The position numbers and the translations under genes were made by a program. From Solirubrobacterales bacterium 67-14 (lineage in GTDB: Bacteria > Actinomycetota > Thermoleophilia > Solirubrobacterales > 70-9), in contig MKST01000002.1 in the NCBI GenBank assembly GCA_001897355.1, positions 426,962-463,592 of the forward strand: a stretch of DNA of 36,631 nt, in the 5' to 3' direction. Below are positions 1 through 36,631 of this stretch, piece by piece. Position 1 is the first letter of the stretch. Each line of letters starts with the position of its first letter. The notes beneath the pieces were generated by a model. That model searched no databases. It saw only the letters and a list, made by a program, of their open reading frames with translations, and was not told where the DNA came from.

Positions 1-465
1 GCCGCGCTCGTAGCGTTGCTCCCAGACGAAGCCGTCGGTGCAGATTCGAAGCTTGAGCCAGGTGGACAGCGCGTTGACCACCGAAGAGCCGACGCCGTGC
101 AGCCCGCCGGAGACCTTGTAGCCGCCGCCGTCGCCGAACTTGCCGCCGGCATGGAGAACGGTCAGGACGACCTCGGCCGCGGGACGGCCTTCCTTCTCCA
201 TGATGCCGACCGGGATGCCGCGGCCATGGTCCGTGACGCTGACGCTGTTGTCGGGCTGGATCGCGACCTCGACCGAGTCGTTGTAGCCGGCCAGGGCCTC
301 GTCGACCGAGTTGTCGACGATCTCGTAGACCAAGTGGTGCAAGCCCCGCGGACCGGTCGATCCGATGTACATGCCCGGTCGCTTGCGGACCGCCTCGAGA
401 CCCTCGAGGACGGTGATGTCCTTGGCCCCATAGGAGGAGTCGCCGCTGCTCTTCTTCTCAGCCAA
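1..465 (-). CDS. gyrB: DNA gyrase subunit B, N-terminal part (cut by window edge)
   Basis: This is the first 155 codons of the ATPase subunit of DNA gyrase, which introduces negative supercoils into DNA. The reading frame runs unbroken from a TTG at 463-465 to the window edge. The GHKL ATP-binding fold is clear: [11 protein letters not shown] (about residues 27-37), the Mg/ATP-binding E48 and N52 in [10 protein letters not shown], then DHGRGIP and the glycine-rich lid around [10 protein letters not shown]. The TTG start is chosen because GGAAAGG lies 6 nt upstream and the peptide begins at the usual place; the other TTG nearby hits a stop at once. It is last in the dnaA-dnaN-recF-DUF721-gyrB order. 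A 188-nt gap separates it from DUF721, so it probably has its own promoter. Confidence 0.96.
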
Positions 466-514
466 TCAATACCTTTCCGAAAACTAGTCGGCGGCCACCG
501 TCGAACTGGCTACC

Positions 515-523
515 TGTGGAGAA
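515..523 (-). promoter_or_regulatory. Near-consensus DnaA box in the gyrB leader
   Basis: The minus strand reads TTCTCCACA, 8 of 9 matches to the DnaA box TTATCCACA, and is the closest match I found in the window. It lies between the putative gyrB -10 and the gyrB start, so it could link gyrase expression to DnaA or belong to a wider origin region. Confidence 0.4.
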
Positions 524-557
524 GGCGCGCCCGGACGGAACCGCGAGTCAGGTCTCC

Positions 558-563
558 ATAATA
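558..563 (-). promoter_or_regulatory. Candidate -10 element for gyrB
   Basis: On the minus strand this reads TATTAT, one mismatch from TATAAT. It would give a leader of roughly 85 nt before the gyrB TTG. No good -35 hexamer is visible at 16-18 nt spacing. The leader also contains a near-consensus DnaA box at 515-523. Confidence 0.4.
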
Positions 564-620
564 CCATCGCCGGTCGGATAAACCCCCCTGGTAGAGCCGA
601 AAAACTCCTGCAAATGGCAA

Positions 621-640
621 CTTTTGTGCTCTTTTGTCAC
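621..640 (+). repeat. Two 10-bp direct repeats in an AT-rich patch
   Basis: CTTTTGTGCT is followed directly by CTTTTGTCAC, and a third partial copy (CTTTTA) lies at 645-650. The 10-bp period is one helical turn. The patch sits just downstream of DUF721 and is much richer in A and T than its surroundings. Confidence 0.35.
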
Positions 641-653
641 AGAACTTTTACGG

Positions 654-968
654 TTATCCGCCGGACCCGGCCCGAAATCGCATCTTTTCCGGTGCCGAGT
701 CCCCGATTTCCGCCTTCAAGCGGGCCATGATCCGCGGCCCCATCAGCTCCAATTCCTGGGCCCATACCGCGCTCGAACACTCGATCGTGAGCACTCCTTC
801 CCGTTCGTCGACTACCTCGGTCACGGCGGCGATCCGCTCCCCGACGACCGCCTTCCAGGCGCCCTGGATCGCGGCCAAGGGCGATCCTGGCGCCACCTCG
901 GTTCGGAACCCTCCCAACAGCTCGCCGATCGACTTGGGGTCGGGGCTTCTCCCCCGCCAGTCCCTCAC
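654..968 (-). CDS. DUF721 (DciA-like) protein
   Basis: This 104-residue protein has the DUF721 pattern: a helical start (SIGELLGGFRTE), a W-x-x-V-VGE segment (AWKAVVGERIAAVTE) and the core LTIECSSAVWAQELELM. DUF721 proteins lie between recF and gyrB in many actinobacteria. The family includes DciA, which helps load the replicative helicase in bacteria lacking DnaC/DnaI; that role is inferred here, not shown. The GTG start at 966-968 overlaps the recF stop (GTGA), so the two are translationally coupled. Its length is short but normal for the actinobacterial group. Confidence 0.85.
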   Translation of the reverse strand: MRDWRGRSPDPKSIGELLGGFRTEVAPGSPLAAIQGAWKAVVGERIAAVTEVVDEREGVLTIECSSAVWAQELELMGPRIMARLKAEIGDSAPEKMRFRAGSGG

Positions 969-2074
969 GTGGACTGGCCCCGCGTCTGATCGACGGCTCC
1001 GGCCTCGGTCAGATCTCTGATCGCCACCCGGGCAATCCCTTCCCGCTCCGGGACCAACTCGCCTTCGGCCGCGGTGATCACGCTCTGGCCACCTTCCAGC
1101 AGGCGCTCGACCAGTCGTTCCCGACGACGTTCGTCCAGTTCGCTCATAACGTCGTCAAGCAACATCAGGGGCGCCGACCCTCCGGTCGCCAGCAGGGATT
1201 CGCGTTCCGCGAAGAGCAAGGCCAACAAGCCCAGTCGTTGCTGTCCCTGGGATCCGAAGCGACGCAGCTGCCGGCCGTCCATCTCCAGCCGGAGCTCGTC
1301 GTGGTGCGGCCCCCAACTGCTGCGTCCGAGCCGCAGGTCGTTTTCCAGTTTCTCCTCGAGGCCGGCCTGGATCTCTTCCGCAGAGGTGGCGGATCCGGGG
1401 CGATAGGAAAGTCCCTTTGGACCCTCGAGGCCGAGTTCTTCGGCCGCCATCTCCCAGCGCTCACCCAACTCGTCGACCGCTTGCTCGCGGCTCCGGGCCA
1501 GGGCCGAACCGGCTTCCGCGAACTGTGAATTCCACGTGGCAAGCTGGGATCTATCCCCCTGCCCGGCCGCGATCCGGGCGATCAATGCGTTTCTCTGGGC
1601 GAGAACCCGACCGAAGGCGGAGCGCACCCCGGCCTGGCTGGGCCAGCGGGCCGCGACGAAGCTGTCGAGATGGGCCCGCCTTGCGGCCGGCGGACCCTTG
1701 ACAAGCTCGAGACGATCCGGGGAAAAGACGGTGACCTTGGGCCGATGGAGCACCGCTTCGGACTGTTCGATCTTCGCCCCGTCCATGGTGAATCGGTTGC
1801 CTTCGCTGCGCGAGGCCGAGGCCATGAACACATGGTCCACCCCGCGGGAGGAAACGGTCACGCGGCAACGGGCATACGACGAACCGAAGGGGATCAGGTC
1901 GCGACGGTCCGATGTCCTGAAGGAACGGGAGGTGAGGCCGAAGAAGATCGCCTCGACCAAGTTGGTCTTGCCGGCCCCGTTGGGCCCGATGATCACGGTC
2001 AAGCCACGGTCCGGTTCGAAGCTGACCCCGGTCAGGGACCGCACCCGGTCCGCTTCGACCCGGGCGATCAGCAC
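965..2074 (-). CDS. recF: DNA replication and repair protein RecF
   Basis: RecF is an SMC-like ABC ATPase that helps load RecA at gapped DNA. The 369-residue length is normal. The Walker A motif GPNGAGKT lies at residues 30-37, the ABC signature region is GSQGQQRLGLLALL (about residue 275), and the Walker B is LMLLDDVMSELDE (about residue 305). The gene starts with GTG (2072-2074), 4 nt after the dnaN stop, and its own stop overlaps the DUF721 start. It is therefore an internal gene of the dnaN-recF-DUF721 operon. Confidence 0.95.
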   Translation of the reverse strand: MLIARVEADRVRSLTGVSFEPDRGLTVIIGPNGAGKTNLVEAIFFGLTSRSFRTSDRRDLIPFGSSYARCRVTVSSRGVDHVFMASASRSEGNRFTMDGAKIEQSEAVLHRPKVTVFSPDRLELVKGPPAARRAHLDSFVAARWPSQAGVRSAFGRVLAQRNALIARIAAGQGDRSQLATWNSQFAEAGSALARSREQAVDELGERWEMAAEELGLEGPKGLSYRPGSATSAEEIQAGLEEKLENDLRLGRSSWGPHHDELRLEMDGRQLRRFGSQGQQRLGLLALLFAERESLLATGGSAPLMLLDDVMSELDERRRERLVERLLEGGQSVITAAEGELVPEREGIARVAIRDLTEAGAVDQTRGQST

Positions 2075-2078
2075 GTGA

Positions 2079-3191
2079 CTACTCGTTCAGCCTGATCGGC
2101 ATGACCAGGTAGCGGAAGTCTTCGGCGTCTACTGGTTGCAGCAAGCCGGGGCGAAGGGGCGAGATCAACCGCAGGAGCACCTCGTCACTCTTGATCGCCT
2201 CGAGCCCGTCACGGAAGAACTCATGGTTGAAGCCGATCGCCAACTCCTCGCCGTCGAAGTTCGCTGGCATCTTCTCCTCGGCGTCGCCGAGGTCGGGGGT
2301 CTCGGCCGAGATCGTCAGCTCGCCCGGCGAGAGGGCAACCTTGAGGGGGCGGTTCTTTTGGGCCATCTGACTGACGCGACGCACCGATTCCAGCAACTCC
2401 GTGCGGGGAAGGCGCACGTCGTGATCCCACGTTTCGGGGAAGAGTTGCTGGTACTTGGGGAACTGGCCGTCGACCGTGTTGGTCGAGAGGATGGACCCGT
2501 CCACGTTGAAGACGACCAGCCGATCGGTAACCGAAAGGCGGACCGAATCCGAGTCGGACGAGGAAAGGAGACGGGACAGCTCGCGCAGTGCGTGGGCCGG
2601 GATGTTGCGATCGAGCTCGACCCCAACCGGTTCCGCCAGGTGAGTCTGCTTGACCGCGAGCCGATACGAGTCGGTCGCGACCATGGTCAGCTCGTTGCCG
2701 GAGGCCAGTACCTGGACGCTGGTCAGCACCGGACGCATATCGTCACGTGAGGCCGCCCGGGCGACCAGCTCGATCGTCTCCAACAGCGACTCGCGGCCGA
2801 GGGAGATCGTCTCACCGCCGGCGTCGGGCAGAGGCGGGAAGTCCTGCTCGTTGAGGGTGCGAAGGTTGAAACTCGAGGAACCGGACTTGACGCTGACGGT
2901 CCGCTCCGACGGTAGGTACTCGATCTCCGACTGGCCGGAACCGAGCAGGCGGGAGATGTCGGCGAAGAGACGGCCGGGCAAGAGGACCTTGCCATCGGAT
3001 TCAACCGACCCTTCGACGTGGACCGGTACGCGAAGGCTCAAGTTGCTGTCGGTCGCGCTGAAAGACAGACGTCCTTCGGTCGCCTCGACCAGGACTCCAC
3101 CGAGAGCCGGGTTGACGCCGCCGGTCGAAAGGGCGCGGGCGACCAAGGCAAGTTTCGCGGCAAGTTCGTTGTTCTTGATTGAGAACTTCAA
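2079..3191 (-). CDS. dnaN: DNA polymerase III beta subunit (sliding clamp)
   Basis: The sliding clamp tethers DNA polymerase III to DNA. The 370-residue protein has the normal length for three repeated clamp domains, a typical start (KFSIKNNELAAKLALVARAL) and a typical end (YLVMPIRL). The start codon is TTG at 3189-3191; GAGG lies about 10 nt upstream on the minus strand. The gene follows dnaA after a 145-nt gap that may be part of oriC, and leads into recF 4 nt beyond its stop. Confidence 0.96.
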   Translation of the reverse strand: MKFSIKNNELAAKLALVARALSTGGVNPALGGVLVEATEGRLSFSATDSNLSLRVPVHVEGSVESDGKVLLPGRLFADISRLLGSGQSEIEYLPSERTVSVKSGSSSFNLRTLNEQDFPPLPDAGGETISLGRESLLETIELVARAASRDDMRPVLTSVQVLASGNELTMVATDSYRLAVKQTHLAEPVGVELDRNIPAHALRELSRLLSSSDSDSVRLSVTDRLVVFNVDGSILSTNTVDGQFPKYQQLFPETWDHDVRLPRTELLESVRRVSQMAQKNRPLKVALSPGELTISAETPDLGDAEEKMPANFDGEELAIGFNHEFFRDGLEAIKSDEVLLRLISPLRPGLLQPVDAEDFRYLVMPIRLNE

Positions 3192-3336
3192 ATCCGAATA
3201 CCTCGTTTAAGTGTTCTGGTTCTGTGGAGTAAAGCGCAGAACCGTTGGAAGTGGCTTTGTGGAGCCGAATCCATTGTTGGCAAACAGTGGAGAAACCAGG
3301 ATTCTTTCAGCGTGCTCGGCGGCTGGAAGAGCCATC
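3192..3336. other. Candidate oriC segment between dnaA and dnaN
   Basis: The gap and its border hold four TGTGGA-type motifs in one orientation, read on the plus strand: TGTGGAGTA (3223), TGTGGAGCC (3258), AGTGGAGAA (3286) and TGTGGATTC (3357, just inside dnaA). These match the inverse DnaA box TGTGGATAA at 6-7 of 9 positions. Actinobacterial origins usually lie between dnaA and dnaN. At 145 bp the gap is short for a complete origin, and no perfect box is present. Confidence 0.4.
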
Positions 3337-4710
3337 TCAGGAGTTGTCCCCGGGGCTGTGGATTCGTGCCCGGAGGATCTCGACGGCGGCGGTGATCTCG
3401 GCGTCGTCGCCGATCGCTTGGTCGATGCGCTCGATCGAGTTGAGGATGGTGGTGTGGTCGCGGTCTCCGTAGAGGCCGCCGATCTGGGGTAGCGAAAGCG
3501 AAGTCATCTCCCTGGTCAAGAAGATCGCGACGTGGCGTGCGGTAGCGGTGTTTCGGTCGCGGCGGCGGGAAGTGAGGACTTCCACCTCGGTGCGGTAGTG
3601 CTCGGCCACGGTTTGGCGGATCGACTCCGGGGTGATCTGGGTGGCAGGTGCGGCCTCGGTAGCCGGGAATACCTGGCTGATCAGGTCGGTGTCGATAGGG
3701 GACGAGGTAAGGGAAGATTCGGCGATGGTGCGGGTCAGGGCGCCGCGGAGCTGGCGGAGGTTGGTCTGGACCCGGCGGGCCAGCAGCGTGAGGGCATCCT
3801 GGTCGGCGATCTCGAGGCCCGCTTCGGTGACAAGGTGCCGTAGGACAGTCAGCCTGGTGGCCAGGTTCGGCGCTTCCAGGGGCACTGTGAGGCCCCATTC
3901 GAAGCGGTCGCTGAGCCGGTCGGCCAAGGTCGAGATCTCGTCGGGCGAGCGATCGGCGGAAAGGACGATCTGGCTGCCAGCGTCATGGAGGGCGTTGAAG
4001 GTGTGGAAGAACTCTTCCTCGGTGTGGTGCTTGCCGGCGATGAACTGGATGTCGTCGATCAGGAGGACGTCGAGGTTGCGGTAACGGCGCTTGAACTCGT
4101 CGGTTCCTTGCTCGCGGAGGGCAGTGACGAACTCCGCCGTGAAGGACTCGGCGTTGGTGTAGAGGACGTTGAGCTCGGGGACGTGCAGTGTCAGGTAGTT
4201 GGCGATCGCTCCGAGCAGGTGGGTCTTGCCGAGCCCAGGAGGACCGTGAAGGAAGAGCGGGTTGTAGGCCTCGGACGGAGCCTCGGCCACGGCCAGGGCG
4301 GAGGCGTGGGCGAGATGGTTTCCGGGACCGATCACGAAGCGGTCGAAATCATGGGTTGGATTGGGACCGACGGGCGCAGTCGGCGCCTTCACGCGTTCTG
4401 GCTCAGGTGGGCGCTCGAAGCTGACCGAGGTGAGATGGGATTTCGAGTCGGCAAGAGCCTGTTCGATGACCTCGAGATAGCGACGCTCGACCCAGGTTCG
4501 GATCGGGTCGGCCGCTTCGAGATAGAGGGTGGTGCCGCGTACTGCTGCCGGGCGGATCGGGTCGATCCACATCCGCCAGGCGGTTTCGAACAGGCGTCCC
4601 TTGACGGCGGGCTGTATCGCCTCCCATTCCTGCGCGGCCCGAGCCGAACCTGGCAGCCGTTTTTGGCTTTCTGACTTGGTTCGGTTGGGATTGGTCGCAG
4701 TGGATTCCAT
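3337..4710 (-). CDS. dnaA: Chromosomal replication initiator DnaA
   Basis: DnaA binds DnaA boxes at oriC and opens the duplex. The 457-residue protein shows domain I (about residues 28-90), a short linker, the AAA+ domain with Walker A GPPGLGKT (156-163) and Walker [10 protein letters not shown] (215-223), and the C-terminal DNA-binding domain with the diagnostic DRDHTTIL. I chose the ATG at 4708-4710. The frame is open further upstream, but those residues are basic and unlike DnaA, and part of them lies opposite rpmH. No good Shine-Dalgarno precedes the chosen start, so the N-terminus is uncertain by up to about 20 residues. Confidence 0.95.
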
Positions 4711-4886
4711 GATCGGGATGGGCTGGTCCACCGCCTTCAGAGCGAGTTCTCCAGCCTGTTTGCCGACCATAGCGCCGGTGCCGAAGCTGCTGTCGCCTGC
4801 CTCCGCAAATCGCGCGGAAAATTTCTTGGAGGTGGTCAGACGCGTCCGCGATAGCAGGGGAGCAGGCGGAACCAGGGGAATGTCCT

Positions 4887-4892
4887 TATACT
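4887..4892 (+). promoter_or_regulatory. -10 element of rpmH
   Basis: TATACT differs from TATAAT at one base and lies 11 nt before the rpmH ATG. The expected transcript start is about 4-5 nt before the ATG, so the mRNA would be leaderless or nearly so; no Shine-Dalgarno is present. The same bases read TATAAG on the other strand and could also serve dnaA. Confidence 0.5.
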
Positions 4893-4903
4893 GCCCGACT
4901 CCA

Positions 4904-5038
4904 ATGAAGCGTACGTACCAGCCAAAGAAGCGTAAGCGAGCCAAGACCCACGGCTTCCGAGCCCGCATGAGCACCAAGGGCGGCCGTGACGTCATCCGGC
5001 GTCGGCGCCGCAAGGGCCGCAAGCGGCTCGCCGTCTGA
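4904..5038 (+). CDS. rpmH: 50S ribosomal protein L34
   Basis: L34 is a very short basic protein of the large ribosomal subunit. The 44 residues match the family throughout: [18 protein letters not shown] at the start, then [20 protein letters not shown]. The longer open frame upstream is not part of the protein. The gene lies just upstream of rnpA with a 2-nt gap, the conserved bacterial arrangement, and diverges from dnaA. No Shine-Dalgarno precedes the ATG, while a good -10 sits 11 nt upstream. Confidence 0.97.
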
Positions 5039-5040
5039 CG

Positions 5041-5427
5041 ATGTCCGGTAACGGCGCTGGCACTCCCAGACGCCGCCGACTCTCCCGCAGCGGAGATTTC
5101 AAACGGGCTTATCGAGAAGGGTCGTCGAAGGCGACCCGTTATCTCGTTCTCTATCGGTTCGACCGCCGGGCCGATGACGACTCGGAGATCCGCCTCGGGG
5201 TCAGTGTCTCCAAGAAGTTGGGCGATGCGGTCACCCGTAATCGGGTCAAGCGGGTCTTGAAGGAGGCGTTCTGGGCGCAGGTGGATCCAGAGAGCGTGGA
5301 CCAGGACTTCGTGTTGGTCGCGCGCAGCGGGATCGGTGAAGTGATCGAGAACGAGGGACTTTCGGGCGCCGAGGGTTGCGTGGCTGAGGTCTTGAAACTG
5401 GGGGAAGGCGGAAAGCGTTCCACGTGA
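5041..5427 (+). CDS. rnpA: Ribonuclease P protein component
   Basis: This protein subunit helps the RNase P RNA cleave 5' leaders from tRNA precursors. The 128-residue protein carries the hallmark RNR motif in VTRNRVKRVLKEAFW (about residues 64-78), preceded by the conserved LGVSVSKKLGDA. The N-terminus is basic, as expected. It follows rpmH with a 2-nt gap, and its stop TGA is embedded in the GTGA that starts yidD. A near-consensus parS site spans that junction. Confidence 0.95.
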   Translation: MSGNGAGTPRRRRLSRSGDFKRAYREGSSKATRYLVLYRFDRRADDDSEIRLGVSVSKKLGDAVTRNRVKRVLKEAFWAQVDPESVDQDFVLVARSGIGEVIENEGLSGAEGCVAEVLKLGEGGKRST

Positions 5428-5430
5428 AAC
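5417..5430. other. parS: Candidate parS centromere site
   Basis: GTTCCACGTGAAAC matches the core parS palindrome GTTTCACGTGAAAC at 13 of 14 positions. It covers the rnpA stop and the GTG start of yidD. ParB, whose gene lies 3 kb downstream, binds such sites to nucleate the partition complex, and parS sites normally cluster near oriC. Other CACGTG cores in the window match the flanks poorly. Confidence 0.7.
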
Positions 5431-5699
5431 GGATAGTCCTCGCTCCGGTACGCGCCTACAGTCGCTGGATTTCCCCGCTACTGCCCCGCCGGTGCAAATA
5501 CGAACCCACCTGTTCCGCCTACGCGATCGAGGCGGTAGAACGCTTCGGCGTCATACGGGGTACAGTTCTCGCCTGCTGGCGCGTCCTGCGCTGTAATCCC
5601 TTCAGTCACGGTGGCTTCGATCCCGTGCGGGATCAATTCACTTTGAAGGTCGGGCCGATGGATCCGGCCGTTTACCACGGAGAAACAGAACAGCGTTGA
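5424..5699 (+). CDS. yidD: Membrane protein insertion efficiency factor YidD
   Basis: YidD is a small membrane-associated protein that assists YidC-dependent insertion. The 91-residue protein carries the family core: YEPTCSAYAIEAVERFG, then CWRVLRCNPFSHGGFDPV, with the conserved cysteines at residues 24, 30, 51 and 57. It starts with GTG overlapping the rnpA stop (GTGA), and its TGA shares one base with the yidC ATG. The order rpmH-rnpA-yidD-yidC is classic, so these four are probably co-transcribed. Confidence 0.93.
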   Translation: MKRIVLAPVRAYSRWISPLLPRRCKYEPTCSAYAIEAVERFGVIRGTVLACWRVLRCNPFSHGGFDPVRDQFTLKVGPMDPAVYHGETEQR

Positions 5700-6514
5700 T
5701 GCCGACCGCAAACATCCTGCAGCCACTGATCGATGTGGCCAATGCCGTTTTGTCGTTCTTCCACGACGACATCGGCGTCAGTTGGGGGATGGCGATCATC
5801 CTCCTTACGGTCTGCACCCGCGCCCTACTGATCCCGCTCACCTATAAGCAGCTCAAGAGCATGCGCGCCCTACAGGCCTTCCAGCCGCAGATGAAGGAGC
5901 TGCAAGAGAAGTACAAGAACGATCGTCAGCGCCTCTCGCAGGAGATGATGAAGTTCTACCAGGAGAACAAGATCAATCCGCTTGCCTCCTGTATCCCTCT
6001 GCTCGCTCAGCTTCCGGTCTTCATCACCCTCTTCCAAGCCCTCCGCGGCCCGCTCCGTGAGGACATCTGTGGTCAGACCGCGGTCGCCTGTGGCCAGCTG
6101 ACCCAGGCTCAGATTGACGCCAACCCGGCCATCCATGCCCTCTACCCCTTCGGAGAGTCCTTCCTCTTCATCCCGGACCTGACCGACAAGGCCACCGGCA
6201 GCGTTCTGATCGCGCTGTTGATCCTCTACGTCGGAACCCAGCTGGTTTCCGGACTTATCTCCGCCACGACCGGCGATCGGAACCAGCGCATGCTGATGCT
6301 GGCTCTACCGGTCATCTTCGTCCCCTTCATCATCTCGTTCCCGGCCGGCCTGATCCTCTACTGGATCACCACCAACTTCTGGACGATCGGTCAGACCTAC
6401 GTGATCAACCGGGTCATCCCGCCTCCGGTGATGGCGACGCCAGAAGGAGCGGTAGCCGCCGCTTCCACCAAGCCCCCGCCCCCGCCGCCCAAGAAGAAGA
6501 AGCGCAAGCGCTGA
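5699..6514 (+). CDS. yidC: Membrane protein insertase YidC/Oxa1
   Basis: YidC inserts and folds proteins in the cytoplasmic membrane. The 271-residue protein has the short form without the large periplasmic domain of proteobacteria. It shows the first core membrane helix (SWGMAIILLTVCTRALLIPL) with its conserved arginine, a charged cytoplasmic hairpin (about residues 50-90), helices around CIPLLAQLPVFITLF and three later helices, and a Pro-rich then Lys/Arg-rich tail that may contact the ribosome. The ATG overlaps the yidD stop by one base. A 6-bp palindrome (6506-6520) covers its stop codon. Confidence 0.95.
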   Translation: MPTANILQPLIDVANAVLSFFHDDIGVSWGMAIILLTVCTRALLIPLTYKQLKSMRALQAFQPQMKELQEKYKNDRQRLSQEMMKFYQENKINPLASCIPLLAQLPVFITLFQALRGPLREDICGQTAVACGQLTQAQIDANPAIHALYPFGESFLFIPDLTDKATGSVLIALLILYVGTQLVSGLISATTGDRNQRMLMLALPVIFVPFIISFPAGLILYWITTNFWTIGQTYVINRVIPPPVMATPEGAVAAASTKPPPPPPKKKKRKR

Positions 6515-6525
6515 GCGCTTCCATC

Positions 6526-6531
6526 TAGACT
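6526..6531 (+). promoter_or_regulatory. -10 element of jag
   Basis: TAGACT ends 7 nt before the jag ATG. An AGGA is present, but only 2 nt from the ATG, too close for a normal Shine-Dalgarno. This favours a leaderless jag transcript starting at or next to the ATG, in addition to read-through from yidC. Confidence 0.35.
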
Positions 6532-6538
6532 CAGGACG

Positions 6539-7018
6539 ATGGAAGCGAGCGAGTGGCCGGCCGAGCCGGCAGAACGGGTCAGACTGCTGGTCGAGCGGGT
6601 GCTCGACGAACTCGATCTCGATGGCGAGGTAGATCTCGAGGAGACCGAGGACGTAATCACTGCCACGGTCGAGGGAGACGAGGACTACGGGCTGCTCATC
6701 GGGCGCCGTGGCCAGACCATCGACGCGCTTCAGCTCCTGGCCTTCCAGGCTGCCTTCCGCGGGATCCGCGAACGCAAGCGCGTGGTCGTTGACGCGGCCG
6801 GCTACCGCGCCCGGCGTGAAGAAGTGATCTCGGAACGGGCCGATCGGGCCGCCGAGAAGGCGATTGCCTCCGGGGACGAGGTCGAACTCGACCCGATGAG
6901 CGCGCGCGAGCGACGCATCGTCCACGAACACCTGAAGAACCGGCCCGAGGTCGAGACCTTCAGTTCCGGCGACGAGCCCCATCGACGCGTCGTGGTCGCT
7001 CCCCTCATCTCGGACTGA
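6539..7018 (+). CDS. jag: Jag/KhpB-type RNA-binding protein (KH and R3H domains)
   Basis: This is a predicted RNA-binding protein of the Jag family, which in other bacteria affects cell elongation and RNA metabolism. The 159-residue protein has a KH domain with the GxxG loop in LLIGRRGQTIDALQLL (about residues 53-68) and a C-terminal R3H domain ending in the R-x-x-x-H-like ARERRIVHEHLK. It lacks the N-terminal Jag_N domain of Firmicutes, as is usual in actinobacteria. The N-terminus is strongly acidic. It lies 24 nt after yidC and 11 nt before rsmG. Confidence 0.92.
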   Translation: MEASEWPAEPAERVRLLVERVLDELDLDGEVDLEETEDVITATVEGDEDYGLLIGRRGQTIDALQLLAFQAAFRGIRERKRVVVDAAGYRARREEVISERADRAAEKAIASGDEVELDPMSARERRIVHEHLKNRPEVETFSSGDEPHRRVVVAPLISD

Positions 7019-7029
7019 ACGCGACCGGT

Positions 7030-7725
7030 GTGACTCCGGACCCTTCCCCTTCCGCCTGGCTCGATCCGGAGCAGCTCGCCCGGCTCGATCCGATGTTGGA
7101 ACTGCTCTCCGGGAGCTACGTCTCGCTCAGTTCGGTCACCGATCCGATCGAAGCCCGAAGAGTTCACGTGGCGGACAGCCTTACCGGCCTCGCCTGCCCG
7201 GAAGTGCGCAACGCATCCCAGGCGGTGGACCTCGGTGCCGGGGCGGGCTTCCCGGGCATCCCGCTGGCTGTCTTTCTACCCTCCTGCGAGTTCACACTGC
7301 TCGATTCGGTCGGTCGCAAGGTCGAGTTCATGAACGAGGTGATTTCGGCTCTGGGACTCGAAAATGCCCGCGCCATAAAGGAACGCTCCGAAACCTGGGC
7401 GGCGTCCGAGGGTCGTGAAAAGTACGACCTCGTGACCGCCAGGGCCGTCGCTCCGCTCTCGGCCCTGGCCGAGCTTTCCTCCCCGCTGCTGGCCGAAGGC
7501 GGCCACCTCGTCGCCTGGAAGGGCGAGTCCGAACCCGAGTCCGAACGCGTGATCGAAGAGCAGGTCGACCGCCTGGCCATGGAGGTGCTGCGGCAGGAAT
7601 CCGTGGTCCCATTCGCCGGATCGCGCGAACGAAGGCTCTACGTGCTGACCAAGACCGGCCCGACTCCGGACGACCTGCCCAGGCGGCCGGGCATGGCTCG
7701 CAAGCGGCCGCTGGGCGGTCACTGA
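7030..7725 (+). CDS. rsmG: 16S rRNA (guanine527-N7)-methyltransferase RsmG
   Basis: RsmG methylates N7 of G527 in 16S rRNA using S-adenosylmethionine. The 231-residue protein has the SAM-binding motif DLGAGAGFPGIPLA (about residues 68-81), the motif LLDSVGRKVEFMNEV, and the conserved VTARAVAPLSALAEL. The start is GTG at 7030, 11 nt after jag. As in many actinobacteria, mnmE and mnmG are missing between yidC and rsmG. The weak dyad GCCGG-N6-CCGGC at 7733-7748 follows it. Confidence 0.94.
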   Translation: MTPDPSPSAWLDPEQLARLDPMLELLSGSYVSLSSVTDPIEARRVHVADSLTGLACPEVRNASQAVDLGAGAGFPGIPLAVFLPSCEFTLLDSVGRKVEFMNEVISALGLENARAIKERSETWAASEGREKYDLVTARAVAPLSALAELSSPLLAEGGHLVAWKGESEPESERVIEEQVDRLAMEVLRQESVVPFAGSRERRLYVLTKTGPTPDDLPRRPGMARKRPLGGH

Positions 7726-7799
7726 ACCGTCGGCCGGTCGGAGCCGGCAAACAAATAAGCTGGCTTCTACATGACTTATTCCTCGTCCACGTGTGAAAT

Positions 7800-7816
7800 C
7801 CTCCCCGTTTCGGAGG
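7800..7816 (+). promoter_or_regulatory. Hairpin that would mask the parA ribosome-binding site
   Basis: CCTCC at 7800-7804 can pair with GGAGG at 7812-7816, which is the Shine-Dalgarno of parA, 7 nt before its TTG start. Upstream, AATAAG (7754-7759) and CTTATT (7775-7780) form another dyad. If transcribed together with parA, the hairpin would limit initiation. Confidence 0.3.
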
Positions 7817-7823
7817 TCGGTAC

Positions 7824-8576
7824 TTGATCTACGCGGTTGCCAACCAGAAGGGTGGGGTCGGCAAGACCACGACCGCGGTCAATCTCGGTGCTGCCTTCGC
7901 CCGGATGGGCCGGAGGGTGTTGGTGGTCGACCTCGACCAGCAGGCCAACGCGACGGTCGCCTTCGGGCTGGACAAGACCGATCTGCCGACCACCTACGAG
8001 GTATTGAGCGGCGAGGTCACGGTGGCCGAAGCCGCCCTGCCGGCCGGCCCGGAAAACGTCTGGCTGGCTCCGGCCAGCCGTGACCTGGCCGGGGCGGTGG
8101 TCGAACTGCCCCAGCTCGAGAACCCCAATACGCGCCTGACCGAGCAGCTTGGTCCGCTCGACGACCACTTCGATGTGGTGCTGATCGACTGCCCGCCCGC
8201 CCTCGGCCCGATCACGGTCAATGCTCTGGTTGCCTCCGACCGGGTGATCATCCCGGTCCAGGCCGAGTACCTGGCCCTCGAAGGCCTGGTCGAATTCCTC
8301 GACACGATCAAGATGGTCCGACAGCAGCTCAACCCCTCCCTTGAGTTGGGCGGGATCCTCGTCACCATGCATGACGAAAGGACCCGTCTGGCCCAGCAGG
8401 TCGAGGCGGAACTGCGCGACCACTTCTCGGAGACGGTCTTCCGCACGGTCATCCCGCGCACCGTCCGGGTGGCGGAAGCGCCAAGCTATGGCATTCCCGT
8501 GACCGATTATTCGCCAACATCACGTGGCTCCGAGGCCTACCTGGCTCTCGCCGACGAGGTGAGTGCCCGTGGCTGA
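7824..8576 (+). CDS. parA: Chromosome-partitioning ATPase ParA
   Basis: ParA is the Walker-type ATPase that moves ParB-parS complexes during chromosome segregation. The 250-residue protein begins with the deviant Walker A KGGVGKTTT (residues 9-17), followed by LVVDLDQQANAT and the Walker B-like VVLIDCPPALG. Length and order fit chromosomal (Soj-type) ParA. The TTG start at 7824 is supported by GGAGG 7 nt upstream. Its stop lies inside the start of parB, so the two genes are coupled. Confidence 0.95.
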   Translation: MIYAVANQKGGVGKTTTAVNLGAAFARMGRRVLVVDLDQQANATVAFGLDKTDLPTTYEVLSGEVTVAEAALPAGPENVWLAPASRDLAGAVVELPQLENPNTRLTEQLGPLDDHFDVVLIDCPPALGPITVNALVASDRVIIPVQAEYLALEGLVEFLDTIKMVRQQLNPSLELGGILVTMHDERTRLAQQVEAELRDHFSETVFRTVIPRTVRVAEAPSYGIPVTDYSPTSRGSEAYLALADEVSARG

Positions 8577-9417
8577 GAAGCGCGGGCTGGGCAAGGGGCT
8601 CGGCGCGATCCTGCCGGAGAGCGCGACCGGCCCGGACATGCGGGAGTTGCCGGTCAAATCGATCGACCGCAACCCCGAGCAGCCCCGGACCAACTTCTCG
8701 CAGGCGGCCCTCGAGGCACTCTCCGAATCGATCAAGGCCAGCGGAGTGGTCCAACCACTCATCGTGAGGCCGGCCGGCCGGGGCAAGTACGAGATCATCG
8801 CCGGCGAACGCCGCTGGCGGGCGGCCCAGATGGCCGGGGTCGAAAAGGTGCCGGTGGTGATCCGCGACTCGGACGAAGCCGACCGGCTCGAGGTCGCGCT
8901 GATCGAGAACATGGTCCGGGAGAACCTGAACCCGGTGGAAGAGGCGAAGGCCTGTGCCGCCCTGGTCGAGGATCTCGGCCTGAGCAAGGAAGAGCTCGGC
9001 AAGCGGGTCGGCCGCAGCCGCCCCCAGATCTCCAACCTGATCCGCCTGCTCGACCTGCCCGACGACGTACTGGAGATGCTCGAGGGGGGTGAGCTCTCCG
9101 AGGGTCACGGCCGGGCGATCCTCCAGGTGCCCGACCACGCCGACCGCCGCAAGCTCGCCAAGCAGGCCAGGAAGGAAGCCTGGTCGGTCCGTCAGACCGA
9201 AGCCGGTGCCCGGGCGATGGCCGAAGCACCGAAGAAAGGGCGGAGCAAGCGAGGCCTTTCGGCCGAGGAGACCGAAGCGATCGCCGCCGCGACCGAACGG
9301 CTCGAAACCGGCCTCGACCGGCCGGTCAAGATCAAGCCGAAGGGCAAGGGGCTGGTGGTCGAGATCGAACTCGAAGACCTGGCCCAGGCGATCGAGATCG
9401 CCAAGCGTCTCGCGTAG
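8569..9417 (+). CDS. parB: Chromosome-partitioning protein ParB
   Basis: ParB binds parS and spreads as a CTP-dependent clamp. The 282-residue protein begins with the conserved KRGLGKGLGAILPE, has the CTP-binding motifs GERRWRA (79-85) and ENMVRENLNPVEEA (113-126), a helix-turn-helix around residues 139-160 (RSRPQISNLIRLL), and a C-terminal dimerisation region. I chose GTG 8569 over GTG 8563 because GAGGTGA at 8556-8562 then has 6-nt spacing. It overlaps the parA stop by 8 nt. A candidate target parS is at 5417. Confidence 0.95.
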   Translation: MAEKRGLGKGLGAILPESATGPDMRELPVKSIDRNPEQPRTNFSQAALEALSESIKASGVVQPLIVRPAGRGKYEIIAGERRWRAAQMAGVEKVPVVIRDSDEADRLEVALIENMVRENLNPVEEAKACAALVEDLGLSKEELGKRVGRSRPQISNLIRLLDLPDDVLEMLEGGELSEGHGRAILQVPDHADRRKLAKQARKEAWSVRQTEAGARAMAEAPKKGRSKRGLSAEETEAIAAATERLETGLDRPVKIKPKGKGLVVEIELEDLAQAIEIAKRLA

Positions 9418-9427
9418 AGCGACGGCT

Positions 9428-9456
9428 ACCGGTGATCCGTACAACGGGTGACCGGT
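9428..9456. terminator. Hairpin after parB, possible terminator
   Basis: Two 13-nt arms (9428-9440 and 9444-9456), each with ACCGGT at the outer end, pair at 11 of 13 positions around a 3-nt loop. No T-run follows, so if it terminates it is not a classical intrinsic terminator. Confidence 0.35.
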
Positions 9457-9485
9457 GCCTGACGACGCCCGGAAACCCGCGCAGT

Positions 9486-9491
9486 TAGAAT
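9486..9491 (+). promoter_or_regulatory. -10 element of tRNA-Ile
   Basis: TAGAAT lies 14 nt before the mature tRNA 5' end, leaving a short leader for RNase P to remove. No convincing -35 is seen. Confidence 0.4.
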
Positions 9492-9505
9492 CCTCGGTCC
9501 CTCGA

Positions 9506-9579
<74 letters not shown>

Positions 9580-9618
9580 TGCCCGGCCCACCACTCAAGC
9601 CCGATTATCCTTCCCGGC

Positions 9619-11160
9619 ATGAGCGAGTTTGGTGCGGCGATTGCGGCGGGGTATCAGGTCGAGGGTGAATCGATCGATCTGGGCCGGGGGGTTCTGAACG
9701 GGGAGGTCGACCTCGAGGCGGTGGTCCGCTATCCGCTGAAGACGATGAACCGGCACGGGCTGGTCGCCGGCGCCACCGGCACCGGCAAGACCCGGACCCT
9801 GCAGGGCATGGCCGAGCAGCTCTCGAGTGCCGGCATCCCCGTCTTCGCGGCCGACGTCAAGGGCGACCTGACCGGGTTGATGAACCCGGCCCCGGCCGAT
9901 GGTCCCGGAGCCAAGCGCAACGCCGAGCTCGGCATCGACGCATCCCCCGCCGGCTTCCCGGTCGAGTTCCTCTCGATCGGCGGGATCGGCCCCGGCGTCC
10001 CGGTCCGCTCTACCGTCTCCGACTTCGGCCCGCTGCTCATGGCCAAGGTCCTCGGCGCCAACGAGGTGCAGGAATCGAGCCTCAGCCTGGTCTTCCACTA
10101 CGCCGACCAGAAGTCGCTGCCGCTGCTCGACCTCTCTGACCTGCGCGCCCTGCTCACCTTCCTCGACTCGGCCGAAGGCAAGGCAGAGCTGGAGGGAATC
10201 GGCGGACTCAGCAAAGCCACCGTGGGGGTGCTTCTCCGCAACCTGGTCGCCCTGGAAACCGGCGGTGGCAACGAGTTCTTCGGTGAGCCGCAGTTCGAGA
10301 TCACCGACCTGATCCGCACCGACCCACAAGGCCACGGCATCATCAGCTGCCTCGAGCTGGCCGCCGTCCAGGACAAGCCGAGGCTCTTCTCGACCGTGCT
10401 GATGTGGCTGGTCGGCGAGCTCTTCGAGCAGCTGCCCGAGGTCGGTGACCTCGACAAGCCGAAGCTGGTCTTCTTCTTCGACGAGGCCCATCTGCTGTTC
10501 GCCGACGCCAGCAAGGCCTTCCTCGAGTCGATCGTGCAGACCGTCCGCCTGATCCGTTCGAAGGGGGTGGGCATCTACTTCGTCACCCAGTCTCCCAAGG
10601 ACATCCCGGCCGACGTGCTCGGCCAGCTCGGCGGCCGGGTCCAGCACGCACTTCGCGCCTTCACGCCCGATGACGAGAAAGCCCTTTCGGCGGCGGTCAA
10701 GACCTACCCGAAATCCGACTTCTATGACCTCAAGGAAACCCTGACCCAGCTCGGGACCGGCGAAGCCGTGGTCACCATCCTCAACGAAAAGGGCGTCCCG
10801 ACCCCGGTCGTCGCCAGCCGCCTGCCCGGCCCGTGCGCCTCGATGGACTCGGCCGGGGACGTGACCGCGGTCGCCTCGGCTTCCCCGCTGTTCACCAAGT
10901 ACGGAACCCGGGTCGACAACCAGAGTGCCCGTGAGATGCTGGCCGCCCGGGTCGAGGAGAAAGTCGACCAGGCCGCCGAGGAAGGCGCGCCGGCGGCCGA
11001 GCCCAAGGTGTCGAAGAAGCCCGGCAAGAAAGCGGAAGAGTCGGCCGGGGCGTTGGCCGGCGGGGCCGAAGCGCTGGGGAAGGTGCTGAACAGTCGCGAA
11101 GGAAAGAAGCTCCAGCGCAACCTGGTTCGCAACGTGCTCGGCATGCTGACCAAGAAGTAG
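9619..11160 (+). CDS. DUF853 / HerA-like P-loop ATPase
   Basis: This 513-residue protein belongs to the DUF853 (YjgR) group of the HerA/FtsK ATPase superfamily. It shows Walker A GATGTGKT (51-58), the DVKGDLTGL segment typical of the family, Walker B LVFFFDEAHLLF (about residue 290) and the downstream VTQSPKDIPADVLGQLGGRVQHALRA-like region with a sensor arginine. The C-terminal 70 residues are Ala/Lys/Glu-rich. Its cellular role is not established. The ATG at 9619 is the family start; it has no Shine-Dalgarno, but TATCCT ends 7 nt upstream, suggesting leaderless expression. It lies 39 nt after tRNA-Ile. Confidence 0.9.
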   Translation: MSEFGAAIAAGYQVEGESIDLGRGVLNGEVDLEAVVRYPLKTMNRHGLVAGATGTGKTRTLQGMAEQLSSAGIPVFAADVKGDLTGLMNPAPADGPGAKRNAELGIDASPAGFPVEFLSIGGIGPGVPVRSTVSDFGPLLMAKVLGANEVQESSLSLVFHYADQKSLPLLDLSDLRALLTFLDSAEGKAELEGIGGLSKATVGVLLRNLVALETGGGNEFFGEPQFEITDLIRTDPQGHGIISCLELAAVQDKPRLFSTVLMWLVGELFEQLPEVGDLDKPKLVFFFDEAHLLFADASKAFLESIVQTVRLIRSKGVGIYFVTQSPKDIPADVLGQLGGRVQHALRAFTPDDEKALSAAVKTYPKSDFYDLKETLTQLGTGEAVVTILNEKGVPTPVVASRLPGPCASMDSAGDVTAVASASPLFTKYGTRVDNQSAREMLAARVEEKVDQAAEEGAPAAEPKVSKKPGKKAEESAGALAGGAEALGKVLNSREGKKLQRNLVRNVLGMLTKK

Positions 11161-11217
11161 CCGCCGCCGACACCGCTTTCATCCTGACGCGGCCGCGGGG
11201 CGGTGGCCCGCTCTACC

Positions 11218-11223
11218 TATAAT
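11218..11223 (+). promoter_or_regulatory. Consensus -10 element of the DUF151 gene
   Basis: A perfect TATAAT ends 9 nt before the ATG at 11233. The transcript would begin within about 2-3 nt of the start codon. A GAGG 4 nt from the ATG is too close to be a strong Shine-Dalgarno. Confidence 0.55.
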
Positions 11224-11232
11224 CGAGGTTCG

Positions 11233-11721
11233 ATGCGCGAAGTTCAGATCTACGGAGTCAGCTTCGACATGGTCGGCAAGCAACCGATCGTCCTCTTGAA
11301 GACGGTCGACGACAACCGCTACCTGCCGATCTGGATCGGGCACCCCGAAGCGGCCGCGATCCTGATGAAGCTCCAGGGCGCCGATACGCCGCGGCCGATG
11401 ACCCATGACCTGATGGTCGACATGCTCGACCAGGTCGAGACCAAGGTCGAACGGATCTCGGTCAACGAACTCCGCGACAACACCTTCTTCGCCACGATCA
11501 CCCTCTCGGTCTCCGGCACCGAGATCGAGATCGACTCCCGCCCCTCCGACGCGCTCGCCCTCGCGGTCCGGGTCCAAGCCCCCATCTTCGTCGCTGAGGA
11601 CGTGATCGAAGAGTCCTCGATCGAGTTCGACCAGGGCATCGAAGACAACGAGCAAGTCGTCGAAAAGTTCAAAGACTTCCTCGACGACGTCTCACCCGAG
11701 GACTTCCTCCAAGATTCCTGA
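11233..11721 (+). CDS. Bifunctional nuclease family protein (DUF151)
   Basis: The 162-residue protein matches the DUF151 family: PIVLLKTVDDNRYLPIWIG near residue 20, then EAAAI, the central DLMVDMLDQ, and the conserved SRPSDALALAVR (about residues 101-112). Some relatives have been reported as bifunctional nucleases; a role here is inference. The C-terminus is acidic. The ATG at 11233 is preferred over an upstream GTG because it matches the family start and lies just after a consensus -10. The gene stands alone between the DUF853 gene and a convergent ddl. Confidence 0.88.
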   Translation: MREVQIYGVSFDMVGKQPIVLLKTVDDNRYLPIWIGHPEAAAILMKLQGADTPRPMTHDLMVDMLDQVETKVERISVNELRDNTFFATITLSVSGTEIEIDSRPSDALALAVRVQAPIFVAEDVIEESSIEFDQGIEDNEQVVEKFKDFLDDVSPEDFLQDS

Positions 11722-11750
11722 CCTGGTGGTCACGCACCCGGTGGTCACGC
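11721..11750 (+). repeat. Two tandem 15-bp repeats after DUF151
   Basis: ACCTGGTGGTCACGC (11721-11735) is followed directly by ACCCGGTGGTCACGC (11736-11750), one mismatch. The pair lies immediately after the DUF151 stop codon and runs into the 5' arm of the next hairpin. Confidence 0.6.
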
Positions 11751-11847
11751 CGCGGGGTTGGGCAGGCATCACCGGGACGGAGCGAACGGGCGGCATTCAG
11801 CCGCCCTCCTCCTGAGTGTCCCGGAGACGCCTACCCAACCCCACGGC
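11749..11847. terminator. Nested 99-nt hairpin, likely transcript end structure
   Basis: Three stems are nested. Outer: 11749-11767 pairs with 11829-11847 at 17 of 19 positions. Middle: CCGGGAC (11772-11778) pairs with GTCCCGG (11818-11824). Inner: GGGCGGC (11788-11794) pairs with GCCGCCC (11800-11806) around the loop ATTCA. It lies between convergent genes and merges with repeat copy 1 at its 3' side. It could terminate both strands or be a stable RNA. Confidence 0.5.
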
Positions 11848-11988
11848 TACCCGAACCTAATCGGCTCGACTGCTCCTGCTGCCATGAGGGCAATCCAGTT
11901 CGTAGGCATCTCGGGGGTTCTGGTTTTTCCGACTGCGTAGTCCCGCACCAAGGAAAAAGCAGAACCCCCGAGGCCCAAAGCAACAGGC
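11839..11988 (+). repeat. Structured intergenic repeat, copy 1
   Basis: This element contains a 90-bp core (11899-11988) shared almost exactly with copies at 16406-16495 and 19460-19549. The core holds a 21-nt stem, 11910-11930 against 11952-11972, with one G-G mismatch, and a 21-nt loop that contains a mini-hairpin GACT-GCGT-AGTC. Here the stem pair is C11920-G11962, while the other copies have G-C. The gap 11722-12047 holds this element, the tandem repeats and the nested hairpin; I see no gene in it. Confidence 0.9.
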
Positions 11989-12047
11989 AGAACCGTCAAC
12001 CACCGAAGGAAAGGCAACAGGGCGAGTCGGACCCGCCCGACTTGCCG

Positions 12048-12968
12048 TTAAGCCGTGGCCAGGTCCAGGATTCGCTGGACCATGGCGTTGAAGTCGAGGC
12101 CGGCTGCTTCGGCGGCCTGAGGGAGGAGCGAGGTTTCGGTCAGGCCGGGGATCGCGTTTACCTCCAGCACCTGCGGCCCGTCCTCGGCCAGGATGATGTC
12201 GACCCGGGAGAAGCCCGAGCAGCCCAGGGCTTCGTAGGCGGCGAGGGCAACCCTTTCCACCTCGGCCGCGTCGCCGTCGGGCAGATCGGCGGGGCACTCG
12301 AAGCTGGCGCCGCCGATCTCGTAGCGGGCCGAGAAGTCATAGGTGTTGCTGTCGGTGGGGATCGCCTCGACCACCGGCAGTGCCTCGTCGCCCAGCACCG
12401 AGACGGCCAGCTCGCGGCCGCCGACCCAGGTCTCGAGCATTGCCCGCTCGTCGTAGCTCAGGGCGGTGATCAGCGCCCCCGGAATCTGCTCGAGCTGGGT
12501 CACCACCTTCACCCCGAGCGAGGAACCCTGCGAGGCCGGCTTGGCGACCAGCGGCAGCCCGACCCGTTTCACGGCCGACCCGAAGGTGGTGGCCGCTCCG
12601 AAATCACGGATCGCCGCCTCGGTGTAAGTCACCCAGTCCGGCGTCGGCAGGCCGTGCTCGCGCAGGGTGTACTTGGCGAGGCTCTTGTCCATGCAGCGGA
12701 TGCAGGCAGCGGTCCCAGGACCGGTGAAGGGGATGTCGAGCAGTTCGAGCAGGGCCTGCACCGTGCCGTCCTCGCCCTCGGTGCCGTGCAGGGCGATGAA
12801 GACGACGTCCGGGCGGTGCTTGTCCAGGTGCCCGACCAGGTCGGGCCCGAGATCGAGAACTTCGACCTCGTGGTCGAGGTCGAGCAGCGCCTCGGTCACC
12901 CGCTGGCCCGAGCGGATCGAAACGCCGCGCTCGAGCGAGCGCCCACCCTGAAGCAGCGCGACCTTCAC
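12048..12968 (-). CDS. ddl: D-alanine-D-alanine ligase (ATP-grasp)
   Basis: Ddl joins two D-alanines for peptidoglycan synthesis using ATP. The 306-residue protein has the N-terminal GGRSLERGVSIRSG with the substrate-binding E13, the motif LHGTEGEDGTVQALLELL, and the ATP-grasp core VAKPASQGSSLGV, ETWVGGRELAVSV and the metal-binding EVNAIPGLT. The first motif is ERGVS instead of the usual EHEVS, and CIRCMDKS replaces a normally small-residue segment, so the substrate is slightly open. The GTG start overlaps the aminotransferase stop (GTGA). Confidence 0.88.
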   Translation of the reverse strand: MKVALLQGGRSLERGVSIRSGQRVTEALLDLDHEVEVLDLGPDLVGHLDKHRPDVVFIALHGTEGEDGTVQALLELLDIPFTGPGTAACIRCMDKSLAKYTLREHGLPTPDWVTYTEAAIRDFGAATTFGSAVKRVGLPLVAKPASQGSSLGVKVVTQLEQIPGALITALSYDERAMLETWVGGRELAVSVLGDEALPVVEAIPTDSNTYDFSARYEIGGASFECPADLPDGDAAEVERVALAAYEALGCSGFSRVDIILAEDGPQVLEVNAIPGLTETSLLPQAAEAAGLDFNAMVQRILDLATA

Positions 12969-14284
12969 GATGGATCCTCCCGCTCTACAGGCGGCAACTT
13001 CATTTCATCCGTTGACGTCATCGTCTCGTAGAGCTTGAGCATCTCGCGGGCGACCTGGCCGATCCGGCGGATGCCTTCGATGATCTCGTCCTCCTTGACT
13101 CCGGAGAAGTTGAGCCTCATCGAGCTGGCGCCGCGACCGTCGACGTAGGCGTTCGGGCCGGGCACGAAGGCGACGTTGCGCGAAAGCGCCTTGGCCAGGA
13201 GATCTTCGGTGCTGAGCACATCGGGCATGGTCGCCCAGATGAAGAGGCCGCCCTGTGGCTTGTTCCAGGTCGCGCCGTGGGGGAAGTACTCGGCCATCGC
13301 GTTGATCATCACGTCGCGGCGGGTCCGGTAGATCGCGGTCAGCTCGTCGACGTACTCGCGCCAGCGGCCACTCTGGAAGAAGTGGCCGGCGAAGTCCTGG
13401 GTCAGGGTCGAGGTGCAGAGATCGGCCGCCTGCTTGCCGAGCACCACCTTCTCGCGGATCGGGGTCGGCGTGACCAGCCAGCCGATCCTCAGGCCGGCCG
13501 AAAGGATCTTCGAGAAGGTGCCGAGGTAGACGACGTAGTTGCCGCCGTCGAGGCTGTAGAGGGTGGGGAGCGGGTCGCCCTCGAAACGCAGCAGCCCGTA
13601 GGGGTTGTCCTCGACCACCAGGATCTCCTTCTCCCGGGCGATCTCGACCAGGCGCCGGCGCCGTTCCAGCGAAAGGGTGACCCCGCCGGGGTTCTGGAAG
13701 GTCGGGATCGAGTAGATGAACTTGGGCCGCTTGCCGTCCGCTTCCAGGGTGTCGATCGTCGCTTCGAGCAGGTCCATCCGCATGCCGTCGGCGTCCATCT
13801 CGATCTGCCGCACATCGGCCTCATACGAACAGAAGGTGGGAATCGCCCCCGGATAGGTCGGCGCGTCACAGATGATCACGTCGCCCGGATCGATCAGGGT
13901 CTTGGTGATCAGGTCGATGCCCTGCTGGCCGCCGGTGGTGACGGTGACGTCGATCGCGTCGACCCGGGTTCCCTCGGCCGCCATCACCTCGACGATCTGC
14001 TCGCGAACCAGCATCGAACCCTCGGTCGGCCCGTACTGCAGCACCTCGGCGACCGCCGTCTTCTCGATTCGGGTCATCTCGGCCGCGAAGGCCTCCGGCG
14101 GAAAGGTCGAGGTGTCGGGCAGCCCGCCGGCCAGGGAGATCACTTCGGGTCGGGCGGTTATCTCCATCATGTCCCGCATCGCAGAGGAGCGCATCACCCG
14201 GGTCCGCTTGGCGAACAGCGAGGCGTAACGCTCGAGGTCTTTGGCCCGGGTCTGCTGCCGTCGGGGAGGTGGTGAGGCCGCCAT
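12965..14284 (-). CDS. PLP-dependent class I/II aminotransferase
   Basis: The 439-residue protein is a fold-type I aminotransferase of the LysN/MocR-like group (2-aminoadipate or aromatic/branched substrates are typical). Visible are SLAGGLPD near the N-terminus, LQYGPTEG, N198 in TFQNPGG, D226 and Y229 in VVEDNPYG, the PLP-binding K259 in GTFSKILSAGLRIGW, and the C-terminal MRLNFSG. There is no fused DNA-binding domain. The ATG at 14284 lacks a clear Shine-Dalgarno; CAGAAT ends 6 nt before it. It is coupled to ddl, which might point to amino-acid supply for the wall, but the substrate cannot be read from the sequence. Confidence 0.88.
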   Translation of the reverse strand: MAASPPPRRQQTRAKDLERYASLFAKRTRVMRSSAMRDMMEITARPEVISLAGGLPDTSTFPPEAFAAEMTRIEKTAVAEVLQYGPTEGSMLVREQIVEVMAAEGTRVDAIDVTVTTGGQQGIDLITKTLIDPGDVIICDAPTYPGAIPTFCSYEADVRQIEMDADGMRMDLLEATIDTLEADGKRPKFIYSIPTFQNPGGVTLSLERRRRLVEIAREKEILVVEDNPYGLLRFEGDPLPTLYSLDGGNYVVYLGTFSKILSAGLRIGWLVTPTPIREKVVLGKQAADLCTSTLTQDFAGHFFQSGRWREYVDELTAIYRTRRDVMINAMAEYFPHGATWNKPQGGLFIWATMPDVLSTEDLLAKALSRNVAFVPGPNAYVDGRGASSMRLNFSGVKEDEIIEGIRRIGQVAREMLKLYETMTSTDEMKLPPVEREDPS

Positions 14285-14730
14285 CCTTCTATTCTGCCGG
14301 TATCGACACTTTCGCGACAATTTGCCTCGGCGCCGGAATCGGCATTGCCACCGGGATGATCGCCGGGACCACCGGCCTCGAAGGCTCGGCCCGCGGCCGT
14401 ATGGCCATTCTCGCCGGCATCATCGGCGCGGTGCTCGGCTACCTCGGTGCTTCGGTGCTCGACGGCACCAGCCTCATCGGTCTCCTGGTCGGCGCGATCG
14501 CCGCCGTCTTTTCCACCGCCGTGGTTTCCGACGTGATCGCCGGCGCCCAACGCCGCGGCGGCACCGCGGCCCTGGCCGTGATCAGCGTCTTCCTTGCCCT
14601 GTTGATCGCGATCATCTGCCTGATCGTGCCCTACTTCGCGATCCTCCCGGCCGGCTTCCTCATCTATCTCGCCTGGCGCCGCCGCCAGCAGGCCGATCGC
14701 AAGCACGCCGGCCTCCGCATCCTGCGCTAG
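14269..14730 (+). CDS. Small multi-spanning membrane protein, unknown function
   Basis: I do not recognise this family. The 153-residue frame encodes four to five hydrophobic helices (about residues 14-32, 43-62, 66-90 and a long one at 98-132), with a basic tail ending in RRRQQADRKHAGLRILR. The start is uncertain. GTG 14269 or 14272 would overlap the divergent aminotransferase start by about 15 nt; a later start at the ATG encoding MIAGTTG would lose part of helix 1. It ends 9 nt before the phosphodiesterase gene, so the two are probably one operon. Confidence 0.65.
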   Translation: MVRPPSFYSAGIDTFATICLGAGIGIATGMIAGTTGLEGSARGRMAILAGIIGAVLGYLGASVLDGTSLIGLLVGAIAAVFSTAVVSDVIAGAQRRGGTAALAVISVFLALLIAIICLIVPYFAILPAGFLIYLAWRRRQQADRKHAGLRILR

Positions 14731-14739
14731 GCGCCCGCC

Positions 14740-16341
14740 ATGGCGAAAAAGCTGGTTCTCGCCTATGTCGACTCGCTCCGGACCGACATGCTCCGGCAGA
14801 CGATCGAGGAAGGCCGCGCCCCGACCTTCAGCCGGCTGCTCAAGCGCGGCACCCTGATCGGCGACTGCGTCTCCTCCTTCCCCTCCGTCACCCCGGTCGC
14901 CTCGGCCGAGATGGTCACCGGGGTCCAGGCCGACCGTCACTGGATCAGCGGCATGAACTGGTACCACCGGGCCGAGCAGCGCTATGTCGAGTACGGCTCC
15001 TCGCTCGAGGCGACCCGTGCCTTCGGCCTGTTCCGGTCACTTCATGACCTGGTCTACAACATGAACCTGAAGCACCTCAGCCCTTCGGTCGAAACGGTTT
15101 TCGAGTCCCTGGACGACGCCGGCGTCCGCACCGCCTCGACCCCCTTCCTGATCTACCGGGGCCGTCACCGCCACGACGTGAACCTGGTCGGGATCACCGG
15201 TAAGGCGATCGAGGCCGGCCTGCTCAAGTTCGACTACGGAACCTGGGGCCCGCGAGAGCTCTTCTACGGGGACCTCTACTCCTCGATGGAGACCAACTGC
15301 AAGGCGAGCTCGATCCCCGGCAAGCGGGACATGTACTCGGCCTGCTGCGGGGCCGAGCTGATCTCGCGTGACCGTTTCGACTTCATGCTGCTCGCTTTCC
15401 CCGACAACGACAACTACTCACACCGGCACGGCCCGCTGGCCTCGGTCCGTTCGATCGAAAGGGCCGACTACTGCATGGCCGAGGTGGTCCGGGCAGCCGG
15501 GGGAATCGAGCCCTTCCTTGAAGGTCATGCGCTGATCCTGTTGGCCGACCACGCCCACACCGCGGTCGAGGACACCTACGACCTGATCGAGTGGATGAGC
15601 CGCAAGTGGAAGGTGCTGCCGCCTTCGGCCGAGGATTTCTCCGAGGCCGAGGTGGCGGTCAGCCCGACCTCCCGGGCCGCCCATGTCTACCTGCTGACCG
15701 AGACCGACAACCCGGTCCGGCACCGCCGGATCCGCGAGCACCTCTTCGGCCTCGACGGGACCGAGTTGGTCGCCTGGACCGAACGGGACGGCGAACCGGT
15801 GGCCCGCTCGAACCGGCCCGGCCAACTCGAACCGGGCAACGTCGCGGTGGTGGAAAGGGCCGGTCGCCGGCTCGACTTCTTCCCGCTGGAGGTGCCGCAG
15901 GTTTCGACTGATTACGCGACTAAACCTGCGTCACCTCCGGCGGCCGAAGGCCGTGAAACGGTGACCGACCCGCGGGGGCGGCGCTGGAGCATCAGCGGCA
16001 ACATCGAGGCGCTGGGAGCGGCGGTCGAGGACGGCCAGATCACGATGCCCGATTACCCGGATGGCCTCGGCCGGCTCTGGTCCGCCCTGCGCTCCCCCCA
16101 CGGCGGCGACCTGATCGTCTCGCTCGGCCTCGGCTACGAATGCGTCGACTGGGGCGGCGCGGCCCACTGCCCCGGTGGCAGCCACGGCTCCCTCCGCAAG
16201 GAGGATTCCGAAGGCCCGCTCCTCTTCGTCGGCTGCGGCCCCGACTCACCAGACCCGGAAACCGCGGCCCACCACCAAGCCAGAACCCAGTGGGGCCTCC
16301 AAGACGTAGCCCCAATAATCCGCGAGCACTTTCAGGTCTAG
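14740..16341 (+). CDS. Alkaline-phosphatase-superfamily phosphodiesterase/nucleotide pyrophosphatase
   Basis: The 533-residue protein fits the type I phosphodiesterase/nucleotide pyrophosphatase family of metal-dependent hydrolases. Likely ligands are D11 (LAYVDSLRTD), the nucleophile T51 (SFPSVTPVASAEM), D222 and H228/H230 (FPDNDNYSHRHG), D270 and H271 (LADHAHT), and a late histidine in GGSHGSL (near residue 478). There is no signal peptide, so a cytoplasmic role is likely. Residues about 382-402 (VPQVSTDYATKPASPP) form a Pro/Ala-rich linker encoded by a 61-bp palindrome. The substrate is unknown. Repeat copy 2 begins 6 nt after the stop. Confidence 0.85.
   Translation: MAKKLVLAYVDSLRTDMLRQTIEEGRAPTFSRLLKRGTLIGDCVSSFPSVTPVASAEMVTGVQADRHWISGMNWYHRAEQRYVEYGSSLEATRAFGLFRSLHDLVYNMNLKHLSPSVETVFESLDDAGVRTASTPFLIYRGRHRHDVNLVGITGKAIEAGLLKFDYGTWGPRELFYGDLYSSMETNCKASSIPGKRDMYSACCGAELISRDRFDFMLLAFPDNDNYSHRHGPLASVRSIERADYCMAEVVRAAGGIEPFLEGHALILLADHAHTAVEDTYDLIEWMSRKWKVLPPSAEDFSEAEVAVSPTSRAAHVYLLTETDNPVRHRRIREHLFGLDGTELVAWTERDGEPVARSNRPGQLEPGNVAVVERAGRRLDFFPLEVPQVSTDYATKPASPPAAEGRETVTDPRGRRWSISGNIEALGAAVEDGQITMPDYPDGLGRLWSALRSPHGGDLIVSLGLGYECVDWGGAAHCPGGSHGSLRKEDSEGPLLFVGCGPDSPDPETAAHHQARTQWGLQDVAPIIREHFQV
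15883..15943 (+). repeat. 61-bp palindrome inside the phosphodiesterase gene
   Basis: The inner arms, 15888-15904 and 15922-15938, pair at 16 of 17 positions; the stem extends outward by 4 more pairs and a G-T wobble. The 17-nt loop starts CGACTG, as does the loop of the intergenic repeats. It is read in frame as a low-complexity linker, which suggests a tolerated palindromic insertion. Confidence 0.6.
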
Positions 16342-16346
16342 CGTTA

Positions 16347-16495
16347 CCCCACGGCTACCCAGACCTGATCGGCTCGCCTGCTCCTGTTACCAGCAGGCCG
16401 ACCAGTTCGTAGACATCTCGGGGGTTGTGGTTTTTCCGACTGCGTAGTCCCGCACCAAGGAAAAAGCACAACCCCCGAGGCCCAAAGCAACAGGC
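16347..16495 (+). repeat. Structured intergenic repeat, copy 2
   Basis: The core 16406-16495 differs from copy 1 at 3 positions and from copy 3 at 2. The main stem is 16417-16437 with 16459-16479. The 5' part shares CCCCACGGCTACCC with copy 1 and adds a hairpin, GCCTGCT (16376-16382) with AGCAGGC (16392-16398). It lies between convergent genes and fills nearly the whole gap. Confidence 0.9.
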
Positions 16496-16502
16496 AAACC
16501 GG

Positions 16503-17300
16503 TCAACCCGCGGGTTCGAGGATCTGCCGGAAGTCGGTGGCCAGGCCGTTTTCGCCGATTTCGACGGAGGCGCCCATCACCCAGACGTCCTCGGTGGCGG
16601 TTTCGAAGCGTACGGGCATGTCGGTTCGCATCTTCTCGATCGCCTGCTCCTTCTTCACCCCGAGCACCGAATCCCGGGCGCCGGTCATGCCGACGTCGGA
16701 GATGAAGGCGGTTCCCTGGGGGAGCACCCGCCCGTCGGCGGTCGGGACGTGGGTGTGGGTGCCGAGCACGGCGGCGACCCGGCCGTCCAGCCACCAGCCC
16801 ATCGCGATCTTCTCGCTGGTCACCTCGGCGTGGAAGTCGACGATCACCGTCTCGACCCCGTTCTTGTCCAGTTCGGCGAGGATCAGGTCGGCTTCGTCGA
16901 AGGGGGAGCGAGCGGCGTCGAGTCCGATCTTGCCGATCAGGTTGACCACCCCGACCCGGCGCGACCCGGAACCGTCGGCCGGATTCACCTCGACCACGCA
17001 GTGGCCCTTGCCCGGATTGGCCCGCCGGTAGTTGGCCGGGCGGATCACCCGCTCGGCCCGGTCGAGGTACTCCCAGCTTTCCCGCTGCCGGTAGCTGTGG
17101 TTGCCGAGGGTGATCACGTCGGCCCCGCAGGCGAAGATCTCGGTCGCGGTCTTCTCGGTGATCCCTAGCCCGCCGGCTGAGTTCTCCCCGTTGACCACGA
17201 TCAGGTCCGGCGCGTGCCGTTCACGCAGCCGCGGCATCACCGATGCCAGACCTTTCCTGCCCGGGCTGCCGACCACGTCCCCGATGAACAAGAGCTTCAT
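16503..17300 (-). CDS. ymdB: YmdB-family metallophosphoesterase
   Basis: The 265-residue protein is a YmdB (TIGR00282-type) phosphodiesterase; characterised relatives hydrolyse 2',3'-cyclic nucleotides. The calcineurin-like metal motifs are present: GDVVGSPGR (D8), NGENSAGG, GNHSY, DFHAEVTSEK and GTHTHVPTADG. The usual GNHTWD-type motif is GNHSYRQ here. The ATG at 17298-17300 has no Shine-Dalgarno; a TAGACT ends 6 nt before it on the minus strand. It is divergent from the ABC ATPase gene across only 28 bp. Unlike in many Firmicutes, it is not next to rny. Confidence 0.92.
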   Translation of the reverse strand: MKLLFIGDVVGSPGRKGLASVMPRLRERHAPDLIVVNGENSAGGLGITEKTATEIFACGADVITLGNHSYRQRESWEYLDRAERVIRPANYRRANPGKGHCVVEVNPADGSGSRRVGVVNLIGKIGLDAARSPFDEADLILAELDKNGVETVIVDFHAEVTSEKIAMGWWLDGRVAAVLGTHTHVPTADGRVLPQGTAFISDVGMTGARDSVLGVKKEQAIEKMRTDMPVRFETATEDVWVMGASVEIGENGLATDFRQILEPAG

Positions 17301-17306
17301 GCCGCC

Positions 17307-17320
17307 AGTCTAGGTAGGTT
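17307..17320. promoter_or_regulatory. Back-to-back -10 elements in a 28-bp divergent gap
   Basis: On the minus strand TAGACT (17312-17307) ends 6 nt before the ymdB ATG. On the plus strand TAGGTT (17315-17320) ends 8 nt before the GTG of the ABC gene. There is no room for leaders or a separate operator, so both transcripts would be leaderless and polymerases would compete. Confidence 0.4.
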
Positions 17321-17328
17321 CCCCGGAA

Positions 17329-18063
17329 GTGGATCCGCAGGAAACCAAGCTGGCTCTGGCGGCCCGGGCGGTAACGAAGGCCTTCGATGGCCGTCAGGCT
17401 CTCGACGGAATCGACTTCGAGGTCGCCGCGGGCGAGGTCGTTGCCCTGATCGGCCCGAACGGGGCGGGCAAGACCACGCTGCTCTCGATCCTGGCCGGGA
17501 TTAGCGAACCCGATTCGGGCGAGGTCAGCGGCGACGGGGTCGCCTGGGTGCCGCAGCAGGCGGCTCTCTACCGCCGGCTGAGTGTGCGGGAGAACCTGCT
17601 GCTCTTCGCCCACCTGCAGCACGATGCCGGCCAGACCGACGAGGCTCCGGAAGCGATGGTGGACCGGATGCTGGAGCTGACCGGCCTGGCCGACCGCGCG
17701 GACGACCGGGTCGGCACCCTCTCCGGCGGCAACCAGCAGCGGGTCAACATCGCGATCGGCCTGATGGCCGGCCCGTCGGTGCTGCTGCTGGACGAACCGA
17801 GCGTCGGCCTCGACCCGGCGCAGCGGGAGCGGCTCTGGGGCTTCGTCCTCAGCCTGGTCGGAGAAGGGACCGCGGTCGCCTTCTCGACCCACGACATCCA
17901 AGAGGCCGAGCGCTACGCCGAACGGATCGTGGTCGTCGCCGAGGGAGACGGGCTCTTCAGTGGCACGGCGGACGAGCTCCGCCAGGCGGTCGAAGCCGGG
18001 GGCGGTCCGAGCGGTGACCTCGAGACCTCGTTCCTGGCCTTTCTCCGGGAGCGTGGCCACTGA
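17329..18063 (+). CDS. ABC transporter ATP-binding protein
   Basis: The 244-residue ATPase shows Walker A GPNGAGKT (42-49), a Q-loop (VPQQAALYRRLSV), the signature LSGGNQQRV (about 131-139), Walker B VLLLDEPSVGLD and the switch histidine in FSTHDIQEA. The layout resembles DrrA/NatA-type exporters that pair with an ABC-2 permease. The start is GTG; no strong Shine-Dalgarno is seen. The TGA overlaps the next ATG by one base (ATGA), so the two form one exporter operon. The cargo is unknown. Confidence 0.93.
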   Translation: MDPQETKLALAARAVTKAFDGRQALDGIDFEVAAGEVVALIGPNGAGKTTLLSILAGISEPDSGEVSGDGVAWVPQQAALYRRLSVRENLLLFAHLQHDAGQTDEAPEAMVDRMLELTGLADRADDRVGTLSGGNQQRVNIAIGLMAGPSVLLLDEPSVGLDPAQRERLWGFVLSLVGEGTAVAFSTHDIQEAERYAERIVVVAEGDGLFSGTADELRQAVEAGGGPSGDLETSFLAFLRERGH

Positions 18064-19406
18064 TGCGTTGGCTGCTGCTCAAGGACCTGCAGATCCTGAA
18101 GCGTTCGCCGCTTCAGCTCACGCTGCTCGTCCTCTACCCGATCGTGATCGCCCTCTTGGTCGGATTCGCGATGACCCGTGGCTCCGAGGATCCCACCGTG
18201 GCGCTCTACAACGCGATGCCGGCCGGCGAATCGCTCGGCTTCGGCGGCGAGGAAGTAGACGGCAACGAGATCCGTGACCAGCTCTGCGACCGGGTCGACT
18301 GCGTCGATGCCGACAGCACCGCCGAGGCGAAGGAGATGGTCGAGTCGGGCGAGGCGACGGCGGCGGTGATCGTGCCGGAGGATCTCGGCGAGAAGATCCG
18401 CTCGCTCGCCTCCCTCACCCCGCAGTCACCGGAGATCCAGATCATCGTCAACGGATCCGACGCGGTCGAGAACCGGGTCACCGACGACCGCATCGAGTCG
18501 ATGCTGGGCGAAGCGAACCTGCTGCTCGCCAAACGCCTTTCGGAAGGGGCGAAGCAGTATCTCGACCTGATCCTCAAGGGCGGTCAGTTCGACCTGCTCG
18601 GCCAGCAGATCGAGGTGCTCGGCCTGCAGAAGAGCGAACAGATCCTCAAGAAGATCGAGCCAAAGCTGCCTCCGGGGACCGACAAGGAGCAGCTCCAGCG
18701 CGCCGTCCGCTTCGCCCACCTGGCGACCGACAACCTTGACTTGGCTGGCCCCCTGCTGACCGCGATCACGGAGCCGATCAAGGCTGACAAGGTCGAGGTG
18801 GGTGATCAGGCACCGTCGCTCGACACCTTCGCGATCGGGGTCACGGTCGCCTTCGCCCTGATGTTCGTGACCGTGCTGCTGGTCGCCGGCTCGCTCGCCC
18901 TGGAGAAGGAGGAGAACGCCTTCACCCGGCTCACGGCGGGCCTGGTCAGCCGGATCCAGATCCTGGTCGGCAAGGTCGGCTTGGGCACGGTGGTCGGTTT
19001 CGCTGTCTCGCTGATCTTGATGGTGGGCCTGGGCCTGTTCGTCGGGATCGAATGGGGCAGGACGCCCTACTGGCTGCTCGCCCTGATCTTCGGCGCGGCC
19101 GCTTTCTCGGCCGCCGGGGCCGCCCTCGGCGCGGCGGCCCGCGAGGTACGGGCGGCGACCCTGGCCGCGGTGATGATCTGCCTGCCGGTGGCCCTGCTCT
19201 CCCTGGTCCCGGACGACGCGGTCGGCCCGGCAATCGAAACCGCGATCAACCTGGTCAGCGCGCTCTTCCCCTTCCGCCCAGCCCTCGACGCCATAACCGG
19301 AGGCCTAGAAATATCCGGCCCCAACGTCTGGCTCCCCCTCCTACACCTGGCAATCCTCACGACGGCTTACTCGCTGCTAGCTCGCCTGGCACTCCGCCGC
19401 TTCTGA
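18063..19406 (+). CDS. ABC-2 type permease
   Basis: The 447-residue protein has one N-terminal membrane helix (about residues 18-38), a large extracytoplasmic domain (about 40-255) and five to six helices near the C-terminus, the usual ABC-2 export permease form. The outer domain contains two cysteines close together (CDRVDC, near residue 78) that could form a disulfide, and a VIVPEDLGEKI segment common in such permeases. It forms a pair with the preceding ATPase. Repeat copy 3 follows its stop. Confidence 0.88.
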   Translation: MRWLLLKDLQILKRSPLQLTLLVLYPIVIALLVGFAMTRGSEDPTVALYNAMPAGESLGFGGEEVDGNEIRDQLCDRVDCVDADSTAEAKEMVESGEATAAVIVPEDLGEKIRSLASLTPQSPEIQIIVNGSDAVENRVTDDRIESMLGEANLLLAKRLSEGAKQYLDLILKGGQFDLLGQQIEVLGLQKSEQILKKIEPKLPPGTDKEQLQRAVRFAHLATDNLDLAGPLLTAITEPIKADKVEVGDQAPSLDTFAIGVTVAFALMFVTVLLVAGSLALEKEENAFTRLTAGLVSRIQILVGKVGLGTVVGFAVSLILMVGLGLFVGIEWGRTPYWLLALIFGAAAFSAAGAALGAAAREVRAATLAAVMICLPVALLSLVPDDAVGPAIETAINLVSALFPFRPALDAITGGLEISGPNVWLPLLHLAILTTAYSLLARLALRRF

Positions 19407-19419
19407 CAACCACGTAAAG

Positions 19420-19549
19420 ATCGGCTCGGCTTCGACCTGCTACCAGGAGGGCTGTCCATTTCGTAGGCATCTCGGGGGTTGTGGTTTTTCCGACTGCGTA
19501 GTCCCGCACCAAGGAAAAAGCACAACCCCCGAGGCCCAGAGCAACAGGC
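19420..19549 (+). repeat. Structured intergenic repeat, copy 3
   Basis: The core 19460-19549 has the stem 19471-19491 with 19513-19533 and the same loop as the other copies. The 5' part is more diverged and lacks the CCCCACGGCTACCC block. Unlike copies 1 and 2 it lies between genes of the same direction, just upstream of the hemB promoter. Confidence 0.9.
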
Positions 19550-19574
19550 GTATCCTTCGCCGGCTCGGGCTGCC

Positions 19575-19580
19575 TACACT
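19575..19580 (+). promoter_or_regulatory. -10 element of hemB
   Basis: TACACT ends 6 nt before the hemB ATG (19587). With the usual 6-7 nt from -10 to transcript start, the mRNA would begin at the ATG. No Shine-Dalgarno is present. Confidence 0.45.
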
Positions 19581-19586
19581 TGTCCT

Positions 19587-20545
19587 ATGAGCTTTCCCAG
19601 CACCCGGCTGCGTCGTCTGCGACGGACCCCGGCCCTCCGTGGCCTGGTCCGCGAAACGACACTGAGCCCGGCCGACCTGATCCAGCCGCTGTTCGTGACC
19701 ACCGGCTCCGACCTGCGCGAACCGGTCGAGTCGATGCCGGGGGTGAGCCGCTTCTCGATCGCGGCCCTGGTCGAGGAGGCCGGTGAGATCGAGGCGGCCG
19801 GCATCCCGGCGGTGCTGCTCTTCGGAATCCCCACCGAGAAGGACGAGGCCGGCAGTGGCGCCTACGACGACGAGGGTGTGGTCCAGATGGCGGTCAGGGC
19901 GCTGAAGGAAGCCCATCCGGACCTGATCGTGATCACCGACGTCTGCCTCTGTGAGTACACGGACCATGGCCAGTGCGGTTTCGTCCGTGACGGGCAGGTC
20001 GACAACGACGTGACCGTGGAGCTGCTGGCCCGCACGGCGATATCGCATGCCGAGGCCGGGGCCGACATCGTCGCCCCGAGCGACATGATGGATGGCCGGA
20101 TCGGCTCGATCCGCTACCAGCTGGACGAGGAAGGCCACCCCGACACGGCGATCCTCTCCTACGCGGCCAAGTACGCCTCGGCTTTCTACGGGCCGTTCCG
20201 GGAAGCGGCCGAGTCGACTCCGGCTTTCGGGGACCGCAAGGGCTACCAGCTCGATCCGGCCAACTCCGACGAGGCGGTGCGGGAAGCCAAGCTGGACCTC
20301 GAGGAAGGGGCGGATGCGCTGATGGTCAAGCCGGCTTCGCTTTACCTCGACATCGTGCGGCGGGTCAAGGACGAGACCGGGGCGCCGGTTGCCGCCTACC
20401 AGGTCTCGGGCGAGTACGCGGCGATCAAGGCGGCGGGGGCCAACGGCTGGATCGACGAGCAGGCCGCGGCCCTCGAGTCGCTGGTCTCGATGCGCCGGGC
20501 CGGGGCGGATTTCCTGGTCACCTACTTCGCGAAGGAGGCGGCGGC

Positions 20546-20558
<13 letters not shown>
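19587..20558 (+). CDS. hemB: Porphobilinogen synthase (delta-aminolevulinate dehydratase)
   Basis: HemB condenses two 5-aminolevulinate molecules to porphobilinogen, the second common step of heme synthesis. The 323-residue protein has normal length. The three-cysteine zinc site is C120, C122 and C130 (DVCLCEYTDHGQCG); the catalytic lysines are K195 (YAAKYASAFYGPFREA) and K248 (ALMVKPA). The cysteine set indicates a zinc-dependent enzyme. The ATG at 19587 follows a -10 element by 6 nt. Its 3' end overlaps hemL by 13 nt. Confidence 0.96.
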
Positions 20559-21969
<1,411 letters not shown>

Positions 21970-21973
<4 letters not shown>

Positions 21974-22569
21974 GCCCCGCCACTGCCCTGGATCGCCTCG
22001 CGGGCCGGGTCCGCGAGGAGGGTTCGCCGCTGGCCGTGAAGGAGGGGACCGGGACCGATGGCCCCGGGTTCGACGACGGGGTCTTCGGCCAGCTGGCCGC
22101 GGCCGGCCCTCGGACCAGTGCCCGGGCGGCCGAGTACGCCTTCGTGGTGGAAGCGGTGCGTGAGGGTTATCTCTGCCACTACGGCCGCTCGCGGATCCTC
22201 GACGAGCCGGACGCCGACCTCGCCCTGCTGGCCGGCGATCTCTTCTACGCGATCGGGATTCGCGGCCTCGCCGAGCTCGACGACCTCGAATCCACAGGGA
22301 TTCTGTCGGATTTGATCCGGGTCGCGGCCGAGCTGCAGGCGGCGGGTCGGACGGAGCTCACGGAGACTCTGTGGCTGGGCCAGATTGTCGCTTTGTCATG
22401 CGGAAAAGACGATGCCCACCAGGAGGCGGTAGCGGCCTTGGAGGCCGGCCGGCAGGGCGCCGAAGGGGTGCTCAGGGAGTGGTCGATTGAAACGGCGGCT
22501 GCGAACCGGATGGGGCGAGCATTCGACTTGGCGCAGTCTGCAATAGACTCCGGCCCGTCGAATTTCTAG
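21970..22569 (+). CDS. Helical protein of unknown function, weakly prenyl-synthase-like
   Basis: I do not recognise this 199-residue family with certainty. It is mainly helical, with no signal peptide or membrane segment. Residues 81-110 (LALLAGDLFYAIGIRGLAEL) resemble the LLAGDYLYA-type helix of polyprenyl synthases and of the HepS subunit, but the DDxxD motifs are absent. The TTG start overlaps the hemL stop (TTGA), and the Rieske gene begins 4 nt after its stop. It is thus embedded between heme and quinol-oxidase genes, with menG and a polyprenyl synthase downstream. Confidence 0.7.
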
Positions 22570-22573
22570 AAGC

Positions 22574-23254
22574 GTGTCTGATCCGTTGAACAAGAACTCC
22601 GAGACGGGGGAAACCCCCCGCGTCAAACTGCCCCCCGCTGAGCCTCGCGGCTACTTCGAGGGCGAGTCGATGACCCGTCGGCGCGTCTTCACGGTCGCCA
22701 GCCAGGCGATCGGCGGCGTCGCGGCGGCTGCCGTCGTGCTGCCCGTCGTCGGTTTCGCGGTCGCCCCCCTCTTCACTCGTGGCGAGGAACGCTGGGAGGC
22801 CGTCGGCCCGCTCAGCGACTTCACCGCCGAGGATTACAAGCAGGTCGTCTTCACCGAGACCCCCGGCATCGGCGAGGTCGGCAAGACCACCGCCTACGTC
22901 CGCACCGGCTCCGAGAAGTACGACGAGGATCCGTCGGACGTGATCGCGGTCTCGACCCGCTGCGCCCACCTCGGCTGCCCGGTCCGTTTCGTCCAGGCCG
23001 CCCAGAACTTCATCTGCCCCTGTCACGGCGGCGTCTACGACTTCCTCGGCAAGCGGATCGGCGGCCCGCCCGTGCGCCCGCTCGACCGTTTCCAGACCCG
23101 TGTCCGCGGCGGCCAGGTCGAACTCGGTCCCCGCTACTCGGTGACCAACCAGCTCAAGGCCGTCCGGGTCCGAGACCCCGGCGAGTTCACCGGCGGTATC
23201 TGGGAGTACCTGTACCCGCCCCGCCCGTCCACCTTTCCCCCGCCGAGTAACTGA
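22574..23254 (+). CDS. qcrA: Rieske iron-sulfur subunit of the quinol:cytochrome c reductase
   Basis: The 226-residue subunit carries the [2Fe-2S] cluster that accepts an electron from menaquinol. Cluster ligands are C130, H132, C148 and H151, and C135 and C150 form the expected disulfide (CAHLGCP and CPCHGG). One N-terminal membrane helix (about residues 40-62) follows a twin-arginine sequence, MTRRRVFTVAS, so export by Tat is likely; tatA and tatC lie 4 kb downstream. The start is GTG at 22574. It begins the three-gene qcr cluster. Confidence 0.93.
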   Translation: MSDPLNKNSETGETPRVKLPPAEPRGYFEGESMTRRRVFTVASQAIGGVAAAAVVLPVVGFAVAPLFTRGEERWEAVGPLSDFTAEDYKQVVFTETPGIGEVGKTTAYVRTGSEKYDEDPSDVIAVSTRCAHLGCPVRFVQAAQNFICPCHGGVYDFLGKRIGGPPVRPLDRFQTRVRGGQVELGPRYSVTNQLKAVRVRDPGEFTGGIWEYLYPPRPSTFPPPSN

Positions 23255-23259
23255 TCCGA

Positions 23260-24372
23260 ATGAGTCTTCTCAAGCGAAAGAAGAGCGAGACCGCCGAGTC
23301 CAATGGCTCCGGCGATGCCGAAGCGGTCGCCAAGCCGGCCAAGCCCGGCCGGATGAGCCAGGCCAAGGACCTGGGCGTGCACCACGGCACACAGGCCGGC
23401 ATCGACGTCGCCGGCTGGGTCGACTCGCGCGTCAACGCGACCGGGATCTTCACCGCGATGATGTCGCGGCACGTGCCCAAGGGAACCAACTGGTTCTACA
23501 CCCTGGGCTCGGCCACGATGTTCATCTTCGCGATGCAGGCGATCACCGGCGTCTTCCTCTCGATGTACTACACGCCGTCGGCGACCCAGGCGTACGCCTC
23601 GATCACCCATCTGACCAACGAGGTCTTCATGGGCGAGTTCGTGCGCGGCCTGCACAAGTGGGGCGCCTCGCTGATGATCATCCTGATCTTCCTGCACATG
23701 GCCCGGACCTTCTTCTTCGGCGCCTACAAGTACCCGCGCGAGCTGAACTGGGTGATCGGCGTCGTACTGCTGATCCTGACCACGGTCATGGGTCTGACCG
23801 GCTACCTGCTGCCCTTCGACCAGCGCTCCTTCTGGGCGACCATCGTCGCCAACAACATCACCGCCTCCGGTCCGATCGTCGGCCCCTACCTGGCGGACTT
23901 CCTGCGAGCCGGCCCGGACTTCAGCGCCACCACGCTTTCGCGCTTCTACGCGCTCCACATGATGGTGGTGCCAGGGCTGATCGCTGCCCTGATCGGCGCC
24001 CATCTCTTCTTCGTGGTCAAGCTCGGCACCACCGCCCCGCCGTGGGTGCGGGCCGGCCGCCCCAAGGGTTCGCGCCCGGAGGAGGAAGTGACCGCCGGGG
24101 TTGCGAAGGAAGACTTCGACGAGGTTCCGGTGAACGGGGCCGTGGTCGCGGCCGCTGCTGCACCCCCGGTTGACGAAGCCGACGCCGACGCGGCCGAAGC
24201 CGAAGAGGTCGAGGCCAAGGAAGCCGAGGAGACCGAAGCGGCAGTTGCACCCGAGGAGCCGGCACAGGAAGCGGCCGAAGAAGCGGCCGCTGACGAGACC
24301 GCCCCGGAGGAGCCGCCGGCCGATCCGGCCGACGCGCCCGACGAACCTGGCGAAGGGGAGGTGAATCAGTGA
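23260..24372 (+). CDS. qcrB: Cytochrome b, N-terminal (b6-type) subunit with acidic tail
   Basis: The 370-residue protein has the first four membrane helices of cytochrome b. The heme-b histidines are spaced H-x13-H (HKWGASLMIILIFLH) and H-x14-H (HMMVVPGLIAALIGAH); the second spacing is the b6 type. It resembles Bacillus QcrB, but the position of the heme-ci cysteine is occupied by Thr (FYTLGSATMF), and no cysteine is present in the protein. After about residue 262 comes a 100-residue Ala/Glu/Pro-rich acidic tail of unknown function. The stop overlaps the next GTG (GTGA). Confidence 0.92.
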   Translation: MSLLKRKKSETAESNGSGDAEAVAKPAKPGRMSQAKDLGVHHGTQAGIDVAGWVDSRVNATGIFTAMMSRHVPKGTNWFYTLGSATMFIFAMQAITGVFLSMYYTPSATQAYASITHLTNEVFMGEFVRGLHKWGASLMIILIFLHMARTFFFGAYKYPRELNWVIGVVLLILTTVMGLTGYLLPFDQRSFWATIVANNITASGPIVGPYLADFLRAGPDFSATTLSRFYALHMMVVPGLIAALIGAHLFFVVKLGTTAPPWVRAGRPKGSRPEEEVTAGVAKEDFDEVPVNGAVVAAAAAPPVDEADADAAEAEEVEAKEAEETEAAVAPEEPAQEAAEEAAADETAPEEPPADPADAPDEPGEGEVNQ

Positions 24373-25082
24373 ACGCCCGCGAGAAGGAGGAATACCTCCG
24401 CGAATACGAGATCCTGAAGAAGAAGGGCAAGTCGTTCTTCCCCTACGCGATCATGAAGGACTCGGTGATGATGCTGATCGTCGCCGCCGTCCTGATCGTC
24501 ATGTCGATCGTGATGGGCGCCGAGCAGGGTCCCAAGGCTGACCCGACCACCACCACTTACACCCCACGCCCCGAGTGGTACTTCTTCTACCTCTTCGAGC
24601 TGCTGCGCGTGATCAAGCCGCCGGCCCTGGTTCCGGTCGCGACGATCGGCATCCCGACCATCTGCATGGTCCTGCTGCTCCTGCTGCCCTTCTATGACCG
24701 CGGCCCGGAACGGGTGCCGTGGAAGCGGCCGATCGCCTCGATCACCGGCATCATGGTGATCATCGCGATGGCCCTGCTGACCTACAAGGGCGCGACCGCC
24801 GGCGCACCGAGCGAGATCGAGCTGGCGACGGCCCCGCAATACGAGAAGGGCAAGGCGCTGGTCGCCGAGTCCGGTTGCCTGGCCTGCCACGCGATCGGGG
24901 AGAACGGGGCCCACGGCGGCCTCGGCCCGGACCTGACCGACATCGGCTCGCGGATCCCGAAAGAGGCGATCAAGCAGTCGGTCACGATCGGCCCGGGCAT
25001 CATGCCCTCCTTCCAGGGCCTCGGCGAGAAGAACCTGAACGCCGTCGCGGATTACCTGGCCTCGCTCAACGGCGAAGACTGA
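24369..25082 (+). CDS. qcrC: Cytochrome b subunit IV fused to cytochrome c
   Basis: The 237-residue protein joins the C-terminal half of cytochrome b to a c-type cytochrome. The quinol-site motif PEWYFFYLFELLR starts at residue 68, and three membrane helices lie at about 31-50, 85-107 and 121-138. The heme-c site is C170-x-x-C-H174 (CLACH), and M212 (GIMPSF) is the likely sixth ligand. This fusion, with cytochrome b split in two, is the Bacillus-type arrangement rather than the diheme QcrC plus full-length QcrB of most actinobacteria. Confidence 0.93.
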   Translation: MNAREKEEYLREYEILKKKGKSFFPYAIMKDSVMMLIVAAVLIVMSIVMGAEQGPKADPTTTTYTPRPEWYFFYLFELLRVIKPPALVPVATIGIPTICMVLLLLLPFYDRGPERVPWKRPIASITGIMVIIAMALLTYKGATAGAPSEIELATAPQYEKGKALVAESGCLACHAIGENGAHGGLGPDLTDIGSRIPKEAIKQSVTIGPGIMPSFQGLGEKNLNAVADYLASLNGED

Positions 25083-25092
25083 GGTTCTGCGG

Positions 25093-25815
25093 ATGAACCA
25101 GGCGCCTCCCCGCCGAGGTGACCAGGAGTTCGCCGGCGAGGTGAACTCCATGTTCGACCGGATCAGCGGCGTCTACGACCGCATGAACCGGGTGATGACC
25201 GCCGGCCTCGACCAGAGCTGGCGAGCCCGGGCGACCGAACGGGCCCGGCTCGAGCCCGGCATGAAGGCGCTCGATCTCTGCTGCGGCACCGGCGACCTCG
25301 CCCTGATGCTGGCTGAAAGGGTCGGCCCGGAAGGCGAAGTGATCGGGGCCGATTTCTCCCGGCCGATGCTCGACATTGCGCTTCAGAAAGCCAAGGATGC
25401 CGGTTTGAGGCAGGCCCAGTTCAAGTGGGCCGACGCCTTGGACCTGCCCTTCGAGGACGAGAGCTTCGATGCGGTCACGATCGCCTTCGGCGCTCGCAAC
25501 CTGGCCGACCTCGACAAGGGCATCAGCGAGATGCGCCGGGTACTGGTCCCGGGTGGCCGCCTGGTCATCCTCGAGATCACCCAGCCCCGCCGCCAGCCGC
25601 TGGCCGGTTTCTTCGGGCTTTGGTTCGATCGGATCGTTCCGATGCTGGGCAAGGTGGCCGGTGACTCCTCGGCCTATGCCTACCTGCCCGAATCGGTCCG
25701 CAGCTTTCCCGACGCCGAGACCCTGGCCGGCAAGCTCGACGCGGGCGGCCTCGACCACGTCCGCTGGACCTTGATGGCGGGCGGGATCATCGCCCTCCAC
25801 TCAGGGATCCGGTAG
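25093..25815 (+). CDS. menG: Demethylmenaquinone methyltransferase (UbiE/MenG)
   Basis: MenG methylates demethylmenaquinone, the last step of menaquinone synthesis. The 240-residue protein starts with the family motif VNSMFDRISGVYDRMNRVMT, has the SAM-binding LDLCCGTGDLA (60-70), the conserved AFGARNLADLDKGISEMRRVLVPGG region and the C-terminal GGIIALHSG. The same family acts on ubiquinone precursors elsewhere, but the neighbouring complex and lineage suggest menaquinone. It begins 10 nt after the qcr genes. Confidence 0.92.
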   Translation: MNQAPPRRGDQEFAGEVNSMFDRISGVYDRMNRVMTAGLDQSWRARATERARLEPGMKALDLCCGTGDLALMLAERVGPEGEVIGADFSRPMLDIALQKAKDAGLRQAQFKWADALDLPFEDESFDAVTIAFGARNLADLDKGISEMRRVLVPGGRLVILEITQPRRQPLAGFFGLWFDRIVPMLGKVAGDSSAYAYLPESVRSFPDAETLAGKLDAGGLDHVRWTLMAGGIIALHSGIR

Positions 25816-25823
25816 ATCTTGAA

Positions 25824-25846
25824 CCCACGGTCCCATAATCGTGGGA
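25824..25846. promoter_or_regulatory. Dyad and -10-like site before the polyprenyl synthase
   Basis: CCCACG (25824-25829) and CGTGGG (25840-25845) are perfectly inverted around CATAAT (25834-25839), a plausible -10. The transcript would start about 10 nt before the ATG at 25857. The symmetry suggests an operator over the -10, though it could be chance. Confidence 0.35.
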
Positions 25847-25856
25847 CGCTTTGACC

Positions 25857-26858
25857 ATGGGTTCCCCGGCTGAAAACGAACCAACCCGACGCCGCTCGCT
25901 GCCAGAACCGGTTACCGCGGTAACCGACACCGCCGGCGCCTGGCTTCCGGCCCGCATGGCCGAGGTCGAAGCCGGCCTGCTGGCCGCGGTCGAGGACGAA
26001 GCCGAACTCTCAGAGGACGCGGTCCGCACCCTGAACGCGGGCGGCAAGCGGATGCGGCCGATGCTGGTCCTGCTCTGCGCCGGGCCGGAAGCCGGGGATG
26101 CCGCCGTCCGCTCCGGGATCGCGGTCGAGCTGGTCCACATGGCCAGCCTGGTCCACGACGACGTACTCGACCGGGCGCCGCTGCGCCGTGGCCTGCCCAC
26201 CGTCTTTGCGAGTTCCGGCCGTGAGCGGGCGACCGCGCTGGGCGACCGGCTTTTCTCCACTGCCTTCAAGGTCCTGGTCGACGGCGGCGATGCCGCAGCG
26301 GTGACCGAGGTCAGCGCCACCGCGGTCGATCTCGCCCGAGGCGAGCTCCGCCAGCGCGAAGGTGCTTTCGACCTGGAGTTGACCGAGACCGATTACTTCG
26401 ATCGCTGCGCCCTGAAGACGGGCCGGCTCTTCGAGGCGGCCTGCGTGCTCGGCCGGGCCAGCACGGGGGGCGAGGCCGGCCCGGTCGGCCTCTTCGGCCA
26501 CCGCATCGGCCTCGCCTTCCAGTTGCTCGACGACGTGCTTGACATCGCCGGCCCCCCGGAGCGAACCGGCAAGGCCCGCGGCACCGACCTGCTCGACGGC
26601 ACGGTCACCCTGCCCTTGATCGTCGCGGCGGAACTGGACCCCGCCTTGGCCGCCTTGGACCTGCGCTCGCTGGACGAGGATTCGGCGGCGCTCGCCTGTG
26701 ACCGGATCGCCGCGACCGGCGCCCTGGACCGGGTTCGGGACCGCGCGATCGGTCTGATCGAGGAAGCCAAGGCCGGGCTTGCCGGGGCCGGGCTGGACGA
26801 CCAGCAGCGCGAACTCCTCGAGCTGATCGCCGACGGCGTAGTCCTCCGCTATAGCTGA
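25857..26858 (+). CDS. Polyprenyl diphosphate synthase
   Basis: This trans-prenyltransferase elongates allylic diphosphates, probably for the menaquinone side chain given its neighbours. The 333-residue protein shows GKRMRP (63-68), the first Asp-rich motif DDVLD (101-105) and the second DDVLD (225-229), plus KTGRLFEAA. The usual GDYL is GDRLF here. Chain length cannot be predicted confidently. I use ATG 25857; a TTG six bases upstream would add two residues. It lies 41 nt after menG. Confidence 0.92.
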   Translation: MGSPAENEPTRRRSLPEPVTAVTDTAGAWLPARMAEVEAGLLAAVEDEAELSEDAVRTLNAGGKRMRPMLVLLCAGPEAGDAAVRSGIAVELVHMASLVHDDVLDRAPLRRGLPTVFASSGRERATALGDRLFSTAFKVLVDGGDAAAVTEVSATAVDLARGELRQREGAFDLELTETDYFDRCALKTGRLFEAACVLGRASTGGEAGPVGLFGHRIGLAFQLLDDVLDIAGPPERTGKARGTDLLDGTVTLPLIVAAELDPALAALDLRSLDEDSAALACDRIAATGALDRVRDRAIGLIEEAKAGLAGAGLDDQQRELLELIADGVVLRYS

Positions 26859-26864
26859 CATACT
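26859..26864 (+). promoter_or_regulatory. -10 element of dcd
   Basis: CATACT ends 8 nt before the dcd ATG with no Shine-Dalgarno between them, consistent with a leaderless message. Confidence 0.35.
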
Positions 26865-26872
26865 GCCGCTTC

Positions 26873-27439
26873 ATGGTCCTGAGCGACAAGACCCTGCGAG
26901 AGGAGATCGAGGCCGGCCGGATCGTCATCGATCCCTTCGAGGACCGGCTGGTCCAGCCCTCGAGCATCGACCTGCGGGTCGACCACAGCTACCGCGTCTT
27001 CAACAACTCGCGCTATCCGTTCATCGACGTCAAGCAGCCGATGGAGGATCTGACCGAACTGGTCAAGCCGGCCGACGAGGAGCCTTTCATCCTGCACCCA
27101 GGCGAGTTCGTGCTCGGCCAGACCCTGGAGCGGGTCACCGTCCCCGACGACATGGTCGCGCGGCTCGAAGGCAAGAGCTCGCTTGGCAGGCTCGGCCTGC
27201 TGATCCACTCGACCGCCGGTTTCGTCGACGCGGGCTTCGCCGGCAACCTCACCCTCGAGCTCTCCAACGTAGCCAACCTGCCGATCACGATCTACAAGGG
27301 CATGCCGATCGGCCAGCTCTCCTTCATGCGCATGGACCGTGCCGTGGACACCGCCTACGGGGCCGAGGGCAAGGGCTCGAAGTACCAGGGCCAGGCCGAG
27401 CCGACCGCCTCCCGCTACTACCTGAACTTCCGGGATTAG
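26873..27439 (+). CDS. dcd: dCTP deaminase
   Basis: Dcd deaminates dCTP for dUMP and dTTP supply; actinobacterial relatives can also release diphosphate to give dUMP directly, and I cannot tell which applies. The 188-residue protein has QPSSIDLRVD near the N-terminus, the active-site EGKSSLGRLGLLIHSTAGFVD (about residues 99-119), the LELSN strand and the C-terminal KYQGQAEPTASRYY that closes over the nucleotide. Length is normal. It stands between the prenyl synthase and tatA, each with its own promoter-like element. Confidence 0.95.
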   Translation: MVLSDKTLREEIEAGRIVIDPFEDRLVQPSSIDLRVDHSYRVFNNSRYPFIDVKQPMEDLTELVKPADEEPFILHPGEFVLGQTLERVTVPDDMVARLEGKSSLGRLGLLIHSTAGFVDAGFAGNLTLELSNVANLPITIYKGMPIGQLSFMRMDRAVDTAYGAEGKGSKYQGQAEPTASRYYLNFRD

Positions 27440-27482
27440 CGCCGCAGACCGAGGCCACTCGGGGTCGAAAGTCGAACAGGGG

Positions 27483-27488
27483 TACGAT
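27483..27488 (+). promoter_or_regulatory. -10 element of tatA
   Basis: TACGAT ends 8 nt before the tatA ATG. No Shine-Dalgarno is present, so the tat operon message probably starts close to the ATG. Confidence 0.35.
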
Positions 27489-27496
27489 TCATAGGC

Positions 27497-27820
27497 ATGC
27501 TTCCCAATTTCGGCGTAATGGAAATCGCGATCATCCTGGTGATCGCCCTCATCGTGTTCGGACCCAAGCGGCTGCCCGAGCTCGGCAAGTCCCTGGGCAA
27601 GGGGATCAACGAGTTCCGGGACGGCCTCAGCAACATCGGTCAGGACGATGACGATGATGACGACGAGGATTTCGAAGACCACGAGCCGGCTGAACTGACG
27701 CCACCGCCAACCGATGCCGAGCAACCGCTGCCGGGCGAAGAGCCGAAGGTCACCGAGAATACGGTCGCCTCCGAAGCCGAGACGGTTGACGGGGAAGTGG
27801 TTCCCGACTCGCGAGACTGA
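27497..27820 (+). CDS. tatA: Sec-independent translocase subunit TatA
   Basis: TatA oligomers form the path for folded proteins. The 107-residue protein begins with a short outside segment, a membrane helix (about residues 8-21, MEIAIILVIALIVFG), the hinge GPKRLPELGKSLGKG and an amphipathic helix to about residue 45. The tail contains a run of seven aspartates in DDDDDDDEDFEDHE and is strongly acidic. TatB is not seen nearby; TatA and TatC may suffice. tatC starts 8 nt after its stop. Confidence 0.93.
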   Translation: MLPNFGVMEIAIILVIALIVFGPKRLPELGKSLGKGINEFRDGLSNIGQDDDDDDDEDFEDHEPAELTPPPTDAEQPLPGEEPKVTENTVASEAETVDGEVVPDSRD

Positions 27821-27828
27821 GGCCGCTC

Positions 27829-28599
27829 GTGGCCAAGATCAAACCGGTTCGGCACGACGACCAGCTCAGCCTGATCGACCACCTCGACGAACTGCGTTCG
27901 CGGATCATCTATTCGCTGGTCTTCGTCGCGGTCGCCTTCGCGGTCTGCTTCTGGCAGAGCAACCACATCCTCGACATCGCCGCCGCCCCGCTGCCGGAGG
28001 AGCACAAAGCCCTGATCGTGCTGGCCCCGACCGAGGCCTTCATGACCACGGTCACGGTCTGCGTCTATGCGGCCCTGATCGTCTCGGCGCCCTTCATCAG
28101 CTATCAGTTGTTCGCCTACGTGCTGCCGGCCTTCTCGCCCCGGGAGCGCAAGGCGATCATGCCGCTGCTGATCACCATTCCCGCGCTTTTCATCGTCGGC
28201 TGCATCTTCGCCTACTTCGTTGTCGTGCCGGCGGCGATCAAGTTCCTGCTCAACTTCAACGACGAGCAGTTCGCGATCCAGTTAAGGGCCCGCGAGTACT
28301 ACTCGTTCTTCTCGATGACCCTGCTCGCCGGCGGCGCGGTCTTCGAGTTGCCGGTCGTGATCCTGGCTCTCGTCAGGCTCCGGATACTGTCCGTCCAGCA
28401 GCTTCGCAAGAACCGTCGGTACGCCTATCTGATCTGTGCGATCCTCGCCGCGGCGCTGCCCGGAGTCGATCCGATCTCAATGCTGATCGAGACGGTGCCA
28501 CTCCTGGTTCTCTATGAGTTGAGTATCTTGCTCGCTCGGGGGATCGGTCAGCCCAAGGAGGGCGCTGAGTCCCAAATACCTTCGATCCAGGAGAACTAG
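27829..28599 (+). CDS. tatC: Sec-independent translocase subunit TatC
   Basis: TatC is the membrane receptor for twin-arginine signal peptides. The 256-residue protein has the conserved N-terminal DHLDELRSRI, the periplasmic PTEAFMT motif, F/Y-rich helices typical of the six-helix fold, and the late LPGVDPISMLIETVPLLVLYELSI. The start is GTG at 27829. It is the partner of tatA. A substrate is likely the Rieske protein encoded upstream. Confidence 0.95.
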   Translation: MAKIKPVRHDDQLSLIDHLDELRSRIIYSLVFVAVAFAVCFWQSNHILDIAAAPLPEEHKALIVLAPTEAFMTTVTVCVYAALIVSAPFISYQLFAYVLPAFSPRERKAIMPLLITIPALFIVGCIFAYFVVVPAAIKFLLNFNDEQFAIQLRAREYYSFFSMTLLAGGAVFELPVVILALVRLRILSVQQLRKNRRYAYLICAILAAALPGVDPISMLIETVPLLVLYELSILLARGIGQPKEGAESQIPSIQEN

Positions 28600-28603
28600 C
28601 CAA

Positions 28604-29461
28604 GTGGCCAACGAACCCGAACACAGAATGCTCTTCGACGTGCGCGGCCGTCGCAAGCGGGTGATTCAGGTCATCTACGTGATCCTCGCGGTCATCATGG
28701 CGGCCAGCTTGATCGTGATCGGCTTGCCCGGGAACCTCAACCCGTTCAGCGGTGCGGGCAACAGTGGGAACACGGACGTGGCCAAGGTCAACGTCGAGCG
28801 GGCCGACGACATCCAGGCCAAGTTCGAGGCACAGCCGAACAACAAGAATCTGGCGGTCGCGCTGATCCGGGCACGGTTCTCGGCCGGCCAGGCGCTCTAT
28901 TCGACCGATCCGGACACCCAGCAGACTTCGATCACCGACGAGGCCACCACCCAGTTCGACATGGCCGCCGAGACCTGGAACAAGTACCTGAAGCTGAGCA
29001 AGGACAATCCCGACCCGACGGTCGCCCAGCTGATGGCCAACATGCTGTTCACGCTCTCCCAGGGATCGACGGTCGCCCAGTTCCAGAACAACATCAAGGA
29101 CGCGGCCAAAGCCCAGGAGTTCGTGGCCGAAGATGCCGTGAAGACGCAGGAAAAAGGTGGCGCCAGCGCCTCCAACCAGCTGACCACGCTCGCGATCTAC
29201 CAGCTCTACGCGCAGGACTACGCGGCCGCCGAGAAGACCCTTGACCGGGCGCTCGCCGCAACCGACGACAAGAATGACGAGAAGCAGATCAAGCAGACCT
29301 TCAAGTCGACCAAGAAGGACGCGCAGCGAGTCGGCAAGCTGATCGACAAGGCCGTCAAGCAGGCCCAGAAGAGCGGCGACGACTCGCTGAAGAATCCGCT
29401 GGGCAGCCTCGGCACGGGCGACTCGCTGACCGGCGCTTCGGGCAGCACGGCCACCCCCTGA
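28604..29461 (+). CDS. Membrane-anchored helical-repeat protein, unknown function
   Basis: The 285-residue protein has a short basic cytoplasmic start (RGRRKRVIQV), one membrane helix (about residues 19-41) and an outside domain of paired helices that looks TPR-like, with LAVALIRARFSAGQALY, AAETWNKYLKL and QLYAQDYAAAEKTLDRAL as candidate repeats. The tail is Gly/Ser-rich. I cannot name a function. GTG 28604 is preceded by GGAG about 10 nt upstream. It begins 4 nt after tatC and is the last gene before a strong terminator, so it belongs to the tat operon. Confidence 0.82.
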   Translation: MANEPEHRMLFDVRGRRKRVIQVIYVILAVIMAASLIVIGLPGNLNPFSGAGNSGNTDVAKVNVERADDIQAKFEAQPNNKNLAVALIRARFSAGQALYSTDPDTQQTSITDEATTQFDMAAETWNKYLKLSKDNPDPTVAQLMANMLFTLSQGSTVAQFQNNIKDAAKAQEFVAEDAVKTQEKGGASASNQLTTLAIYQLYAQDYAAAEKTLDRALAATDDKNDEKQIKQTFKSTKKDAQRVGKLIDKAVKQAQKSGDDSLKNPLGSLGTGDSLTGASGSTATP

Positions 29462-29477
29462 CCCGAAGATCACTTGA

Positions 29478-29513
29478 AGAGCGGGCGGGCCACAGAATCG
29501 GTCCGCCCGCTCT
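29478..29513 (+). terminator. Terminator of the tat operon
   Basis: AGAGCGGGCGG (29478-29488) pairs perfectly with CCGCCCGCTCT (29503-29513) around a 14-nt loop, followed by ATACTTTTC. The last base of the stem is also the first base of the tRNA-Lys -10. Confidence 0.75.
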
Positions 29514-29518
29514 ATACT
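29513..29518 (+). promoter_or_regulatory. -10 element of tRNA-Lys
   Basis: TATACT lies directly on the end of the terminator stem, 34 nt before the tRNA. Its -35 region would fall in the terminator loop and is not consensus. Confidence 0.4.
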
Positions 29519-29552
29519 TTTCATCCGGCTTCAACCACCGAAGCCGCATTCC

Positions 29553-29625
29553 GGGCCGTTAGCTCAGCTGGTAGAGCAGGAGACTCTTAATCTCAAGGTC
29601 GAAGGTTCGATCCCTTCACGGCCCA
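29553..29625 (+). tRNA. tRNA-Lys (CTT)
   Basis: The acceptor stem pairs GGGCCGT with ACGGCCC, followed by discriminator A. The anticodon loop CTCTTAA gives CTT (29586-29588), reading AAG. The T arm is GAAGGTTCGATCCCTTC. The 27-43 position is a G-A mismatch; the other stems are intact. CCA is not encoded. Confidence 0.95.
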
Positions 29626-29664
29626 CTCACCCGGACCATTCAGTTTCGACTGCGAGTACGAGGT

Positions 29665-29787
29665 TTGAACGGAGTCAAGCGAATCATCCAGGCGGCTACC
29701 GTGCTCGTGTGGGCGATGGTCGCGATCGCACTTGTGGCCTCGGCCGCCAGCGCCAGTTGGCCAGGTGCAAGGTTCATCGAGTTCTGA
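29665..29787 (+). CDS. Possible small secreted peptide, or broken gene start
   Basis: A 40-codon frame from TTG 29665 encodes a classic signal peptide: basic start (NGVKRIIQ), hydrophobic core (TVLVWAMVAIALVASAA) and an ASA-SW cleavage site, then only about 10 residues. A second frame, shifted by one, continues for about 40 codons beyond it (FRVTGSGEIST) to a stop near 29884, so this may be a frameshifted secreted gene. No good Shine-Dalgarno is seen. The gap 29626-29927 contains nothing else that I can identify. Confidence 0.35.
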   Translation: MNGVKRIIQAATVLVWAMVAIALVASAASASWPGARFIEF

Positions 29788-29927
29788 CATCAATACTCAA
29801 AGCACGGTCCTCTTCAGAGTCACTGGTTCGGGTGAGATCTCCACGGAACGCGGAGACCATCCCCAAGTCCCGAGAAGCCTGTGACGGTTTGCGATCCGGA
29901 TCGTAGAAGGCCTATGAAAGGAATTCG

Positions 29928-30665
29928 GTGATCCGGTTGAAGGGGATTCGATGGGCCAGCATCGTCGCGGTGGCCGCATTGTGGCTGGCCGTCGGAACCG
30001 CGAGCGGCCGGGCCGATGAGGGGGCGACTCCGAATCTCCGCACCTGCGGAGGCAAGGCGTTCCCGCTCTCCGTGTTCAACCAGTCGGCCGGATACCAGAA
30101 AGAGAAGACCGCGTTGGCCGCGACCCTTCGGCGGGAGCTCAAGGAGGATCCATTCCTGATGCCGAAGCGTGGTTGGCGGGTGGTCTTCAAGGACGCGAAG
30201 TACGCCGAACTGGTCGCCGGCAAGCCAACCCGTGGCGGCAACGCCTGGAGCAGCTACCGCAAGGTCAAGGGCCGCTGGGTCGGTGAGTACTACTGGAGCA
30301 ACTGCTGGTTCTCGCCGGTTCGGGACGGGGCGTCATCCGGTGAGTGGTATCTGTCGAAAGGGCAGAAGGTCACGCCGAAGACCACCTCGCTCAAGGTCGA
30401 CGTCTACGAGATGGAGTGCAACAGCGGCCGGCCGGCAACGGGAAGGGTGCTGGTGCCGGAGATCAAGTATCGGCCGAAATGGGTCATCGTCACCTACTTC
30501 ATCAAGTGGAAGACCGGATCGACCTTCGAGACCTGCCCGTCGAACCCCCCGGTCAAGAAGACCCTGAGGCTGGCCGAACCGCTCGGCAACCGCACCATCC
30601 TCGATGGTGGCTTCTACCCCTACCCACGCAGGGTGCCCGTCGGCAAACCCAATCCCTGGGGCTAG
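29928..30665 (+). CDS. Secreted protein of unknown function
   Basis: I do not recognise this 245-residue protein. It has a signal peptide (residues 1-30: basic start, core ASIVAVAALWLAVG, likely cleavage near ASGRADEG). The mature part has four cysteines (TCGG, NCWF, MECN, ETCPSN), enough for two disulfides, and is rich in Trp, Tyr and Lys with a basic C-terminal region. The GTG start is supported by AAGGAA 5 nt upstream. It lies among other secreted proteins and has no other clear partner. Confidence 0.75.
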   Translation: MIRLKGIRWASIVAVAALWLAVGTASGRADEGATPNLRTCGGKAFPLSVFNQSAGYQKEKTALAATLRRELKEDPFLMPKRGWRVVFKDAKYAELVAGKPTRGGNAWSSYRKVKGRWVGEYYWSNCWFSPVRDGASSGEWYLSKGQKVTPKTTSLKVDVYEMECNSGRPATGRVLVPEIKYRPKWVIVTYFIKWKTGSTFETCPSNPPVKKTLRLAEPLGNRTILDGGFYPYPRRVPVGKPNPWG

Positions 30666-30741
30666 GCTCCGGGCCCGAAGCGACCCGGGCATATCGCCGG
30701 TCGGAACGCCGGAAGTTCGTGCGGGAACGAGGGGTTTCCGC

Positions 30742-30780
30742 TATCCTGCCCACGACGTATTCCGCGTGACCAATCTCACG
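30742..30780 (+). promoter_or_regulatory. Promoter and CRP-like dyad of the first secreted paralogue
   Basis: TATCCT (30742-30747, in context GCTATCCTG) is a candidate -10. A CGTGA-N6-TCACG dyad (30765-30780) begins 23 nt after the start of the -10, downstream of the expected transcript start. It resembles TGTGA-N6-TCACA sites bound by CRP-family regulators; its position would favour repression. The same arrangement precedes the second paralogue. Confidence 0.45.
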
Positions 30781-30837
30781 TGGATGAATTTGACAGGGAA
30801 ACGGCCGATCCGCGGCCACAACTCATTGGGAGAAAGC

Positions 30838-31965
30838 ATGAGGGAGAACACCGGCCGCCTCGGTCGTCTATCCACCAAGATCACCGCTGTCGTCGTGGCA
30901 ATCGTGGCGAGCCTCGCCTTCGCGAACGCCGCCCGCGCCGCCGACACCGTGCAAAGCGAATTCAACGACGCCTGGATCAAGCTGCCGGCGCTCGACGCGC
31001 TGCTCAAGGGCTCCATGCACGCGCTGGACCCGGCCGACGCGGCGGGTCTGAAAGTGAACCTCAAGGGCGACTACGATGCTGCCACCGGCAAGGTCGCCTA
31101 CAAGGCGTCCGAATTCAGTTTCCCGCGCCAGAGTTTCGATGCCGGCGCGCTGGGCACGATCAACCTGGACATCACCGCGCTTCAGGACTTTAACGGCACC
31201 TACGACAAGAACACCGGCGCGCTGAAGGTGGACCTGCCGCTGAAGCTCACGGTCGACGCGGCTGGCTTGAATCTGAAGTGTGAACTGCGTCCGCTCAACA
31301 TCGGTCTCGATTCCGCCGGCGCCCCGGTCAACTTCTCGACCGAGGACCTGCCTACCAACAACAAGGCCGGCGCTGCGTTCGCCCCGCCCGCCGGAACCGG
31401 CGCGCTGATCGGCGACTGGACCGATGTCACCGCCGCGAACAACGTCTACGGCATCGCCACCTACGGCAAGAGCGCCGAAGAGATGACTTCGTTCTGCAAG
31501 GACACCATCGCGAGCTTCACCGGCGGTGATGAAAACCAGAGCTTCGACGGGATCATCTGGCTGGGTGGCACCACCACCTTCACCGAGGGTCAGGAGTGTC
31601 CCGCGGGCCAGGAAGGCACCTACCCTGATTGTCATGACATCGTGAAGCCGAAGGCTGTGATCGGCAGCGTGAAGGTCACGAAGGCGACGATCAAGGCCGG
31701 CAAGAAGGGCAAGATCAAGGTCACCGTGAAGAACACCGGTGATGCCGCGTTCTCGGGCAAGGTCACGCTCAAGTCGAGCAACAAGCAGGTCAAGGTCGCC
31801 AAGAGCGTCCAGATCAAGGTTGCCGCCGGTAAGTCGGCGACCAAGACGATCGTCGTGAAGACGACCAAGAAGGCGAAGGGCAAGGCGACCATCACCGCCA
31901 AGGTCGGTGGCAAGTCCGGCAAGGGCAAGGTCACCATCAAGAAGGCCAAGAAGAAGCGGAAGTAG
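30838..31965 (+). CDS. Secreted two-domain protein with Lys-rich C-terminal module (paralogue 1)
   Basis: The 375-residue protein has a signal peptide (residues 1-35, cleavage near ARA-AD), an N-terminal domain (about 36-250) with beta-rich segments such as GTYDKNTGALKVDLPLKLTV, a short linker with two cysteines (ECPAGQEGTYPDCHD), and a C-terminal CARDB/Ig-like module (about 270-375) ending in a run of lysines. No sorting signal is seen; the basic tail may hold it to the envelope. GGGAG lies 5 nt before the ATG. The longer open frame upstream is not used. The 3' 348 bp nearly equals that of the next gene. Confidence 0.85.
   Translation: MRENTGRLGRLSTKITAVVVAIVASLAFANAARAADTVQSEFNDAWIKLPALDALLKGSMHALDPADAAGLKVNLKGDYDAATGKVAYKASEFSFPRQSFDAGALGTINLDITALQDFNGTYDKNTGALKVDLPLKLTVDAAGLNLKCELRPLNIGLDSAGAPVNFSTEDLPTNNKAGAAFAPPAGTGALIGDWTDVTAANNVYGIATYGKSAEEMTSFCKDTIASFTGGDENQSFDGIIWLGGTTTFTEGQECPAGQEGTYPDCHDIVKPKAVIGSVKVTKATIKAGKKGKIKVTVKNTGDAAFSGKVTLKSSNKQVKVAKSVQIKVAAGKSATKTIVVKTTKKAKGKATITAKVGGKSGKGKVTIKKAKKKRK
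31609..31956 (+). repeat. Near-identical 348-bp module, copy A
   Basis: This segment matches 33095-33442 with 346 of 348 bases identical. It encodes the linker end and the Lys-rich C-terminal module. The two differences are a Gly/Ser change and a silent change. Confidence 0.95.
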
Positions 31966-31970
31966 CACTT

Positions 31971-31990
31971 CTTCCAGCTCAGCCTGGAAG
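31971..31990 (+). terminator. Small hairpin after the first paralogue
   Basis: CTTCCAG pairs with CTGGAAG around CTCAGC, 6 nt after the stop codon and 10 nt before the main terminator. It may assist termination or protect the 3' end. Confidence 0.4.
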
Positions 31991-32000
31991 CACTGAACGG

Positions 32001-32030
32001 AAAGGGCCGGCTCGCGAGGGCCGGCCCTTT
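32001..32030 (+). terminator. Terminator of the first secreted paralogue
   Basis: AAAGGGCCGGC (32001-32011) pairs perfectly with GCCGGCCCTTT (32020-32030) around an 8-nt loop, followed by CTCG. It is a strong stem with a short T-run built into the arm. Confidence 0.75.
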
Positions 32031-32046
32031 CTCGTAAACAGATTGT

Positions 32047-32110
32047 TTGCGAAGTGATGCGCCATCAGCTATGCTGGCTGCCGTATCGAGCTTGTGTGAT
32101 CGCCGTCACT
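32047..32110 (+). promoter_or_regulatory. Promoter and CRP-like dyad of the second secreted paralogue
   Basis: TTGCGA (32047-32052) and TATGCT (32070-32075) are spaced by 17 nt. A TGTGA-N6-TCACT dyad (32095-32110) starts 25 nt after the -10 start, as in the first paralogue. The leader is about 165 nt and contains a perfect 8-bp palindrome (32143-32160) around TC. Confidence 0.5.
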
Positions 32111-32248
32111 ACGATCGCGATCTCGCATCATCAGACAGGGAGGACGGCCATCTGGCCGTCGGGAAAACGTTCAAGAGCAGGGACCCCGCTGCATCAAAGG
32201 GAGAACAACTACGGCCGGACCTTTCCGGGAAAAGGCCACGGAGGAAAG

Positions 32249-33460
32249 ATGAACACCACTCTCGTATCCAACGGCCGAAAGGCCCTCACGGTGAAGGTGG
32301 CTCTGGCCGCGCTTCTGGCCGCATGCATGGCGCTGGCTTTCGGTGCCAATGGTGCCAAGGCCGACCCCCCAGCTGCCGGCGATCCGTTCGCAGCCGATTT
32401 CAACTACGCCGGCCTGAATGTCGACGTCACCCTGGCCCAGATCGACCAGCTGGTCCTCAAGGACGAAGGCGAGCCGCTCAAGATTCGCGGCGAGTATTCC
32501 AACGCCAACGGCGACTTCACCTTGCCGAAGGCCACCGGCCTCCAGTTCCCGGACATCAGCATTCCGATCACCGATGACGTCAACCTGAGCGCGACCATCG
32601 GTCTCGACAAGGCCGGCAGCGGCCACTATGACGCTTCGTCCGGCGACCTCGACATCGACGCCAGCATCGCGCTGACCATCGGCGTCGACGACATCGGGGC
32701 CCTGCCGGCCGAGTACCAGGGCATCTTCGGCGGCGGTACCGGCGCGCTCAAGTGCGTCCTTGCCCCGATCGACGTCTCCCTCTCGACCAAGAAGGGTTGG
32801 CCGCATGCCGGAAAGCCCTTCGCCGACAAGGACAACCTGACCGACGGTGCGGTCGCCGGCGCTTGGCGCAGCAAGCCTGACGCAACGGTCGTTCCGGGCA
32901 TGGGCAAGCAGTCCACCTGCGACCTGGTCGGCGGCGTCCTTCAGGACGTCGGCGGCCTCTGGCTCGCGAACAGCAGCACGCCGATCACTGACATGCCGGC
33001 ACCTTTCGATCCCAAGCCGCCCCCCAACAACTGCGAGGAGATCGGCAAGGTTGGCGACTGGGGCCACTGTGAGGATCCGGTCTGTCCGGAAGGTCAGGAA
33101 GGCACCTACCCTGATTGTCATGACATCGTGAAGCCGAAGGCTGTGATCAGCAGCGTGAAGGTCACGAAGGCGACGATCAAGGCCGGCAAGAAGGGCAAGA
33201 TCAAGGTCACCGTGAAGAACACCGGTGATGCCGCGTTCTCGGGCAAGGTCACGCTCAAGTCGAGCAACAAGCAGGTCAAGGTCGCCAAGAGCGTCCAGAT
33301 AAAGGTTGCCGCCGGTAAGTCGGCGACCAAGACGATCGTCGTGAAGACGACCAAGAAGGCGAAGGGCAAGGCGACCATCACCGCCAAGGTCGGTGGCAAG
33401 TCCGGCAAGGGCAAGGTCACCATCAAGAAGGCCAAGAAGAAGAAAAAGGGCAAGAAGTAG
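32249..33460 (+). CDS. Secreted two-domain protein with Lys-rich C-terminal module (paralogue 2)
   Basis: The 403-residue protein has a signal peptide (residues 1-38, cleavage near AKA-DP), an N-terminal domain related to that of the previous gene (GHYDASSGDLDIDASIALTI aligns with its GTYDKNTGALKVDLPLKLTV), a cysteine-bearing linker (CEEIG, HCEDPVC, PDCHD) and the shared Ig-like, Lys-rich C-terminal module with a slightly longer tail. Function is unknown. The ATG has a strong Shine-Dalgarno (GGAGG, 4-nt spacing). N-terminal domains have diverged far more than the 3' modules, suggesting recent gene conversion. Confidence 0.85.
   Translation: MNTTLVSNGRKALTVKVALAALLAACMALAFGANGAKADPPAAGDPFAADFNYAGLNVDVTLAQIDQLVLKDEGEPLKIRGEYSNANGDFTLPKATGLQFPDISIPITDDVNLSATIGLDKAGSGHYDASSGDLDIDASIALTIGVDDIGALPAEYQGIFGGGTGALKCVLAPIDVSLSTKKGWPHAGKPFADKDNLTDGAVAGAWRSKPDATVVPGMGKQSTCDLVGGVLQDVGGLWLANSSTPITDMPAPFDPKPPPNNCEEIGKVGDWGHCEDPVCPEGQEGTYPDCHDIVKPKAVISSVKVTKATIKAGKKGKIKVTVKNTGDAAFSGKVTLKSSNKQVKVAKSVQIKVAAGKSATKTIVVKTTKKAKGKATITAKVGGKSGKGKVTIKKAKKKKKGKK
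33095..33442 (+). repeat. Near-identical 348-bp module, copy B
   Basis: Partner of 31609-31956 with two differences over 348 bp, same orientation, offset 1486 bp. The flanking coding sequences on the 5' side are clearly diverged. Confidence 0.95.
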
Positions 33461-33496
33461 CAGCCCTACGCCGGGAGCACCGGCGGATTTTGGGAC

Positions 33497-33528
33497 AAGG
33501 CCCCGGAGAGATCCGGGGCCTTTTCCTT
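33497..33528 (+). terminator. Terminator of the second secreted paralogue
   Basis: AAGGCCCCGGA (33497-33507) pairs perfectly with TCCGGGGCCTT (33512-33522) around a GAGA tetraloop of the stable GNRA class, followed by TTCCTT. A strong intrinsic terminator. Confidence 0.8.
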
Positions 33529-33581
33529 GCTTCCTCCCACGAGTCTTGGGAGGGCCGTTTCTCGATAGCCTGTCGTTCCTT

Positions 33582-33654
33582 GGCGAGGTAGCTCAGTTGG
33601 TAGAGCACACGACTGAAAATCGTGGTGTCGCCGGTTCGATCCCGGCCCTCGCCA
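33582..33654 (+). tRNA. tRNA-Phe (GAA)
   Basis: The acceptor stem pairs GGCGAGG with CCTCGCC, followed by discriminator A. The anticodon stem is CACGA/TCGTG, and the loop CTGAAAA gives GAA (33615-33617). The T arm is GCCGGTTCGATCCCGGC. CCA is not encoded. The convergent helicase gene ends 11 nt downstream. Confidence 0.97.
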
Positions 33655-33665
33655 TTCGGGGAACC

Positions 33666-35942
33666 TCAGAGTTGGGGGGTCGCCATTGCCTCCAGCAGAT
33701 CCACCGCGCCGGCCTTGAACAGGGGTTCGTTCAGGTTTCCGCACTTGGGGCTCTGGACGCATGAGGGGCAGCCGGAATCGCAGGGGCATTCGCTGATCAG
33801 GCGGAGCGCATCGCCGACCAGCCGAGGGAAGAGGTCGAACGCCCGTTTGGTCAACCCGATCCCGCCGGGGTGACCGTCGTAGATGAAGATGGTCGGGGTT
33901 CCGGTCTGCATGTGGAGGTTGGTCGAGAGGCCGCCGATGTCCCAGCGATCACACATCGCGATCAGCGGCAACACCGCGATCTGAACGTGCTCGGTCGCGT
34001 GCAGGGCACCCAGCATCTCGTTCAGGGCCAGGCCGTCGATGAACTCCTCCGGCACCTCGTACCAGAGGCCACGGGTGGCGAACTCCTGCTCCGGCAGGTC
34101 GAGGTCGACCAGGTCGAAGGCTTCGCCGTCGGCGCTGAGGATGCGCTGGTAAGCCATCACTTGATCGGTCACCGAGATCCGGCCGAAACTGAGCTTCACC
34201 CCGCAGGCTTCCTTCGTCTCCAGGGTCCGGTCGATGAAGATCTCGGTCTCGGACTTCGGCCGGGTGTACCAGTCCTCTTCGAAACGGTGGACGATCGCCT
34301 GGCCTTCGACCGGGTCGAGCATCTCCACCTCCCAGGAAGTGCCGAGGTGCATGTAGACCGCGCCGGGATGGATCGTGGTGAAGGCCCGGCCGGTCTCGAC
34401 CGTGCCGATCACCTCGCCGGAGTCCCGGTCGATCACGGCGATGGCGCCGGCCGAAGAGGAGCGAAGCGATACGTCGGAAGCCGCGAAGCCGGCCCGTCTC
34501 GGCACGAGGCCCTTGCCGGACTTGCGCAGCTCGCCACGCCTCACCAGCGCCTGGCCGGCATCTTCCAGCCCGTCGCCGAAGAACTCCTCGTCCTCGGTCG
34601 TCAACGGCAGCTCGTAGGCGGCAGCGACCAGGTGCTGATCCCGTATCTCGGGCGAAAGGTGGTCGAGGATTGCCGCCTCGACCGGCCGCTCCAGGAACTC
34701 GTCCGGATGCCGGCAGAAGTACTGGTCGAGGCCGTCCGGCCCGGCCACGTAGACGGCGAGGCCCCGCTCGCGCCTTCCGGCCCGCCCCCACATTTGCTTC
34801 AGGCCGGCCACGGTGCCGGGAAAGGTGACGCAGATCGCCGCGTCGAGGCCGCCGATGTCGATCCCGAGCTCCAGCGCATCGGTCGAGGCGACACCGAGCA
34901 GCTCGCCGGAAACCAGCTTCGCCTCGATCTCGCGGCGCTGGGCCGGGGTGTAACCGGCCCGGTAGGGGGCGATCCGGTCGGCCAGGTCCGGCCGGCCCCG
35001 CTCGGTCAGCCGGTCGGCGGCGAACTTGCGGATCAGCTCGATCCCCTTGCGGCTCTTGAGGAAGCAGATCGTGCGGACCTCGTGCGAGACCAGGTCGGCC
35101 AGCAGGTCGGCCGCCTCGGCCAGGGCAGAACGGCGCGCGCCGATCGCCGGGTTGACCAGCGGCGGGTTCCAGATCCGGATCTCCCGGCCCGCCCTGGGGG
35201 CACCGTCATCGTCGATCAGCGTCGCCGGGCTTCCGGTCAGCCTCTCGGCCAGTTCGGCCGGGTTGGCGATCGTGGCCGAGGCCATCACGAAGCGGGGCTC
35301 CTTGCCGTAGGCGCGGGCGAGTCGCCGGAGCCGGCGCAGCACGTTCGCGACATGGGAACCGAAGACGCCACGATAGGTGTGGGCCTCGTCGACCACGACC
35401 CAGTCGAGGTTGGCCAGGAAGTCGCCCCAGCCGCGATGGTGGGGCATGATCCCGATGTGGAGCATGTCCGGGTTGGTCAGGACGAGGTTGGACTGGCGGC
35501 GGATCGCCGGCCGCTCGTCCCGCGGCGTGTCGCCGTCGTAGATCGCCGGCCGCAGGTGCGGTGAACCGAGCCGGGCCAGGGCCCGAGCCTGGTCTTGGGC
35601 CAGCGCCTTGGTCGGGTAGAGGTAGAGCGCGCGCGCCTTGGGGTCGGCGGCGATCGCGTTCAGCACCGGCAGGTTGAAAGCCAACGACTTGCCGGACGCG
35701 GTTGCGGTGGTGAGGATCACGTTGCCGTCGGCGGCCGCCTCCAAGGCCTCGGCCTGATGCGAGTAGAGCTCGTCAATGCCGCTCCTGCGCAGTGCCGTGG
35801 CCAGGCCGGGCTCAAGTGCCGCCGGCAGGGGCTCGAGCCGTGCCTCGGCGGCGGGCTCCGAAGCACTTTCGACGATCCGTCCGTCCCGCCGGGCCGGGTC
35901 GATCGCGATCGACCAGCGGCCGGAAAGCAGCGATTCAGACAT
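33666..35942 (-). CDS. DEAD/DEAH-box helicase with DUF1998 (MrfA/Hrq1-like)
   Basis: The 758-residue protein is a superfamily 2 helicase of the YprA/MrfA (mitomycin repair) and Hrq1/SftH group. It shows a Q-motif region (DELYSHQAEAL), Walker A TATASGKS (79-86), DEAH (VVDEAHTYRG), SAT (MASATIANP), the motif VI arginines in QMWGRAGRRERG, and a C-terminal DUF1998 domain with a four-cysteine cluster (CPCDSGCPSCVQSPKCGN). DNA-repair activity is inferred from the family. The ATG overlaps the folP stop by 8 nt, so they are co-transcribed. Confidence 0.93.
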   Translation of the reverse strand: MSESLLSGRWSIAIDPARRDGRIVESASEPAAEARLEPLPAALEPGLATALRRSGIDELYSHQAEALEAAADGNVILTTATASGKSLAFNLPVLNAIAADPKARALYLYPTKALAQDQARALARLGSPHLRPAIYDGDTPRDERPAIRRQSNLVLTNPDMLHIGIMPHHRGWGDFLANLDWVVVDEAHTYRGVFGSHVANVLRRLRRLARAYGKEPRFVMASATIANPAELAERLTGSPATLIDDDGAPRAGREIRIWNPPLVNPAIGARRSALAEAADLLADLVSHEVRTICFLKSRKGIELIRKFAADRLTERGRPDLADRIAPYRAGYTPAQRREIEAKLVSGELLGVASTDALELGIDIGGLDAAICVTFPGTVAGLKQMWGRAGRRERGLAVYVAGPDGLDQYFCRHPDEFLERPVEAAILDHLSPEIRDQHLVAAAYELPLTTEDEEFFGDGLEDAGQALVRRGELRKSGKGLVPRRAGFAASDVSLRSSSAGAIAVIDRDSGEVIGTVETGRAFTTIHPGAVYMHLGTSWEVEMLDPVEGQAIVHRFEEDWYTRPKSETEIFIDRTLETKEACGVKLSFGRISVTDQVMAYQRILSADGEAFDLVDLDLPEQEFATRGLWYEVPEEFIDGLALNEMLGALHATEHVQIAVLPLIAMCDRWDIGGLSTNLHMQTGTPTIFIYDGHPGGIGLTKRAFDLFPRLVGDALRLISECPCDSGCPSCVQSPKCGNLNEPLFKAGAVDLLEAMATPQL

Positions 35943-36631
35943 CTTCGCGAGGCGGCTCGCGGCGGATTTCTTCGGCGATCCTCAGACCATGATCCACCTC
36001 GGCCTCGCCTCGAAGCGCCGCCCACACCGCGAGGAAATCGCGGGCGCCGGCGACATCGTGGACCCGCAGCAGGCGACCGCCGCAGTCGAGGCCGAAGGCC
36101 AGCGCGGCGAAGGTGCCGGGCCCGCGCTCCGAGGGGCGACGGTGGGTGATCGCGCCGACGAAATCCTTACGGGAGACGGCCAACATCACCGGACAGCCGA
36201 GGGCGCAGAGCTCGGGCAGGCCGCGCAGGGAGTCGACGGTCTGCCGAGGGGTCTTGCCGAAATCCGGCCCCGGATCGACCACCACTTGGTCCCGCTCGAC
36301 ACCCAGCCCGGCCAACGTTTCCAGGCGCTCCTCGAAAAAGGCGAGCTGATGGGCGGTTATCCCTTCCGGATAAGCAGACTCGTCCCAGCGCTGGGTCTTC
36401 GGCTCGACCACCGTGTGCATCAGGACCACACCGGCGCCCGCACCGCCGGCGACCTCCATTAGAGCCAAGTTGCCGCCACCGCTGATGTCGTTGACGATCG
36501 CCGCCCCGGCCGTCAAAGCCGCTGCCGCGACCGCCGGTTTGTAGGTGTCGATCGAGATGGTCGCCCCGGCCGCCGCCGCGGCCTCGACCACGGGCAGGAT
36601 CCGCTCGATCTCTTCCTCTGGGCCCACGGCG
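35935..36631 (-). CDS. folP: Dihydropteroate synthase, C-terminal part (cut by window edge)
   Basis: DHPS joins 4-aminobenzoate to the pterin diphosphate in folate synthesis. About 231 residues are visible, running off the right edge; the GTG near 36627 is an internal valine, not a start. Motifs include SIDTYKPAVA, IVNDISGGG, VLMHT, DPGPDFGKT and the substrate-binding SRKDFVGAI, then GLDCGGRLLRVHDV near the end. The N-terminal pterin-binding ESTRPG motif lies outside the window. The stop is inside the helicase start. Confidence 0.94.
   Translation of the reverse strand, partial: AVGPEEEIERILPVVEAAAAAGATISIDTYKPAVAAAALTAGAAIVNDISGGGNLALMEVAGGAGAGVVLMHTVVEPKTQRWDESAYPEGITAHQLAFFEERLETLAGLGVERDQVVVDPGPDFGKTPRQTVDSLRGLPELCALGCPVMLAVSRKDFVGAITHRRPSERGPGTFAALAFGLDCGGRLLRVHDVAGARDFLAVWAALRGEAEVDHGLRIAEEIRREPPREDV

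What the first reader, a model, noticed from the sequence alone, without database searches (positions are those of the whole stretch)
11839..19549. Dispersed intergenic element with an invariant hairpin and a compensatory base-pair swap
Three copies in 7.7 kb (cores 11899-11988, 16406-16495, 19460-19549) share a 90-bp core that varies at only four positions. Each folds into a 21-bp stem with one fixed G-G mismatch and a 21-nt loop containing a GACT/AGTC mini-hairpin. Two of the four variable positions are paired with each other: C-G in copy 1, G-C in copies 2 and 3. The same change removes the TTG that would start a short frame in copies 2 and 3, which argues against coding. All copies lie in the same orientation 3' of a plus-strand gene. 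The extreme conservation of the loop as well as the stem is unlike a simple terminator; a REP/MITE-like element, a structured RNA or a protein-binding site are all possible. I know of no named family that matches, but I could not search.
Basis: seen in the sequence. Interest (0 to 1): 0.85.

Follow-up and report, generated by a model that had tools for sequence, protein, structure and literature searches.

The report
Mobile hairpin repeats at gene ends
An uncultured actinobacterium carries a scattered family of roughly 125-letter DNA repeats that sit mostly where genes end, often where two genes end facing each other; their long hairpin is kept intact by matching changes on both arms, which points to a selected folded form, but how they spread and what they do is not yet known.

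Summary
The three window copies belong to a family of 16 copies in this genome (11 'type a', one 5'-truncated and one partly unread; 5 'type b'), with 10 more read in 5 of 17 congeners. The unit is about 125 nt: conserved, dissimilar ends (GCTCGAC......GCAACAGG) and a stem of mostly 21 bp (19-26) capped by a conserved internal loop GAC/C(C,A)AA around an inner hairpin. Stems differ widely between variants yet stay paired: 97.5% of cells, 19 of 25 pairs with two-sided changes, 0 of 500 shuffles. Stem imperfections are 12 G.U-type, 0 A.C-type, so one strand appears to fold. Copies favour convergent gaps and are missing from most orthologous gaps tested in relatives, several of which hold other hairpins. 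No Rfam family, TIR or target duplication; Y1, RVT_1 and Transposase_20 families were not found. Best reading: a REP-like, non-autonomous mobile palindrome of an undescribed family without the usual REP transposase, kept as a folded single strand (most likely RNA) at gene 3' ends. Terminator or insulator function is inferred, not shown.

The parts
11863..11987 (+). Copy 1 of the element (type a), between the DUF151-type gene (ends 11721, +) and ddl (ends 12048, -), which converge on it (gene names recalled from the translations)
   Evidence: CM match G000:C2:438824-438948, 153.6 bits; gene context
11910..11930 (+). Copy 1, 5' stem arm (21 bp, one G-G mismatch)
11931..11951 (+). Copy 1, 21-nt apical region: internal loop GAC / CCAA around inner hairpin TGCG(TAGTCC)CGCA
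11952..11972 (+). Copy 1, 3' stem arm
11749..11847 (-). H1: a second, unrelated repeated hairpin directly upstream of copy 1 (19-bp outer stem). 12 places in the genome on the main strand; 7 of them are followed by the element
   Evidence: Imperfections of the outer stem are A.C-type on + (12 against 1 G.U in the 8 of 12 places counted), so it would fold best on -
16371..16494 (+). Copy 2 of the element (type a), between a phosphodiesterase-like gene (ends 16341, +) and a ymdB-like gene (ends 16503, -), convergent
16417..16479 (+). Copy 2, stem-loop (arms 16417-16437 and 16459-16479)
19423..19548 (+). Copy 3 of the element (type a), between an ABC-permease-like gene (ends 19406, +) and a hemB-like gene (+), co-directional
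19471..19533 (+). Copy 3, stem-loop (arms 19471-19491 and 19513-19533)

Best explanation
The element is a short, non-autonomous, REP-like dispersed palindrome, found in our searches in one genus of Solirubrobacterales only. It spreads to new intergenic places by a mechanism not identified here, and it settles or survives mainly where genes end, especially between convergent genes. Its defined strand is kept as a folded molecule: a stem of mostly 21 bp whose sequence can change but must pair, capped by a conserved GAC/C(C,A)AA internal loop and inner hairpin that something presumably recognises. The simplest form is RNA at the 3' ends of transcripts, where such a hairpin would block or trim read-through between convergent genes, as has been proposed for REPs. 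Shown here: dispersal, differences in presence between species, covariation, one-strand wobble, convergent-gap enrichment. Inferred: that it is transcribed, that the loop binds a protein, that it ends or insulates transcripts, and that an enzyme supplied in trans moves it.
For: 16 copies at unrelated loci of one genome, many beside core genes. Window sites: gene order is kept in relatives, and the gaps read there hold no copy, being short or carrying other hairpins. The model R2 run over 46 loci of relatives and this genome scores 100 bits or more only at this genome's copies and the G007 copy; the best match elsewhere is 21.8 bits (L031), a hairpin with another loop. tig-clpP gap: two copies here, none in the 11 congeners printed, three of which carry another two-hairpin element. 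Glycosyltransferase gap: of 14 genomes printed this one has the element, G007 has it in the opposite orientation, 12 lack it. Covariation over 16 copies: 97.5% of cells paired, 19 of 25 pairs changed on both sides, 0/500 shuffles, 37-54% paired when partners are slid. Wobble: 12 G.U-type, 0 A.C-type within the stems of 22 copies (p about 0.0005 if independent). Convergent gaps: 7 of 13 element-bearing gaps against 9 of 67 other gaps of 80 bp or more, p = 0.003. REPs are reported to lie mostly between convergent or co-directional ORFs, near 3' ends (PMC3733652: abstract and one section read).
Against: No mobilising enzyme: no Y1_Tnp, RVT_1 or Transposase_20 in this genome, but it is a 95% complete assembly and other transposase or recombinase families were not searched. 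No exact empty site could be read, because congener gaps are too diverged. Some copies persist by descent: G001, G013 and G015 copies seem to share one site. In co-directional gaps the folding strand is antisense to the neighbours in 4 and sense in 3 of 7 copies, which does not fit a plain 3'-UTR element. No promoter-like site in window 11700-19620. No U-tract after the stem on either strand in the 23 rows scanned (one row read the wrong loop). The wobble count covers only the stem proper: in a 26-base comparison A.C and G.U juxtapositions also occur just outside the stem base. One-strand wobble could come from ssDNA folding or strand-biased C-to-T mutation.
Confidence: 0.6

Rival explanations
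1. It is foremost a functional RNA element, a bidirectional terminator or 3'-end insulator without a U-tract, copied about by recombination and retained at gene ends because it works there; mobility is secondary.
For: Convergent-gap enrichment; two-sided changes in 19 of 25 pairs; one-strand wobble in this element and, with opposite polarity, in H1; a third hairpin family shows G.U 9 to A.C 1; other hairpins occupy the same gaps in relatives; the simple terminator scan flags two minus-strand sites with short stems and T-rich tails at the 3' edges of copies 1 and 3, in a region with 7 such sites against 3.4 expected.
Against: Absent from most orthologous gaps tested, so not needed there; no U-tract directly after the main stem in the 23 rows scanned; copies antisense to both neighbours exist; found in only 6 of 18 genomes of the genus.
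Confidence: 0.22
2. It is a single-strand DNA element, like the palindromic ends of IS200/IS605 or REP units, whose hairpin is recognised as ssDNA by a lost or undetected HUH enzyme.
For: No inverted ends and no target-site duplication; strand-specific hairpin; GTAG beside the stem base in 10 of 23 rows, as in GTAG-tagged REPs (PMC3733652 abstract).
Against: No Y1_Tnp found in any carrier genome, four of which are incomplete; GTAG missing from the five type b copies; unit and stem longer than the 20-40 bp given for REPs.
Confidence: 0.13
3. A recent local duplication without function; the paired changes come from quasi-palindrome correction by template switching, not from selection.
For: The three window copies are near-identical and lie within 7.7 kb; template switching can perfect inverted repeats (recalled).
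Against: Copies lie on six contigs of this genome and in six genomes; loop and internal loop are conserved while stems diverge; template switching predicts no excess of G.U over A.C, but 12 to 0 is seen.
Confidence: 0.05

Closest known systems
REP elements / BIMEs with RAYT transposases (GTAG- and CGTC-tagged palindromes)
   Same: Dispersed intergenic palindromes, mostly 3' of genes and between convergent or co-directional ORFs; mosaic neighbours; GTAG beside the stem in 10 of 23 rows (PMC3733652 abstract and section 15)
   Different: About 125-nt unit, stem mostly 21 bp, conserved loop; 16 copies where PMC2817692 (abstract) gives usually over 100; tag not conserved; no Y1 found in any carrier
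Correia elements (CREE/NEMIS) of Neisseria
   Same: Element of similar size (recalled) with evidence of mobilisation and RNase III binding (PMC2649163, title and start of abstract in the search listing)
   Different: CREE have inverted repeats at their ends; none here; no sequence comparison was made
Rickettsia palindromic elements and mitochondrial double-hairpin / repetitive hairpin-forming elements
   Same: Dispersed hairpins in gaps, some inside genes (search listings only; remainder recalled)
   Different: Other organisms; no sequence comparison was made
Rfam 15 families
   Same: Only sub-threshold matches, the four on the element itself to microRNA precursor models, E 0.04-0.15
   Different: No family reaches its gathering score on the element (window; four loci)

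Membership tests
REP (RAYT-associated) | Linked or resident Y1/RAYT transposase | tested here: not met
   0 matches in this genome; 3 of 50 family genomes have one, none a carrier; four of the five congener carriers are 73-81% complete
REP (RAYT-associated) | GTAG or CGTC tag at the stem base | tested here: inconclusive
   GTAG in 10 of 23 rows scanned (one row read the wrong loop), none of the five type b copies; CGTC was not scanned
REP (RAYT-associated) | 20-40 bp unit, high copy number | tested here: not met
   About 125 nt, 16 copies
REP (RAYT-associated) | Intergenic, predominantly at convergent or co-directional gene 3' ends | tested here: met
   7 convergent, 5 co-directional, 1 divergent of 13 element-bearing gaps
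MITE of a DDE transposase | Terminal inverted repeats and target-site duplication | tested here: not met
   2-7 of 20 end bases match; mean TSD-like length 1.12 against 1.17 for shuffled flanks, 17 copies
Intrinsic terminator | U-tract directly after the main stem | tested here: not met
   0 of 23 rows on either strand, one row misread, fixed 21-bp offset; but two weak minus-strand consensus sites with short stems overlap copies 1 and 3
Intrinsic terminator | Ends transcripts | not testable with these tools
   no RNA data at hand
Integron attC site | Ends RYYYAAC ... GTTRRRY (motif recalled) in a cassette array | tested here: not met
   By eye: stem base of most type a copies reads GTT ... AAC, the reverse order; neighbours are ordinary genes
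Known Rfam RNA | Gathering score reached | tested here: not met

The most novel reading that the evidence does not exclude
These bacteria carry several families of portable 3'-end hairpins, each with a conserved loop and a freely changing but still paired long stem, and each folding on one defined strand. They are swapped in and out of gene ends over evolution like exchangeable transcript-end cassettes, each read by its own loop-binding factor. The given element (GAC/CCAA loop), H1 and the GGAGCGAAGCGAC-loop family would be three such families.
Probability: 0.25. Interest if true: 0.8.

Novelty: new variant of a known kind. Interest (0 to 1): 0.57.

Why it matters
[quoted passage not shown] abstract). 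This family offers a sharp case: near-identical copies, no inverted ends or target duplications, and gaps where close species carry different hairpins or none. The G.U against A.C count gives a simple way, usable on any palindromic repeat family, to ask which strand folds. If the hairpins do end transcripts, this lineage would show gene-end control being supplied by replaceable mobile elements.

Tried and rejected
Rfam: at gathering score only tRNAs in the window; at E up to 1, six sub-threshold matches on four loci. Phage and plasmid collections by blastn and two exact loop patterns in viral contigs: no match. Metagenome contigs were not open. Replication-strand bias: GC skew in the window is weak and changes sign, so dropped. 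The order-wide hit outside the genus (G139) is a plain long hairpin without the GAC/CCAA loop and is not counted. attC was set aside on end motifs (recalled). Literature: repeated palindromic with compensatory and four more terms gave 0 papers; Solirubrobacterales with repetitive and hairpin gave 0; other searches gave only the known families cited. 'Undescribed' rests on these searches of an open-licence library and on Rfam. Of PMC2267715, a survey of stem-loop families, I saw passages only.

Rows dropped: A2 used 9 of 11 type a copies (not the partly unread or the 5'-truncated one). A4 used 16 rows from four genomes: it lacks those two, the type b copy with a loop insertion, and antisense and duplicate matches; it was fitted to the structure and leans towards it. 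Copies found are not in A4. In one search two stems with a bulge or double wobble were measured short (G007, G013a), and the type b copy with a loop insertion and the partly unread and truncated copies are left out. mis-anchored the H1 arms; one search is the corrected count on 8 of 12 H1 places, and by distinct columns it is only about 4 to 1. One search printed 12 of the 18 best clpP loci, 14 genomes; one search covered 46 loci with the model, including the rest. In G012 another gene lies upstream of clpP, and L028 ends before the first window gap, so these say nothing.
Full report
CHECK. Seven copies of the family folded singly each beat all 200 shuffles, z -4.4 to -8.1.

HOW MANY, AND WHERE. 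A DNA search of the window's own genome (12 contigs, 95% complete) found 11 places plus 3 antisense self-matches. A covariance model from 9 of them (A2, R1), run over 50 genomes of the family, found five more here, 'type b', with the same ends and internal loop but another stem. Total 16 in this genome: 11 type a (one 5'-truncated, one partly unread) and 5 type b (one with a loop insertion). A model from 16 copies of four genomes (A4, R2) was run over 232 genomes of the order with strict filters: 6 of 18 genomes of the genus match, and one genome elsewhere whose hairpin lacks the loop. Ten congener copies were read: four in G001, two each in G011 and G013, one each in G007 and G015. Most of the nearest named relatives in a gene search are Solirubrobacterales MAGs.

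ANATOMY. 5' end [AG]GCTCGACT(T/G)CTCCTG, about 30 variable bases, stem base, a stem of mostly 21 bp (19-26 where measured whole), internal loop GAC on one side and CCAA or CAAA on the other, inner hairpin, 3' arm, then ...GCAACAGG. The conserved 5' end is seen in the 16 rows of A4; the copies added match mainly over the stem-loop. Apical regions seen: GACTGCGTAGTCCCGCAC(C/A)AA, GACTGGG(A/T)CTGTGCACACCAA, GACTCAGTCTGTGCTGACCAA, GACTCAGTCCGTGACGGCTGACCAA, GACTGAAGCCGAAATTCGGTTCACCAA. Four type b copies of this genome and the copies of G013 and G015 share one apical sequence exactly while the stems of G013 and G015 differ from type b.

THE FOLD IS KEPT. In A4, 97.5% of 394 cells are standard pairs, 16 of 21 stem pairs and 3 of 4 inner pairs show two-sided changes, the covariation score is 0.511 against 0.130 for shuffles (0 of 500), and slid partners pair 37-54%. 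A4 was fitted to the structure and leans towards it; one inner pair is broken in 4 rows. Within this genome alone (A2, aligned by MAFFT without structure) 9 of 25 pairs change on both sides, 0 of 500 shuffles.

ONE STRAND FOLDS. In the stems of 22 copies the imperfections are 12 G.U-type, 0 A.C-type and 10 other, several of the last being the inherited G-G. Related copies share some, so p = 0.0005 is optimistic; with 8 independent events it would be 0.008. Just outside the stem base, juxtapositions of both kinds occur in type a; I treat those bases as unpaired. The neighbouring repeat H1 leans the other way, A.C 12 to G.U 1 on the same strand (8 of 12 places; about 4 to 1 by distinct column), so it would fold on the opposite strand. 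A third hairpin family gives G.U 9 to A.C 1 on its own strand over 8 listed places, of which at least one may be chance. RNA is the simplest cause; folding of one DNA strand or strand-biased mutation are not excluded.

MOBILE OR REPLACED. Gene order around the window copies is kept in relatives, and the gaps read there hold other hairpins or nothing like the element. At tig-clpP this genome has two copies back to back; of 11 congeners printed none has one. At the glycosyltransferase gap this genome and G007 carry it in opposite orientations, and 12 other genomes printed do not; several hold other hairpins. R2 over 46 of these loci scored 100 bits or more only at this genome's copies and the G007 copy; the best match elsewhere, 21.8 bits in L031, is a hairpin with another loop. 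G001, G013 and G015 copies seem to share a site, so some copies persist by descent. There are no inverted ends and no target duplication. Y1_Tnp, RVT_1 and Transposase_20 were not found in this genome.

CONTEXT. Of 19 copies (16 here, 3 in congeners) 14 have an upstream gene ending towards the element and 15 a downstream gene ending towards it; 11 are convergent, 7 co-directional, 1 divergent (genes called by codon usage, not annotated). In 11 stretches of this genome, chosen around copies, 7 of 13 element-bearing gaps are convergent against 9 of 67 other gaps of at least 80 bp, p = 0.003. REPs show similar placement (PMC3733652, section 15). No U-tract follows the main stem, so it is not a canonical intrinsic terminator, although a simple scan flags weak minus-strand sites at copies 1 and 3.

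MOSAIC. H1 stands directly before the element at 7 of its 12 places and before other sequence, often other hairpins, at the rest. A 45-bp palindrome GGTGACGCAGG...CCTGCGTCACC occurs at four exact places here and in three of 17 congeners; a variant lies in frame inside the phosphodiesterase-like gene of the window and of L030, absent in L029, L031 and L033.

VERDICT. A real repeat family, undescribed as far as the searches named above show, that behaves like REPs but fails REP membership on transposase, size and copy number. Mobility and a selected fold are well supported; the mover and the job are not known.

Noticed in passing
window 15891-15935: A 45-bp palindrome (GGTGCCGCAGG...CCTGCGTCACC) sits in frame inside the phosphodiesterase-like gene; L030 has a version at the same place, L029, L031 and L033 do not. 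The family has four exact pattern matches elsewhere in this genome, reminiscent of Rickettsia palindromic elements.
   Followed up: partly
window 11749-11847: H1, a repeated long hairpin with 12 places in the genome on the main strand; its imperfections suggest folding on the minus strand.
   Followed up: partly
L033:940-1009; also in L031, L115, L181, L205: Another hairpin family: loop around GGAGCGAAGCGAC (or GGAGCGCAGCGAC) with stems of about 21-31 bp that differ between places.
   Followed up: partly
L182, L185, L188 (after tig); L029, L030 (after other genes): A two-hairpin element beginning near GCAAGTCGGGCGG directly after stop codons, sense to the gene, with a second stem that varies around a similar loop.
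   Followed up: no
L209, L213: Hairpins with loop TTTAG..CA.AT.G...CCAC on unrelated stems, one tandemly doubled.
   Followed up: no
window 31585-31884 and 33071-33370: A 300-bp near-identical direct repeat (97%) near the ends of two adjacent predicted genes.
   Followed up: no
L133/L134 (tig-clpP gap): Two copies lie back to back, each followed by a short stretch resembling a further 3' end (CCCCGA...GCAACAGG), as if earlier copies had been 5'-truncated.
   Followed up: no
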